Below are positions 1-40,680 of a DNA stretch of 40,680 nucleotides, one piece after another (within the stretch, counting starts at the first letter, position 1; each line of letters begins with the position of its first letter). The stretch lies in NCBI GenBank assembly GCA_003225055.1, contig QIAU01000166.1:1-40680 (forward strand), given 5' to 3'. Both the position numbers and the translations under genes were made by a program. This stretch comes from Acidobacteriota bacterium. Its GTDB lineage: Bacteria > Acidobacteriota > Terriglobia > Terriglobales > Acidobacteriaceae. The notes beneath the pieces were generated by a model. It had not been told where the DNA came from. It worked only from the letters and a program-made list of their open reading frames with translations, and did no database searches.

Positions 1-838
1 AACAGACGAACCGGGCGTCTTCGATGCCGTTGCGTTGCGACGGCGTGGCCGGGAAAATGACGCGTTCCGACAGCCGCTGTTGGGGCTGAAACTGAACCTC
101 GTAGTTGGACCGGGCCAGCATCAAAATTCCCCGGATCGCGTTCCGATCCGACAGGCGGGACTGTTTCATTTCGGCTTCGAGATTGGCCCGCAGTTCTTCC
201 AATGCAAACGACTCCCCAAACTTGTCCATAACCCGGCGTGTGAATCCGCTGGTCAATCCCAGCTCAAAGAGTTTCCGCTCGAAGAGCGCCTTCTCGTAAC
301 GGGGGTTCGGGATTTGACGGGGCTCGGTGAGGAAGCCGGTTGGGGGTAGGACCTCGATCCGATGGTCGACGTAGACGGTACCCGTCCGAAAAGTGATGGA
401 GGAGATGTGTCCCTCCCCGGTCGCGCGCAAGCTGAGGATAAAACGCAGAGCGCCGGGAGGCAGGTCAGACTGGTCAGGGTGCGGGACGATGGACGGGTTG
501 AACAGGGCTGCGGATTCTAAGGAGAATTCGCAAACGAAATAGGAGCCGATCAACAGCTGTCTTTGTTCGGAAATTTTCTCATCGGTCAACAGGAGGTCTC
601 GGACCTGTTCGAATCGTTCCAGAAAGGATTCGTGGATCTGCTGGTGTCGCGGGGAGAATTCGGCGGATACTTCGTCCAGGAGAGGGCCGACTCGGTTTTC
701 CGGGAGCGACATGATCCTGGCGATAATCCTGCCGGCCCGCTGGGGATCCTCCGGAATGAATGGCCGCAGAAGAACGCGTGACTGGTCAGGCCGGAGGACC
801 GTGGCCGTGCGTTTGACGTGAATCGAGTTGGCGTTCAT
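1..838 (-). CDS. GH130-family glycoside phosphorylase/hydrolase, 5' part only
   Basis: The gene runs off the left edge, so only about 279 N-terminal residues are visible. The reading frame from ATG at 838 is open throughout. It opens with MNANSIHVKRTATVLRPDQS, then a basic/hydrophobic LLRPF segment and a SLPENRVGPLLDEV segment, and ends at the edge in GIEDARFV. I recognise this as the N-terminal extension and first catalytic blade of GH130 proteins (PF04041 type), which phosphorolyse or hydrolyse beta-mannosides. The catalytic Asp region lies at or beyond the edge, so substrate cannot be read. It follows the glycosyltransferase gene on the same strand after a gap of about 45 bases, so the two are probably co-transcribed. 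There is no strong Shine-Dalgarno; the start was chosen because homologous N-termini begin near here. Confidence 0.72.
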   Translation of the reverse strand, partial: MNANSIHVKRTATVLRPDQSRVLLRPFIPEDPQRAGRIIARIMSLPENRVGPLLDEVSAEFSPRHQQIHESFLERFEQVRDLLLTDEKISEQRQLLIGSYFVCEFSLESAALFNPSIVPHPDQSDLPPGALRFILSLRATGEGHISSITFRTGTVYVDHRIEVLPPTGFLTEPRQIPNPRYEKALFERKLFELGLTSGFTRRVMDKFGESFALEELRANLEAEMKQSRLSDRNAIRGILMLARSNYEVQFQPQQRLSERVIFPATPSQRNGIEDARFVC

Positions 839-883
839 GGACTGGTTGTTCCAGAGAAACGAGACCGGAAGCCGCGATTACTC

Positions 884-3181
884 TTAGACGGCGATCGGTT
901 CCTTAAAACTCGTCAGCATATTTTGCGCCAAGCGCATCTCCGCCAACGAAAGCAAGAAGGCCAGGGTTGATTCTGCTCCCTGGTTCCGGTTGACCCGATC
1001 CACGTGCAACCCATCGCGGCAACCGCCTGTTTTGGGAGAGCAGAGTTCCAATCCGAGATCGTTCCAGCCAATGAACCAGTCGAAGGCGCGTTGCGCCTGC
1101 TCGTACCACCAGAGGTCCGATGTGGCCCGATAGGCTTCAAGACAGGCTGAGACCATTGCTTGCGCCTCGATGGGCTGCTGGTCAAAGTTGGCGCGCATGC
1201 CGCCGCGGCGATAAAATCCGTTGCTGCCAATGGATCGAAAGTGACCCTTCTCGGAGATTTGCAATTCCGTCAGCCAGCGCAGGGACTGCAGGCCTCGCTC
1301 AAACACCGCTGGTTGGCCGGTTGCACGTCCGCTCAGAATCAAGGCGTGTGGGAGCTTCGCGTTGTCGTAAGTTAACTCCTCTTCAAACCAGCACCAGTCC
1401 GGCTGGGCGGTCCTTTCGAAAAGTTCCATGAGCCGGGAAGTGAGTGTCCCACGGGTTTGGTTGACGAGGCTGTCACCGCTCAACCGGCGCAGGTATTCAT
1501 GAATGCCGATAAGGCCGAGCGCCCACGCCCGCGGCGAAGTGAACTCCGTCAGAGCTGGCAACGCCAGCGCGAAGAGTTGTCCGGCCATGATCTGGAAACT
1601 CCGATAGGGCGAACGCCCCACCCCCACGCCCAGCGCCCAGAGCGCTCGCCCATGACAATCCTCTGACCCATGTTCATCGAGCCACCGGCGGTCGAAACTT
1701 AGGTGGTTGTGAAAGCGTTTCACTCTGAGATCGAACGCGTGATGCAAGAAGGCCGCGTAGGTTGTGGCCAGGGTCCGCACGCGCTCTGGCTCTTCTCCCA
1801 ATTCACTGAGCAGTACCGCGAGGATGAATGCGCGAGCGTTGTCATCCGTACAGTAGCCTTCCGAAAAATTCGGGATGCTAAAAATGGCATGTTGGAAGAT
1901 TCCAGTCGAATCGGTCATCCGCGAGAGATGACTCAACTTCAACTCCGGCAGTTCCCGTGGCTTTTGGTCGAGCGTCTTGGTGGCAAGAGATTTTCGAGAT
2001 CGTGCCGCTCCCCCGATCCGCGACAACTCGAACGAGCGCATATAGAGCCGCGCCACGTTGCTCCAGACCATCTCACGGCCCAGATTGTAAGCATTCTTGC
2101 GAATGGCATGCCGGCGGGTGTCGTCGCGCAGCAAGTCAATCACCTCGCGGGCTATGGCAGGGGCGTCGCCGAACGGCACCAGCACGCCGTGGTCTTCCGC
2201 CAACAATTCTGCAGCGTGCCAGTACGGTGTCGAAACTACCACTTTGCCCGCACCAAACGTATAGGCAAGCGTGCCCGACGTGATCTGCGCTTCGTTGAGG
2301 TAAGGCGTGATGTAAAAGTCTGTGGCGCCGATGAACTCTTTCAGATTTTCAAGTTCTACGAACCGGTTGTAGAAGATGACGTTCTTCTCGAGTTTGTTCT
2401 TTTTGGCAAGGATTTCGAGGCTGAGCCGGTAGGCTTCGCCATGCTCGCGTAGTTCGTTGGGATGTGTGGCGCCCAGGACAATATATACAACGTCGGGAAA
2501 CTCCGCTAGAACGTGCGGCAGGGCGTTGAGCACATATTCGATCCCCTTGTTCGGCGAAAGCAGCCCGAACGTGAGCAGCACCACCCTGCCTTCCACGCCG
2601 AACTGTTCCTTGAAATCGTTCGGATCGACAAAACCTACGTCGGGAATGCCATGCGGGATGAGATCGATCTTGGCCGGCGGTGCCTGGTAAATCTGCTGCA
2701 ACATCTGGCGCCCCCGCTCAGTCATGACCACGAGCCGGGTCGAGAGCGCGACCAACTGGTGTATTACGCGCCGTTGCTCGGCTCTCGGCTCCCGCAGAAT
2801 GGTATGAAGCGTAGTGACAACGGGCATTCTCAATTCGCGCAGGAGTGCCAGGATATGGCCGCCGGCCGGCCCGCCGAAAATGCCGAACTCGTGCTGCAAG
2901 CAGACAATGTCCACGTTGCTGATGTTCAGGAAGTCCGCAGCACGTAGATAAGACGACAAATCCTGCTCCTCAATCTCGAAGCGAACTACTTCCGGGTACT
3001 CGTAGCCACCTTGAATGTCATTCACCGACACTGAGAAACACTGGCTTTGGGGATGCGCAGCTGCCACGGCTGCAAGCAGGTCGGACGTGAACGTCGCAAT
3101 GCCGCACTTGCGCGGCAAGTGGTCGCCGACAAACGCGATCTTGCGAACTTTGGGACTTTCTTTCATGAGGCAGTCTTTCAT
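884..3181 (-). CDS. GT4-type glycosyltransferase with C-terminal alpha-helical toroid domain
   Basis: A 765-residue protein. Residues about 15-390 form a GT-B glycosyltransferase: an N-terminal PRKCGIATFTSDL segment, a FGLLSPNKGIEYVLNALP acceptor/donor-domain junction, and the donor-site block EAQITSGTLAYTFGAGK. Residues about 405-755 are a separate helical domain (LSHLSRMTDSTGIFQHA, YCTDDNARAFI, DCHGRALWALG) resembling (alpha/alpha)6 barrel glycosidase-like domains. GT4 enzymes transfer sugars from nucleotide-sugar donors. Proteins with this two-part architecture commonly neighbour GH130 genes, as here, so a role in making or remodelling a mannose-type oligosaccharide is likely but not proven. 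An alternative ATG at 3166 (MKESPKV) cannot be excluded: the first ATG has GAGGA directly adjacent, too close to be ideal. It is likely cytoplasmic, with no signal peptide. Confidence 0.88.
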   Translation of the reverse strand: MKDCLMKESPKVRKIAFVGDHLPRKCGIATFTSDLLAAVAAAHPQSQCFSVSVNDIQGGYEYPEVVRFEIEEQDLSSYLRAADFLNISNVDIVCLQHEFGIFGGPAGGHILALLRELRMPVVTTLHTILREPRAEQRRVIHQLVALSTRLVVMTERGRQMLQQIYQAPPAKIDLIPHGIPDVGFVDPNDFKEQFGVEGRVVLLTFGLLSPNKGIEYVLNALPHVLAEFPDVVYIVLGATHPNELREHGEAYRLSLEILAKKNKLEKNVIFYNRFVELENLKEFIGATDFYITPYLNEAQITSGTLAYTFGAGKVVVSTPYWHAAELLAEDHGVLVPFGDAPAIAREVIDLLRDDTRRHAIRKNAYNLGREMVWSNVARLYMRSFELSRIGGAARSRKSLATKTLDQKPRELPELKLSHLSRMTDSTGIFQHAIFSIPNFSEGYCTDDNARAFILAVLLSELGEEPERVRTLATTYAAFLHHAFDLRVKRFHNHLSFDRRWLDEHGSEDCHGRALWALGVGVGRSPYRSFQIMAGQLFALALPALTEFTSPRAWALGLIGIHEYLRRLSGDSLVNQTRGTLTSRLMELFERTAQPDWCWFEEELTYDNAKLPHALILSGRATGQPAVFERGLQSLRWLTELQISEKGHFRSIGSNGFYRRGGMRANFDQQPIEAQAMVSACLEAYRATSDLWWYEQAQRAFDWFIGWNDLGLELCSPKTGGCRDGLHVDRVNRNQGAESTLAFLLSLAEMRLAQNMLTSFKEPIAV

Positions 3182-3714
3182 TCCTCGCGCCCCGCGCTGC
3201 TATGCACACGAATCTGCGCGCCAACTGCAAATGTGCTGCCTCAGCGTGAAGTGGGAAGGAGCGTTCTCCGATAGTGTAGATTCCGTCCTTCGGGCCGGTA
3301 GTCTTCAAGACATGCGGCTCTACCGATCCGATGCGGGTTGGCAGGAGCGCGGGCAGGATATTCGCGCAGATGCAGTGATCGTCTCGATGACCACCAAGCT
3401 ATCCCTCGGCATGGTTGCATCCCTGCAGAGCCCGCTGCTGTTTCACCTGGCAGACTCATTGTACCTCGCGTCGTGATTGGAGGAGTGATTCTTGAGCAGC
3501 CGGCTGGCGGCGGACTTGGCGCTGTCGGCGTGGGGCTCCCCTTGCGGGTACGGAGGTCACGGACGCTCCTGCCCATGGCGCGAAAAAAATGCTCTTGATT
3601 CGGCACGCTCCCGCTTGTGGAGTGCCACGAACAAAAGCACCACGAGCAGATTAGCTTGGCTACGGTCAGATCTCATTGTCCTACTCCTTGTGCGCCGGTT
3701 AAACCGGCGAGGTG
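3182..3714. other. Intergenic, no convincing gene
   Basis: Several overlapping ORFs of 70-150 codons exist on both strands, but they are Arg/Pro/Ser-rich, lack recognisable motifs and lack good ribosome binding sites. The only structure I see is a perfect stem of CGCCGGT and ACCGGCG with a three-base loop at 3693-3709. It sits just before the group II intron-like remnant and may be part of it. Confidence 0.5.
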
Positions 3715-4011
3715 TAGTGAATGAAAAAGTCATACGAAAGTGGCGTAGCGACCCACATCGGCCCCGAGTCATGGGGAGCTGCTCGCAAGAGCAGTGACGA
3801 AGCGTTGACAGGGGAACGTGCGGGCCGGGTCAGCCGCGCAAGAACCTTCCTCCGGGACGCCGACGCTGTAAGGAGATGCGGAAGGCCCCATTCGGTGCAC
3901 CGGGCTCAACGCGGGCGTGCTGGAGGATGGGAAACGGATACGGGTGGAGGAAGGGACGCCCCAGGGCGGCAGTGCCACGCCCCGTACACAAAAGGTAATG
4001 TTGGCCGTCGG
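3715..4011 (+). mobile_element. Group II intron remnant (leader ORF and reverse transcriptase scrap)
   Basis: From 3721 the translation begins MKKSYESGVATHIGPESWG and continues with EALTGERAGRV. This is a sequence I recognise from the region upstream of the reverse transcriptase gene in bacterial group II introns. About 200 bases later, in a different frame (3917-3985), the translation reads VLEDGKRIRVEEGTPQGG, which matches the reverse-transcriptase segment around the conserved GTPQGG motif just before the catalytic block. Nothing of the YADD catalytic motif, maturase domain or domain V follows. The element is therefore a heavily deleted relic, immobile on its own. Exact ends cannot be placed without a structural alignment. 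Confidence 0.6.
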
Positions 4012-4367
4012 GCCCTGAGTATTTGGCACATTTTTATGGAGTGACGCTTTCCGAAGTGGCGTGAAGGTCTAGCTTGCGCGAGCCGGCGTTCTTCTCGACG
4101 ACGGGCTGGCGGCGGTGTTGAGTGAGATTCGTACTCGGTTTCAGACCGCCTTCAGGCTCTCGATCTGAATTCTCATTATGGTTACGTTCCACATCTACTG
4201 CGGATGCTTGTACTGCGGATGCTTGGGAAATTCAATCCTGGAGACCCGGTGTGGCACAACGAACGGTTTCCTGAATTCCCGTCTAAACAGACACGAAGCC
4301 GTGTACGGGCATCTTGCATCTCAATCTTGGTTCAGAAGTCGGACCTCAACCCAGGGAGACCAGGGAA
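4012..4367. repeat. Intergenic stretch with exact 15-bp tandem duplication
   Basis: No gene is supported. At 4196-4225 the 15-mer TACTGCGGATGCTTG occurs twice, head to tail and without mismatch, suggesting recent replication slippage. The stretch leads into the response-regulator remnant. Confidence 0.6.
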
Positions 4368-4532
4368 GTGGCCAAGTCTGTACTGATCGTGGACGACAAC
4401 GCCTTCGTACGCAAGGCGCTCTGCGAGATGTTCAGACGTGAAGACGATCTTGATGTGTGTGGTGAGGCAGAAAACGGCCGGGACGCCATCGAGAAGGCTC
4501 AGCAATTGCGGCCGACTTGATCGTCTTAGATC
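4368..4532 (+). pseudogene. Truncated response-regulator receiver domain
   Basis: From a GTG at 4368, preceded by an AGGGA-like ribosome site, the translation reads VAKSVLIVDDNAFVRKALCE and then GEAENGRDAIEKAQQLRP, the first half of a NarL/FixJ-type receiver with the acidic DD pair intact. The frame then hits TGA at 4518. In the next frame the sequence continues as DLIVLD, the strand that carries the phosphoacceptor aspartate. After that there is no further homology. So one frameshift plus loss of the rest of the receiver and of any HTH output domain has inactivated it. Confidence 0.75.
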
Positions 4533-4764
4533 CCCCCCCAAATGTCTCTTTCTTGTCCCCACAATGCCCCACCCATTGGCATTTTCGCCGGCTGCCAAAT
4601 CAAACTCTTAGTCGGCAGCCATGCACGCAGCCTACCTAGCTGTCTGGACATGGCACAGCATTGTAACAACACGCGTTCAGATGCCCGAGTGGGCGCGTAA
4701 TGGCCGCCCACACAGCAGAACGGTATCATTTTATATATCTATATCTTAATGATTATAAAGGCTT

Positions 4765-4849
4765 TGGTGCGGAAGGGGGGATTTGAACCCCCACGCCTTT
4801 CGGCGCCACCCCCTCAAGATGGTGTGTCTGCCAGTTCCACCACTTCCGC
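4765..4849 (-). tRNA. tRNA-Leu (anticodon GAG)
   Basis: The minus strand folds as a class II tRNA. The 7-bp acceptor stem GCGGAAG pairs with CTTCCGC, followed by an encoded ACCA end. The D-arm is TGGCAGACA-like. The anticodon stem CCATC/GGTGG encloses the loop TTGAGGG, so the anticodon is GAG. A long variable arm (GCGCCGAAAGGCGT) is followed by the T-arm GGGGGTTCAAATCCCCC. The long variable arm and GAG anticodon identify leucine. It lies between the intron and response-regulator debris and the toxin-antitoxin remnant, a typical position for a tRNA used as an insertion hotspot. Confidence 0.97.
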
Positions 4850-5011
4850 TTTACAATCAATAACTTAGACTGATTCTGCGCTCCGACAAACATCTGCCCG
4901 CGATTATCAGCCAACTCCCGCATTTGCAGATGTTTACTTCAAACGCCATTGAGGACGTACCCGGTGTCGTACATTTAAAGTTTATACCCGGGGTGTTGAG
5001 AAGTTCAAGGG
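4850..5011. other. Intergenic between tRNA-Leu and antitoxin promoter
   Basis: This AT-richer stretch contains no ORF that I can support. It carries the upstream region of the antitoxin promoter described separately. Confidence 0.5.
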
Positions 5012-5048
5012 TTGCTTTACCACGAAATACTATCTAATATTTAGACAG
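5012..5048 (+). promoter_or_regulatory. Sigma70-like promoter with overlapping palindrome
   Basis: A -35 element TTGCTT (5012-5017) and a -10 element TAATAT (5035-5040) are separated by exactly 17 bases. The -10 lies inside a near-palindrome, CTATCTAATATTTAGACAG (5030-5048), with TCTAA and TTAGA arms around a TAT centre. An operator covering the -10 box just upstream of an antitoxin gene fits autoregulation by that antitoxin. This is read from sequence; the binding is inferred. Confidence 0.6.
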
Positions 5049-5061
5049 CAGAGGTGCGACA

Positions 5062-5604
5062 ATGCAGAATGTGAAAATGAAACTCAAACAGGCGAGTGCT
5101 GTTCTCGGAGTTCCTCCGAAAGAACTACAAAACCTTGTCCAATTCGGCGTCCTGAGGCCGAAACGACGTGCGCGTGTCTGCTTCTTCGACGCAAATGTTC
5201 TGCTGCAGGCCAAAGTGGCGGGCTACTTGAAGGAATCGCTGGGTACCTCTACGCGATACCTCGTGCTGTTTACGAGAGCGCTGTCGCAATTTTCGGACAA
5301 GGAAGTGAGCAAGCGCAACATTCTCACGCTGTGTGCTCGCTCGGCACCGGGAAGGGCTCCATTGGAAGTTCGTATTCCGATTCGTAAGATCATAAGGGAA
5401 CTGGAGCAAAGATTGCCGCTGGCGAACATCTGTCGCGATATACCAAGGGGCCGGAAAAGAAAAGGCTGGAAGGAGGAATTCTTACGCACCCTGAAAGATG
5501 CTGCGAACGACGTCGCTGATCTCTCGGAAAAACAGATCATCGAGTCTGTGCGATCATATCGCAGCGCCAGCCGCCTCCAGCCAGAGGTCGAGGTTGTCCC
5601 CTAG
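5062..5604 (+). CDS. HTH antitoxin of a PIN-type toxin-antitoxin pair
   Basis: A 180-residue protein preceded by GAGG seven bases before the ATG. The N-terminus (residues 6-45, MKLKQASAVLGVPPKELQNL then GVLRP) is an excisionase/MerR-like winged helix-turn-helix. The rest is helical and basic, with a KRNILTLCARSAPG segment around residue 84 and no known catalytic motif. It is followed, overlapping in another frame, by a damaged PIN-domain gene. HTH proteins of this size directly upstream of PIN toxins of the same type are a known arrangement, so I call it the antitoxin. Expression is probably autoregulated through the palindrome over its own promoter. The gene itself looks intact although the toxin is not. 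Confidence 0.65.
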   Translation: MQNVKMKLKQASAVLGVPPKELQNLVQFGVLRPKRRARVCFFDANVLLQAKVAGYLKESLGTSTRYLVLFTRALSQFSDKEVSKRNILTLCARSAPGRAPLEVRIPIRKIIRELEQRLPLANICRDIPRGRKRKGWKEEFLRTLKDAANDVADLSEKQIIESVRSYRSASRLQPEVEVVP

Positions 5605-5949
5605 GAAAGGATCGCGACGTCGCCCCAGAGGTGTTGTAGATACTTCGGTGCTGTTGGCGGGAGTAGCCGGATTCAGGAATGTGGGGCACAACGCCAGCGA
5701 CAATTTCTTGAAGCGATGGGAATTGTTAACCTGTTGCGCGAGGAAGCTATTTTGATTGCGGTCAAGCGCACTGAAACAATTTCACCGGAGCCTGGGGACG
5801 ATCCTATTTGTGCATGCGCGAAGGAAGGCGCTGCAGATTTCATTGTTACCCTGAACGGTCGCGATTTTCCTAAAGCGAAGCTTAAGGCGCGAGTAATCTC
5901 GCCCTGGCGATCCACTTCCTTGACCCTGGAGCGATCTACAAAGCTCTAA
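5594..5949 (+). pseudogene. PIN-domain toxin with internal deletion
   Basis: The first frame, from a possible TTG at 5594 overlapping the antitoxin stop, gives RRRPRGVVDTSVLLAGVAGF and then NASDNFLKRWE. This is the first strand and helix of a PIN RNase with its first acidic residue (VVDTS). At about 5716 the homology jumps to another frame, reading GIVNLLREEAILIAVK, EISPEPGDDPICACA-like residues and AADFIVTLNGRDF, the C-terminal half with the later acidic residues. Roughly the middle third of the domain is missing and the junction changes frame, so no functional ribonuclease can be made. Family assignment rests on both halves matching the PIN (COG1569-like) pattern. Confidence 0.72.
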
Positions 5950-6205
5950 ACTCGCTACCCGCAGAGCCTGCAGCATGAGATCGCACGATCTCCCTCGTTT
6001 CGCGGCCGTTGAGTTCTGTTCGTCCCCATTCTCGGAGGTGCGGCGGCACGGTAAGGCCGTTCAATATGCAATCGCCGTTATTGATGCCTGGTTACGTCGC
6101 GGCAGGTGGCTGGCACGGAACAGCATCATCCCGGACACGATGCAGATAGCTCTTCCGACGTGCGCCCTGCATACATAACACACATTGCAAGCGAGGAGAC
6201 AAGTT

Positions 6206-6445
6206 ATGGGTGGCCGTGGTGGCGATCTCGTGCATTTCGACCAATGTATCGTTGGTGACCCTCAGATCTGCGGAGGAGAACCGGTCTTCAAGGGAACGAG
6301 GGTCACTCTACGCACCGTGCTTCCCAGCCTCGCGGCCGGCGATACGCCGGAGGCGATTTTGGCTGCCTTTCCCAGCCTGAAGGCTGAGGAAGAAGGCCCC
6401 GTAGGGTGGTTTAATGCGGATATCCGGCGGGTCTTGGGTGATTAG
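6206..6445 (+). CDS. DUF433 domain protein (antitoxin-like)
   Basis: A 79-residue protein. The ATG at 6206 is chosen over an upstream in-frame start at 6185 because GAGGAG lies eight bases before it. The core QICGGEPVFKGTRVTLRTVL and AAGDTPEAILAAFPSL matches DUF433 (PF04255), small HTH-like proteins often paired with PIN-like or DUF5615 toxins. After FPSLKAEE the family normally continues with a short helix of the type VRAVIAFAA. Here that part is replaced by GPVGWFNADIRRVLGD, so the C-terminus is atypical and may be damaged. No DUF5615 toxin follows. It may be a solitary survivor of a second toxin-antitoxin unit. Confidence 0.7.
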   Translation: MGGRGGDLVHFDQCIVGDPQICGGEPVFKGTRVTLRTVLPSLAAGDTPEAILAAFPSLKAEEEGPVGWFNADIRRVLGD

Positions 6446-6659
6446 GATGCGACCTTTGCGTACCGGCCACTGTACAGCTTGCTCGACATATCGTCGGTAT
6501 TGAGGTGAACAGGATGACCGCGATGACGACTCACTTCGCGATTGCCATAGCGGCAGCTACCGCCATCCAACTTTGTCCCTCAGCTACAGGCCGTCGAAGG
6601 CGCCTTGAAGTCGATTCGCATCCATCGCGGACACAAGGTGGCCTCCATTCAAATGGGCC

Positions 6660-6899
6660 TTGGGCCTTCGACAAACCTTCATTTGGAGAACAACGCGGAC
6701 GGGAGCGGGGAGCTTCCGCCGGCAATTTTATGAGACCTTGAAAATCTTTTCCGGGCGCGAATTTCCCGTTTTCAGAACTCGCGAAGAGGCCTTGGCTTGG
6801 TTGCTGGCATGGCAGAGTGACCCGCTACCGATGATCGTGACCAGGCATGTTCGAATGTCGTATTTGTTCCATGATTTCCTCACGCCGCTGCTGGCGTGA
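6660..6899 (+). pseudogene. Possible tail of a SpoIIAA/STAS-like protein
   Basis: Within an ORF lacking a good start, the segment EFPVFRTREEALAWLLAW at 6756-6810 resembles the C-terminal strand-helix of small SpoIIAA/STAS-like acidobacterial proteins, whose consensus reads as vFR-eEALaWL. Nothing upstream in this frame resembles the rest of the domain. The adjacent opposite-strand gene belongs to what seems the same family. I treat it as a likely fragment; it could also be chance similarity. Confidence 0.3.
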
Positions 6900-7361
6900 C
6901 TTCCGACTGTCGATTTCTTCCTGATGCTGCGGGTTCTCACCGTTGTTCTTGTCCCATTCATCCAGAAGAGCTAGTTCGGTAAGCGCCGACACCCAGTGCT
7001 CCAGACCTAGCCACCGACAAGCTTCTTCCAATATGCGAAAGACCTCCAAAGTGCCGGCTTGGTCACGCAATGCTTGATACATGCGAGCCGTGCCAAAAGC
7101 CACCTGGGACGGCGCGTATATGGCCCGCGCGGACTTGAGGGAAAAGGGGTCGTCCTCCTCGGCAAAATACTTCAGGTTACTGGCAGTGAGGTTGGAACCG
7201 CTGAAGTCGTGAAGCACGGCCAGCTCCGAAAACGTAGAATCAAAGTCGGGGTCGGTACTCAACCGCTTCGCGTATTGAACAATTTCATCAAGGCTAGTCT
7301 TTCCCTTGTAGACCGCAAAGACTACACGGAGAGAACGATTGATGACATAGGTTATGGGCAT
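6825..7361 (-). CDS. STAS/SpoIIAA-like domain protein of unknown function
   Basis: A protein of about 178 residues from ATG at 7361 (MPITYVINRSLRVVFAVYKG). An in-frame TTG seven codons earlier is less likely. The layout is an N-terminal beta hairpin, a DPDFDSTFSELAVLHDFSGS segment, a FSLKSARAIYAPSQVAFGTA strand, ARMYQALRD and VFRILEEACRWLGL. This is the pattern of a small acidobacterial family resembling SpoIIAA/STAS folds, with no catalytic residues. The last 45 residues are charged and probably disordered. A broken paralogue lies about 250 bases upstream on the same strand. The family often occurs near two-component genes, and here two receiver/kinase genes are close by, but no partner can be named. 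Confidence 0.62.
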   Translation of the reverse strand: MPITYVINRSLRVVFAVYKGKTSLDEIVQYAKRLSTDPDFDSTFSELAVLHDFSGSNLTASNLKYFAEEDDPFSLKSARAIYAPSQVAFGTARMYQALRDQAGTLEVFRILEEACRWLGLEHWVSALTELALLDEWDKNNGENPQHQEEIDSRKSRQQRREEIMEQIRHSNMPGHDHR

Positions 7362-7608
7362 GCCCTTGCAAAATGCCAGCAATTTAATCCTGTTAGAACC
7401 CAGAACAGAGCGGCATTCGCACCTCTGATGGGTACTTCGATGCCGATTTTCGGTAACCCTCAGGCTTGCTTGGCGACTTCAGAAAGGGGGAAACGCCAAA
7501 GGCAGATACTGCACCAAAAAAGCCGGTCGCTGAGAACTTTTTTCATTTTGTTCCAGAATCAGAACAGCCGACATCAGGCGCCGGAGAGAATGCGCCAGGT
7601 CAGACTGG

Positions 7609-8011
7609 TCAGACTGTAGAGGAGGACGACTGTGACCGCGGCGATAGGGCTTCGCCTCTGCCTTGCTGTTCCTGGTCGTCCAACCCGACCAACCGGTAAG
7701 CCTGGCTGCGCGATCTGACAATATTGAAGTTTGGGCAGCTATCCTCCGCTAGTGTTTGGAACATTCGCGCAAGGCCGAAAGCAAAATCGGCTGGCGCGGC
7801 GGCGGACAACATCTTCATTTGGCAGGGCTGGTTTTGTGGCGTTCTGCAGAGACAAGGAGGAGTTCTCGTCAGACTTGAAAGTTAAGTTAGCGATCAGGCT
7901 AGGTTTGAAGCCAACGGCCGATAATTCAGGCCTCCCAGCACTTTGGAAGGTCGGCCGGAAATTAATCGCCGTCTCGTGCGGATCATGCGTTCCCCAAAAG
8001 GCATTAAGCAA
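7609..8011 (-). pseudogene. Frameshifted paralogue of the STAS-like protein
   Basis: Reading downstream from 8011 one frame gives DPHETAINFRPTFQSAG and ELSAVGFKPS. From about 7818 another frame gives PADFAFGLARMFQTLAED, NFNIVRSRSQAYRLVGL and a stop. The second piece matches, in order, the AFGTARMYQALRD and VFRILEEACRWLGL parts of the neighbouring gene at 6825-7361. The first piece fits its DPDFDSTF region loosely. A single frameshift near 7800-7820 would join them. I regard it as a decayed tandem duplicate; the N-terminal half is the weaker match. Confidence 0.45.
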
Positions 8012-8056
8012 GAGCCGTAATCATCCGCCAGAGGCCGGTTCAGAGCATGTCCTGCT

Positions 8057-8419
8057 CTAATCAAGAAACCGTTGTAGCACGTCGGTCAGAACTGCCACAT
8101 CGATCGGCTTCGTCAGATATCCATCGAAGCCGGACTGCAGGACTTTTTCGCGATCGCCCTGCATGGCGTAAGCAGTGAGTGCCAATACCGTCAGGTTGGC
8201 AAGATGCGGGGTCTGCCGAACCTGGCGCACGACGGCATATCCGTCCAACACTGGCATCTGGATGTCGAGCAATATCAAATCAGGCGTGGATTCCTTCAGC
8301 CTTTCGAGAGCTTGTTGGCCGTCCTCGGCCTCAATAACTTGGTGTCCACAGGACTCCAGAATTTCTCGTATCAACTCCCGATTGGGGAGGTTGTCTTCTG
8401 CCACAAGGACCTTGCTCAT
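8057..8419 (-). CDS. Single-domain CheY-like response regulator
   Basis: A 120-residue stand-alone receiver with all the usual residues: E8-D9 acidic pair, phosphoacceptor D52 (LILLDIQMP), T82 and K104 (YLTKPID). There is no output domain, so it should act by protein contact or as a phosphorelay intermediate. Its ATG overlaps the stop of the upstream hybrid kinase gene in an ATGA arrangement, implying translational coupling and that it is the kinase's direct partner. Receivers of this kind resemble those that follow hybrid kinases with DivK-like roles. It is the last gene of the five-gene signalling operon. Confidence 0.92.
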   Translation of the reverse strand: MSKVLVAEDNLPNRELIREILESCGHQVIEAEDGQQALERLKESTPDLILLDIQMPVLDGYAVVRQVRQTPHLANLTVLALTAYAMQGDREKVLQSGFDGYLTKPIDVAVLTDVLQRFLD

Positions 8420-10761
8420 GACTGTCCCATCGCCTTAGCCAGCTCAGATTTGCCTATTGCCTTACGAAGTTGCGCCAGGAGGTCTGCCTCCCAGGAAGTG
8501 TGCTTGCGGAACAAAGCGCGAGCCTGTCGCTTCAGGAGTGCACTCTCCGCTTCGGTGAGGTCCTTGGCGGTGACAACGAAAACAGGAATGTTGTCCCACT
8601 CCGGATGCTGCTTTATTGCGCGAAGGACTTCGAAGCCGTCCATCTCGGGCATCAGCAAATCGAGCAGGATTGCGTTAATGGGAACTCTCGACAATAGCTC
8701 AAGCGCATCCTTGCCACTCGACACCGCATGCGGAGTGTAGCCGGCCGAACTCAAAGTGTCGCTCACAACATCAAGCGCTCCTGGGTCATCGTCCACCACA
8801 AGGATGTTGTGAGAAGGCCCGGACTCGGTTCGCAGATGTTTGCGCAGTGCCGCGAGAAGTGCAGATTTCTGCACCGGTTTGACCAGGTACTCTGCAGCTC
8901 CCAAGGTGAAAGCCATTTCCTTTTGATCTACTACTGAAACCACAATAATCGGGATCTGGGCCGTCACAGCGGTTTTCTTAAGTTCCGAAAGAGTCCCGAA
9001 CCCACTCCCGCCCGGCATGAGTATGTCCAAAGTGATAGCATCTGGCTTCAGTTGACGGGCGTTTTCGACGGCCTCCGCCCCGGAGCCGACTGCTTTTACT
9101 GCATAACCCGCGCCTTCCAAGTAGCTCGCCAGGAGCTCCCGTGCTGGCGGTTCATCGTCCACAACTAGCACGAGCGGCTTTTCACGCTCAATGTCGGGTT
9201 CTGCCTTTCGGTTTTCGGTTAACACACCTTCCGTTCGCGTCTCCGCAGTTTCCCGCCCCGCCGGCAGGGTAAAGGTGAAGCAACTGCCTTTGCCGAGTTC
9301 GCTTATGACCTGAATGGTTCCCCCTTGCCGCTCAACCAGGCGCTTGGTAATGGCAAGCCCCAACCCGGTGCCCTCCTTCACGCCTCTGGTGGTCTCTCCC
9401 GCCTGCCGGAATTCCTCAAAAATCAATTGCTGATCCTCCGGCCGAATACCGAGACCAGTATCCCTGACCGAGATCGAAACCAAGGTGCCGTTATTCGAGC
9501 TTTCAACTCGCACCCTTCCTCCCTCGGGAGTAAATTTCAACGCATTGCTGAGAAGGTTGTACAGGATTTGCTTGAATCGCACCCGATCCGCATGCACAGA
9601 AAGATTTTCTTCTGTGTATTCGACGTGTATCTTCTTTGCCATTGCGAGTGGCCGCACTACAGAGAGCACTTCTGGCAGCGCTTCGGAGATACCGAAGCTT
9701 TCGCGTCGAAGTTCAAGCAATCCCGATTCGATCTTCGACAGATCCAAGATGTCATTGATAAGCTGCAGCAGGTGTCGAGCACCGTTTCGCACGTGTCCTA
9801 CAAAACGTTTCTGCTTGTCTGTGAGATGGTCCGCTGTTTTCTCGGCCAAAAGATCAGAAAAGCCGACGATTGCATTCAACGGCGTCCGAAGCTCATGGCT
9901 CATGCTCGCGAGGAACTGGCTTTTTAATTGCGTGGCTCGCTCTACTTCACGGTTCTGTCGCCCCAGCTCCTTATTGGCGGCGGCAAGCTCGGCAGTCCGT
10001 GCTTCAACCCGTTGCTCCAGTTCGCGATGTGCGTCTCGCAAAGCTTCGTCGCGCTGACGAATCTGGCCCAACATGTCATTGAAGGCATGGATCAGGATGT
10101 CCGGTTCGTCTCGGTTTCCGGTTGGGGTGGCCAACAACGAGTAGTTTTTCTCCCGCGAAACGATGCGTGTAATTTCCGCTAAACGCACGATAGGTTCCGC
10201 GACCGCCCGCTGAAAGACAGATGCCACCAGAAGCGCCGCGACGAGACATGCTGCCAGCACGATGCCGGCGATGCCTGCATATCGTTTTAGGCGGTGATTC
10301 ATCTCCTCTAGATCAGAACGGATATAGACAATGCTGGTGGGTTTTCCCTCGAAAACGATTTTCCGGGCCACCACGAGCTGGCCACCTCTGAACGAGTGGA
10401 TCTCCGTCTGCCCGGGGGGGGCAGCTGGCATGGTTAGGATGTCGCCGCTGCCGTCGCGCGAGTACGTCGCGAAGGGGCGGCCGTCGAGCGTATAAATGCC
10501 GGCTGATACAATATTCGGAGCGGCCTTCAAGGCTGCCAGAGTATTCTCAGCGCTTTGCGGATCGTTAAAAAGCAAGGCGGAAATGCTGTTGCTTCCCGCG
10601 ATTTGTGCCTCAATCGAGAGGTTGTGTACCATGGCCTCTCGAAAAGTAATCCAGTCGTAAGCGACGAATACTGCGCAAGCGATGAGCAGCGCAGAGCCAC
10701 TGACCAGGATGTTCATCCTGGTCAATCTTTTGGTGATCGAAGAGTCGCGACTCCTTTTCAT
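8416..10761 (-). CDS. Membrane hybrid histidine kinase (CHASE8-like sensor, HAMP, HisKA, two REC)
   Basis: A 781-residue protein. Two transmembrane helices (about 19-39 and 161-183) flank a periplasmic domain of about 120 residues with SISALLFNDPQSAENTLAAL and IVSAGIYTLDGRPFA, the pattern of CHASE8 sensors such as that of YfiN. HAMP (184-240) and a coiled coil follow. The HisKA H-box is SMSHELRTPLNAIVGF with H289. The ATPase has the N-box NLLSNALKFTPEG (N406) and G-boxes DTGLGI and GTGLGLA. Receiver 1 (about 529-645) has D579 as acceptor; receiver 2 (about 652-770) has D701. It lies 17 bases after the YfiR-like gene and overlaps the next receiver gene by four bases. It presumably phosphorylates its own receivers and the downstream CheY-like protein; the signal may come through YfiR. 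Confidence 0.93.
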   Translation of the reverse strand: MKRSRDSSITKRLTRMNILVSGSALLIACAVFVAYDWITFREAMVHNLSIEAQIAGSNSISALLFNDPQSAENTLAALKAAPNIVSAGIYTLDGRPFATYSRDGSGDILTMPAAPPGQTEIHSFRGGQLVVARKIVFEGKPTSIVYIRSDLEEMNHRLKRYAGIAGIVLAACLVAALLVASVFQRAVAEPIVRLAEITRIVSREKNYSLLATPTGNRDEPDILIHAFNDMLGQIRQRDEALRDAHRELEQRVEARTAELAAANKELGRQNREVERATQLKSQFLASMSHELRTPLNAIVGFSDLLAEKTADHLTDKQKRFVGHVRNGARHLLQLINDILDLSKIESGLLELRRESFGISEALPEVLSVVRPLAMAKKIHVEYTEENLSVHADRVRFKQILYNLLSNALKFTPEGGRVRVESSNNGTLVSISVRDTGLGIRPEDQQLIFEEFRQAGETTRGVKEGTGLGLAITKRLVERQGGTIQVISELGKGSCFTFTLPAGRETAETRTEGVLTENRKAEPDIEREKPLVLVVDDEPPARELLASYLEGAGYAVKAVGSGAEAVENARQLKPDAITLDILMPGGSGFGTLSELKKTAVTAQIPIIVVSVVDQKEMAFTLGAAEYLVKPVQKSALLAALRKHLRTESGPSHNILVVDDDPGALDVVSDTLSSAGYTPHAVSSGKDALELLSRVPINAILLDLLMPEMDGFEVLRAIKQHPEWDNIPVFVVTAKDLTEAESALLKRQARALFRKHTSWEADLLAQLRKAIGKSELAKAMGQS

Positions 10762-10778
10762 CAGTGGCCAGCCTCCGT

Positions 10779-11387
10779 CTACGAACTCCGTCTCACGCTA
10801 ATTGCGACCTTCAGGAGTTGGGAGCTGAGGGTTAATCCATTCCGCTCGGCGCTTGTGAGATTAACTTCGAAGCGCACCCTGTTCTCCTCTGTAACAAACT
10901 GGATCATCCCGCCTCGCCGAGTGAACTGCGGCATGTCGCTCACGGTTAGAACACTTGCTTTGTCAAGCGCTGCCAAGATGTCCTTGAGGTGAACCTGCTC
11001 CGACGAACTGATGAACAGAATGTGGCAGCCAAACGCCTCCTGGGCTTTCGAAAGTCGTTTAAGAAGGACGTTCTTGCCCCGAATGTTCTCGCCGGCGATC
11101 GTGGTGCCGAAGGTGGGGCCAAATGGGTCCTGGCCCAACACACAAATGTTGAACGAGCTGTCGGATACTGTCATGTTGGCAGGCCACTCAACAAACTTGC
11201 CGAAATTGTAGAGATATGCCGCCTTGACCTGATATTCAGTCGGGGGCGACTGGCCGCAGAGGGCCGGAGTTGCAACGAGCAGCACCACAAGTGCCAGACC
11301 TACGCCGCTAAGCCACGCACCCCGATCGCAGTCCACGGGGCACCGTAGTGTTTGTTTGTCGGTATCCGTAACGTCGTGCACTCGCAT
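10779..11387 (-). CDS. YfiR-family periplasmic protein (DUF4154)
   Basis: The ATG at 11387 overlaps the receptor stop codon (TGATG). A longer form from 11408 would overlap the receptor by 22 bases. A hydrophobic signal segment (LSGVGLALVVLLVATPALCG) is followed by EYQVKAAYLYNFGKFVEWP, the hallmark of YfiR/HmsC-like DUF4154 proteins. GKNVLLKRLS, CHILFISSSE and VLTVSDMPQFTRRGGMIQF follow in family order. In Pseudomonas, YfiR is a periplasmic repressor of the diguanylate cyclase YfiN. Here no GGDEF gene is in the operon; the next gene is a kinase with a YfiN-like periplasmic domain, so that kinase is the probable target. It is mature in the periplasm. Confidence 0.9.
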   Translation of the reverse strand: MRVHDVTDTDKQTLRCPVDCDRGAWLSGVGLALVVLLVATPALCGQSPPTEYQVKAAYLYNFGKFVEWPANMTVSDSSFNICVLGQDPFGPTFGTTIAGENIRGKNVLLKRLSKAQEAFGCHILFISSSEQVHLKDILAALDKASVLTVSDMPQFTRRGGMIQFVTEENRVRFEVNLTSAERNGLTLSSQLLKVAISVRRSS

Positions 11388-13501
11388 CACCGTTGCCCCG
11401 TTTGCCACGTGAGTTTTGCGTACACGCCTCGTTTAATGCCGACAAGACCGCCGGGGTCGCCTCCGAACTCTGCGTGATGCGGTTGAAACAGGTTCTGCCC
11501 GACTACTGATAGATTCAGGCCGCTAGTGGCCCGCCAAGTGAATCCGAGGTCCGCAGTGCTATAAGCTCGCACCTGTTGGGCTGGCAGCGTACTCACATAG
11601 CGCAGAATCTGATCAAGCGTGAACTTTTTGGTGAAATGCAGAGAAGATTGAAGGAGCACGAGATGGTGCGGGTTTGAACCCTCGGTTGACGGCACGGTGG
11701 TAGTATCCCGGCTGGCGGCACTCTTGCTCAAATTCATGTGCAGATAGGAATACGAGCCTCTCAAGCGCCACCAGGGCGTTAGCGTCCAATCAGGGGCAAT
11801 TTCGAATCCGGCCGTATTGCCCAATAGCCCGTTGCGAAACATGAAGGGTACGACGACGTGCGCGGGGGGCGGTGAGGTCTCGGCAAAGGTCACCCCAGGC
11901 TCAATACTTAGAAGATGGTCATAGTTGTTGTAAAACGCAGCTATGTCTACGTATACATCCGGCTTTACGAGGCTGCGATATCCGGCTTCGTATCCAAGCA
12001 GATGCTCCGATGAGAACTTTCTGTCGCCAACAACGCGGAAGAAGGTCAGCGGATTGGGAATCATCAGCGCGGTGAGCTGAAGGTCTTCTTCTATGCGGGA
12101 TGGTGTTCGTACCGCGCGGGTGACTGCCGTCCATACGGTTTGCTTTCGCGTTGGTGTCCAGAGCAGCCGGGCACTGGGTTCAACCTCGAAACCACTGTAA
12201 TCATTATGAAGAAATTTGGATCCGAGGGTTATCGAGAGACGATCTCCAACGATCGGGATTTCGTCCTGTACAAAGACGCTATAGAGCTTGTCCGTCTGAC
12301 GATAAGGCGTGAACACGACAGTGGGAACGATTGGCGTAGCGGTGCCAGAACTGAGTCGAGTTCCAAGCCCCCACAGGAAGTTCTGGCGCCCGGGTAAGAC
12401 CAAATGATGAATGAAATCGATATCGAACGTATCGCGGGTCTCAGCAAAATTTGGCTGTGTTCTATCAGTGCGGTCGTAGTAGGTCTGCAGCTGAATGTCC
12501 GAGCCTTCCCCGAAGACATGCTTCCAACGAGCAAGGAGATTACCGCCCGCTACCTCGCCATTTTGTTCCACGTTGGTGGAGTAGGGTGCTGTGTAAGTCG
12601 TAATCCCAACGCTTTGTCCCGCGTCGCCGTTGTAGAGGTCACCTTGAACAGTCAGGGTGTCGCGATTGTGTAAGCCCCAGTCGGTGCGGAATCCAGTTTG
12701 AGCCATTCGCCAATCATCAAATTGCCTGTTGTTTGCATGAAATTCGGGACCGCGTGTGAAAGCTTTCCCGTAGACGCGGTAATCAAACGTTTTGCCATTC
12801 CCGGCGCCGTACCGGAAATTAAGGAAACCTTGATCAAGATTTCCACCGCCTGCTGAGGCGAGCACGCCATGAGTGTCTCTCGCGTTCTTGGTTATGATGT
12901 TAATGACCGCATTGACTGCGTTTGCCCCCCAGATCGTGCCACCAGGTCCACGAATTACCTCAATGCGCTCGATATCTTCCAATGGAGTGTCTTGAACCTG
13001 CCACCATACGCCAGCGAAGAGCGGCGTATAGACGCTCCGCCCGTCGATAAGCACCAGCACCGACCGAGACAGGGAACTTCCAAACCCGCGTACGCCAATG
13101 GACCATGTGTCAGAGTCGATGCGCGCTACGTCAACCCCCGGTGCCAGGCGAAGCACTTCGGGGATACTCGTGGCGCCGGACCGGCGAATATCTTCTTGGG
13201 TAATAACGTAGATTGCCGCCGGTGTTCGACTGGCTTTGACGGGCTCTTTCGACGCGGTTGTAACCTCGATGTTTCCGAGGTCTTCCAAGCTGATCTGGGT
13301 CAGATGGTTTACGGCTTCTTCATTGTTTTGACCAGAGTCGCCCCGGCTTGCGCCCACCAGCCCGCCGACGAGAACCACTGTGATCAGAAGCGACTTATGC
13401 AGGATGGATCCCGCCTGAGAGCAAGTGATAATTCCGGATACCATTCTCGTCCGTAGGGACCGGCCTTTGGCGGAGTCGGAACGGCATAACCACGTGCTCA
13501 T
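11387..13501 (-). CDS. TonB-dependent outer-membrane receptor
   Basis: A 704-residue protein. AGGGG lies eight bases before the ATG. A signal region ends near residue 52 (HKSLLITVVLVGGLVGASRG). The plug is well conserved: SRTPAAIYVITQEDIRRSGA, LRLAPGVDVARID, IGVRGFG, VLVLIDGRSVY and IERIEVIRGPGGTIWGANAV. The rest is a beta-barrel with many aromatic strands, ending YAKLTWQTGQR (the terminal residue is not the usual Phe). It resembles the receptors commonly encoded beside YfiR-like proteins and sensor kinases. The ligand is unknown. Position between HD-GYP and YfiR genes suggests a signalling or nutrient-sensing role rather than bulk siderophore uptake, though this is inference. Confidence 0.9.
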   Translation of the reverse strand: MSTWLCRSDSAKGRSLRTRMVSGIITCSQAGSILHKSLLITVVLVGGLVGASRGDSGQNNEEAVNHLTQISLEDLGNIEVTTASKEPVKASRTPAAIYVITQEDIRRSGATSIPEVLRLAPGVDVARIDSDTWSIGVRGFGSSLSRSVLVLIDGRSVYTPLFAGVWWQVQDTPLEDIERIEVIRGPGGTIWGANAVNAVINIITKNARDTHGVLASAGGGNLDQGFLNFRYGAGNGKTFDYRVYGKAFTRGPEFHANNRQFDDWRMAQTGFRTDWGLHNRDTLTVQGDLYNGDAGQSVGITTYTAPYSTNVEQNGEVAGGNLLARWKHVFGEGSDIQLQTYYDRTDRTQPNFAETRDTFDIDFIHHLVLPGRQNFLWGLGTRLSSGTATPIVPTVVFTPYRQTDKLYSVFVQDEIPIVGDRLSITLGSKFLHNDYSGFEVEPSARLLWTPTRKQTVWTAVTRAVRTPSRIEEDLQLTALMIPNPLTFFRVVGDRKFSSEHLLGYEAGYRSLVKPDVYVDIAAFYNNYDHLLSIEPGVTFAETSPPPAHVVVPFMFRNGLLGNTAGFEIAPDWTLTPWWRLRGSYSYLHMNLSKSAASRDTTTVPSTEGSNPHHLVLLQSSLHFTKKFTLDQILRYVSTLPAQQVRAYSTADLGFTWRATSGLNLSVVGQNLFQPHHAEFGGDPGGLVGIKRGVYAKLTWQTGQR

Positions 13502-13528
13502 GAGTTGTCCCCTTGGACAGAGTTGTTA

Positions 13529-14503
13529 TTAGCTGCCTGCTCCGCCGGCCGCCGCCGCAGCGTTAGCGGGCATTTGGCAAAACTCGCGAAAAATGACAGG
13601 ATCCCACCAGCCTTTGTTGACCTCTTCTTCCATGATTTGTAGAGCCTCCGTGCGTGGCAAGGCGGGCTTGTAGGGCCGTTGTGTGGTCAGTGCGTCGTAA
13701 ACGTCCACTATCTGCATAACTCGAGCCGTCACCGGAATAGCGTCGTTTTTGAGTCCATCCGGATAGCCCGAGCCATTCAGTTTTTCATGATGATGGCGGA
13801 TGATTGGCAACAATGGCCGAAATGATCTCAGCGGCGCGCAAATACGCTCGCCCACTATTGGGTGCTGCTGTACGATTTGGAATTCCTCGGGAGTTAATCG
13901 GGCTGGCTTTAGCAGGATCGCATCCGGCACGGCAACCTTGCCTATATCGTGAACGATTCCGGCTCGGCGTAAGGCCATGATCTGGTCCTCGGGCAAGCCA
14001 ATTCGTTGTCCGAGTCCAGCCGCATAGCCTTGCAGTCGCTCACAGTGACCCTCGGTGCAGGGATCTTTGCCCTCAATCGTGCGCGCCAGAGCGAAGAGAA
14101 CCGATTCCGCACGCTCTAGTTCGTCGGTGTAGGCTTTAAGACTCAGAAGAGAGCGCACATGTGCCAATAACTCGTTCTGATCAAAAGGCTTGCTTAAGAA
14201 ACCGTCCGCCCCGGCCTTGATTCCTTTAACTCGATCCTCGGCCGCCGATAGTCCTGTAACGAGCACCACCGGGGTGAGACGCGTGTCGGGGTTGCTCTTG
14301 AGTCGTCGGCAAACCTCGAATCCGTCCAAGAACGGCATATTTACGTCGAGCAAGACCAAGTCGGGCTGGAGACGCGCGAACTGTTGAAGGGAGCTGCGGC
14401 CGTCAGGAGCGGTGACAACGTCTAATCCCTCAGCGTGCAGGAACTCCTCCAGCAGCTCGCGATTAACCGCATCGTCATCGACGACCAAAATCTTTCCTGC
14501 CAT
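13529..14503 (-). CDS. REC-HD-GYP response regulator (probable c-di-GMP phosphodiesterase)
   Basis: The start at 14503 (MAGKILVVDDD) is chosen because GGAAGG lies just upstream; the longer open frame to 14638 has no receiver-like N-terminus. It is 324 residues long. The receiver (1-120) has D53 and K105. The HD-GYP domain (about 130-310) has HCERLQGYA, the HD pair at 185-186 (IVHDIGKVAVPD), HHHEKLNGSGYPDGL with GYP at 246-248, and VDVYDALTTQRPYKPA. These are the metal-binding and signature residues of active HD-GYP phosphodiesterases that hydrolyse c-di-GMP. It is the first gene of the operon, 27 bases before the TonB receptor. It is the likely output of the hybrid kinase encoded further down. 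An inverted repeat lies upstream. Confidence 0.93.
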   Translation of the reverse strand: MAGKILVVDDDAVNRELLEEFLHAEGLDVVTAPDGRSSLQQFARLQPDLVLLDVNMPFLDGFEVCRRLKSNPDTRLTPVVLVTGLSAAEDRVKGIKAGADGFLSKPFDQNELLAHVRSLLSLKAYTDELERAESVLFALARTIEGKDPCTEGHCERLQGYAAGLGQRIGLPEDQIMALRRAGIVHDIGKVAVPDAILLKPARLTPEEFQIVQQHPIVGERICAPLRSFRPLLPIIRHHHEKLNGSGYPDGLKNDAIPVTARVMQIVDVYDALTTQRPYKPALPRTEALQIMEEEVNKGWWDPVIFREFCQMPANAAAAAGGAGS

Positions 14504-14533
14504 GGCACCTTCCATTTTGCGCGATAGCGAATA

Positions 14534-14568
14534 CGTACTCAATCTTTGTAATGAGCGGCATGAGTACG
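14534..14568. promoter_or_regulatory. 8-bp inverted repeat upstream of the HD-GYP operon
   Basis: CGTACTCA (14534-14541) and TGAGTACG (14561-14568) are perfect inverted copies separated by 19 bases, 31 bases upstream of the HD-GYP start. The position fits an operator or a leader stem-loop. I cannot assign a regulator. Confidence 0.45.
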
Positions 14569-14683
14569 AAGGTAATGCCGCGATTAGAAGGTCTTCAGGG
14601 TAATGTGTGCAGAGGGGAGCAAAAGGAGAACAACTCATCGGCAGCGACGAAAGTGAATGTACGCAGGCCCAAAATAGGCCAAC

Positions 14684-15046
14684 TCAGGTCGAGGATTCCG
14701 AAGCCTCCTGTGCGGCATCTAAGCAGCAACGTAGCTCTTCTTGGTCTTCGTGCAACATCTTGGGGAACTTGATCCCATTTCCTGCGTTTGGATCGCAGGT
14801 GACCACCGTTCCCAGCGCAAGCACTGTGCCATCAATCTTTCTGGCGATATCGAGCTTGGTGTCTTTTGCCAATGTGAACATCAGTTCTATGTAGCAGCCG
14901 CCCAAGCTAATGTCGGACGTTTCGCCACCGATCGGAACTTCGCTGCCCTCAAGACGTAACTCCACCGGCACACGCACTTTGACACGTGGGTGTTCTCTTC
15001 GATCCTGCTGCTAGCCGGGGACGCTGTTCTCGCCGGTGTCCCCCAT
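14684..15046 (-). pseudogene. PilZ-domain protein with in-frame amber codon
   Basis: The open frame from a GTG at 14977 gives RVPVELRLEG, TSDISLGGCYIEL and GNGIKFPKM, a PilZ domain with its (D/N)xSxxG motif (DISLGG). The c-di-GMP-binding RxxxR motif lies upstream of that GTG, in the same frame, as DRREHPRVKV. Between the TAG at 15011-15013 and the GTG there is no ATG, GTG or TTG. In the same frame beyond the TAG there is an ATG at 15046 with eleven sense codons (MGDTGENSVPG). So the natural gene appears to be about 120 codons with a nonsense codon at position 12. It would bind c-di-GMP if intact; as it stands either it is dead or only a form lacking the arginines is made. Confidence 0.7.
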
Positions 15047-15082
15047 TGAGATTAACAACCTTGGTCACTCGAGGTCGATTGC

Positions 15083-15600
15083 ATCAACGACGTGAGTGAC
15101 CTGATCTTTTCGCCGGGGAGCTTACCACACGTCGAGCTGAGCGGCCAGTTGGCTCCGGTGAAGTTGGCTCCGGTGAAATCGGTGAAATCCGAGAATTGCA
15201 GGTGCTAGACCTTGAAGACACTTGTCGCATACCTGACGAACTCAGTGGCGGCAACAAACAGGCTATGGGAGGCTGCAGGAGCAAGGATCCTGCGACATTT
15301 CTTACAGCATCCCGGGCCACTGTCGCTTTCGCGTGAACATCTTCTGTGTAGCGGGGGAGCCACGCCATCGTGATGCGAGACATCCCCGAAAGCATTCCCA
15401 GTTTCGCTAGATCTCCAGTTACCTGCGCCGCTGGCGAGATTGCCAATCTGAACAACGGCGTTGTGCTGGCCACCCACCCGACCGGCTCAGGGAAGTCCTC
15501 TACCATGGCGGCGATTCCCGACCGGATCAGCGAAACTCAGGCCCATCACATCATCACCATCAAGGATCCAGTTGCATTTATGCATGACCAAACTCGCCAG
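15083..15600 (+). pseudogene. pilT: pilT-like type IV pilus retraction ATPase remnant
   Basis: Consecutive pieces of the N-terminal half of a PilT-like ATPase appear in order but in different frames: VSDLIFSPGSLPHVELSGQL (from 15095), LEDTCRIPDELSG-NKQAM (about 15208-15270), LQEQGSCDISYSIPGHCRFR (about 15278), VMRDIPESIPSF (about 15370), then NGVVLATHPTGSGKSSTMAA with a Walker A whose first Gly is His, and ETQAHHIITIKDPVAFMHDQ. Homology ends there, before Walker B and the His box. At least three frameshifts and a large C-terminal truncation are present, plus a 15-bp near-exact tandem duplication at 15149-15178. It is not translatable as a working motor ATPase. Confidence 0.85.
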
Positions 15601-15744
15601 TCGAGGTACCCCGCTACGGTGGTCACATCAGAATTAGGAGCATTACAACCCTTTATTTGCCTTTCCGTTTCCGATTTCGCAACCTCGAAAAGGACTCCGC
15701 ATTTTCTGCAAAGACCCTGAGTGCAGGATTGCCCGAGTAGCGAT

Positions 15745-16155
15745 TCAGTGCGGCAGCCGATCAGGCTTTTTAGCGCTAGGAAAGTTCAGGCAGTTGAGCA
15801 CCGTCTCTACAAATTTCTGCCTTTCAACTGGTTTAACCAAGTATGCGGCTGCCGGCATCAGGTCGAGGATTCGTGGACTGATTCCCGAGACCACAATGGC
15901 CGGGATTTCTGAGGTTTCCGGCATGTTTCGTAGTACAAAAAGCGTTTGAAGACCACCATGCCCCGGCATCAGCACGTCTGTCACAACCAAGTCGGGTAAC
16001 AACCGACGTGCTTCCTCAATGGCCGCTGTCCCCGAGGAAACGATCACGACAGCGTAGCCTTCTGGTTCCAAATAACTGGCTAACAATTCGCGCGAAGCAA
16101 GATCGTCGTCCACAATCAAAACCAGCGGCCTGTCTCGCCTTGGTCTTGTAGACAC
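15745..16155 (-). CDS. Stand-alone receiver-domain protein
   Basis: A 136-residue protein from a GTG at 16155. It is a single receiver with D16-D17, phosphoacceptor D60 (LVVTDVLMPGHGG), S90 and K108 (YLVKPVERQ), and a short basic tail. Its sequence is unusually close to receiver 1 of the hybrid kinase at 8416-10761: both share the DD-acid pocket context, ARELLASYLE/SRELLASYLE and AAxYLVKPV. This suggests an intralocus duplication. No output domain is present. It is separated from the operon by pilT and PilZ relics, so its partner kinase is not indicated by position alone. Confidence 0.85.
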   Translation of the reverse strand: MSTRPRRDRPLVLIVDDDLASRELLASYLEPEGYAVVIVSSGTAAIEEARRLLPDLVVTDVLMPGHGGLQTLFVLRNMPETSEIPAIVVSGISPRILDLMPAAAYLVKPVERQKFVETVLNCLNFPSAKKPDRLPH

Positions 16156-16361
16156 CCATCAAACTTACGCGAATGGGATGGCTGCGCAAAGTTACCTTCG
16201 TTCACCGGCGGTGTGGTTCGGTCCTCTCAGTCGCAACCAAGCCTGCGCCGTTTCGCGCACAATGACCTTGAGTTTGGGGATGAGCACCCGGCGCTAAAGC
16301 CGTAGAGAGGATTACGAAAGGCATCTTACGTCGATAACGTTGACACCGCTAAGCTGCCTTG
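16156..16361. other. Divergent intergenic region between receiver and GGDEF-EAL genes
   Basis: About 200 bases separate the two divergent starts. I see no clear -35/-10 pair and no recognisable gene. A minus-strand ORF at 16349-16540 overlaps the neighbouring start and has no supported function. Confidence 0.4.
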
Positions 16362-18521
16362 ATGTCAACATCGGTGCGAAACTCTGCGCCTTCAAGTGAG
16401 ATTCCGGTGATTAAGAACATCTCCTCGTTTATTCGGCAGACGAGCTGGGTACCGCCCGATGTGCCGGGTACTACAAGTCCGCCCATGAAACAAATCGAGC
16501 GCCGCGAGTGGTGGCTGTGGTCATCTGTAGTCATTGTCACTCTGCTGCTGACCGCTGGAATAGCTTCGCTTGCGCTTCCGCTGCTGCACTCTGAGACGGA
16601 CAGCTCTTACAGGGAAAATATTCGGCAGTCATTGCGCGGGTTGCTCGGACTGGTATTGCTGTTTGACATCTACTCTGTGTACCAGCAGTTTCGGATCCAT
16701 CGCATCCGTCGCCAGTTGATGTCGCGCGATGACATGTTTCGCGTCATCAGCGAAAACGCAGCTGACATGATCGCGGTGGTGGACGCAAATGGGAAGAGGA
16801 TTTATAACAGCCCAGCATACGAGCGGTTGCTTGGTTACACCCCCGAAGAGTTGCGGACCACGCCCGCGCTCGAACAGGTCCATCCCGACGATCGCGCGCG
16901 AGTGGCACATGCAGCAGAGCAAGCACGCAAGTCGGGGCGTGGCGAAAGGATAGAGTACAGGATCCGACACAAGGACGGGAGTTGGCGGGTTCTGGAATCA
17001 ACGGCCAGCGTGGTGCGGGATGCGAGTGGCAAATCGAACAACCTGGTGATCGTCAACCGCGACATTACCGACCGCAAGCGGGCAGAGGAGCGGCTTCAGC
17101 ACAACGCTTTTCACGATGCGCTCACCGATTTGCCGAATCGTGCTCTTTTCCTGGACAGGTTGGAGCGCGCCTTCAGCCGTGCTAAGCGGCATCCGGAATA
17201 CAAATTTGCCGTGTTATTCGTGGACATCGACGATTTCAAGAAATTCAACGACAGCCTTGGCCACGCAGCAGGAGACGACGTGCTGGTGCAAATTGCACAA
17301 CGGCTCATGAGTTCGTTGCGCAAAAACGACACGGTTTCGCGGCAGCCGCACGAGGGTGAAGGTCCACCCGCGAGTCACGACAGCGTGGCACGCCTGGGTG
17401 GTGATGAATTCACGATTCTCATTGAGGACATTCACGATGCTAGTGACCCTATACGCGTTGCAACGCGAATTCAGAAGGTGTTAGCCGCTACGCCGCTGTC
17501 AATCGGTGAACAGGAGATATTCGCCTCCGCGAGCGTGGGCATTGCGTTGAGCACCAGCCCGCACGAAAGGGCGGCAGACCTGCTGCGAGACGCAGATTTG
17601 GCTATGTACCGGGCAAAAGACTTAGGCAAGTCACGCTGTGAGGTCTTCGATACGGCCATGCACGCAAACGCCGTCAAACGCCTGCAACTAGAGACTGACC
17701 TGCGCAAAGCCATCGAGCACGGGGAACTCTGTGTGCACTACCAGCCCATCGTGCGCCTGTCGGATATGAAGATCGTTGGCTTCGAAGCACTGGTGCGGTG
17801 GCAGCGACCGCATGTTGGTTTGATTCCCCCGGCAGAGTTTATTGTCGTGGCGGAGGAAAGCGGTCTAATCGTTCCTATGAATCGCTGGCTGCGTCTAGAG
17901 GCATGTCAGAAGATGCAGTTGTGGCAGGCGGAATTTCCCTGCAATCCACCGCTGACACTAAGCCTTAACGTGACGGCCAAGGAGTTTGCGCATCCTGGGT
18001 TAATAAACGATATTGTTCAAGCTTTGGAGCAGACAGGCCTCGAGCCATCCAGCTTGCAATTCGAAATTGTCGAAACGGTCGCGATGCGCGACGGAGAAAA
18101 ACCGGAAGGCGTGCTTCGACAGGTCACAGCTCTCGGCGCACGGCTGAGCATCGACGATTTTGGCACTGGGTATTCCTCGTTGAGTCGGTTGCGGCATCTT
18201 CCGGCAGATACATTGAAGATCGATCGCGCTTTTATCTCTCGCATGGACATCGATGGCGACAACAGGGCAGTGGTTCGCACCATTGTGTCACTGGCGCACA
18301 ATCTCGGCTTGATGGTGGTAGCGGAGGGCACGGAGACTCTGGAAGAGGTAAATGAGCTTCTAGCGATCGACTGTGAGTATGCCCAAGGCTACTTTTTTTC
18401 ACGCCCAGTGGACGGAGAGACCGCCTTGCAGATGCTGAGAACCGGTCTTTGCAACCAGGGGTCGTCTAGCCGAGTGGCCACCGCAAAGCCACTCCCGTTG
18501 CCGGTCAGGAATCCGCGTTAG
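16362..18521 (+). CDS. Membrane PAS-GGDEF-EAL c-di-GMP enzyme
   Basis: About 719 residues. A variable N-terminal 42 residues precede two membrane helices (about 52-75 and 91-107), so a start at 16485 (MKQIERREWW) is possible; neither ATG has a clear ribosome site. The PAS domain (about 122-240) begins MFRVISENAADMIAVVD. The GGDEF domain (about 245-435) has an intact ARLGGDEF motif, FVDIDDFKKFNDSLGH and a Pro/Glu/His-rich insert before the signature that leaves no RxxD inhibitory site. The EAL domain (about 440-690) keeps FEALVRWQRP, LNVTAKEF, FEIVET, DDFGTGYSSL and VVAEGTET. Both activities are therefore plausible. It is the only diguanylate cyclase in the window, next to the HD-GYP operon. 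Confidence 0.92.
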   Translation: MSTSVRNSAPSSEIPVIKNISSFIRQTSWVPPDVPGTTSPPMKQIERREWWLWSSVVIVTLLLTAGIASLALPLLHSETDSSYRENIRQSLRGLLGLVLLFDIYSVYQQFRIHRIRRQLMSRDDMFRVISENAADMIAVVDANGKRIYNSPAYERLLGYTPEELRTTPALEQVHPDDRARVAHAAEQARKSGRGERIEYRIRHKDGSWRVLESTASVVRDASGKSNNLVIVNRDITDRKRAEERLQHNAFHDALTDLPNRALFLDRLERAFSRAKRHPEYKFAVLFVDIDDFKKFNDSLGHAAGDDVLVQIAQRLMSSLRKNDTVSRQPHEGEGPPASHDSVARLGGDEFTILIEDIHDASDPIRVATRIQKVLAATPLSIGEQEIFASASVGIALSTSPHERAADLLRDADLAMYRAKDLGKSRCEVFDTAMHANAVKRLQLETDLRKAIEHGELCVHYQPIVRLSDMKIVGFEALVRWQRPHVGLIPPAEFIVVAEESGLIVPMNRWLRLEACQKMQLWQAEFPCNPPLTLSLNVTAKEFAHPGLINDIVQALEQTGLEPSSLQFEIVETVAMRDGEKPEGVLRQVTALGARLSIDDFGTGYSSLSRLRHLPADTLKIDRAFISRMDIDGDNRAVVRTIVSLAHNLGLMVVAEGTETLEEVNELLAIDCEYAQGYFFSRPVDGETALQMLRTGLCNQGSSSRVATAKPLPLPVRNPR

Positions 18522-18578
18522 ATCACGTTTCTTTACGGGGGTTTGTCGCACAGGACCTACGTGAAAGTCTGCGACCTG

Positions 18579-18594
18579 GTCACATTCGTGTGAC
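18579..18594 (+). terminator. Hairpin with TTCG loop after the GGDEF-EAL gene
   Basis: GTCACA, loop TTCG, TGTGAC form a perfect 6-bp stem with a stable tetraloop 58 bases after the stop codon. A second stem, GGCTTC and GAAGCC, lies at about 18608-18625. Neither is followed by a clear T run, so intrinsic termination is uncertain. Confidence 0.35.
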
Positions 18595-18669
18595 GAGTCG
18601 GCACGCCTGGCTTCTGTTCGGAAGCCGCTGGACTTGACCGGCGCTCAGCCCAGCGGTTTCAAGAGGTCA

Positions 18670-19108
18670 CGTAGCTTGAAGCGAGCATCGTCGCACCGAG
18701 CGGTTCGCATCGCCCGAACGATTGGTTCACGATGCAGGAAAAAACGTATAGCTCACCGGTAAGACCCAGGTTGAATCAATGGGGTTGAGCGGAATATGGA
18801 GGTCGGGGCCGAGGGCGCTGTGCTTCAGGCAGCAGCCGGCAAGATTGTGTTTCGGTTCCACAGCCGCGACCTGCACTTGGTGTTAGGCCCGACGAAGGAC
18901 GATAAGCCCGTTCGCTTCAAGGTGACATTGGACGGCAATGCGCCCGGGCGAGATTGTGGGGCTGATTCCGTCTCTGAGGGCACCGGCGAGATTCGAGAGC
19001 CCCCGTCTCTATCAACTCATCCGGCAAAAGGTCAAGTAGAAGACCGAACTTTTGAGATTGAATTCCTTTGATCCCGGCGCTCGGCCCTTTGCATTCCCGA
19101 TTGGATAA
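18670..19108 (+). pseudogene. C-terminal remnant of a DipZ-like thiol-disulfide protein
   Basis: Pieces of the C-terminal domain found in DipZ-type cytochrome c biogenesis/thioredoxin proteins follow in order: TERFASPERLVHDAGK (from 18683), RPRLNQW and GLSG, then VGAEGAVLQAAAGKIVFRFH, RDLHLVLGP and PVRFKVTLDG (from 18796), PRLYQLIRQK and EDRTFEIEFL, finally DPGARPFAFPIG and a stop at 19106. At least four frame changes are needed to read it through. The membrane and thioredoxin domains that should precede it are absent. It is a relic without function. Confidence 0.75.
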
Positions 19109-19390
19109 AGCTATCGCCAACACCATCGCTACTGTAGCCGCCGAAGGGCAACCGCAACACCCCTCAAAGCAGCCGGTCACGCAAGGACCCGGGGTTTCGG
19201 TAAAGCACATTCTGCAATCGCCAGCCGCCTAGGCTCTCTCAAGCAGATCCTCGACGTTCTACGCAGCCGGCGCCCTCCGTCGCGATGTTCTTCATGCGAG
19301 TGTTCGTCAACCACGTAAAAGCTAGTGCTCGGTCCCTCCAGTTAGCAGATCACCTTCACATCAAGGCGACCCGCTGTGACTGCTTGCTGG
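19109..19390. other. Intergenic, nothing recognised
   Basis: No ORF, repeat or RNA that I can support between the DipZ relic and the end of the BNR-repeat gene. Confidence 0.5.
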
Positions 19391-21538
19391 TCACGGTTTG
19401 AAATCGAATGGTGCCGTGGAGTCTATTTGGTTGAAGATGGTGTCACCACTTGACGAGGCAGTAGCTTGGGTGACGCTCAGACCTGTAATGGAATACAACG
19501 TAGCCTTTGAGTTGCCACCCACATCTGTAACCGGAACCGTTAACGTAATGGTCCCAGGGCTGGAAGACGTGTAACTACCCAGGATTGTGTGGGCAGGCGG
19601 ATACGTCAGAAACTTGCCATGCGTGGTGTTGATGGACGACGTTTCTCCGTCGAAGAAGCTCGGTGCTGCGCCGCCGTCCGACTCCATGCCCGCAAAGTAG
19701 GTGTGTCCTGCTCCGTGCGGATCTGGTACTTCCCAGCGCACTAACCAGACTGCATCCGTCCCGCCTAGTGTAGGCGAAACGACTAGAGTGCTGAGGTTTC
19801 GCACTGTGATGCTGAACCGATAATGCTGTGAATCAGGCATAGTGACAGCAGTTGACTGAATCACCAGGTTCGTCGAGGCGCCAGTCGCCGTGCCGTTGGC
19901 GGAGTAGAAGGCATCCACAGACCCGGATGCGCTGCCGCTGGCCGGCGCCGGGCCACTCACTTGCCCGACGCTTGCATAGAGGCTCGGGCCAGCAACTTGG
20001 CGGTTGAAGCCAATCAGAGCAGACGAAGTACCACCGACGAAGTTCTGATTGACAGCGTCGGCCCAGACCACATTGGCCTCGCCTCTTAGACCGACTGTGA
20101 CGCTAAGGAAATCGAGCAAGCCTCGGTCGCCACCCGTCGAGCAGCCAATCCCCATGGTGCAGATTGCGCCGTAGTGGTTGGAAACTTCTGAGACCTGCGT
20201 GGTGGTGAAGCCGGGCGCGGGGTTCGGTGCCCCGTTCGCAATCGCATTCAGGCTTTGGGCCATCATCACTGACCAGTGGGCCTGGATTGCGCCAGAGCCA
20301 CACGGCTGGCTCGGGCATGAGCCGAGCGTCGACGTTCCGTACCAGACCATATCAACCCGGCCGGGATCACCCGCGGCGATCCATGGAAAGAGATTGGTTT
20401 GTAGACCGGGGGTCGCGGCAGTAACTCGCACCGGTGCGCCCCAATGCGCGCCGTGGTCGGTGGAAACGGCCATGTATATCTGACTGGAGCCGCTGAGGTT
20501 TCCGGTTGCGTCAACCGGCGCTTGCGACCACGTCAGATAGAGATTGCCGCCTCGGTCGATGGCGATGGGACTGAAATCTTGCCCGACGGTGACCGTGCTG
20601 TTGCCGCTCGAGTCAAGTGGGGCACGATATGCGACCGAGGTGCTACAGGTTGAGGGGTCCATCTGGCAGAGCGTCTGGCCACTCACCAGCGCAGTCGCGG
20701 TGGGGCTCGAGTAGCCACGGGGGAACCGGACGACCACGACAGCGTTGTCGTTACCATTAGCGTCGGAACCGCCAACTATATTTCCCAACCCGTCGACCAA
20801 CGCAGTGTGGGCGATGTAGACCCCGCCTGCGGAATCGGTCACGATGCCTGAAACAATTCCGTCCGGCTCAATCTGCTGGGCCGGCAACGGGGTAAACGTC
20901 ACGCCATCCTGCGATCGTGTGATCTCAACGATATTGCTGCCCACCTGGCCTAGACTCTGGTCGCAAGCCCCGATGCACTGGCCAACCTGATCAACTGTTT
21001 GATAAAGGGCACCACCGTTCTGCGGGTCACCGAAGGCAGTGATCCATGGTCGATCGACACCCGCAGCATTTGCGGCGTTGCAGGTGCTAAGCCAGGTCGC
21101 CCCCTGGTCCGAGCTGACGCTATTGCTGACGTCGGTTAGTCCCTGCAGGTCAACAAAGTACAGCCGGTTGGCAGCATCGACCGCCAGACCCGAGTCTCCG
21201 CCCCCAACGCAGGTGACATTGGGTTTTCCATAAGGCGACACATTCCCCGGCACGAGGTGGAAGCTCGCACCATGGTCGGTTGAACGCCAAACATAGCTGG
21301 CGGTCGTTGAGAAACCGAACGGCGCCGACACGTAGATACGGTCCTCAGAATCGATTGCTATGCTCGGCTCACCCGTGACCCGCTGGTGGTCAACAATCAC
21401 CTCCCGTCCGAAGGCAGGCGTCTTGGACGCGGCGCCCGCTGACGACAGCCAGAACGTCGCAGCGCACGCGCTGAGAAAGGCAATAATGAGCGCAAGTCGT
21501 CCACTGCTCCTTAGAAAGCACGAGACCATTGTTTTCAT
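19391..21538 (-). CDS. Secreted BNR/sialidase-like beta-propeller protein
   Basis: The start at 21538 is preferred to the longer frame (21691) because AAAGGAG lies eight bases upstream and a signal peptide follows at once (MKTMVSCFLRSS, then a hydrophobic run to AGAASKTP). It is about 715 residues. Asp-box-like repeats of BNR propellers are visible: WRSTDHGASF, SSDQGATWL and VSTDHGAHWG, each with the SxDxGxxW signature. GEPSIAIDSEDRIYV and SGLAVDAANRLYFVD are blade starts. The C-terminal 170 residues (from about SGPAPASGSASGS) look like a beta-sandwich. Sialidase catalytic arginines are not evident, so it is probably a binding or structural exported propeller rather than a sialidase. Confidence 0.8.
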   Translation of the reverse strand: MKTMVSCFLRSSGRLALIIAFLSACAATFWLSSAGAASKTPAFGREVIVDHQRVTGEPSIAIDSEDRIYVSAPFGFSTTASYVWRSTDHGASFHLVPGNVSPYGKPNVTCVGGGDSGLAVDAANRLYFVDLQGLTDVSNSVSSDQGATWLSTCNAANAAGVDRPWITAFGDPQNGGALYQTVDQVGQCIGACDQSLGQVGSNIVEITRSQDGVTFTPLPAQQIEPDGIVSGIVTDSAGGVYIAHTALVDGLGNIVGGSDANGNDNAVVVVRFPRGYSSPTATALVSGQTLCQMDPSTCSTSVAYRAPLDSSGNSTVTVGQDFSPIAIDRGGNLYLTWSQAPVDATGNLSGSSQIYMAVSTDHGAHWGAPVRVTAATPGLQTNLFPWIAAGDPGRVDMVWYGTSTLGSCPSQPCGSGAIQAHWSVMMAQSLNAIANGAPNPAPGFTTTQVSEVSNHYGAICTMGIGCSTGGDRGLLDFLSVTVGLRGEANVVWADAVNQNFVGGTSSALIGFNRQVAGPSLYASVGQVSGPAPASGSASGSVDAFYSANGTATGASTNLVIQSTAVTMPDSQHYRFSITVRNLSTLVVSPTLGGTDAVWLVRWEVPDPHGAGHTYFAGMESDGGAAPSFFDGETSSINTTHGKFLTYPPAHTILGSYTSSSPGTITLTVPVTDVGGNSKATLYSITGLSVTQATASSSGDTIFNQIDSTAPFDFKP

Positions 21539-22027
21539 CGTTTCTCTCCTTTGTGACAGACCGTGTGCTGAAGTAACTGAGGTTGGCCCGATACCTCGAT
21601 CTTGACGGCGAATGCTAGGTCTGCTTTGAGTGAGGTTCCGGGAATGCAGAGCCGGTCCAGCACGGCGACGCTTGGTAAACAGCGGCTCCATTCAGTCTGT
21701 TTCGTAGGGCTTGCACCAGAACCAGAAGTGGAGCGACGCCACCACGCTATGTCTCCGGCGGACACTTACGTTTAGCAGGTCCAGGGTAGATGCAAATCCC
21801 TGGAATACGGTAGTTATCCCAGGGAAGCCCTGTATAGACAGGGAAGCCGTCGCTTGGCGGATAACGCTGCTGCTAAACACTGACCTGCGCCGCACGGCGC
21901 GGACGCTGTTGGAGCAGGAAAACAGTGTGATGTGCTTGGGCTATCCCTTCACCGGATGGAAAGCACTTAGCGACAATGCAGATGGGGGAAAGCAACGCCT
22001 GGGTGGCGGTCTGACGATGCCTGTACT
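21539..22027. repeat. Intergenic stretch with clustered short inverted repeats
   Basis: No gene is supported. Between 21781 and 21846 the motif CCAGGG/CCCTGG recurs: CCAGGG at 21781, CCCTGG at about 21798, CCCAGGG at about 21818, then a perfect CCCTGT-ATAG-ACAGGG hairpin at 21828-21843. These alternating arms can form competing stem-loops. I cannot say whether this is a structured leader, a terminator cluster or a repeat-element relic. Confidence 0.4.
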
Positions 22028-22225
22028 CTGGTCCGGCAGATCTTCGAAACCGAAGCGGATCTTCTGCCCGACCGGAATGCCAAAACCTTGACCGTTCGAA
22101 TTCACCACCTCACCCAATCGGCTCACGATGAAGTTCTCGAAAAACTCTGCTCGGCGCTCAATGAGACTCAAACGGTTTTTCCCGGTACCGACTTGACACT
22201 GCTCTTTAAAATCGGCTCACCCTGA
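22028..22225 (+). pseudogene. C-terminal fragment of a transposase
   Basis: An open frame with no start codon reads LVRQIFETEADLLPDRNAKT, LTVRIHHLTQSAHDEVLEKL and ETQTVFPGTDLTLLFKIG before a stop. I recognise the ending ET-VFPGTDL-L from the C-termini of a widespread putative transposase family. The catalytic domain is missing. It marks a former mobile element next to the broken YncE-like gene. The family name is not certain. Confidence 0.5.
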
Positions 22226-22392
22226 ATTCCATGAGGAGGTCTGAACTTGATTCAAGACACGCACGAACAGGACAATCCGCACCAGGCTGGCGCGGGCTTT
22301 CATGCCGTACCGCACCCACGCAAGATACTGATGTCCGCCTGCAGACCAGGCGAATGTGACCAGGCGAATGTGAGTTGACTTAGAGGCTTCCT

Positions 22393-23396
22393 ATGCGAAA
22401 ATGAGGGTACGGTTTGGGACATGTTGGGGCGTTAGCGATATTCGTTTCGATACTCGGCTGCACAACAGCCGCGATACCCTCGGACAACGCAGAATCGGCA
22501 CCACTGATGAAGCAGGTCGCGGACGTGCCCCTGCCAGGTCCCGCAGTGCGCTTCGACTATCAGAGTCTCGACCCCTCTCACAGCCGTCTCTACATCGCCC
22601 ACATGAATGCGGATCAGTTAGTGGTCTTCGACACGAAAAAACGCGAAGTTGTTGCGAACCTCGACGGCTTTCCCAATGTCCACGGCGTTTGGGCGGTTCC
22701 AGAATTGGGCAAAGTATACGCATCGGCAACCGGAGAGCACAAAGTCGCCCTTGTCGATACGCAGATTTTGAAGACGATCGCCAGAGTCGGACCAGTCAAA
22801 TATCCAGACGGAATAGCGTACGCACCCAGCGCGAAGCGAGTCTTCGTATCCGACCAACATGGAGACGCCGATGCCGTGATCGATGCGACGACCAACTCGT
22901 TTGTTACCACGATTCCCCTCGGCGGCGGGGCGGGCAGGTCACATCTTCGTTGCTGTTCACGAAAAACGAACTCGTGGCGATTGACCCGGCAAACGCCAAG
23001 ATCATTGGGCGCTACCCCGTGACTGGAATCGAGAGTCCGCACGGGATTGCCCTCGACGTGAATGCCAGACTGGCGTTTGTAGCAGGAGAGGACAATAGCA
23101 AGCTGGCAGTGGTCGATCTCACGAACATGCGAGTGCTGGCGACGTATCCGGTCGGAAAAGACCCCGACGTACTCTCGCTCGACCCTGGACTCAAGCGGTT
23201 GTATGTGTCAGCAGAATCCGGAAACGTGACTATATTCCGCGAGAATGGGAAGACGTTGGTTACCGAAGGCGCCTTTTCCAAGCCTCACGCGCACACGGTT
23301 TGCGTCGACCCGGAAACGCATTTGGTCTACTTCCCCTTGCAAGATATAGATGGTCATCCGGTTCTGCGGATCATGGCGCCAAGCGGAAACGACTGA
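22393..23396 (+). pseudogene. YncE-like beta-propeller lipoprotein, multiply disrupted
   Basis: The frame from ATG at 22393 meets TGA at codon 4, then continues as GLGHVGALAIFVSILGCTTA, a lipoprotein signal with an LGC lipobox. It proceeds through YVTN/YncE-type blades (HSRLYIAHMNADQLVVFDTK, GVWAVPELGKVYASATG, KRVFVSDQHGDADAVIDATT). Near 22936 the frame changes to GHIFVAVHEK, then at about 22965 to NELVAIDPANAKIIGRYP, which remains open to the stop at 23394. So there is one nonsense codon and two frameshifts, with a probable short deletion at the first. A TTG start at 22414 would rescue only the first lesion. The intact ancestor would be an exported seven-bladed propeller of about 330 residues. 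Confidence 0.8.
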
Positions 23397-23408
23397 CATG
23401 TGGGGTTT

Positions 23409-24572
23409 TCACGCATGGTGGAAGAGCAATCCGGCAACGGCAGCACACGCGATAAGAACTGGCTCGGGTATTTTCCAGCGAAACAGTATGGCAAGGCTTA
23501 GCAAACAGATCAAAATTGTGGGCAGATCGTAAACCGAGCGACGAGCAAGGACCACCACCGCCCCCGCAATCGCCCCGGTAGCCGCCGCCGTTACGCCGCG
23601 CACGAAAGCGTTCAATTGGGGATTCTTCGCCCAGCGCTTATACGACGGCGCGAGGCACACGACAACCAAATACACCGGCAGAAAAATACCCAGCGCCGCC
23701 GCCGACGCACCCGCCACGCCAGCCACCAGATACCCAATGAATGTGACCGTGATCACCACTGGCCCCGGCGTAATCATCGCAACTGCGACCGCGTCCACGA
23801 ATTGATGGTCGGTCAGCCAGTGGTGCCCTTGCACCACGCCACCGTAGAGAAAGGGTACGACAGCGAGCCCACTTCCGAATACGAACATTCCAGCTTTGGC
23901 GAAGTACATGAAGATCTGCAACAACGTGCCGCCTGCGCCAAATGTCGCGACTGGCGGCGGCACGAAGACCAACGACAACGCGCTTCTGGCCGGCAAAAGG
24001 CTAGGGAAGGCTTTCACCAACAAGTTCACTACTCCACCCAGCAGGAAGAACCAAATGATCTCCTGCGAGGTCCATGCCGTCGAGACCGCCAGTAGCACGA
24101 ATACTGCCCACAACAACTTGTCCTTGCCGAGGGTGAGCTTGGTCAGCTTAAAAGCTGAACGCGCGATGATTCCAATCACGGCGGCGCCGATCCCATAGAA
24201 CATGCCTTGCATCCAGGGAAGGCCTCCGAAGCGGACGTACGCCGCCGAGAGGCCCAAGACCATGATGAAGGATGGGAGCACGAATGCCACACCCACCGCA
24301 GTAGCTCCGAACGCGCCCGCCCGAATGTAGCCGAGATAAATTGCAAGCTGCGCTGCAAGGGGGCCCGGTGCGAGTTGCGCCAGGGCGAGACCTTCCAGAT
24401 AGTCTTCTTTGCCCACCCAGCCGCGATCATCCACCAGGTCTTGCTGCATGTGTCCCGCAAGAGCAATCGGTCCACCAAATCCCACGGTACCGAGCCACAG
24501 AAAATATCTAACGAATTGAGTGAGAGACACTCTCGTTGGCTCGTGCACGACCGGGTTGATTTCTGGGTTCAT
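23409..24572 (-). CDS. chrA: ChrA chromate efflux transporter
   Basis: A 387-residue membrane protein with about ten hydrophobic helices and the two homologous halves of CHR-family transporters. The first half carries TVGFGGPIALAGHMQQDLV and LAQLAPGPLAAQLAIYLGY; the second carries GAGGTLLQIFMYFAKAGMFV, FGSGLAVVPFL and VAMITPGPVVITVTFIGYL. The PGP motifs and FGGP/FGSG motifs are family signatures. ChrA exports chromate across the inner membrane. The start overlaps the DUF1259 stop by four bases (ATGA), so it is translated from the chrB-DUF1259-chrA message. Confidence 0.95.
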   Translation of the reverse strand: MNPEINPVVHEPTRVSLTQFVRYFLWLGTVGFGGPIALAGHMQQDLVDDRGWVGKEDYLEGLALAQLAPGPLAAQLAIYLGYIRAGAFGATAVGVAFVLPSFIMVLGLSAAYVRFGGLPWMQGMFYGIGAAVIGIIARSAFKLTKLTLGKDKLLWAVFVLLAVSTAWTSQEIIWFFLLGGVVNLLVKAFPSLLPARSALSLVFVPPPVATFGAGGTLLQIFMYFAKAGMFVFGSGLAVVPFLYGGVVQGHHWLTDHQFVDAVAVAMITPGPVVITVTFIGYLVAGVAGASAAALGIFLPVYLVVVCLAPSYKRWAKNPQLNAFVRGVTAAATGAIAGAVVVLARRSVYDLPTILICLLSLAILFRWKIPEPVLIACAAVAGLLFHHA

Positions 24573-25471
24573 TTTGCTGAGTTTGTATTATCCAGCGCAG
24601 CTCGCAGGCCCTTCGCTAGCTTCACCGCATCGTCATTCGCCCAAAAATGCATAAAGAAGAGACGAGGCTGTTCCTCAAGCATGTGACTATGGATGGCTGT
24701 AACCTGAATAGCGTTCTGCCGGAGGGCCCTGATCACCGGATTGACTTCGGTGCCTAGAAGAACAAAATCTCCCGTGACTGCTGCCTTTCCTGCGCCCGTC
24801 GGCTGAAAGTTCAATGCCGTTGCGAGCCCCATGGAACCAGGCACGGGCATTCCAGCTTCGGTTATCTTCTCGGCCCTGGGAACTCCAACCTGATATACGC
24901 CTCCATTGACTTTCCCCTTGTGCCCAAGAACTTCATCAATGGCTGTAGTGTCCAGATCGAAAGCAGGCGGAGTAGTCGGGGGTTGAGTGGGAGCGGGCGT
25001 CTTCGTCAACGCCATTACGTGCCTCACCGAGCCAGCCAATTTGACTGCATCCCCGTGGCCCACAATGTGCATGTACATCACGCGGGGCGTCTCATGAAGA
25101 ACGTGATTGTGCAGCGCCGTGATTTGCAGCCCGTTTTCTTCGAGTGCCAACATCACCGGCGAGACTTCGTCTTCAGCTAGTACAAGGTCGCCCATTAGCA
25201 TCGCGTCCTGACCGGGGCTGCTGAACGCGACCCATGATCCGAGCGCAAGTGTGGGTTTCACCTGCACGCCATCGACAGTAACCTTGAGGTCCCCGCGTGG
25301 CAGTCCGAATTTGTAAGCTCCATCGCCTTGCAGTTGGCCTGACCGTCCGAGAGCCTGTTCGACTGCTTTCCAATCATTAGCAGCCGGAGCAGTTTGCGCC
25401 GCCACCGCGCAGCTCAGGACAAAAAGTTGAACCAGCGCCAACACATCAATTCTCTTAGTCATGATTGTCAT
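24569..25471 (-). CDS. Secreted DUF1259 (LppY/LpqO-like) protein, duplicated domain
   Basis: 300 residues, with a signal peptide (VLALVQLFVLSCAVAAQ). The start may be 25462 (MTKRID) rather than 25471. Two DUF1259 copies are visible. Residues about 32-155 carry WKAVEQALGRSGQLQGDG, LMGDLVLAEDEVSPVM and ITALHNHVLHETPRVMYMHI. Residues about 173-295 carry IDEVLGHKGKVNGGVYQVG, VTGDFVLLGTEVNPVIRAL and VTAIHSHMLEEQPRLFFMHF. The conserved HNH/HSH and MH pairs could bind metal, but no activity is established for the family. It sits between chrB and chrA with 12 bases to the former and overlap with the latter, so it is part of the chromate operon, acting outside the cytoplasm. Confidence 0.88.
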   Translation of the reverse strand: MTIMTKRIDVLALVQLFVLSCAVAAQTAPAANDWKAVEQALGRSGQLQGDGAYKFGLPRGDLKVTVDGVQVKPTLALGSWVAFSSPGQDAMLMGDLVLAEDEVSPVMLALEENGLQITALHNHVLHETPRVMYMHIVGHGDAVKLAGSVRHVMALTKTPAPTQPPTTPPAFDLDTTAIDEVLGHKGKVNGGVYQVGVPRAEKITEAGMPVPGSMGLATALNFQPTGAGKAAVTGDFVLLGTEVNPVIRALRQNAIQVTAIHSHMLEEQPRLFFMHFWANDDAVKLAKGLRAALDNTNSAK

Positions 25472-25483
25472 GATTGCTCCTTT

Positions 25484-26416
25484 TTAACGGATTCCGTTGT
25501 AAAGCCCTTCGATCATCTCCATGCCTCTGCGCAACACTTCTTCATTCGCCACCCCTTGTTTGTTCCATCCGTCTAATATTCGATCGATCCCAAGCGCTTC
25601 GGTCCTTCCAAACTGTTCGTCCGCGAAATCCGCATCATGAATCGCCTGCGAAACAAGCCTCAACCGGGAATCCTTAATGCCGAAGCTCTTCACGAGGGTT
25701 TCAAAGGTGCAGTCGTTGCCAACGTGACCGAAACCGCCGGCGTTGAACATGTCGAAAGGAATTGCGTGAGGATGGCGCCGTGGGTCTTTGTCGAAAGCGA
25801 ACTTCGCGTGAGGATCAATGTAGCGCAAAATCAGCCACGCAGAAGAGACGCGGTCGATCCCAGGTTGTGGACGAGTGATCCAGGCGCGCCCAACGTAGTC
25901 TTTGGGATTCTTCTTACCTTCTCTTTCTTTTTCTGTGCCGTGATCACTTGCGAGGTGACCGACGGCCTCTTCGATTCGAGCACGTATAGGAGATCCGAAG
26001 AAATCAATCTCAACGATCTGCTGTAAGCGCCTCTTCAGGCGCACAACGCCCGGTTCCGACTTGCCACGGTTTGACAGCTTCGCCAACTTTTTCAATTCTT
26101 TTTCGAGGACTTGATACTCGCGGGTTCGGGCCTCGTTGAACATGTGCTCGATCTGCTCGTTTCTAAGCTCGTCAAAGGACCACACTTGGGCGACGGCAGC
26201 CTGTCCTTTTGAGCTGCGAATGGACGTGGCGAGCCACTCGAAGCGCTCCTGGTTCATGGAATTATTGGGGAGCACATAGCCCGAGGCGGGAAGGGCGACA
26301 GCACCATATCTCTGAAGCTTTCGCCAAACACCGACACGTTCGCTCGCTTTTGCGGTCGGCAAGGTGAAGACAAGAAAGAGCCAAGAGGCGGGTTGTGGCT
26401 TACGAGATACGCTCAT
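25484..26416 (-). CDS. chrB: ChrB chromate-resistance protein
   Basis: 310 residues with the two ChrB regions. The N-terminal part (8-150) has WLFLVFTLPTAKASERVGVW and RKLQRYGAVALPASGYVLP. The C-terminal ChrB domain (about 170-300) has WITRPQPGIDRVSSAWLI, RYIDPHAKFAF, IPFDMFNAGGFGHVGNDCTF and AIHDADFADEQFG. ChrB proteins regulate or assist chromate resistance and have been reported as chromate-responsive regulators. It is the first gene of the operon with DUF1259 and chrA. Upstream, on the coding strand, TATGTTATAAC (about 26434-26444) could serve as a -10 region and contains the palindrome GTTATAAC. Confidence 0.93.
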   Translation of the reverse strand: MSVSRKPQPASWLFLVFTLPTAKASERVGVWRKLQRYGAVALPASGYVLPNNSMNQERFEWLATSIRSSKGQAAVAQVWSFDELRNEQIEHMFNEARTREYQVLEKELKKLAKLSNRGKSEPGVVRLKRRLQQIVEIDFFGSPIRARIEEAVGHLASDHGTEKEREGKKNPKDYVGRAWITRPQPGIDRVSSAWLILRYIDPHAKFAFDKDPRRHPHAIPFDMFNAGGFGHVGNDCTFETLVKSFGIKDSRLRLVSQAIHDADFADEQFGRTEALGIDRILDGWNKQGVANEEVLRRGMEMIEGLYNGIR

Positions 26417-26882
26417 AGCACAAAATGGTACAGTTATAACATAGTGAGATCACGGTGCGTCGGTGTGATCTGTGCTTCAAAGCGAAACCGCGTGCCGCGT
26501 CCACGTTTCGTGGCGCGTTCATATGCCACTGCGGCAGCCGCAACGTCCCGAGTGCCCTTGCCGTGCCGTCAAAGACGATAAGTTCGTCTGCGAGGTCGGT
26601 CCCGGCTTCTGGCCGGCTACCACCTCGCCCAGTTCGGCGCAGACGTTACTGCTGAATCAGGCCTTCCGCGATTGCATGATGCGAATCGCCGATTTCTGCG
26701 CATTGTTCCAGGACGTCCGCCACGACCTTGTTTGAAACCAAAAGTTGCGGGTTCAATTCCTGTTTTTCTTCATTGTCCGCTCCGACGGCGGCTAGAAATG
26801 TTCCTGGTGCGACGCCCATGATGCTCTAGTCCAGCTCGCCGGCACACTTCGCGCTCTCGCGGTCTCGCCGCACAAAAAGTGC
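26417..26882. other. Intergenic/decayed stretch, no gene recognised
   Basis: Short ORFs on both strands lack motifs and plausible ribosome sites. A T-arm-like string at about 26746-26765 (GCGGGTTCAATTCCTG-like) is not part of a foldable tRNA. The stretch probably contains debris of the adjacent MerR relic and the upstream control region of chrB at its left end. Confidence 0.4.
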
Positions 26883-27012
26883 TCACGACATTCGCCTGAT
26901 GTCCCGCGGGCCTGGTTTGGGCAGCCGGCCACGCCGTTCGTAGTAGCGGACCGTTTTCAGGTTCACCCTGGATTCTCTCGGCAGCTGTCCGACACTCAGA
27001 ATCTTAGGACCG
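26883..27012 (-). pseudogene. MerR-family regulator N-terminal fragment
   Basis: On the minus strand the translation reads ILSVGQLPRESRVNLKTVRY and then YERRGRLPKPGPR. This is the helix-turn-helix and first wing of a MerR regulator, whose family pattern is IGELAREAGVNxETIRYYERRGLLP. The rest of the wing, the second helix pair and the effector domain do not follow; a stop arrives six codons later. No start codon with a ribosome site is present. It overlaps or abuts the opposite-strand cytochrome fragment, so a rearrangement probably joined two unrelated fragments here. Confidence 0.65.
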
Positions 27013-27027
27013 AGAGCTTTACTGCAC

Positions 27028-27273
27028 CATCCAAACGGCATCCGGCTCACTGGAATGCCTGCATGGGGCTCGGTGGAGAAAGACGAGGACAGCTGGAAGC
27101 TGGTGCTTTTCATACGGCATCTTCCCCTCCTTACGCACGAAGAGGAACGCGAGATGGAGTCTCTCAATCCGAAGAGCCCCACAGAGCGGCGGCAGGAAAA
27201 AGAAGAAGAACAGTTCTTGAAGGGGGAACCGACCAAGCAATCACCGAAACCGACCAAAGGTTTGCATCCCTAA
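27028..27273 (+). pseudogene. C-terminal fragment of a c-type cytochrome
   Basis: The frame reads HPNGIRLTGMPAWGSV, DEDSWKLVLFIRHLPLLTHE and a charged tail to the stop at 27271. The GIRLTGMPAWG segment holds the distal methionine ligand of a class I cytochrome c, followed by its last helix. The CxxCH heme-binding motif, which should lie about 60 residues upstream, is missing; instead the DNA carries the MerR fragment on the other strand. An ATG at 27055 opens the frame but falls within the conserved motif, so it is not a true start. It ends 12 bases before the next gene, with which it may once have been co-transcribed. Confidence 0.65.
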
Positions 27274-27285
27274 GGAGGAGAAGCA

Positions 27286-27747
27286 ATGAAACGGACAATC
27301 ACAGTATTCGCACTAGCGTTAGCATTCTCAGCAATCATGTTCGCCCATGGAAATGAGAAGCAGATGATGGGCGCGGTTGCAAGCATTCCTGACAATTCCA
27401 TTACCGTCGAAACCACATCCAAGAAGACGGTCACCGTCAGTTTGAGCGCATCGACAAAGTTCCAAAAGAGTGGCTCACCAGCAACCCTGAAGGATCTGAA
27501 AGCCGGGGATAAGGCTGTCATCCACGTAACCGGGTCAGAAGACAAGCTGGTGGCTACCGAGATTCGCTTTGGACCTGTGAATGAGGACAGCATGTCAGGG
27601 ACGAAGGGTACGGACAACACTCACACCTTCACCCGGTTCCTACGCAGTTTATTCGTCATGACTTCTGGAGTTCCTGGAAAGGATCTAGGCCGCTGCCTAG
27701 ACGTTTCCATATTCGTTGGGCCCGAAGGGCATGAAAAAGTTAGCTAG
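27286..27747 (+). CDS. Small secreted DUF5666-like protein
   Basis: 153 residues, with a strong ribosome site (AAGGAGGAGAAGC) before the ATG. The signal peptide (ITVFALALAFSAIMFAHG) is followed by a small beta domain: MGAVASIPDNSITVETTS, KTVTVSLSASTKFQKSG, DLKAGDKAVIHV and LVATEIRFG. This is the OB-like DUF5666 pattern found in short acidobacterial exported proteins. The family usually ends near ATEIRFG. Here about 50 residues follow (from NEDSMSGTKG) with no resemblance to the domain, so the original stop may have been lost. Function is unknown. It follows the cytochrome fragment closely. Confidence 0.7.
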   Translation: MKRTITVFALALAFSAIMFAHGNEKQMMGAVASIPDNSITVETTSKKTVTVSLSASTKFQKSGSPATLKDLKAGDKAVIHVTGSEDKLVATEIRFGPVNEDSMSGTKGTDNTHTFTRFLRSLFVMTSGVPGKDLGRCLDVSIFVGPEGHEKVS

Positions 27748-28189
27748 GCTGCGCGATCTTTGACATCAGCGGAGGTGGCAGACCTCATACAATGAGCGCA
27801 CAGAAAAAGCGACCACCAACCTCCACACCATGCCCGATTACCCTGCACTTGCAATGCTCACAAACGGTCGCAATCGCCTGCATGGCGCACTTCGAAGCTT
27901 TCGAATGTGTGCCGCGCTCCGGCGGCTATTTAAGCGCCAAACGGCGCGCAGTGCAGACTTCTGTTTTGGGCTATTCTGGCCTATTATTCGCCTCCCCTCA
28001 ACGAGAGGTGCGTATGCAGAGAATTGGAACTCTTGCATGCTCGCCAATTTTTGTTGGTCGCGTAGGGACAGGGACACCTTCGATATCATTGTTACTGACG
28101 TTACAATGCTTCCCTGACGAAGAATCGAAAATAAGTTGATTTCGAAACGCGAATACAGGGATACGAATCAGCTCCGCGGTATAGGGTTT
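27748..28189. other. Intergenic, no convincing gene
   Basis: Overlapping ORFs of 80-115 codons at 27792-28139 have no recognisable motif. The stretch separates the DUF5666-like gene from the end of the convergent GntR regulator. Confidence 0.45.
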
Positions 28190-28903
28190 TCAGTCTTGCC
28201 AAGGTTTCGGTTTCAGCGATGACCTCGTTTCGCTTTCTCGAGAGGTCACGGTCGCAGAGAACTCTCCCCCGCCGCTGAAGTCGAACTGGAAATGAAACCG
28301 AACACACTCTTCGGCGGTCATCGTGGAATTCCCCTGCAGGAAGTCCAGGTAAAGTTGGTGCTGCTTATCCAGAAGTTGCGGATTGAGCTCTAGCGCAGAA
28401 TGCACCATCGAGGTAAAAGCGAAAAACGGCACCATGATCCGCCGCAGCGCGGCCTCGAGCCATGGGTTTCGGCTCAGCTCCCAGATCCTTTCGTGGAACT
28501 CCAGATGCACGAGAGCGTTTAATTTCTTAAGCGAGATGTCCACCAGACGTTTCTTGATCTCTTCCAGGGTCCGGATGTCCAGTTCCCTCGCACGCTCTCT
28601 CGCCAAAATCAGAACCTGAGTCTCAAGCGGCAATTGCACGACCGTGATCAGCCTGTGGTCTTCCGGCCCCAGCTTCGGCACCGAGAAACCGCGGTTCTGG
28701 TTGTGAACGATGAGACCCTCCTGAGCCAGAACTAGCAAAGCTTCCCGCACCGGACCCCGACTGACTCCCAGCTCAGCCGCCAAGGCAGGCTCAGACAGGC
28801 TTTCCCCTGGGCGGAATTTCCCCTCGATCAGGCCTTTGCGGATAAGTTCCGCCGCTGCCACTCGCATGGCGCTAGTACGGAGTAGTGGAAACGCTGTACT
28901 CAT
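28190..28903 (-). CDS. GntR/FadR-family transcriptional regulator
   Basis: 237 residues from ATG at 28903; the frame extends to a TTG nine codons earlier that is less likely. The winged HTH (about 10-75) reads AAAELIRKGLIEGKFRPGES, LAAELGVSRGPVREALLVLA and GLIVHNQNRGFSV, the GntR signature. The rest (85-215) is an FCD effector domain, all-helical, with HLEFHERIWELSRNPWLEAA; FCD proteins bind small carboxylates, often with a metal. It is transcribed away from the radical SAM gene, with 130 bases between the starts. That region holds a promoter and an inverted repeat, so it is the obvious candidate regulator of the radical SAM unit and of itself. Confidence 0.88.
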   Translation of the reverse strand: MSTAFPLLRTSAMRVAAAELIRKGLIEGKFRPGESLSEPALAAELGVSRGPVREALLVLAQEGLIVHNQNRGFSVPKLGPEDHRLITVVQLPLETQVLILARERARELDIRTLEEIKKRLVDISLKKLNALVHLEFHERIWELSRNPWLEAALRRIMVPFFAFTSMVHSALELNPQLLDKQHQLYLDFLQGNSTMTAEECVRFHFQFDFSGGGEFSATVTSRESETRSSLKPKPWQD

Positions 28904-28939
28904 ACGGATACAGGACAAACGGTAGTACAAGCAAACGTA

Positions 28940-28986
28940 AATGTCAAACGGCAGCGTAATTATGACAACATATTTGTGTTGACATT
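28940..28986. promoter_or_regulatory. Perfect 8-bp inverted repeat between GntR and radical SAM genes
   Basis: AATGTCAA (28940-28947) and TTGACATT (28979-28986) are exact inverted copies with a 31-base spacer. The right arm contains the -35 box of the radical SAM promoter. A further TGACA lies within the spacer. A GntR dimer, or two dimers, bound here would block that promoter. Binding is inferred from position. Confidence 0.5.
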
Positions 28987-29007
28987 ATACATTTTGTGGG
29001 ATAGGCT
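28979..29007 (+). promoter_or_regulatory. Sigma70-like promoter of the radical SAM unit
   Basis: A consensus -35 TTGACA (28979-28984), 17 bases, then TAGGCT (29002-29007) as a weak -10. The ATG follows 26 bases later with GAGGA (29021-29025) as ribosome site. A consensus -35 with a poor -10 fits a regulated promoter. Confidence 0.55.
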
Positions 29008-29033
29008 TCAAAGAGTGATCGAGGATTAATACG

Positions 29034-31175
29034 ATGCATGTTCACAAACCTGCAAAGTACATAGACAAGGCCCTCTCCTGTGCCGCGAGTGCTGTTTGGG
29101 TCGTGTTTGAGATGTTGAACCGAATCAAGCCGAACCCTTCATTCAAACCCAAGTGGTCCGACAAACCACTGCTTAAGTCCTGGGAGAAGACCAAGCCCCA
29201 GCTCGGCTGGCCCCGAACCACCGACTCTCTGTGCCCGAAATGCGTGCCGGAAATTCGCCAAGAGATCCTGGATGGCAAGAAGCCGCTTTCGGCTCTGACC
29301 GACGAAAGACCCGGCGAGATCAAGGCGCAGATCATCGAACAGGACGGCAAGATCCTGATGGTGAAGGATTGCCCGCAGCACGGCCGCTTCCAAGACGTGA
29401 TGTCCATAGATGCAGCATTCTCCCAGCACTTGGAAAAGGTCTTCCCGGGTCGCGACGTCCGGGCGCACAACGACGAGAAGCTCCACAAGCACGGCAGCAG
29501 CAGCATTCGTTACGGCCGGGGATCGGTCTTAACGATTGACCTCACTAACCGCTGCAACATGATGTGCGACCCGTGTTTTATGGACGCGAATCAAGTGGGT
29601 TTCGTCCACGAATTGACCTGGCACGACATCAAGACACTGCTCGATAATGCCATCTCGATCAAGCCCCGACGACAAATGTCGGTGCAATTCTCCGGCGGGG
29701 AGCCGACCCTATCCCCTTACTTTCTAGATGCCATCCGCTATGCACGCAAACTGGGGTACAACAGCGTGCAGGCGGCGACGAACGGAATCGAATTCGCGCA
29801 GAGCCCGGAGTTCTGCCGGCAGGCCTTTGAGGCCGGCCTCCGCCTCGTCTATCTGCAGTTTGACGGCATCGGGAATGCCGCGAACTCCCACCGCAAGGTC
29901 GGGAACTTGTTCGACGTGAAGCTCAGAGCCATAGAGAACCTGCATAGCGCAGGCGTCGACATCGTACCTGTTACCACCATCGTCAACGGCATTAACAACG
30001 AGCAGGTCGGGCGGATTATAAAGTTCGCAATCGACAACAGCGACAGGATTGATTTCCTTTCCTTCCAGCCCGTCTCCTTCACGGGGCGCGATGAAGGCAT
30101 AAGCGACGAACGGCGCACGGCGCAACGGTACACCCTGTCGCACTTGGCGCATGACGTCAAAAGACAGGCAGGTCTGGGCGAGCCGGCGCGAGACTGGTTC
30201 CCGATCTCCTTCATGAGCACCTTCTCGGATTGGGCCGACCTCACGCACGGCCCCCAGGCCGATTGGGGGCACTTGAGCTGTGGCTGCCACCCCAATTGCG
30301 GCTCGGGCATGGTCGCGGTCGTTGACAAGGTGACCAGAGAGGCGGTCCCGCTCACCCGCTTTGTGAACATGGAGCGGCTTGCCAGCGATGTCAGCAAGAT
30401 TAATGACGCGGCGCGAGGCAGATTCTTGTCGGTTTTTGGGATGGTGTTGGCCGTGTTTAGGAACTACAACCCCTTTAAGGCCCCGCGGCACTTCACCATC
30501 CTCGATCTCTTCAGGAAAGTGGACAAAGTTTACGGAGCGACTGGCAGAGACTACGGAAAAGTGTCAGCGGACAGGACGAGGGAGGATGTCGAGAAGCGGC
30601 GTAGCGACCGCTGGGCCTTCCTCGTGATCGCCGGCATGTGGTTCCAGGATCTGTTCAATTACGACTTCCGCCGCACCGAGCAATGCATCATCCCATACGC
30701 GACCCAGCAAGGCGAGATCTCCTTCTGTGCGTACAACACCGGCATCGGCTGGCGCAAGATCGTGGAGAAGATGCACGTGACCGCCAGTCTGACCAAGTGG
30801 TATGAAGAGCACGGGCGGCATGAAATCTTCGCAGGCGGAAAGAGGGTGGGTTTGCAATCCGCTGAGCATTCGTTGGCCGTGCGGGACGAGCTCGTCACCA
30901 AGGAGCAACAACACGATCTGGACGCGTTAGGGGTGGCAAAGAATGCGCGCGAGGAAAAACTTCGAGCGCGAGACGAAAAATGGAGGAGGGATGAGGATAA
31001 CGCCCGGATGGAGAAGCTCTACCGCGAGCACGTTCTCAAGGAGCCACCCCGTCCCACGCTGGTTCAGCTGACAGGTGCCCAGCCTGCCAAGTGGGAGACA
31101 AAGGAAGAATCGCCAGTGCCAAAAGCGGCGACCGCGGTCCTAGTCAAGACGGAGGAGGAAAATGACGCATCGTAG
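29034..31175 (+). CDS. Tes-like radical SAM protein (candidate membrane-spanning lipid synthase)
   Basis: 713 residues. GAGGA eight bases upstream supports the start. The N-terminal region has LCPKC (67-70) and KDCPQHGRF (C113), followed by LTIDLTNRCNMMCDPCFMDA with the radical SAM CxxxCxxC cysteines C174, C178 and C181. Also visible are SGGEPTLSP (220-228) for SAM binding, GCHPNCGSG (C418, C422) and later C551 and C565. This order, CPxC, CPxHG, then TNRCN, is that of archaeal tetraether synthase Tes and its bacterial relatives that join two lipid tails by C-C coupling. The second cysteine cluster that I recall from archaeal Tes before the TNRCN motif is not seen. The last 90 residues are a charged coiled coil. 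The exact product is inferred. Confidence 0.8.
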   Translation: MHVHKPAKYIDKALSCAASAVWVVFEMLNRIKPNPSFKPKWSDKPLLKSWEKTKPQLGWPRTTDSLCPKCVPEIRQEILDGKKPLSALTDERPGEIKAQIIEQDGKILMVKDCPQHGRFQDVMSIDAAFSQHLEKVFPGRDVRAHNDEKLHKHGSSSIRYGRGSVLTIDLTNRCNMMCDPCFMDANQVGFVHELTWHDIKTLLDNAISIKPRRQMSVQFSGGEPTLSPYFLDAIRYARKLGYNSVQAATNGIEFAQSPEFCRQAFEAGLRLVYLQFDGIGNAANSHRKVGNLFDVKLRAIENLHSAGVDIVPVTTIVNGINNEQVGRIIKFAIDNSDRIDFLSFQPVSFTGRDEGISDERRTAQRYTLSHLAHDVKRQAGLGEPARDWFPISFMSTFSDWADLTHGPQADWGHLSCGCHPNCGSGMVAVVDKVTREAVPLTRFVNMERLASDVSKINDAARGRFLSVFGMVLAVFRNYNPFKAPRHFTILDLFRKVDKVYGATGRDYGKVSADRTREDVEKRRSDRWAFLVIAGMWFQDLFNYDFRRTEQCIIPYATQQGEISFCAYNTGIGWRKIVEKMHVTASLTKWYEEHGRHEIFAGGKRVGLQSAEHSLAVRDELVTKEQQHDLDALGVAKNAREEKLRARDEKWRRDEDNARMEKLYREHVLKEPPRPTLVQLTGAQPAKWETKEESPVPKAATAVLVKTEEENDAS

Positions 31176-31305
31176 TGGATCCTGGGCGAGAACTGCGTTG
31201 GCGATGATGTTGGCTCCGCTATTAGTTTGGAGAGCCTTGGGTTTCGGCTTCCTCGTCTGGCTGCGGGCAATGGTTTCGGTTGCCCTATTTGGGAGGCCGC
31301 GGTGA
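31162..31305 (+). CDS. 47-residue single-helix membrane protein
   Basis: Overlaps the last 14 bases of the radical SAM gene in another frame. GGAGGAGG sits four bases before the ATG, a better ribosome site than most genes here. The product is basic at the N-terminus (MTHRSGSWAR) and then strongly hydrophobic (TALAMMLAPLLVWRALGFGF, LVWLRAMVSVALFG), one or two membrane passes, ending GRPR. No known family. Its stop overlaps the GTG of the next small gene (GTGA). Gene overlap on both sides implies translational coupling with the radical SAM enzyme, so it may anchor or assist that enzyme at the membrane. Confidence 0.6.
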   Translation: MTHRSGSWARTALAMMLAPLLVWRALGFGFLVWLRAMVSVALFGRPR

Positions 31306-31448
31306 CTACCCTGGAGGACATCGAGCGGGTGCGGGCCAATATGCGCCGCGAGCTGGAGCCGGAAACCGAAAGGAACCACGCCCCAAAGGTGCTGGCTGGC
31401 TTGACTGTCCTGGTTGCGTTCTTCGCCTTTTGGGGGCGCTCGCTGTGA
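31302..31448 (+). CDS. 48-residue tail-anchored small membrane protein
   Basis: Starts at the GTG at 31302, overlapping the previous stop by four bases. An in-frame ATG at 31227 would add residues encoded inside the previous gene and is less likely. The first 28 residues are charged and helical (LEDIERVRANMRRELEPETE); the rest is one membrane helix (VLAGLTVLVAFFAFWG) ending RSL. No known family. It is the third gene of the radical SAM unit. A cytosolic charged helix plus a C-terminal anchor is the shape of a small docking or subunit protein. GGAGG would be provided only by the upstream coding sequence. Confidence 0.6.
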   Translation: MTTLEDIERVRANMRRELEPETERNHAPKVLAGLTVLVAFFAFWGRSL

Positions 31449-32306
31449 TGAGCGCACTGCTCTGAGCCGTCAGTCATTGTCGTTTCTTTCCTCGGGCTGT
31501 GCCGTCCATTTATGGGAGAGAGCGACACGCCGGTGCGCCTTAGCGGGGGAGCAGCGCCTGCCGGGGGGTGCAGGGGCGTCTAAGCAATCGCTGGAGCAGG
31601 CCACAGGCAAAACATGCACCACATGACCTGCCCTAATAGGCGTGGCAGCGGTGTTGTTGATCGTCCGATTGTCCGGTATGTATTTCGTCGCAATGGAAGA
31701 GAGAGCATCAAAAAGACCGTCCGCCAATAGACCACGATCATCATCAAGTACCACATTAAATATGATCACGCATAGAGATATCAATTCAATATTGCTCGCA
31801 CCTTAGTTGGAAGGTGAAAAGTTTTGCGGGCCATTGTCTGCGCTTCGTTTGCGCTCTGTTTGTCGGTTTAGCAGTAACATCTGTAGCCTTTCGTGTCATC
31901 CGTGATGGCCCTGCATGTAGTTGAAATTACGTTTCGTTGGGGATTCCTTCCGCGCTCACCACACTGCTTTGTTTCCAACCTCTTTCGTGAATCTCGTTAA
32001 GCAGAGTTGGTACTAACTGTACCAAGTGTGGTCTTTGCCTTGTGATCTCGTTTGGAATCACATCTGCATCGCCGGTAGAAAGTTGACTCTTCCAAAATCA
32101 GTAAGGTTCACGACGGGGTGCCGTGTCGTCTCTGCAGTCATCGTATCCCGATCACGGAGGGATCCACTGCAAGGTGAGTACACACGCAACAAAGGAGGAC
32201 AATTGCTGCTGCCGTTGAGGAAGAACACGACGGCGTTCGAGACGATCGTAAATAACCCTTTAAGAAAGTATGAGTTTCCTCCTGCGCCGTGCTCGGAAAT
32301 TGCTGC
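31449..32306. other. Long intergenic region with one notable palindrome
   Basis: No gene is supported in about 860 bases between the radical SAM unit and the end of the large TonB receptor. A minus-strand ORF at 31470-31784 starts with a hydrophobic, plausible-looking stretch but resembles nothing I know. At 32007-32025 there is a perfect inverted repeat, TTGGTAC, five bases, GTACCAA, which could be an operator. Confidence 0.5.
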
Positions 32307-35201
32307 TCAGAACTCAAAGTCAATCGAAAATTGAAGCTGACGTGCGATGCCGGCCCTGTCTGGCGTATCGAACGCTGGAATTGGAGCAGTGCCGGGGCCG
32401 AAGAACGGATTTACCGCGGCCACATTCGTATAGTTGAGCAGGTTGAACGATTCGGCCACGAGATCGAGTTTGCCGTGCTCGCCGACTTTGAAATACCTAA
32501 GCAGGCGGAGATCGAGTTCGACCTGAGTCGGGGTGCGGAGCGCATTGCGCGGGAAGTCCAGAGGTCGCGATGAGAGCGGGAACGCGCCGTTGCGATTGGC
32601 ATCGAAACCCACCAGCGGATTGATTCGCCTCCCGCTGCCGACCGTCAGAATCGGCGCGGCTTCGATATTCCCAAACAACTTTGCCATCAGTCCGGTCGGC
32701 TTTTTGCCTCCCTCCTCCTCCCCAAACGGCAAGTCGAACGTACCGCTGAAGACAAACCGATGCCGCTGATCATTCGCGGAAAGACTTCGTTCCGCGCGAA
32801 TAGCGTATGGGTTTTGGGGCTGCGTATTGAAATCGGAAGCGTCATCGATCGTCTTCGACAGCGTGTAGCTGCCCGAAAATTCAACCTCATTTGCCCAGCG
32901 GCGATTCACGGAAATGGAGGCGCCGTGGTAGGTAGAGCAGGAATCGTTCTGCCATTCGTAGACGTTGTCAAAAACGGGATTCAGCCTGCTCGGCCCAAAC
33001 ACGAGCCGGCCAAGTTGCTGAGGCGGAACGGCACTGAACCCGAGCGCTGACGCGTTGGCCGAGGTCAGTATGGTTGGCGGCGGCAGATTGACATTCACGG
33101 TACGCGGAAGCTTGACCCCATGAGCGAATAGATATGTGGCGCTGACCGTAAGGTTTTTGGTGATTAGCCGTTGCGCTCCCGCGCTTGCGATCTCGCTATA
33201 TGAAGTGGCGAGGTTCGGTGAGTTTCTGAAAATTGATGGCAAAACAGCTGCAATCGGAGTAGCCGGTGCGCCGCCCAGCACGCCATTGAAGATCTGCACG
33301 GCCAGCGATCCGTACGCGACCTGTTGCAACGCAGTTGCTCCGTTCCACTCCAAACCGCGGTCTACCGCAGCCAAGAGGTAGCGGTCGTAGAAAATTCCGA
33401 AGCCGGCGCGCAGGACCCACTGGTCGGACGGAGCGAAAGCGATACCGGCGCGCGGCGCGAAATTGTTCGTATCCGAGCGAACAGCTGATGGCAGTTGCTC
33501 GAATTCATAGCGCACGCCAGCATCGAGAGTGAGCCGCTTCGTAAGAGTCCAATGATCCTGAACGAATCCGGCGTATCTCGTCACCGCGAACTGCGTGCCC
33601 GGACTGCCCCAGGATTGGAGATATTCGTCAGGGGTGCCGGCTAAGAAGGCGGTCAGGGTTGGGAAAATGTAGTAGGCGGCGAAACCGTCGCTAACCGAAG
33701 CCGTTTCGTGGATTTGGTCGAGGTCGACCCCAAACTTCAGCAGGTGGCGACCTCGCAACATCGAAGTGGTGTTAAGAACTTCGTAGTGGTCCTCTGTTCG
33801 TTCGCCATTGCCTGAATACGGCCTGCCAAACTCGGCAAGCCCGGCGATTTGGATGCCTGGCCCGGTTTGATCGGTAGTTCTCAGCACTTGCTTCCGGCGG
33901 CTGATCTGGAAGCTTGCGTCGTTGACGGTGGAGGCGCTGAGAACTGAATTGAGACCAGCGGTGAGACCTTGATCACGCGTGAAGCTGCTCCCCCGAGCGC
34001 TCGGATCAGCCAGGCCGGTCAGGTTGAATGCGTCACCAATCTCGCGATTGTCGGTGAAGGCGTATTTCAGAAGAAGAGAATGTCTGGCGTTGATCTGGTG
34101 ATCGAGGCGGCCGGACGCCTCCGTTTCGGCCCGCTCTACCTGGAAGGTGCCTGAGTTGAGTTGCCGCGTGTGCAGGCGCGGGGATGCGCCGGAACTGAGA
34201 AACGAATTGATGCTGGACGCGACCGACGGTGAGATAAGCGAGCTATCATCGCCGCGCGAGCGTTCCTGCTCGCCACCGAAATAGTAAAACGTGCGGTCAT
34301 GAAGGATCGGTCCTCCTAGAGCAAAGCCCACCCGTTCCCGATTGAGCCCGGGTTGCGTGGTCTCGTTGGTCAGCGGCTCCCGCGCATTCAGTGCGCCATT
34401 TTGGACAAATAGGAATGCGTCGCCGTGATGAATGTTTGCGCCACTCTTGGTGACTACGTTGATTGAGCCGCCCGCTCCGCCGCCCGACTCGGCAGAGAGT
34501 CCGTTGTTCACGACCTGGAACTCGTGAATGCTCTCCGGTGAAAGTTCGGTGCGAACCGAGCCATCAAACTCGTCGTTGTTCTCTACGCCATCAATGTAGA
34601 GGCTGTTGCTGCGGGGCCGAAGACCGGCAAAGGTGAAGCCGCTGTCTGCAAGCACGCCCGAGGCGGCAGCGTTGCGCGGATTGTTGGATTGGCTTAGCGA
34701 GGGCGCCAGAAGCACAAAATTTAGGTAGCTGCGCGTGACGACCGGCGATTCCGCGATCCGCTCAGGCCCGACAGTGGTTGCGAGCGTCGTTTGCGTCACG
34801 TCTATCGGCGGAGGTTCACCTGAGACGGTGACTTGCTGTTCAACCGTTGCGGGCACGAGACGGATGGCAACAGAAGTGACACTGCCGAGGCTGACCTCGA
34901 CTGCATTGTTCTGATAAGCAGCGAAGCCAGGCGACTCCGCTCTCAGTTGATAGGTTCCAACCGCAACTCCAGCAAACAGGAACGTGCCCCTCGAATCGGT
35001 CGCTGCGGCGCGCGTTTGTTTCGTTGAAGGATTCATAAGCTGAATGCTGGCGCCGACAACCGCGTTTCCGGTCTGAACGACCACGCTGCCTTGAATGGTT
35101 CCGGTTGTCCTCGACACTTGGCCGGCTGCGAACGCCGGGAACAATAATGAAATGCCAACGGCTGCGGCTCGAATGCGAGCAGTGCTGGTAATAGAAATCA
35201 T
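32307..35201 (-). CDS. Large TonB-dependent receptor with carboxypeptidase-regulatory-like domain
   Basis: 964 residues. AAGGAG lies five bases before the ATG. The signal peptide (AAAVGISLLFPAFAAGQ) is followed by an Ig-like carboxypeptidase-regulatory domain at about 33-115 (GTIQGSVVVQTGNAVVGA, GTFLFAGVAVGTYQLRAESP). The plug follows at about 125-260 (NNPRNAAASGVLADSGFTFA, RPRSNSLYIDGVENND, ESIHEFQVVNNGLSAESGGG, GGSINVVTKSGAN), then a barrel ending in the Phe-terminal strand RQLQFSIDFEF. This is the OAR-like receptor class amplified in Acidobacteriota, thought to import large glycans or other polymers. No glycosidase genes are adjacent, so the substrate is open. The upstream small membrane gene is probably co-transcribed. 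Confidence 0.93.
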   Translation of the reverse strand: MISITSTARIRAAAVGISLLFPAFAAGQVSRTTGTIQGSVVVQTGNAVVGASIQLMNPSTKQTRAAATDSRGTFLFAGVAVGTYQLRAESPGFAAYQNNAVEVSLGSVTSVAIRLVPATVEQQVTVSGEPPPIDVTQTTLATTVGPERIAESPVVTRSYLNFVLLAPSLSQSNNPRNAAASGVLADSGFTFAGLRPRSNSLYIDGVENNDEFDGSVRTELSPESIHEFQVVNNGLSAESGGGAGGSINVVTKSGANIHHGDAFLFVQNGALNAREPLTNETTQPGLNRERVGFALGGPILHDRTFYYFGGEQERSRGDDSSLISPSVASSINSFLSSGASPRLHTRQLNSGTFQVERAETEASGRLDHQINARHSLLLKYAFTDNREIGDAFNLTGLADPSARGSSFTRDQGLTAGLNSVLSASTVNDASFQISRRKQVLRTTDQTGPGIQIAGLAEFGRPYSGNGERTEDHYEVLNTTSMLRGRHLLKFGVDLDQIHETASVSDGFAAYYIFPTLTAFLAGTPDEYLQSWGSPGTQFAVTRYAGFVQDHWTLTKRLTLDAGVRYEFEQLPSAVRSDTNNFAPRAGIAFAPSDQWVLRAGFGIFYDRYLLAAVDRGLEWNGATALQQVAYGSLAVQIFNGVLGGAPATPIAAVLPSIFRNSPNLATSYSEIASAGAQRLITKNLTVSATYLFAHGVKLPRTVNVNLPPPTILTSANASALGFSAVPPQQLGRLVFGPSRLNPVFDNVYEWQNDSCSTYHGASISVNRRWANEVEFSGSYTLSKTIDDASDFNTQPQNPYAIRAERSLSANDQRHRFVFSGTFDLPFGEEEGGKKPTGLMAKLFGNIEAAPILTVGSGRRINPLVGFDANRNGAFPLSSRPLDFPRNALRTPTQVELDLRLLRYFKVGEHGKLDLVAESFNLLNYTNVAAVNPFFGPGTAPIPAFDTPDRAGIARQLQFSIDFEF

Positions 35202-35253
35202 TTTCGCTCCTTGGGGCAGAGAAACCGCGAACTCTGTGCGGGAGGAGCGACGA

Positions 35254-35556
35254 TCAGACGCGAAGAGTTAACAGGGGCGGGGAATGCGTGGTTGCAATAA
35301 GAAGCGGCGGTCCAGTGCAGATGCACACGGTCGGCGAGGCGGTCCTGGAAACCTGAGTTCTAGCGACTGCGACCGCAACCGCTCCTGCAACCACGAGCAC
35401 GGCACCGGCTGTTAATGCCAAGACGACAAGAACGGATTCGATGTCGTTGCCGGTTTGCAGTGTGTGGTCCCAGTGATCCAGGAGTTCCGCGATGTGACCC
35501 CCGAGAACCACCAGCAGAACGGCGATTGAGGCGAGTTGGAGACTGCGCCGCCGCAA
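35254..35556 (-). CDS. Small hydrophobic membrane protein upstream of TonB receptor
   Basis: 100 residues from a TTG at 35556, the only start codon before an in-frame stop; GGGA nearby is a weak ribosome site. It has two membrane helices (LQLASIAVLLVVLGGHIAEL and LVVLALTAGAVLVVAGAVAV) linked by LLDHWDHTLQTGNDIESV. That His/Asp-rich loop matches a small family I have seen in Acidobacteriota (DHTLQTGNDIE). The tail has two cysteines (CICTGP) and His. It is 52 bases upstream of the receptor gene on the same strand, so probably one operon. Function unknown. Confidence 0.65.
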   Translation of the reverse strand: MRRRSLQLASIAVLLVVLGGHIAELLDHWDHTLQTGNDIESVLVVLALTAGAVLVVAGAVAVAVARTQVSRTASPTVCICTGPPLLIATTHSPPLLTLRV

Positions 35557-35663
35557 GGTCCCATGCTAGCACGACGTGCACGACCGGTGTGTGATGGATC
35601 GGTGATGCAGCTCTCCGAGCCTCATTCCGCTGGTCGCGGCTGTCTCGTGAACGCCATGGAGAC

Positions 35664-35714
35664 TTGGTAACAAAATTTGGTAACAAGCACGCCTAAAATG
35701 GCCTATTTGTTACC
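35664..35714. repeat. Repeats of TTGGTAACAA, direct and inverted
   Basis: TTGGTAACAA occurs at 35664-35673 and 35677-35686, and its inverted core TTGTTACC at 35707-35714. Paired GTAACA-type repeats with an inverted copy resemble arm or core sites of tyrosine recombinases, but no integrase is in the window. Confidence 0.45.
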
Positions 35715-35792
35715 CAGAGAAAGAGAACGCACAGGAAATCGTTGAAACCATTTGTTTTCGATTGTTGATTGGGTGTCGGTGGGTTTAACGTT

Positions 35793-36017
35793 CTACCTCC
35801 GTCTCGGATGTTGAGAGCTGGAACACCAGTCGCGAGCGGGGCCAGGGAGACGAGCGGAGAACTGGCCGCCATTCTCAAGGCGCCACGCTCCAAGGTATCG
35901 GAGTGGTAGCCCCATGGCCCCAAGTTCGGTGACGACCTTTGGTACGTGGGCAAACTTGGCGGCGACGCTCCCGACAAGGACAAAGCCGCCGAAAAGGATC
36001 GGGACATTGCCCAACAC
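35793..36017 (-). pseudogene. DoxX-like membrane protein remnant
   Basis: The minus-strand frame reads VPILFGGFVLVGSVAAKFAH, then VPKVVTELGAMGLP. This fits the first helices and the HVP-xVVxxLxxLGxP turn of DoxX-like proteins. The following part (LGAWRLENGG) no longer looks like a membrane protein. Another frame from about 35920 gives LERGALRMAASSPLVSLAPL, which could be the displaced next helix. So at least one frameshift is likely. DoxX relatives are small four-helix membrane proteins. The identification rests on a short match. Confidence 0.42.
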
Positions 36018-36429
36018 TCGACGGGGGGCTTGCTAATGCGACGAAGACAGCGTTCATGGTGCAAGCGTCGCATCGAATTGGGCGCTGACCTCAGTGCAGA
36101 ATTCTCGTGTGAACTGAAACGAGCGAGACAGAAAGTAGAGTCGGCCAAGAGCTCGCCGAAATGTCGCAATTCATGGTTCCGCGAATTCCTTGCAGGCCCG
36201 CGGTGGCAGCCGAATTTGAAACAGTGCGCAGTTTCCTACGCAAGCCGCTCACATCAATTTCGCGTTCGTCCGACCAGCCACTTCTCGTGGGCTTGGGCGA
36301 GACCGCGATCTCTGGCTCGATTAGCCATTGCGCGCGCAAGAGCGAGCTCTCGATCCCTGGTAATCTGGTGGCTGTTCACTGCTTTTCATGCTTTGACGTG
36401 CCCGGGTCCCGGCCCAGTTAACACTGGCG
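36018..36429. other. Intergenic, nothing recognised
   Basis: ORFs on both strands lack motifs and ribosome sites. The region separates the DoxX-like remnant from the end of the cupredoxin-like gene. Confidence 0.45.
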
Positions 36430-37188
36430 TTACGTTCCGGGCCGTGGCTTGAAGATAAAATCGACGGTCTTGGTTTCGTCCGCACCAACGGTGATCTTCT
36501 GGGTTGCTGCGCCGAGTTTTTCGTGCCAAGCCTCAACGGTGTAGGTACCTGGCGGCAGACTGCTTAGATCGAAGCTGCCATCCTTGCCGGTGACGACAAA
36601 GTACGGATGTTTGAACACCGCGACATAGCTCCGCATCCAGGGATGGATATTGCACTTCACCGGAATCGCGATCTCCTCGCGCGCAAATGCTTCGTCGACC
36701 TTCGTGCCCGGAAGCTCAGCTTTGTTCCATTCCCGATTGTTGGCTGGCGTAGGGTGGATATTGTGGGTAGTGGGATCATGGTTGACTACCTCCAGTAGCT
36801 GGTTCGCTCGCAAAGCCAGCACGTGAGGCTGATACGTGCACCCCTTCTGCTCGATCACTGCTGGTTGATTAGGGGCGTCAAAAGTACGGTCGCCGAGGCC
36901 ATCAGCAATGAACACGATCACGTTTTGTAACCCGCCTTTCGGGTCGGCCACCACGTCCTGACTCAAAACTGGAGTCGGATGTTGTTTCGCACAGCTTGGG
37001 TCAGCCGCCATGTTGATGGGTGTAGGCTTGGCCATTTTGCCCTCGAACTTGACTGCGCCTCTGACGGTGGCTGTGCCCGGGCTGCTACTTGATAAAGTGG
37101 GAGGACTTCCTGCCTTCACAGTCTGCCCGCTGCAAATGCAAATCATCGCTGCTGAAGCAGCTATAAGAATAAGGCTCTTCGTTTTCAT
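36430..37188 (-). CDS. Secreted cupredoxin/carboxypeptidase-regulatory-like protein
   Basis: 252 residues from ATG at 37188 (MKTKSLILIAAS), chosen because AGGGG lies five bases upstream and the signal peptide (LILIAASAAMICICSGQ) starts there. It begins with a beta-sandwich stretch (TVRGAVKFEGKMAKPTPINM). A cupredoxin-like region follows with HVLALRANQLLEVVNHDPTT, HNIHPTP and VKCNIHPWMRSYVAVF, where His, Cys-x-x-His and Met could form a type 1 copper site. The C-terminus (GSFDLSSLPPGTYTVEAWHE) is a carboxypeptidase-regulatory-like or Cna-B-like module. It is probably a periplasmic or surface electron-transfer or copper-binding protein; copper binding is inferred from residues only. Confidence 0.75.
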   Translation of the reverse strand: MKTKSLILIAASAAMICICSGQTVKAGSPPTLSSSSPGTATVRGAVKFEGKMAKPTPINMAADPSCAKQHPTPVLSQDVVADPKGGLQNVIVFIADGLGDRTFDAPNQPAVIEQKGCTYQPHVLALRANQLLEVVNHDPTTHNIHPTPANNREWNKAELPGTKVDEAFAREEIAIPVKCNIHPWMRSYVAVFKHPYFVVTGKDGSFDLSSLPPGTYTVEAWHEKLGAATQKITVGADETKTVDFIFKPRPGT

Positions 37189-38154
37189 ACAACCCCTACT
37201 TTCTGCCCCTCGCGCATGTGATTCCTTTGACATTGCCCGGCGGTCTCCTAGCAGCTAGGCACCGGACGAGATCAGCGTAAGCAAGGCCGAAGAAGGAGTT
37301 GTCATCCCACAGTCAACGAACTGTCATTTTCGCGTCATTTTTTTGGTCAGGTGATATCGCCGAAATTAATGAGGTAATTCCTGAAAAAACGTTGCCGAGA
37401 GGAGGAGGAACTGATCGCTTCCTGGGCTGCGCTGGCTTCAGTGAAACAACGCGCGCTCGAGATTCCGGTCCATGCGGTCGGACAACATAGCACAGTGAGT
37501 ACAAGGCCCTGCCGAACGAACCGTCCGCATGACTATATGAAGATGCAGCCCGGCTTTGCCACCAGGTGCTTCATCGGACACCGCAGGGCACGGCGACGGC
37601 GAACCCACTCATGCGCGAGTGCGGGAAATTGCCGGAGCAGTTCAGACTTTCTTCACTCTCACTACGCCTGACTTTTGTCTCTTTATGGGTTCTGCGCAGG
37701 AAACTGACAAGGCCCGTGATTCTAGCGGCTTTGGTCTTTATAGCTGACATGGATCCCGCCGCCGTCGTTGTGGAAATGTGGCAACGCGCGTCGGATGCTG
37801 GTTTCCAAGCGCCAGGCGAAAGATCGACACGTCCGGTTTACGACTCTAGATGGTTCGCCCGGCGCGTCATTTCGGCAGCGAACCTGTGGGATGCTGCTCA
37901 TTCTTGGTGAAGTACCCATTGGGCTGCCCAAGATCGAAAACGTCGCTTTCGAGAAAGCCGCGTAGACTGCACACTTTTACAGATTCTTGTGCAGAGCTGA
38001 TGACGCTGGCCCTTCCCCAAAAGTACGGAAGAATCCATTTTGGGCAAACCGTGCGATCTAACAGCACTCAAGCAATTTGTGTGGCGTGGAAGTCACTTAA
38101 CGCCGCCTGCGCTAAACACTCTGCTGAGAACATTGCGCGGATAGCTAATTGCCT
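37189..38154. other. Long intergenic region without supported genes
   Basis: Nearly 970 bases with only overlapping short ORFs on both strands. One frame (37556-37747) has HGDGEPTHARVREIAGAVQT but no family I recognise. It may hold another decayed gene. Confidence 0.45.
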
Positions 38155-39255
38155 TCATCGGGCACTGGGGGTGAGCGAGCCAAACAAGCCGTGCTGTTCG
38201 TCATCGATACCCGCAGTAAAGAAGAGCGTAGTGGTCGGACCAGCGTTTGCGCCATTTCCAAACTGTAAGCCCCACAGACCAGGAATCACGATTGGCTTGC
38301 CGTCCGCGGCTCTAAGCGTACCGCGGAACTCGCCCGTTTCCAGGTCGTAGGCATGAATTCTGCCGTCGCCGAAATTGCCAACCAACAATCGATCGCTGAA
38401 CTTACCGAAGTTATCAGGCGCAATGACCATCCCCCAGGGCGAGTTAAGCTTGCCACGCGAGATGAGGCGCCGCATAAGATGCCCGTCGGCGTCAAACACG
38501 TCCACGAAGCCGTGGCCGCTTCCGGCCACGTCATCGTGCTTTGCGGCGTTTTGAAGGGCGTAGGTTACGTACAGCTTCCCATTGATGTTGCGGATGCCAA
38601 ATGGGGCGTAGCCGACCGGAGTGTCGGGGTCGGTGAAGGATCCCGGCATGTGGACGGGCGCGAAATTCTGGTTGAAAACATCGATTGTCGCGGCGCGGAA
38701 GTTCGTTGCGTAGAGGAAATTGTTGCCGTCATCCGTCGTGGCAAGTTCGAGACCCTTGTATACCGCTCCGTCCGCCGCGGTCGGATTCGCCGAGTTATCA
38801 ACCTCCAAGATCGCGCTGGCCAGATTTACTGAGGGGCTCCACCCGGAGATCGTTCCATCCTCAGTCGCAAAGATGAAAGAGGCTTTGCCGGAATGCCCGC
38901 CCTGGGAGACCGTGAAATCCGAAGCCGTTGAATTGAAGACGATTCCGGTAGGCGCAGCCGGACCAGCCGCTCCCGCCGGCGGGGGAATGGCAACGACCAG
39001 GCCCAGCTTTGTACCTGCTCCGTTGTACAGCGTCGAAAGGCCGCTACCGTTATCGGAGACCCAGAAGGGGCTGGTCGACGAGGCAACGATACCCCAGGGG
39101 TTCACCAGATTTGCATCGACGCTGGCTGCGCGGCCCGGGATGTCTGAAACCAAATCAGTCTCCACATAGGCGTGGTCGTCGGCCCACAGCGAATGCGGAC
39201 CACTTAAGACAAAGAGAATGGATAGGATTCCTAAAGCGGCATGGCGCTTGATCAT
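38155..39255 (-). CDS. Secreted TIGR03118-family propeller protein
   Basis: 366 residues from ATG at 39255, with GAGGAG nine bases upstream and a signal peptide (ALGILSILFVLSGPHSLWA); the frame is open further upstream without coding character. TIGR03118 features are visible: NLVNPWGIVASSTSPFWVSD, NGSGLSTLYNGAG, PTGIVFNSTASDF, FIFATEDGTISGWSP, ATNFRAATIDVFNQNF, GHGFVDVFDADG, LNSPWGMVIAPDNFGKFSDR, LLVGNFGDGRIHAYD and GLWGLQFGNGANAGPTTTLF. These are exported, NHL-like propellers of unknown role. It ends SLTPSAR, lacking the sorting tail some relatives carry. There is no partner gene nearby. Confidence 0.88.
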   Translation of the reverse strand: MIKRHAALGILSILFVLSGPHSLWADDHAYVETDLVSDIPGRAASVDANLVNPWGIVASSTSPFWVSDNGSGLSTLYNGAGTKLGLVVAIPPPAGAAGPAAPTGIVFNSTASDFTVSQGGHSGKASFIFATEDGTISGWSPSVNLASAILEVDNSANPTAADGAVYKGLELATTDDGNNFLYATNFRAATIDVFNQNFAPVHMPGSFTDPDTPVGYAPFGIRNINGKLYVTYALQNAAKHDDVAGSGHGFVDVFDADGHLMRRLISRGKLNSPWGMVIAPDNFGKFSDRLLVGNFGDGRIHAYDLETGEFRGTLRAADGKPIVIPGLWGLQFGNGANAGPTTTLFFTAGIDDEQHGLFGSLTPSAR

Positions 39256-39819
39256 AAGATTCACTCCTCTGTCACTCTCGTTCCCTGAAAGACCGTACGA
39301 GATGGTTTGAGAATTGAGGACGGAATGCAGGGCCCGTGATATACGTTGCACTTGACCAGAACTGAGACTTCCAAAGCGCGGAGGCTTTCTGCGAGCAGGC
39401 CAAAGCTCACTCGTTTCCACCACCCCTTGGCCCCTTCAAAAGCTACACTTCCTCATCTGTGAAGGCAACAGGCCCTGCACCTCCGCGCACCTCCGCATGT
39501 CCAGCCCTAACTAATCGCGGCGCGACTTTAGCTCCTGAGTGGCCGTAGTGTGTCACCTACGTGTCAAGCCGATGTAAAAAATTCGTCGGTGTTCGGGCTG
39601 AGGTTCGCAAAAAGTCTCTTTCCGGGCCGAGAGCGTCACCCGACGCCTTGAAAGCGGTTTCGTTTCGGATTGTACCGCGCACTCTTGCGAGAAAAGCTCC
39701 CTTTCAGCAACCCGGGCCGAGGCCGTAAGGCTGAGACCCGAATCCCGGGGAACCTGCCTTTTCTGCGCGGTTGAAGCCGAGAGCGGATGTGATGTAAGTT
39801 CGCTCGCATCAGCTCGAGT
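39256..39819. other. Intergenic, nothing recognised
   Basis: The left part is the promoter side of the TIGR03118 gene; the right part leads to the FKBP gene. No ORF with family resemblance. The expected signal peptide of the FKBP gene was sought here and not found intact. Confidence 0.45.
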
Positions 39820-40573
39820 GTGCCGCCCTCTATCCCTCGACAACCAGCCGCTGGCTCCAAAAAGCAAAGTGCGGAGACCGCAACCGGGGTGACGAAACGA
39901 GTGGCGCCGGGTGGAAAACACGCACTCACGGAAACAGAGAAGCGCGGCTATGCCTTAGGCGTAGAGCTCGGATCTGATGTTGCGAGACAACAGATGGAGG
40001 TTGATCCGAAATTCCTGATGCAGGGAATGGCAGACGGTTTTTCTGGGGCCACGCTGCTCATGACGGTGGAGGATAATCAATGGCATACTTGCCGAAATAC
40101 AAAAGGAGCAGCGCGAGAAGATAGCGCTCGCCCAGAAGGAGTTCGCCGAGCAGAACAAGAAATACGGGGAGGCGTTCCTTGCGGCCAATAAGGCCAAAGA
40201 CGGAGTCGTCGTCCTACCCAGTGGGCTGCAATACAAGGTTCTGAGGGAAGGGGACGGCAAAAAGCCAGGGCTCGACGACAACGTTCGTTGCAATTACCGG
40301 GGCACTCTCCTCGACGGATCGGAGATCGACAGTTCATACAAGCGCAATGAGCCGTCAACCTTACCGCTGAAGGGCGTTATCAAAGGCTGGACGGAGGTCC
40401 TCCAGCTGATGCCGGTCGGGTCCAAGTGGCAGATCTTTGTCCCTTCAGAGCTGGCGTACGGGGAGCGAGGAAACGGCCGCAACATCGGGCCGAACGCCAC
40501 GCTGATCTTCGAAGTTGAGCTGCTTTCGATCCAAAAGGGAGGCGCGGCAGCGAAGCCTAAAGGGAATTTCTAG
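39820..40573 (+). pseudogene. FKBP-type peptidyl-prolyl isomerase with one frameshift
   Basis: The first frame (GTG at 39820 to about 40080) holds the N-terminal dimerisation region of Mip/FkpA-like isomerases: LTETEKRGYALGVELGSDVA, DPKFLMQGMADGFSGATLLM. At 40081 one extra base shifts the frame. The next frame continues GILAEIQKEQREKIALAQKE, LPSGLQYKVLREGDG, NYRGTLLDGSEIDSSYKR, GVIKGWTEVLQLMPVGSKWQ and AYGERGNGRNIGPNATLIFE to a stop at 40571. The FKBP domain is otherwise complete, with its active-site aromatic residues. No signal peptide is found at the start. This is either a young pseudogene or a single-base sequence error. Confidence 0.82.
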
Positions 40574-40680
40574 TCCAATGTGCGCCAACTTGCTTCAATG
40601 CTGGTTTGGTATGTCCCTTGCTATCGGCTTGGCACAACAATCACTGGTACAGCAACAGACCTGCCGCTATCTCCCCCGCT
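40574..40680. other. Right edge, undetermined
   Basis: An ATG at 40578 opens a frame to the window edge (34 codons). There is no ribosome site and no recognisable motif. Confidence 0.3.

Follow-up and report, generated by a model that had tools for sequence, protein, structure and literature searches.

Operon structure

The window, a stretch of 40,680 nucleotides from an Acidobacteriota contig (QIAU01000166.1), carries a tight minus-strand operon encoding a REC-HD-GYP response regulator, a TonB-dependent receptor, a YfiR-like protein, a hybrid kinase that carries CHASE8 and two receivers, and finally a lone receiver (Table 1). The gene content, order and overlaps given by the first-pass annotation are all recovered on this strand, with the domains identified by Pfam. 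For yfiR, the ATG at 11387 is preferred over a longer GTG start at 11408; this ATG overlaps the stop codon of the receptor gene as TGATG, and the genes of the kinase and the lone receiver overlap by four bases. A longer open reading frame for the REC-HD-GYP gene, starting at 14638, is also present in the ORF list.

Table 1. Positions of the operon genes, the CHASE8 match and the upstream neighbour in the window
Feature	Position	Strand	Evidence
REC-HD-GYP response regulator (c-di-GMP phosphodiesterase type)	13529..14503	-	Pfam Response_reg 7.9e-31, HD_5 8.7e-40; HD and HHE..GSGYP motifs by inspection
TonB-dependent receptor, NCBIfam TOL_0244 family	11387..13501	-	NF053590 650.9 bits, cut-off 645; Pfam Plug and barrel
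YfiR-like periplasmic protein, NCBIfam TOL_0243 family	10779..11387	-	NF053591 164.1 bits, cut-off 125; model
Hybrid histidine kinase TM-CHASE8-TM-(HAMP)-HisKA-HATPase-REC-REC, phospho-acceptor H289	8416..10761	-	Pfam; NF053592 HK_near_YfiR_like 195.1 bits, cut-off 194
CHASE8 match inside kinase	10438..10641	-	PF17152 placed in genome
Single-domain receiver	8057..8419	-	Pfam Response_reg 2.1e-28
PilZ domain protein, upstream neighbour (operon membership not shown)	14684..14977	-	Pfam PilZ 8.5e-09

The order HD-GYP, TonB receptor, YfiR, CHASE8 kinase is repeated in six fetched loci (L004, L005, L141, L146, L150 and L152; the kinase runs off the contig in L004 and L005), so the operon is more than a chance arrangement. 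In a comparison with four of these loci, the window YfiR is 61% identical to that of L004, 58% to L150, 57% to L005 and 52% to L141.

The YfiR-like protein

The YfiR-like protein matches Pfam DUF4154, i.e. YfiR/HmsC-like (2.8e-49). Its AlphaFold model has a mean pLDDT of 94.8, and the first 15 PDB matches of this model in a fold search are YfiR entries or complexes. Next, at a TM-score of about 0.6, come 8wgl, 6k1x, 5z6v and 3lkv, a group of substrate-binding proteins plus one domain that resembles them. Against the YfiR equivalog model NF053586 it reaches 37 bits, below the cut-off of 85, and in the alignment the second cysteine pair is absent. A phenylalanine at the C-terminal end of YfiR is conserved.

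The hybrid kinase and the receivers

The domain search proposed in the first-pass annotation bears out the CHASE8 assignment: kinase residues 41-108 match this domain (Pfam E 1.1e-14, 54.9 bits, cut-off 27), followed by HisKA, HATPase_c and two receivers. The genome holds two CHASE8 matches, both in kinases adjoining YfiR. A HAMP domain, also annotated at first pass, has no Pfam match at E 0.01 or better; it is placed here, as a putative domain, from its position and the helices of the predicted model. The phospho-acceptor is H289, in agreement with the earlier reading, and the N and G boxes are present by inspection. Inspection also finds the phospho-Asp and Lys motifs in all four receivers, with RKH replacing KP in the second receiver of the kinase.

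Across 65 loci the sensor motif NS.AAL.F.DP is conserved. The CHASE8 match of the window kinase contains SALLF at residues 61-65 (about 10567-10581), by pattern and place a probable counterpart of AAVVF, the predicted YfiR-binding site of YfiN (PMC3375315). A sequence search of the sensor against solved structures gives no match at E 10, and the fold search returns generic extracytoplasmic sensors, e.g. WalK and CitA.

With a receiver and a motif-bearing HD-GYP domain, the REC-HD-GYP protein is a predicted c-di-GMP phosphodiesterase. The first-pass annotation had connected kinase and receivers by a phosphorelay. The sole Hpt match that Pfam detects genome-wide lies on another contig, inside a 716-aa frame (divergent HPts would escape this search); a strict phosphorelay, which would want a dedicated HPt protein, has no support from this search.

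Survey of YfiR loci

The survey of YfiR and hybrid kinases suggested at first pass gives a kinase as the usual output, in 81 of 98 YfiR loci with full flanks and in 19/20 in a second phylum. L047, whose YfiR is divided between two frames, enters these 98, and the 126 segments counted below, as two entries. Loci with a YfiR segment already seen (e.g. L130, L151) and short fetches (L001, L002, L050-L079, L119-L128) were dropped, and L229-L270 were unused. Domains were called with home-made profiles seeded from the window proteins, so that remote ones may be missed.

Genes of c-di-GMP metabolism occur near 15/75 YfiR-kinase modules overall and near 4/28 control kinases (p=0.58, not significant); the counting rule misses L102, in which the kinase frame and a REC-PAS-GGDEF-EAL frame share more than 600 bases. 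In the subset of the window's family, which excludes members fetched first as L003-L048, the count is 12/28 against 4/28 (p=0.037, uncorrected, in a series of six tests). Among 126 YfiR segments, told apart by sequence only, just seven (counting the window) have a same-strand REC-HD-GYP gene no more than 3.5 kb away. A general link between YfiR-kinase modules and c-di-GMP is rejected on the overall comparison. The c-di-GMP connection drawn at first pass lacks significant enrichment over all YfiR-kinase modules and is supported for the pairing of kinase and HD-GYP in this clade, by the comparisons given below.

Kinase subfamily and probable exchange of the sensory head

In tree distances over 65 loci, YfiR correlates with the CHASE8 domain at a Spearman coefficient of 0.60 and with the kinase core at 0.20 (gap 0.41, bootstrap 95% 0.27-0.55); for the TonB receptor the values are 0.52 and 0.22. 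Within the one kinase polypeptide, the trees of YfiR and of the TonB receptor follow the CHASE8 domain and not the kinase core. Such correlations reflect shared inheritance, not contact.

In a quick kinase-core tree, built without bootstrap and containing long branches that the tool flagged, the window core falls inside a set of 15 rows (SH-aLRT 100), composed of nine CHASE8-type and six PAS-type kinases. With four PAS-type partners the window kinase shares 64-73% identity in HisKA-ATPase and 18-37% in the region before it, whereas with its CHASE8 relatives L003, L163 and L016 it shares 52-63% over residues 1-180 and 30-33% in HisKA-ATPase. The kinase of L005, which has the same gene order, lies outside the 15-row set, and the L004 kinase is incomplete; their HisKA-ATPase identities are intermediate (52% and 57%, respectively).

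Seventeen genomes, picked by the author from 43 that bear YfiR, contain 15 matches to this kinase subfamily with at least 56% identity, followed by one at 40%; 10 of the 17 contain an HD-GYP protein of at least 60% identity. By hand counts on gene maps, a REC-HD-GYP gene lies within 3.5 kb of 9/15 subfamily kinases versus 1/35 control kinases (Fisher 1.7e-5), or of 8/14 with the window left out (5e-5). The controls are the kinases most similar to that of the window, taken in order with YfiR-linked ones excluded. Fourteen of the 17 genomes are represented among them; flanks are truncated in some, and L226 has a CHASE8-like call without YfiR. The remaining six subfamily kinases lack an HD-GYP neighbour at up to 3.5 kb; for one of them it lies 5.8 kb off, and another is truncated by the start of its contig. 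The TonB context requires five changes on the HD-GYP tree, at least four of them forced by starred branches, and 12 of 28 rows, some near contig ends, show no TonB or kinase gene in the surrounding 1.5 kb. Taken together, the comparative evidence supports probable signalling from kinase to HD-GYP protein in this operon.

Relation to known systems

The receptor-regulator-kinase part of the operon is already known. All three proteins exceed the cut-offs of the NCBIfam triad TOL_0243, TOL_0244 and HK_near_YfiR_like (NF053591, NF053590, NF053592), the last of which by its name places the kinase near a YfiR-like gene and is passed by about 1 bit. Unlike this triad, the window adds a REC-HD-GYP gene before the receptor and a lone receiver after the kinase. 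The YfiR fold and the CHASE8 sensor with its AAVVF-like motif recall YfiBNR of Pseudomonas aeruginosa. In contrast to that system, the operon has a TonB receptor and no YfiB (none of its five proteins has an OmpA/Pal-type lipoprotein match in Pfam), HisKA-HATPase-REC-REC replaces GGDEF as output, the c-di-GMP enzyme is of the degrading type, and YfiR differs in its cysteines and its equivalog score.

The YfiR-YfiN core has been described as modular, and YfiN homologues carry GGDEF-EAL, HPt and sensor kinase outputs, including one hybrid kinase (Malone 2012, PMC3375315). The first-pass annotation described a YfiN-like sensor rewired to a kinase; a unique rewiring is ruled out by these published outputs and the curated triad, and the frequency of kinase outputs in the survey makes it no exception. 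TonB is absent from the main text of PMC3375315, and its section 12 and available passages name no paired HD-GYP. In a two-word literature search on YfiR, none of the five papers listed is on topic, as judged by titles and the beginnings of abstracts. What is new is comparative evidence for probable repeated transfers of the sensing head to kinases that are paired with predicted c-di-GMP-degrading enzymes.

According to the available part of PMC6304351, TOL_0244 is 7-fold up on C28 alkane versus Tween 80; its similarity to OmpS, which the same source calls essential for detecting alkanes, is 40.3%. The window receptor is above the TOL_0244 cut-off, and the family name is its sole link to alkanes.

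Proposed mechanism and alternatives

We consider it somewhat probable, from gene content and comparative genomics, that the receptor, YfiR and the CHASE8 head control the kinase and, through it, c-di-GMP breakdown by the HD-GYP protein. The TonB-dependent outer-membrane receptor, periplasmic YfiR and kinase CHASE8 would form one sensory head, in which YfiR bound to CHASE8 would hold the kinase in one state. Binding of a ligand to the receptor may alter the availability of YfiR, as with YfiB in Pseudomonas, and so switch the kinase. Phosphate would most likely pass straight from H289, or via the kinase's own receivers, to the HD-GYP receiver and the lone receiver, and an envelope ligand would thereby govern c-di-GMP breakdown. 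A more far-reaching version, which we put forward tentatively, would have a portable TonB/YfiR/CHASE8 head grafted several times onto the kinases of a standing kinase/REC-HD-GYP cassette, with receptor occupancy directly setting c-di-GMP breakdown and the TonB receptor in the role of YfiB.

YfiR may instead be a ligand-binding co-sensor and not a sequestered repressor: the receptor would carry the ligand into the periplasm, and the complex of YfiR and ligand would switch the kinase. Substrate-binding proteins do follow the YfiR entries among the matches of the model, and the response of TOL_0244 to C28 alkane and its likeness to OmpS (PMC6304351, available part) point the same way, but the structural likeness is partial (TM about 0.6), and we regard this reading as somewhat unlikely. 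Less likely still is that the HD-GYP protein is a co-transcribed neighbour only, the kinase working via the lone receiver or distant regulators. The absence of an overall excess of c-di-GMP genes around YfiR-kinase modules, the rarity of the same-strand arrangement (7/126 YfiR segments) and the relatives of the HD-GYP protein that often lack an adjoining kinase are consistent with such a bystander; however, the protein has its own receiver, and the neighbourhood of kinase subfamily and REC-HD-GYP persists across changes of sensor and genome. Common signalling genes could also have come together by chance, kinases being abundant, with between 16 and 66 candidates in each genome at first look, but synteny makes this extremely improbable: six further loci share the order, with YfiR identities of 52-61% in the four compared, genes overlap, and the TonB/YfiR/kinase triad is curated in NCBIfam.

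The textbook route for signalling by outer-membrane transporters is a sigma/anti-sigma pair. Control of the HD-GYP protein by the receptor, YfiR and the CHASE8 kinase would offer a testable route from such a transporter, via a periplasmic protein, to a cytoplasmic kinase and on to c-di-GMP, without that pair. The repeated exchange of heads would likewise provide natural chimeras for locating signal specificity.

Operon layout and protein folds

The YfiR operon noted in the first-pass annotation is confirmed. The receptor and yfiR genes are joined by a TGATG overlap, given an ATG start at 11387, the kinase and lone receiver genes overlap by 4 bases, and by inspection key residues are in place. 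CHASE8, set beforehand as a check on the kinase, is matched at residues 41-108 (Pfam, E 1.1e-14); HAMP is not listed by Pfam in the operon proteins at E 0.01. The region upstream of the operon, with genes for a PAS-GGDEF-EAL protein, a receiver and a PilZ protein, is a dense c-di-GMP neighbourhood.

Features of the window and of two comparison loci (window positions unless a locus is named)
Feature	Position	Strand	Remarks
REC-HD-GYP	13529-14503	-	transcribed first; Pfam Response_reg, HD_5
TonB-dependent receptor	11387-13501	-	transcribed second; Pfam Plug, barrel
YfiR	10779-11387	-	transcribed third; Pfam DUF4154
Hybrid kinase	8416-10761	-	transcribed fourth; Pfam CHASE8, HisKA, HATPase_c, two receivers
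Lone receiver	8057-8419	-	transcribed fifth, last
PilZ protein	14684-14977		near the next two features
Lone receiver	15745-16155	-	upstream of YfiR operon
PAS-GGDEF-EAL protein	16359-18521	+	upstream of YfiR operon
Chromate transporter, DUF1259 protein, ChrB	23409-26416	-	consecutive
Radical SAM protein	29034-31175	+	N-terminal HMPTM zinc ribbon
L192 (window's genome, contig C140)	1980-4610		further REC-HD-GYP, then TonB receptor gene
L152	6273-17444		REC-HD-GYP upstream of receptor, REC-GGDEF downstream of kinase

The predicted kinase sensor (66 sequences, mean pLDDT 84.1) matches extracytoplasmic PAS-like sensors, e.g. WalK and CitA, in its fold. The YfiR model, built on 60 sequences, has a mean pLDDT of 94.8; its first 15 PDB matches are all YfiR entries or complexes. 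Substrate-binding proteins are the best folds thereafter for the model of 10779-11258, a hint that this YfiR may bind a ligand. In sequence it matches Pseudomonas aeruginosa YfiR at E 0.002 only; two cysteines align, and two near the C-terminus, the second cysteine pair of the P. aeruginosa protein, are missing in the window protein.

Relation to known systems

That a YfiN-like sensor can drive a kinase is, as a general idea, already known. Distant YfiN relatives with GGDEF-EAL, HPt or sensor kinase outputs, among them one hybrid kinase, were described in 2012, with hydrophobic contact residues retained (Malone and colleagues, PMC3375315); the main text of that paper does not mention TonB. Its AAVVF motif seems to correspond to SALLF in the window kinase, inside a conserved NS.AAL.F.DP. 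The window proteins also pass the curated NCBIfam models NF053590 (TOL_0244 TonB receptor), NF053591 (TOL_0243 YfiR-like) and NF053592 (HK_near_YfiR_like), the kinase by about 1 bit. TOL_0244 is 7-fold up on C28 alkane versus Tween 80 and is compared to OmpS in PMC6304351. Among the matches listed in a literature search for YfiR with TonB or kinase, nothing further bears on the topic. New here are the HD-GYP pairing and the evidence for head exchange.

Distribution and outputs

The NF053591 cut-off is passed in 19/149 genomes of the phylum, 40/120 of the family and 19/397 of a second phylum, reached via Azohydromonas locus L040. The survey comprised 126 YfiR segments picked by likeness to the window YfiR or its family, 98 of them flanked by 2.5 kb or more on either side. 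In 78 of these 98 a TonB receptor is encoded no more than 4.5 kb away on the YfiR strand (68 directly upstream), in 7 it is on the opposite strand and in 13 it is absent. The output is a kinase in 81 and GGDEF-EAL in 3; five loci have a CHASE8-like frame with no recognised output and nine have no such frame. Twenty regions were fetched from the second phylum, 17 with TonB directly upstream; all 19 above the cut-off contain a kinase and the one below it GGDEF-EAL. Kinases dominate both surveys, so within the loci examined this YfiR family as a rule has a kinase for its output.

The window's genome has two CHASE8 and two YfiR matches, adjoining each other both times; after the second copy (L049) come a receiver and REC-PAS-GGDEF-EAL. 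In L192 the TonB gene is read in two frames and is truncated at the contig end, and the HD-GYP clusters with those of loci L004 and L005. The L152 module may place both making and breaking of c-di-GMP under one head.

Sensing head and kinase body

Receptor, YfiR and CHASE8 domain, the sensing head, are inherited as a unit. In 65 loci with every component present, pairwise tree distances for YfiR correlate with CHASE8-region distances (Spearman 0.60) and far less with distances for the kinase core (0.20), which lies on the CHASE8 polypeptide; the partial correlation with the core, allowing for CHASE8, is -0.005. For the TonB receptor the values are 0.52 (CHASE8) and 0.22 (core).

The kinase body is associated with HD-GYP. 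A quick tree of 134 cores, computed without bootstrap, places the window core in a set of 15 (SH-aLRT 100), nine with CHASE8 and six with PAS sensors; 12 of these rows carry a REC-HD-GYP label (at most 6.5 kb between gene midpoints, either strand). Ranking kinases purely on similarity, controls included, in 17 genomes hand-picked from 43 YfiR-bearing ones (10/17 hold a close HD-GYP) gave a subfamily of 15 with at least 56% identity to the window kinase, the next having 40%. REC-HD-GYP lies within 3.5 kb of 9/15 subfamily kinases versus 1/35 controls from 14 of the genomes (Fisher 1.7e-5, maps counted by hand), or 8/14 with the window left out (5e-5); six of the 15 lack HD-GYP inside that distance.

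Identity to four PAS-type partners is 64-73% in HisKA-ATPase and 18-37% ahead of it; residues 1-180 are 52-63% identical to those of the CHASE8 relatives L003, L163 and L016, and HisKA-ATPase 30-33%. Pairwise alignments place the break between HAMP and HisKA. The picture is less sharp for the other CHASE8 rows: L138 and L140 stay close along the whole length, L004 and L005 show 61-62% and 52-57%, and L049 35% and 40%. In the HD-GYP tree (28 rows, one distant) TonB context requires five changes, at least four forced by starred branches. The simplest reading is that the head was exchanged repeatedly on a standing kinase/HD-GYP cassette.

The first-pass annotation suggested a YfiR-fed phosphorelay acting on c-di-GMP breakdown. 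Presumed operons of YfiR-kinase modules contain c-di-GMP genes in 15/75 cases versus 4/28 for control kinases, no significant excess (p=0.58); within the window's family the counts are 12/28 versus 4/28 (p=0.037, from a series of six tests without correction). A REC-HD-GYP on the YfiR strand and no more than 3.5 kb away occurs at 7/126 YfiR segments, the window counted in; at L138 it is on the opposite strand. REC-GGDEF or REC-PAS-GGDEF-EAL follows the kinase in a few other clades (e.g. L024, L129, L137, L154, L049). Given the lack of overall enrichment and the 7/126, the link with c-di-GMP is a property of this clade and a few more, not of the module itself. A Pfam search of the genome, which could miss divergent HPts, gives a single Hpt match; this tells somewhat against a relay through HPt.

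Elsewhere in the window, the consecutive genes for the chromate transporter, the DUF1259 protein and ChrB are likely a chromate-response operon.
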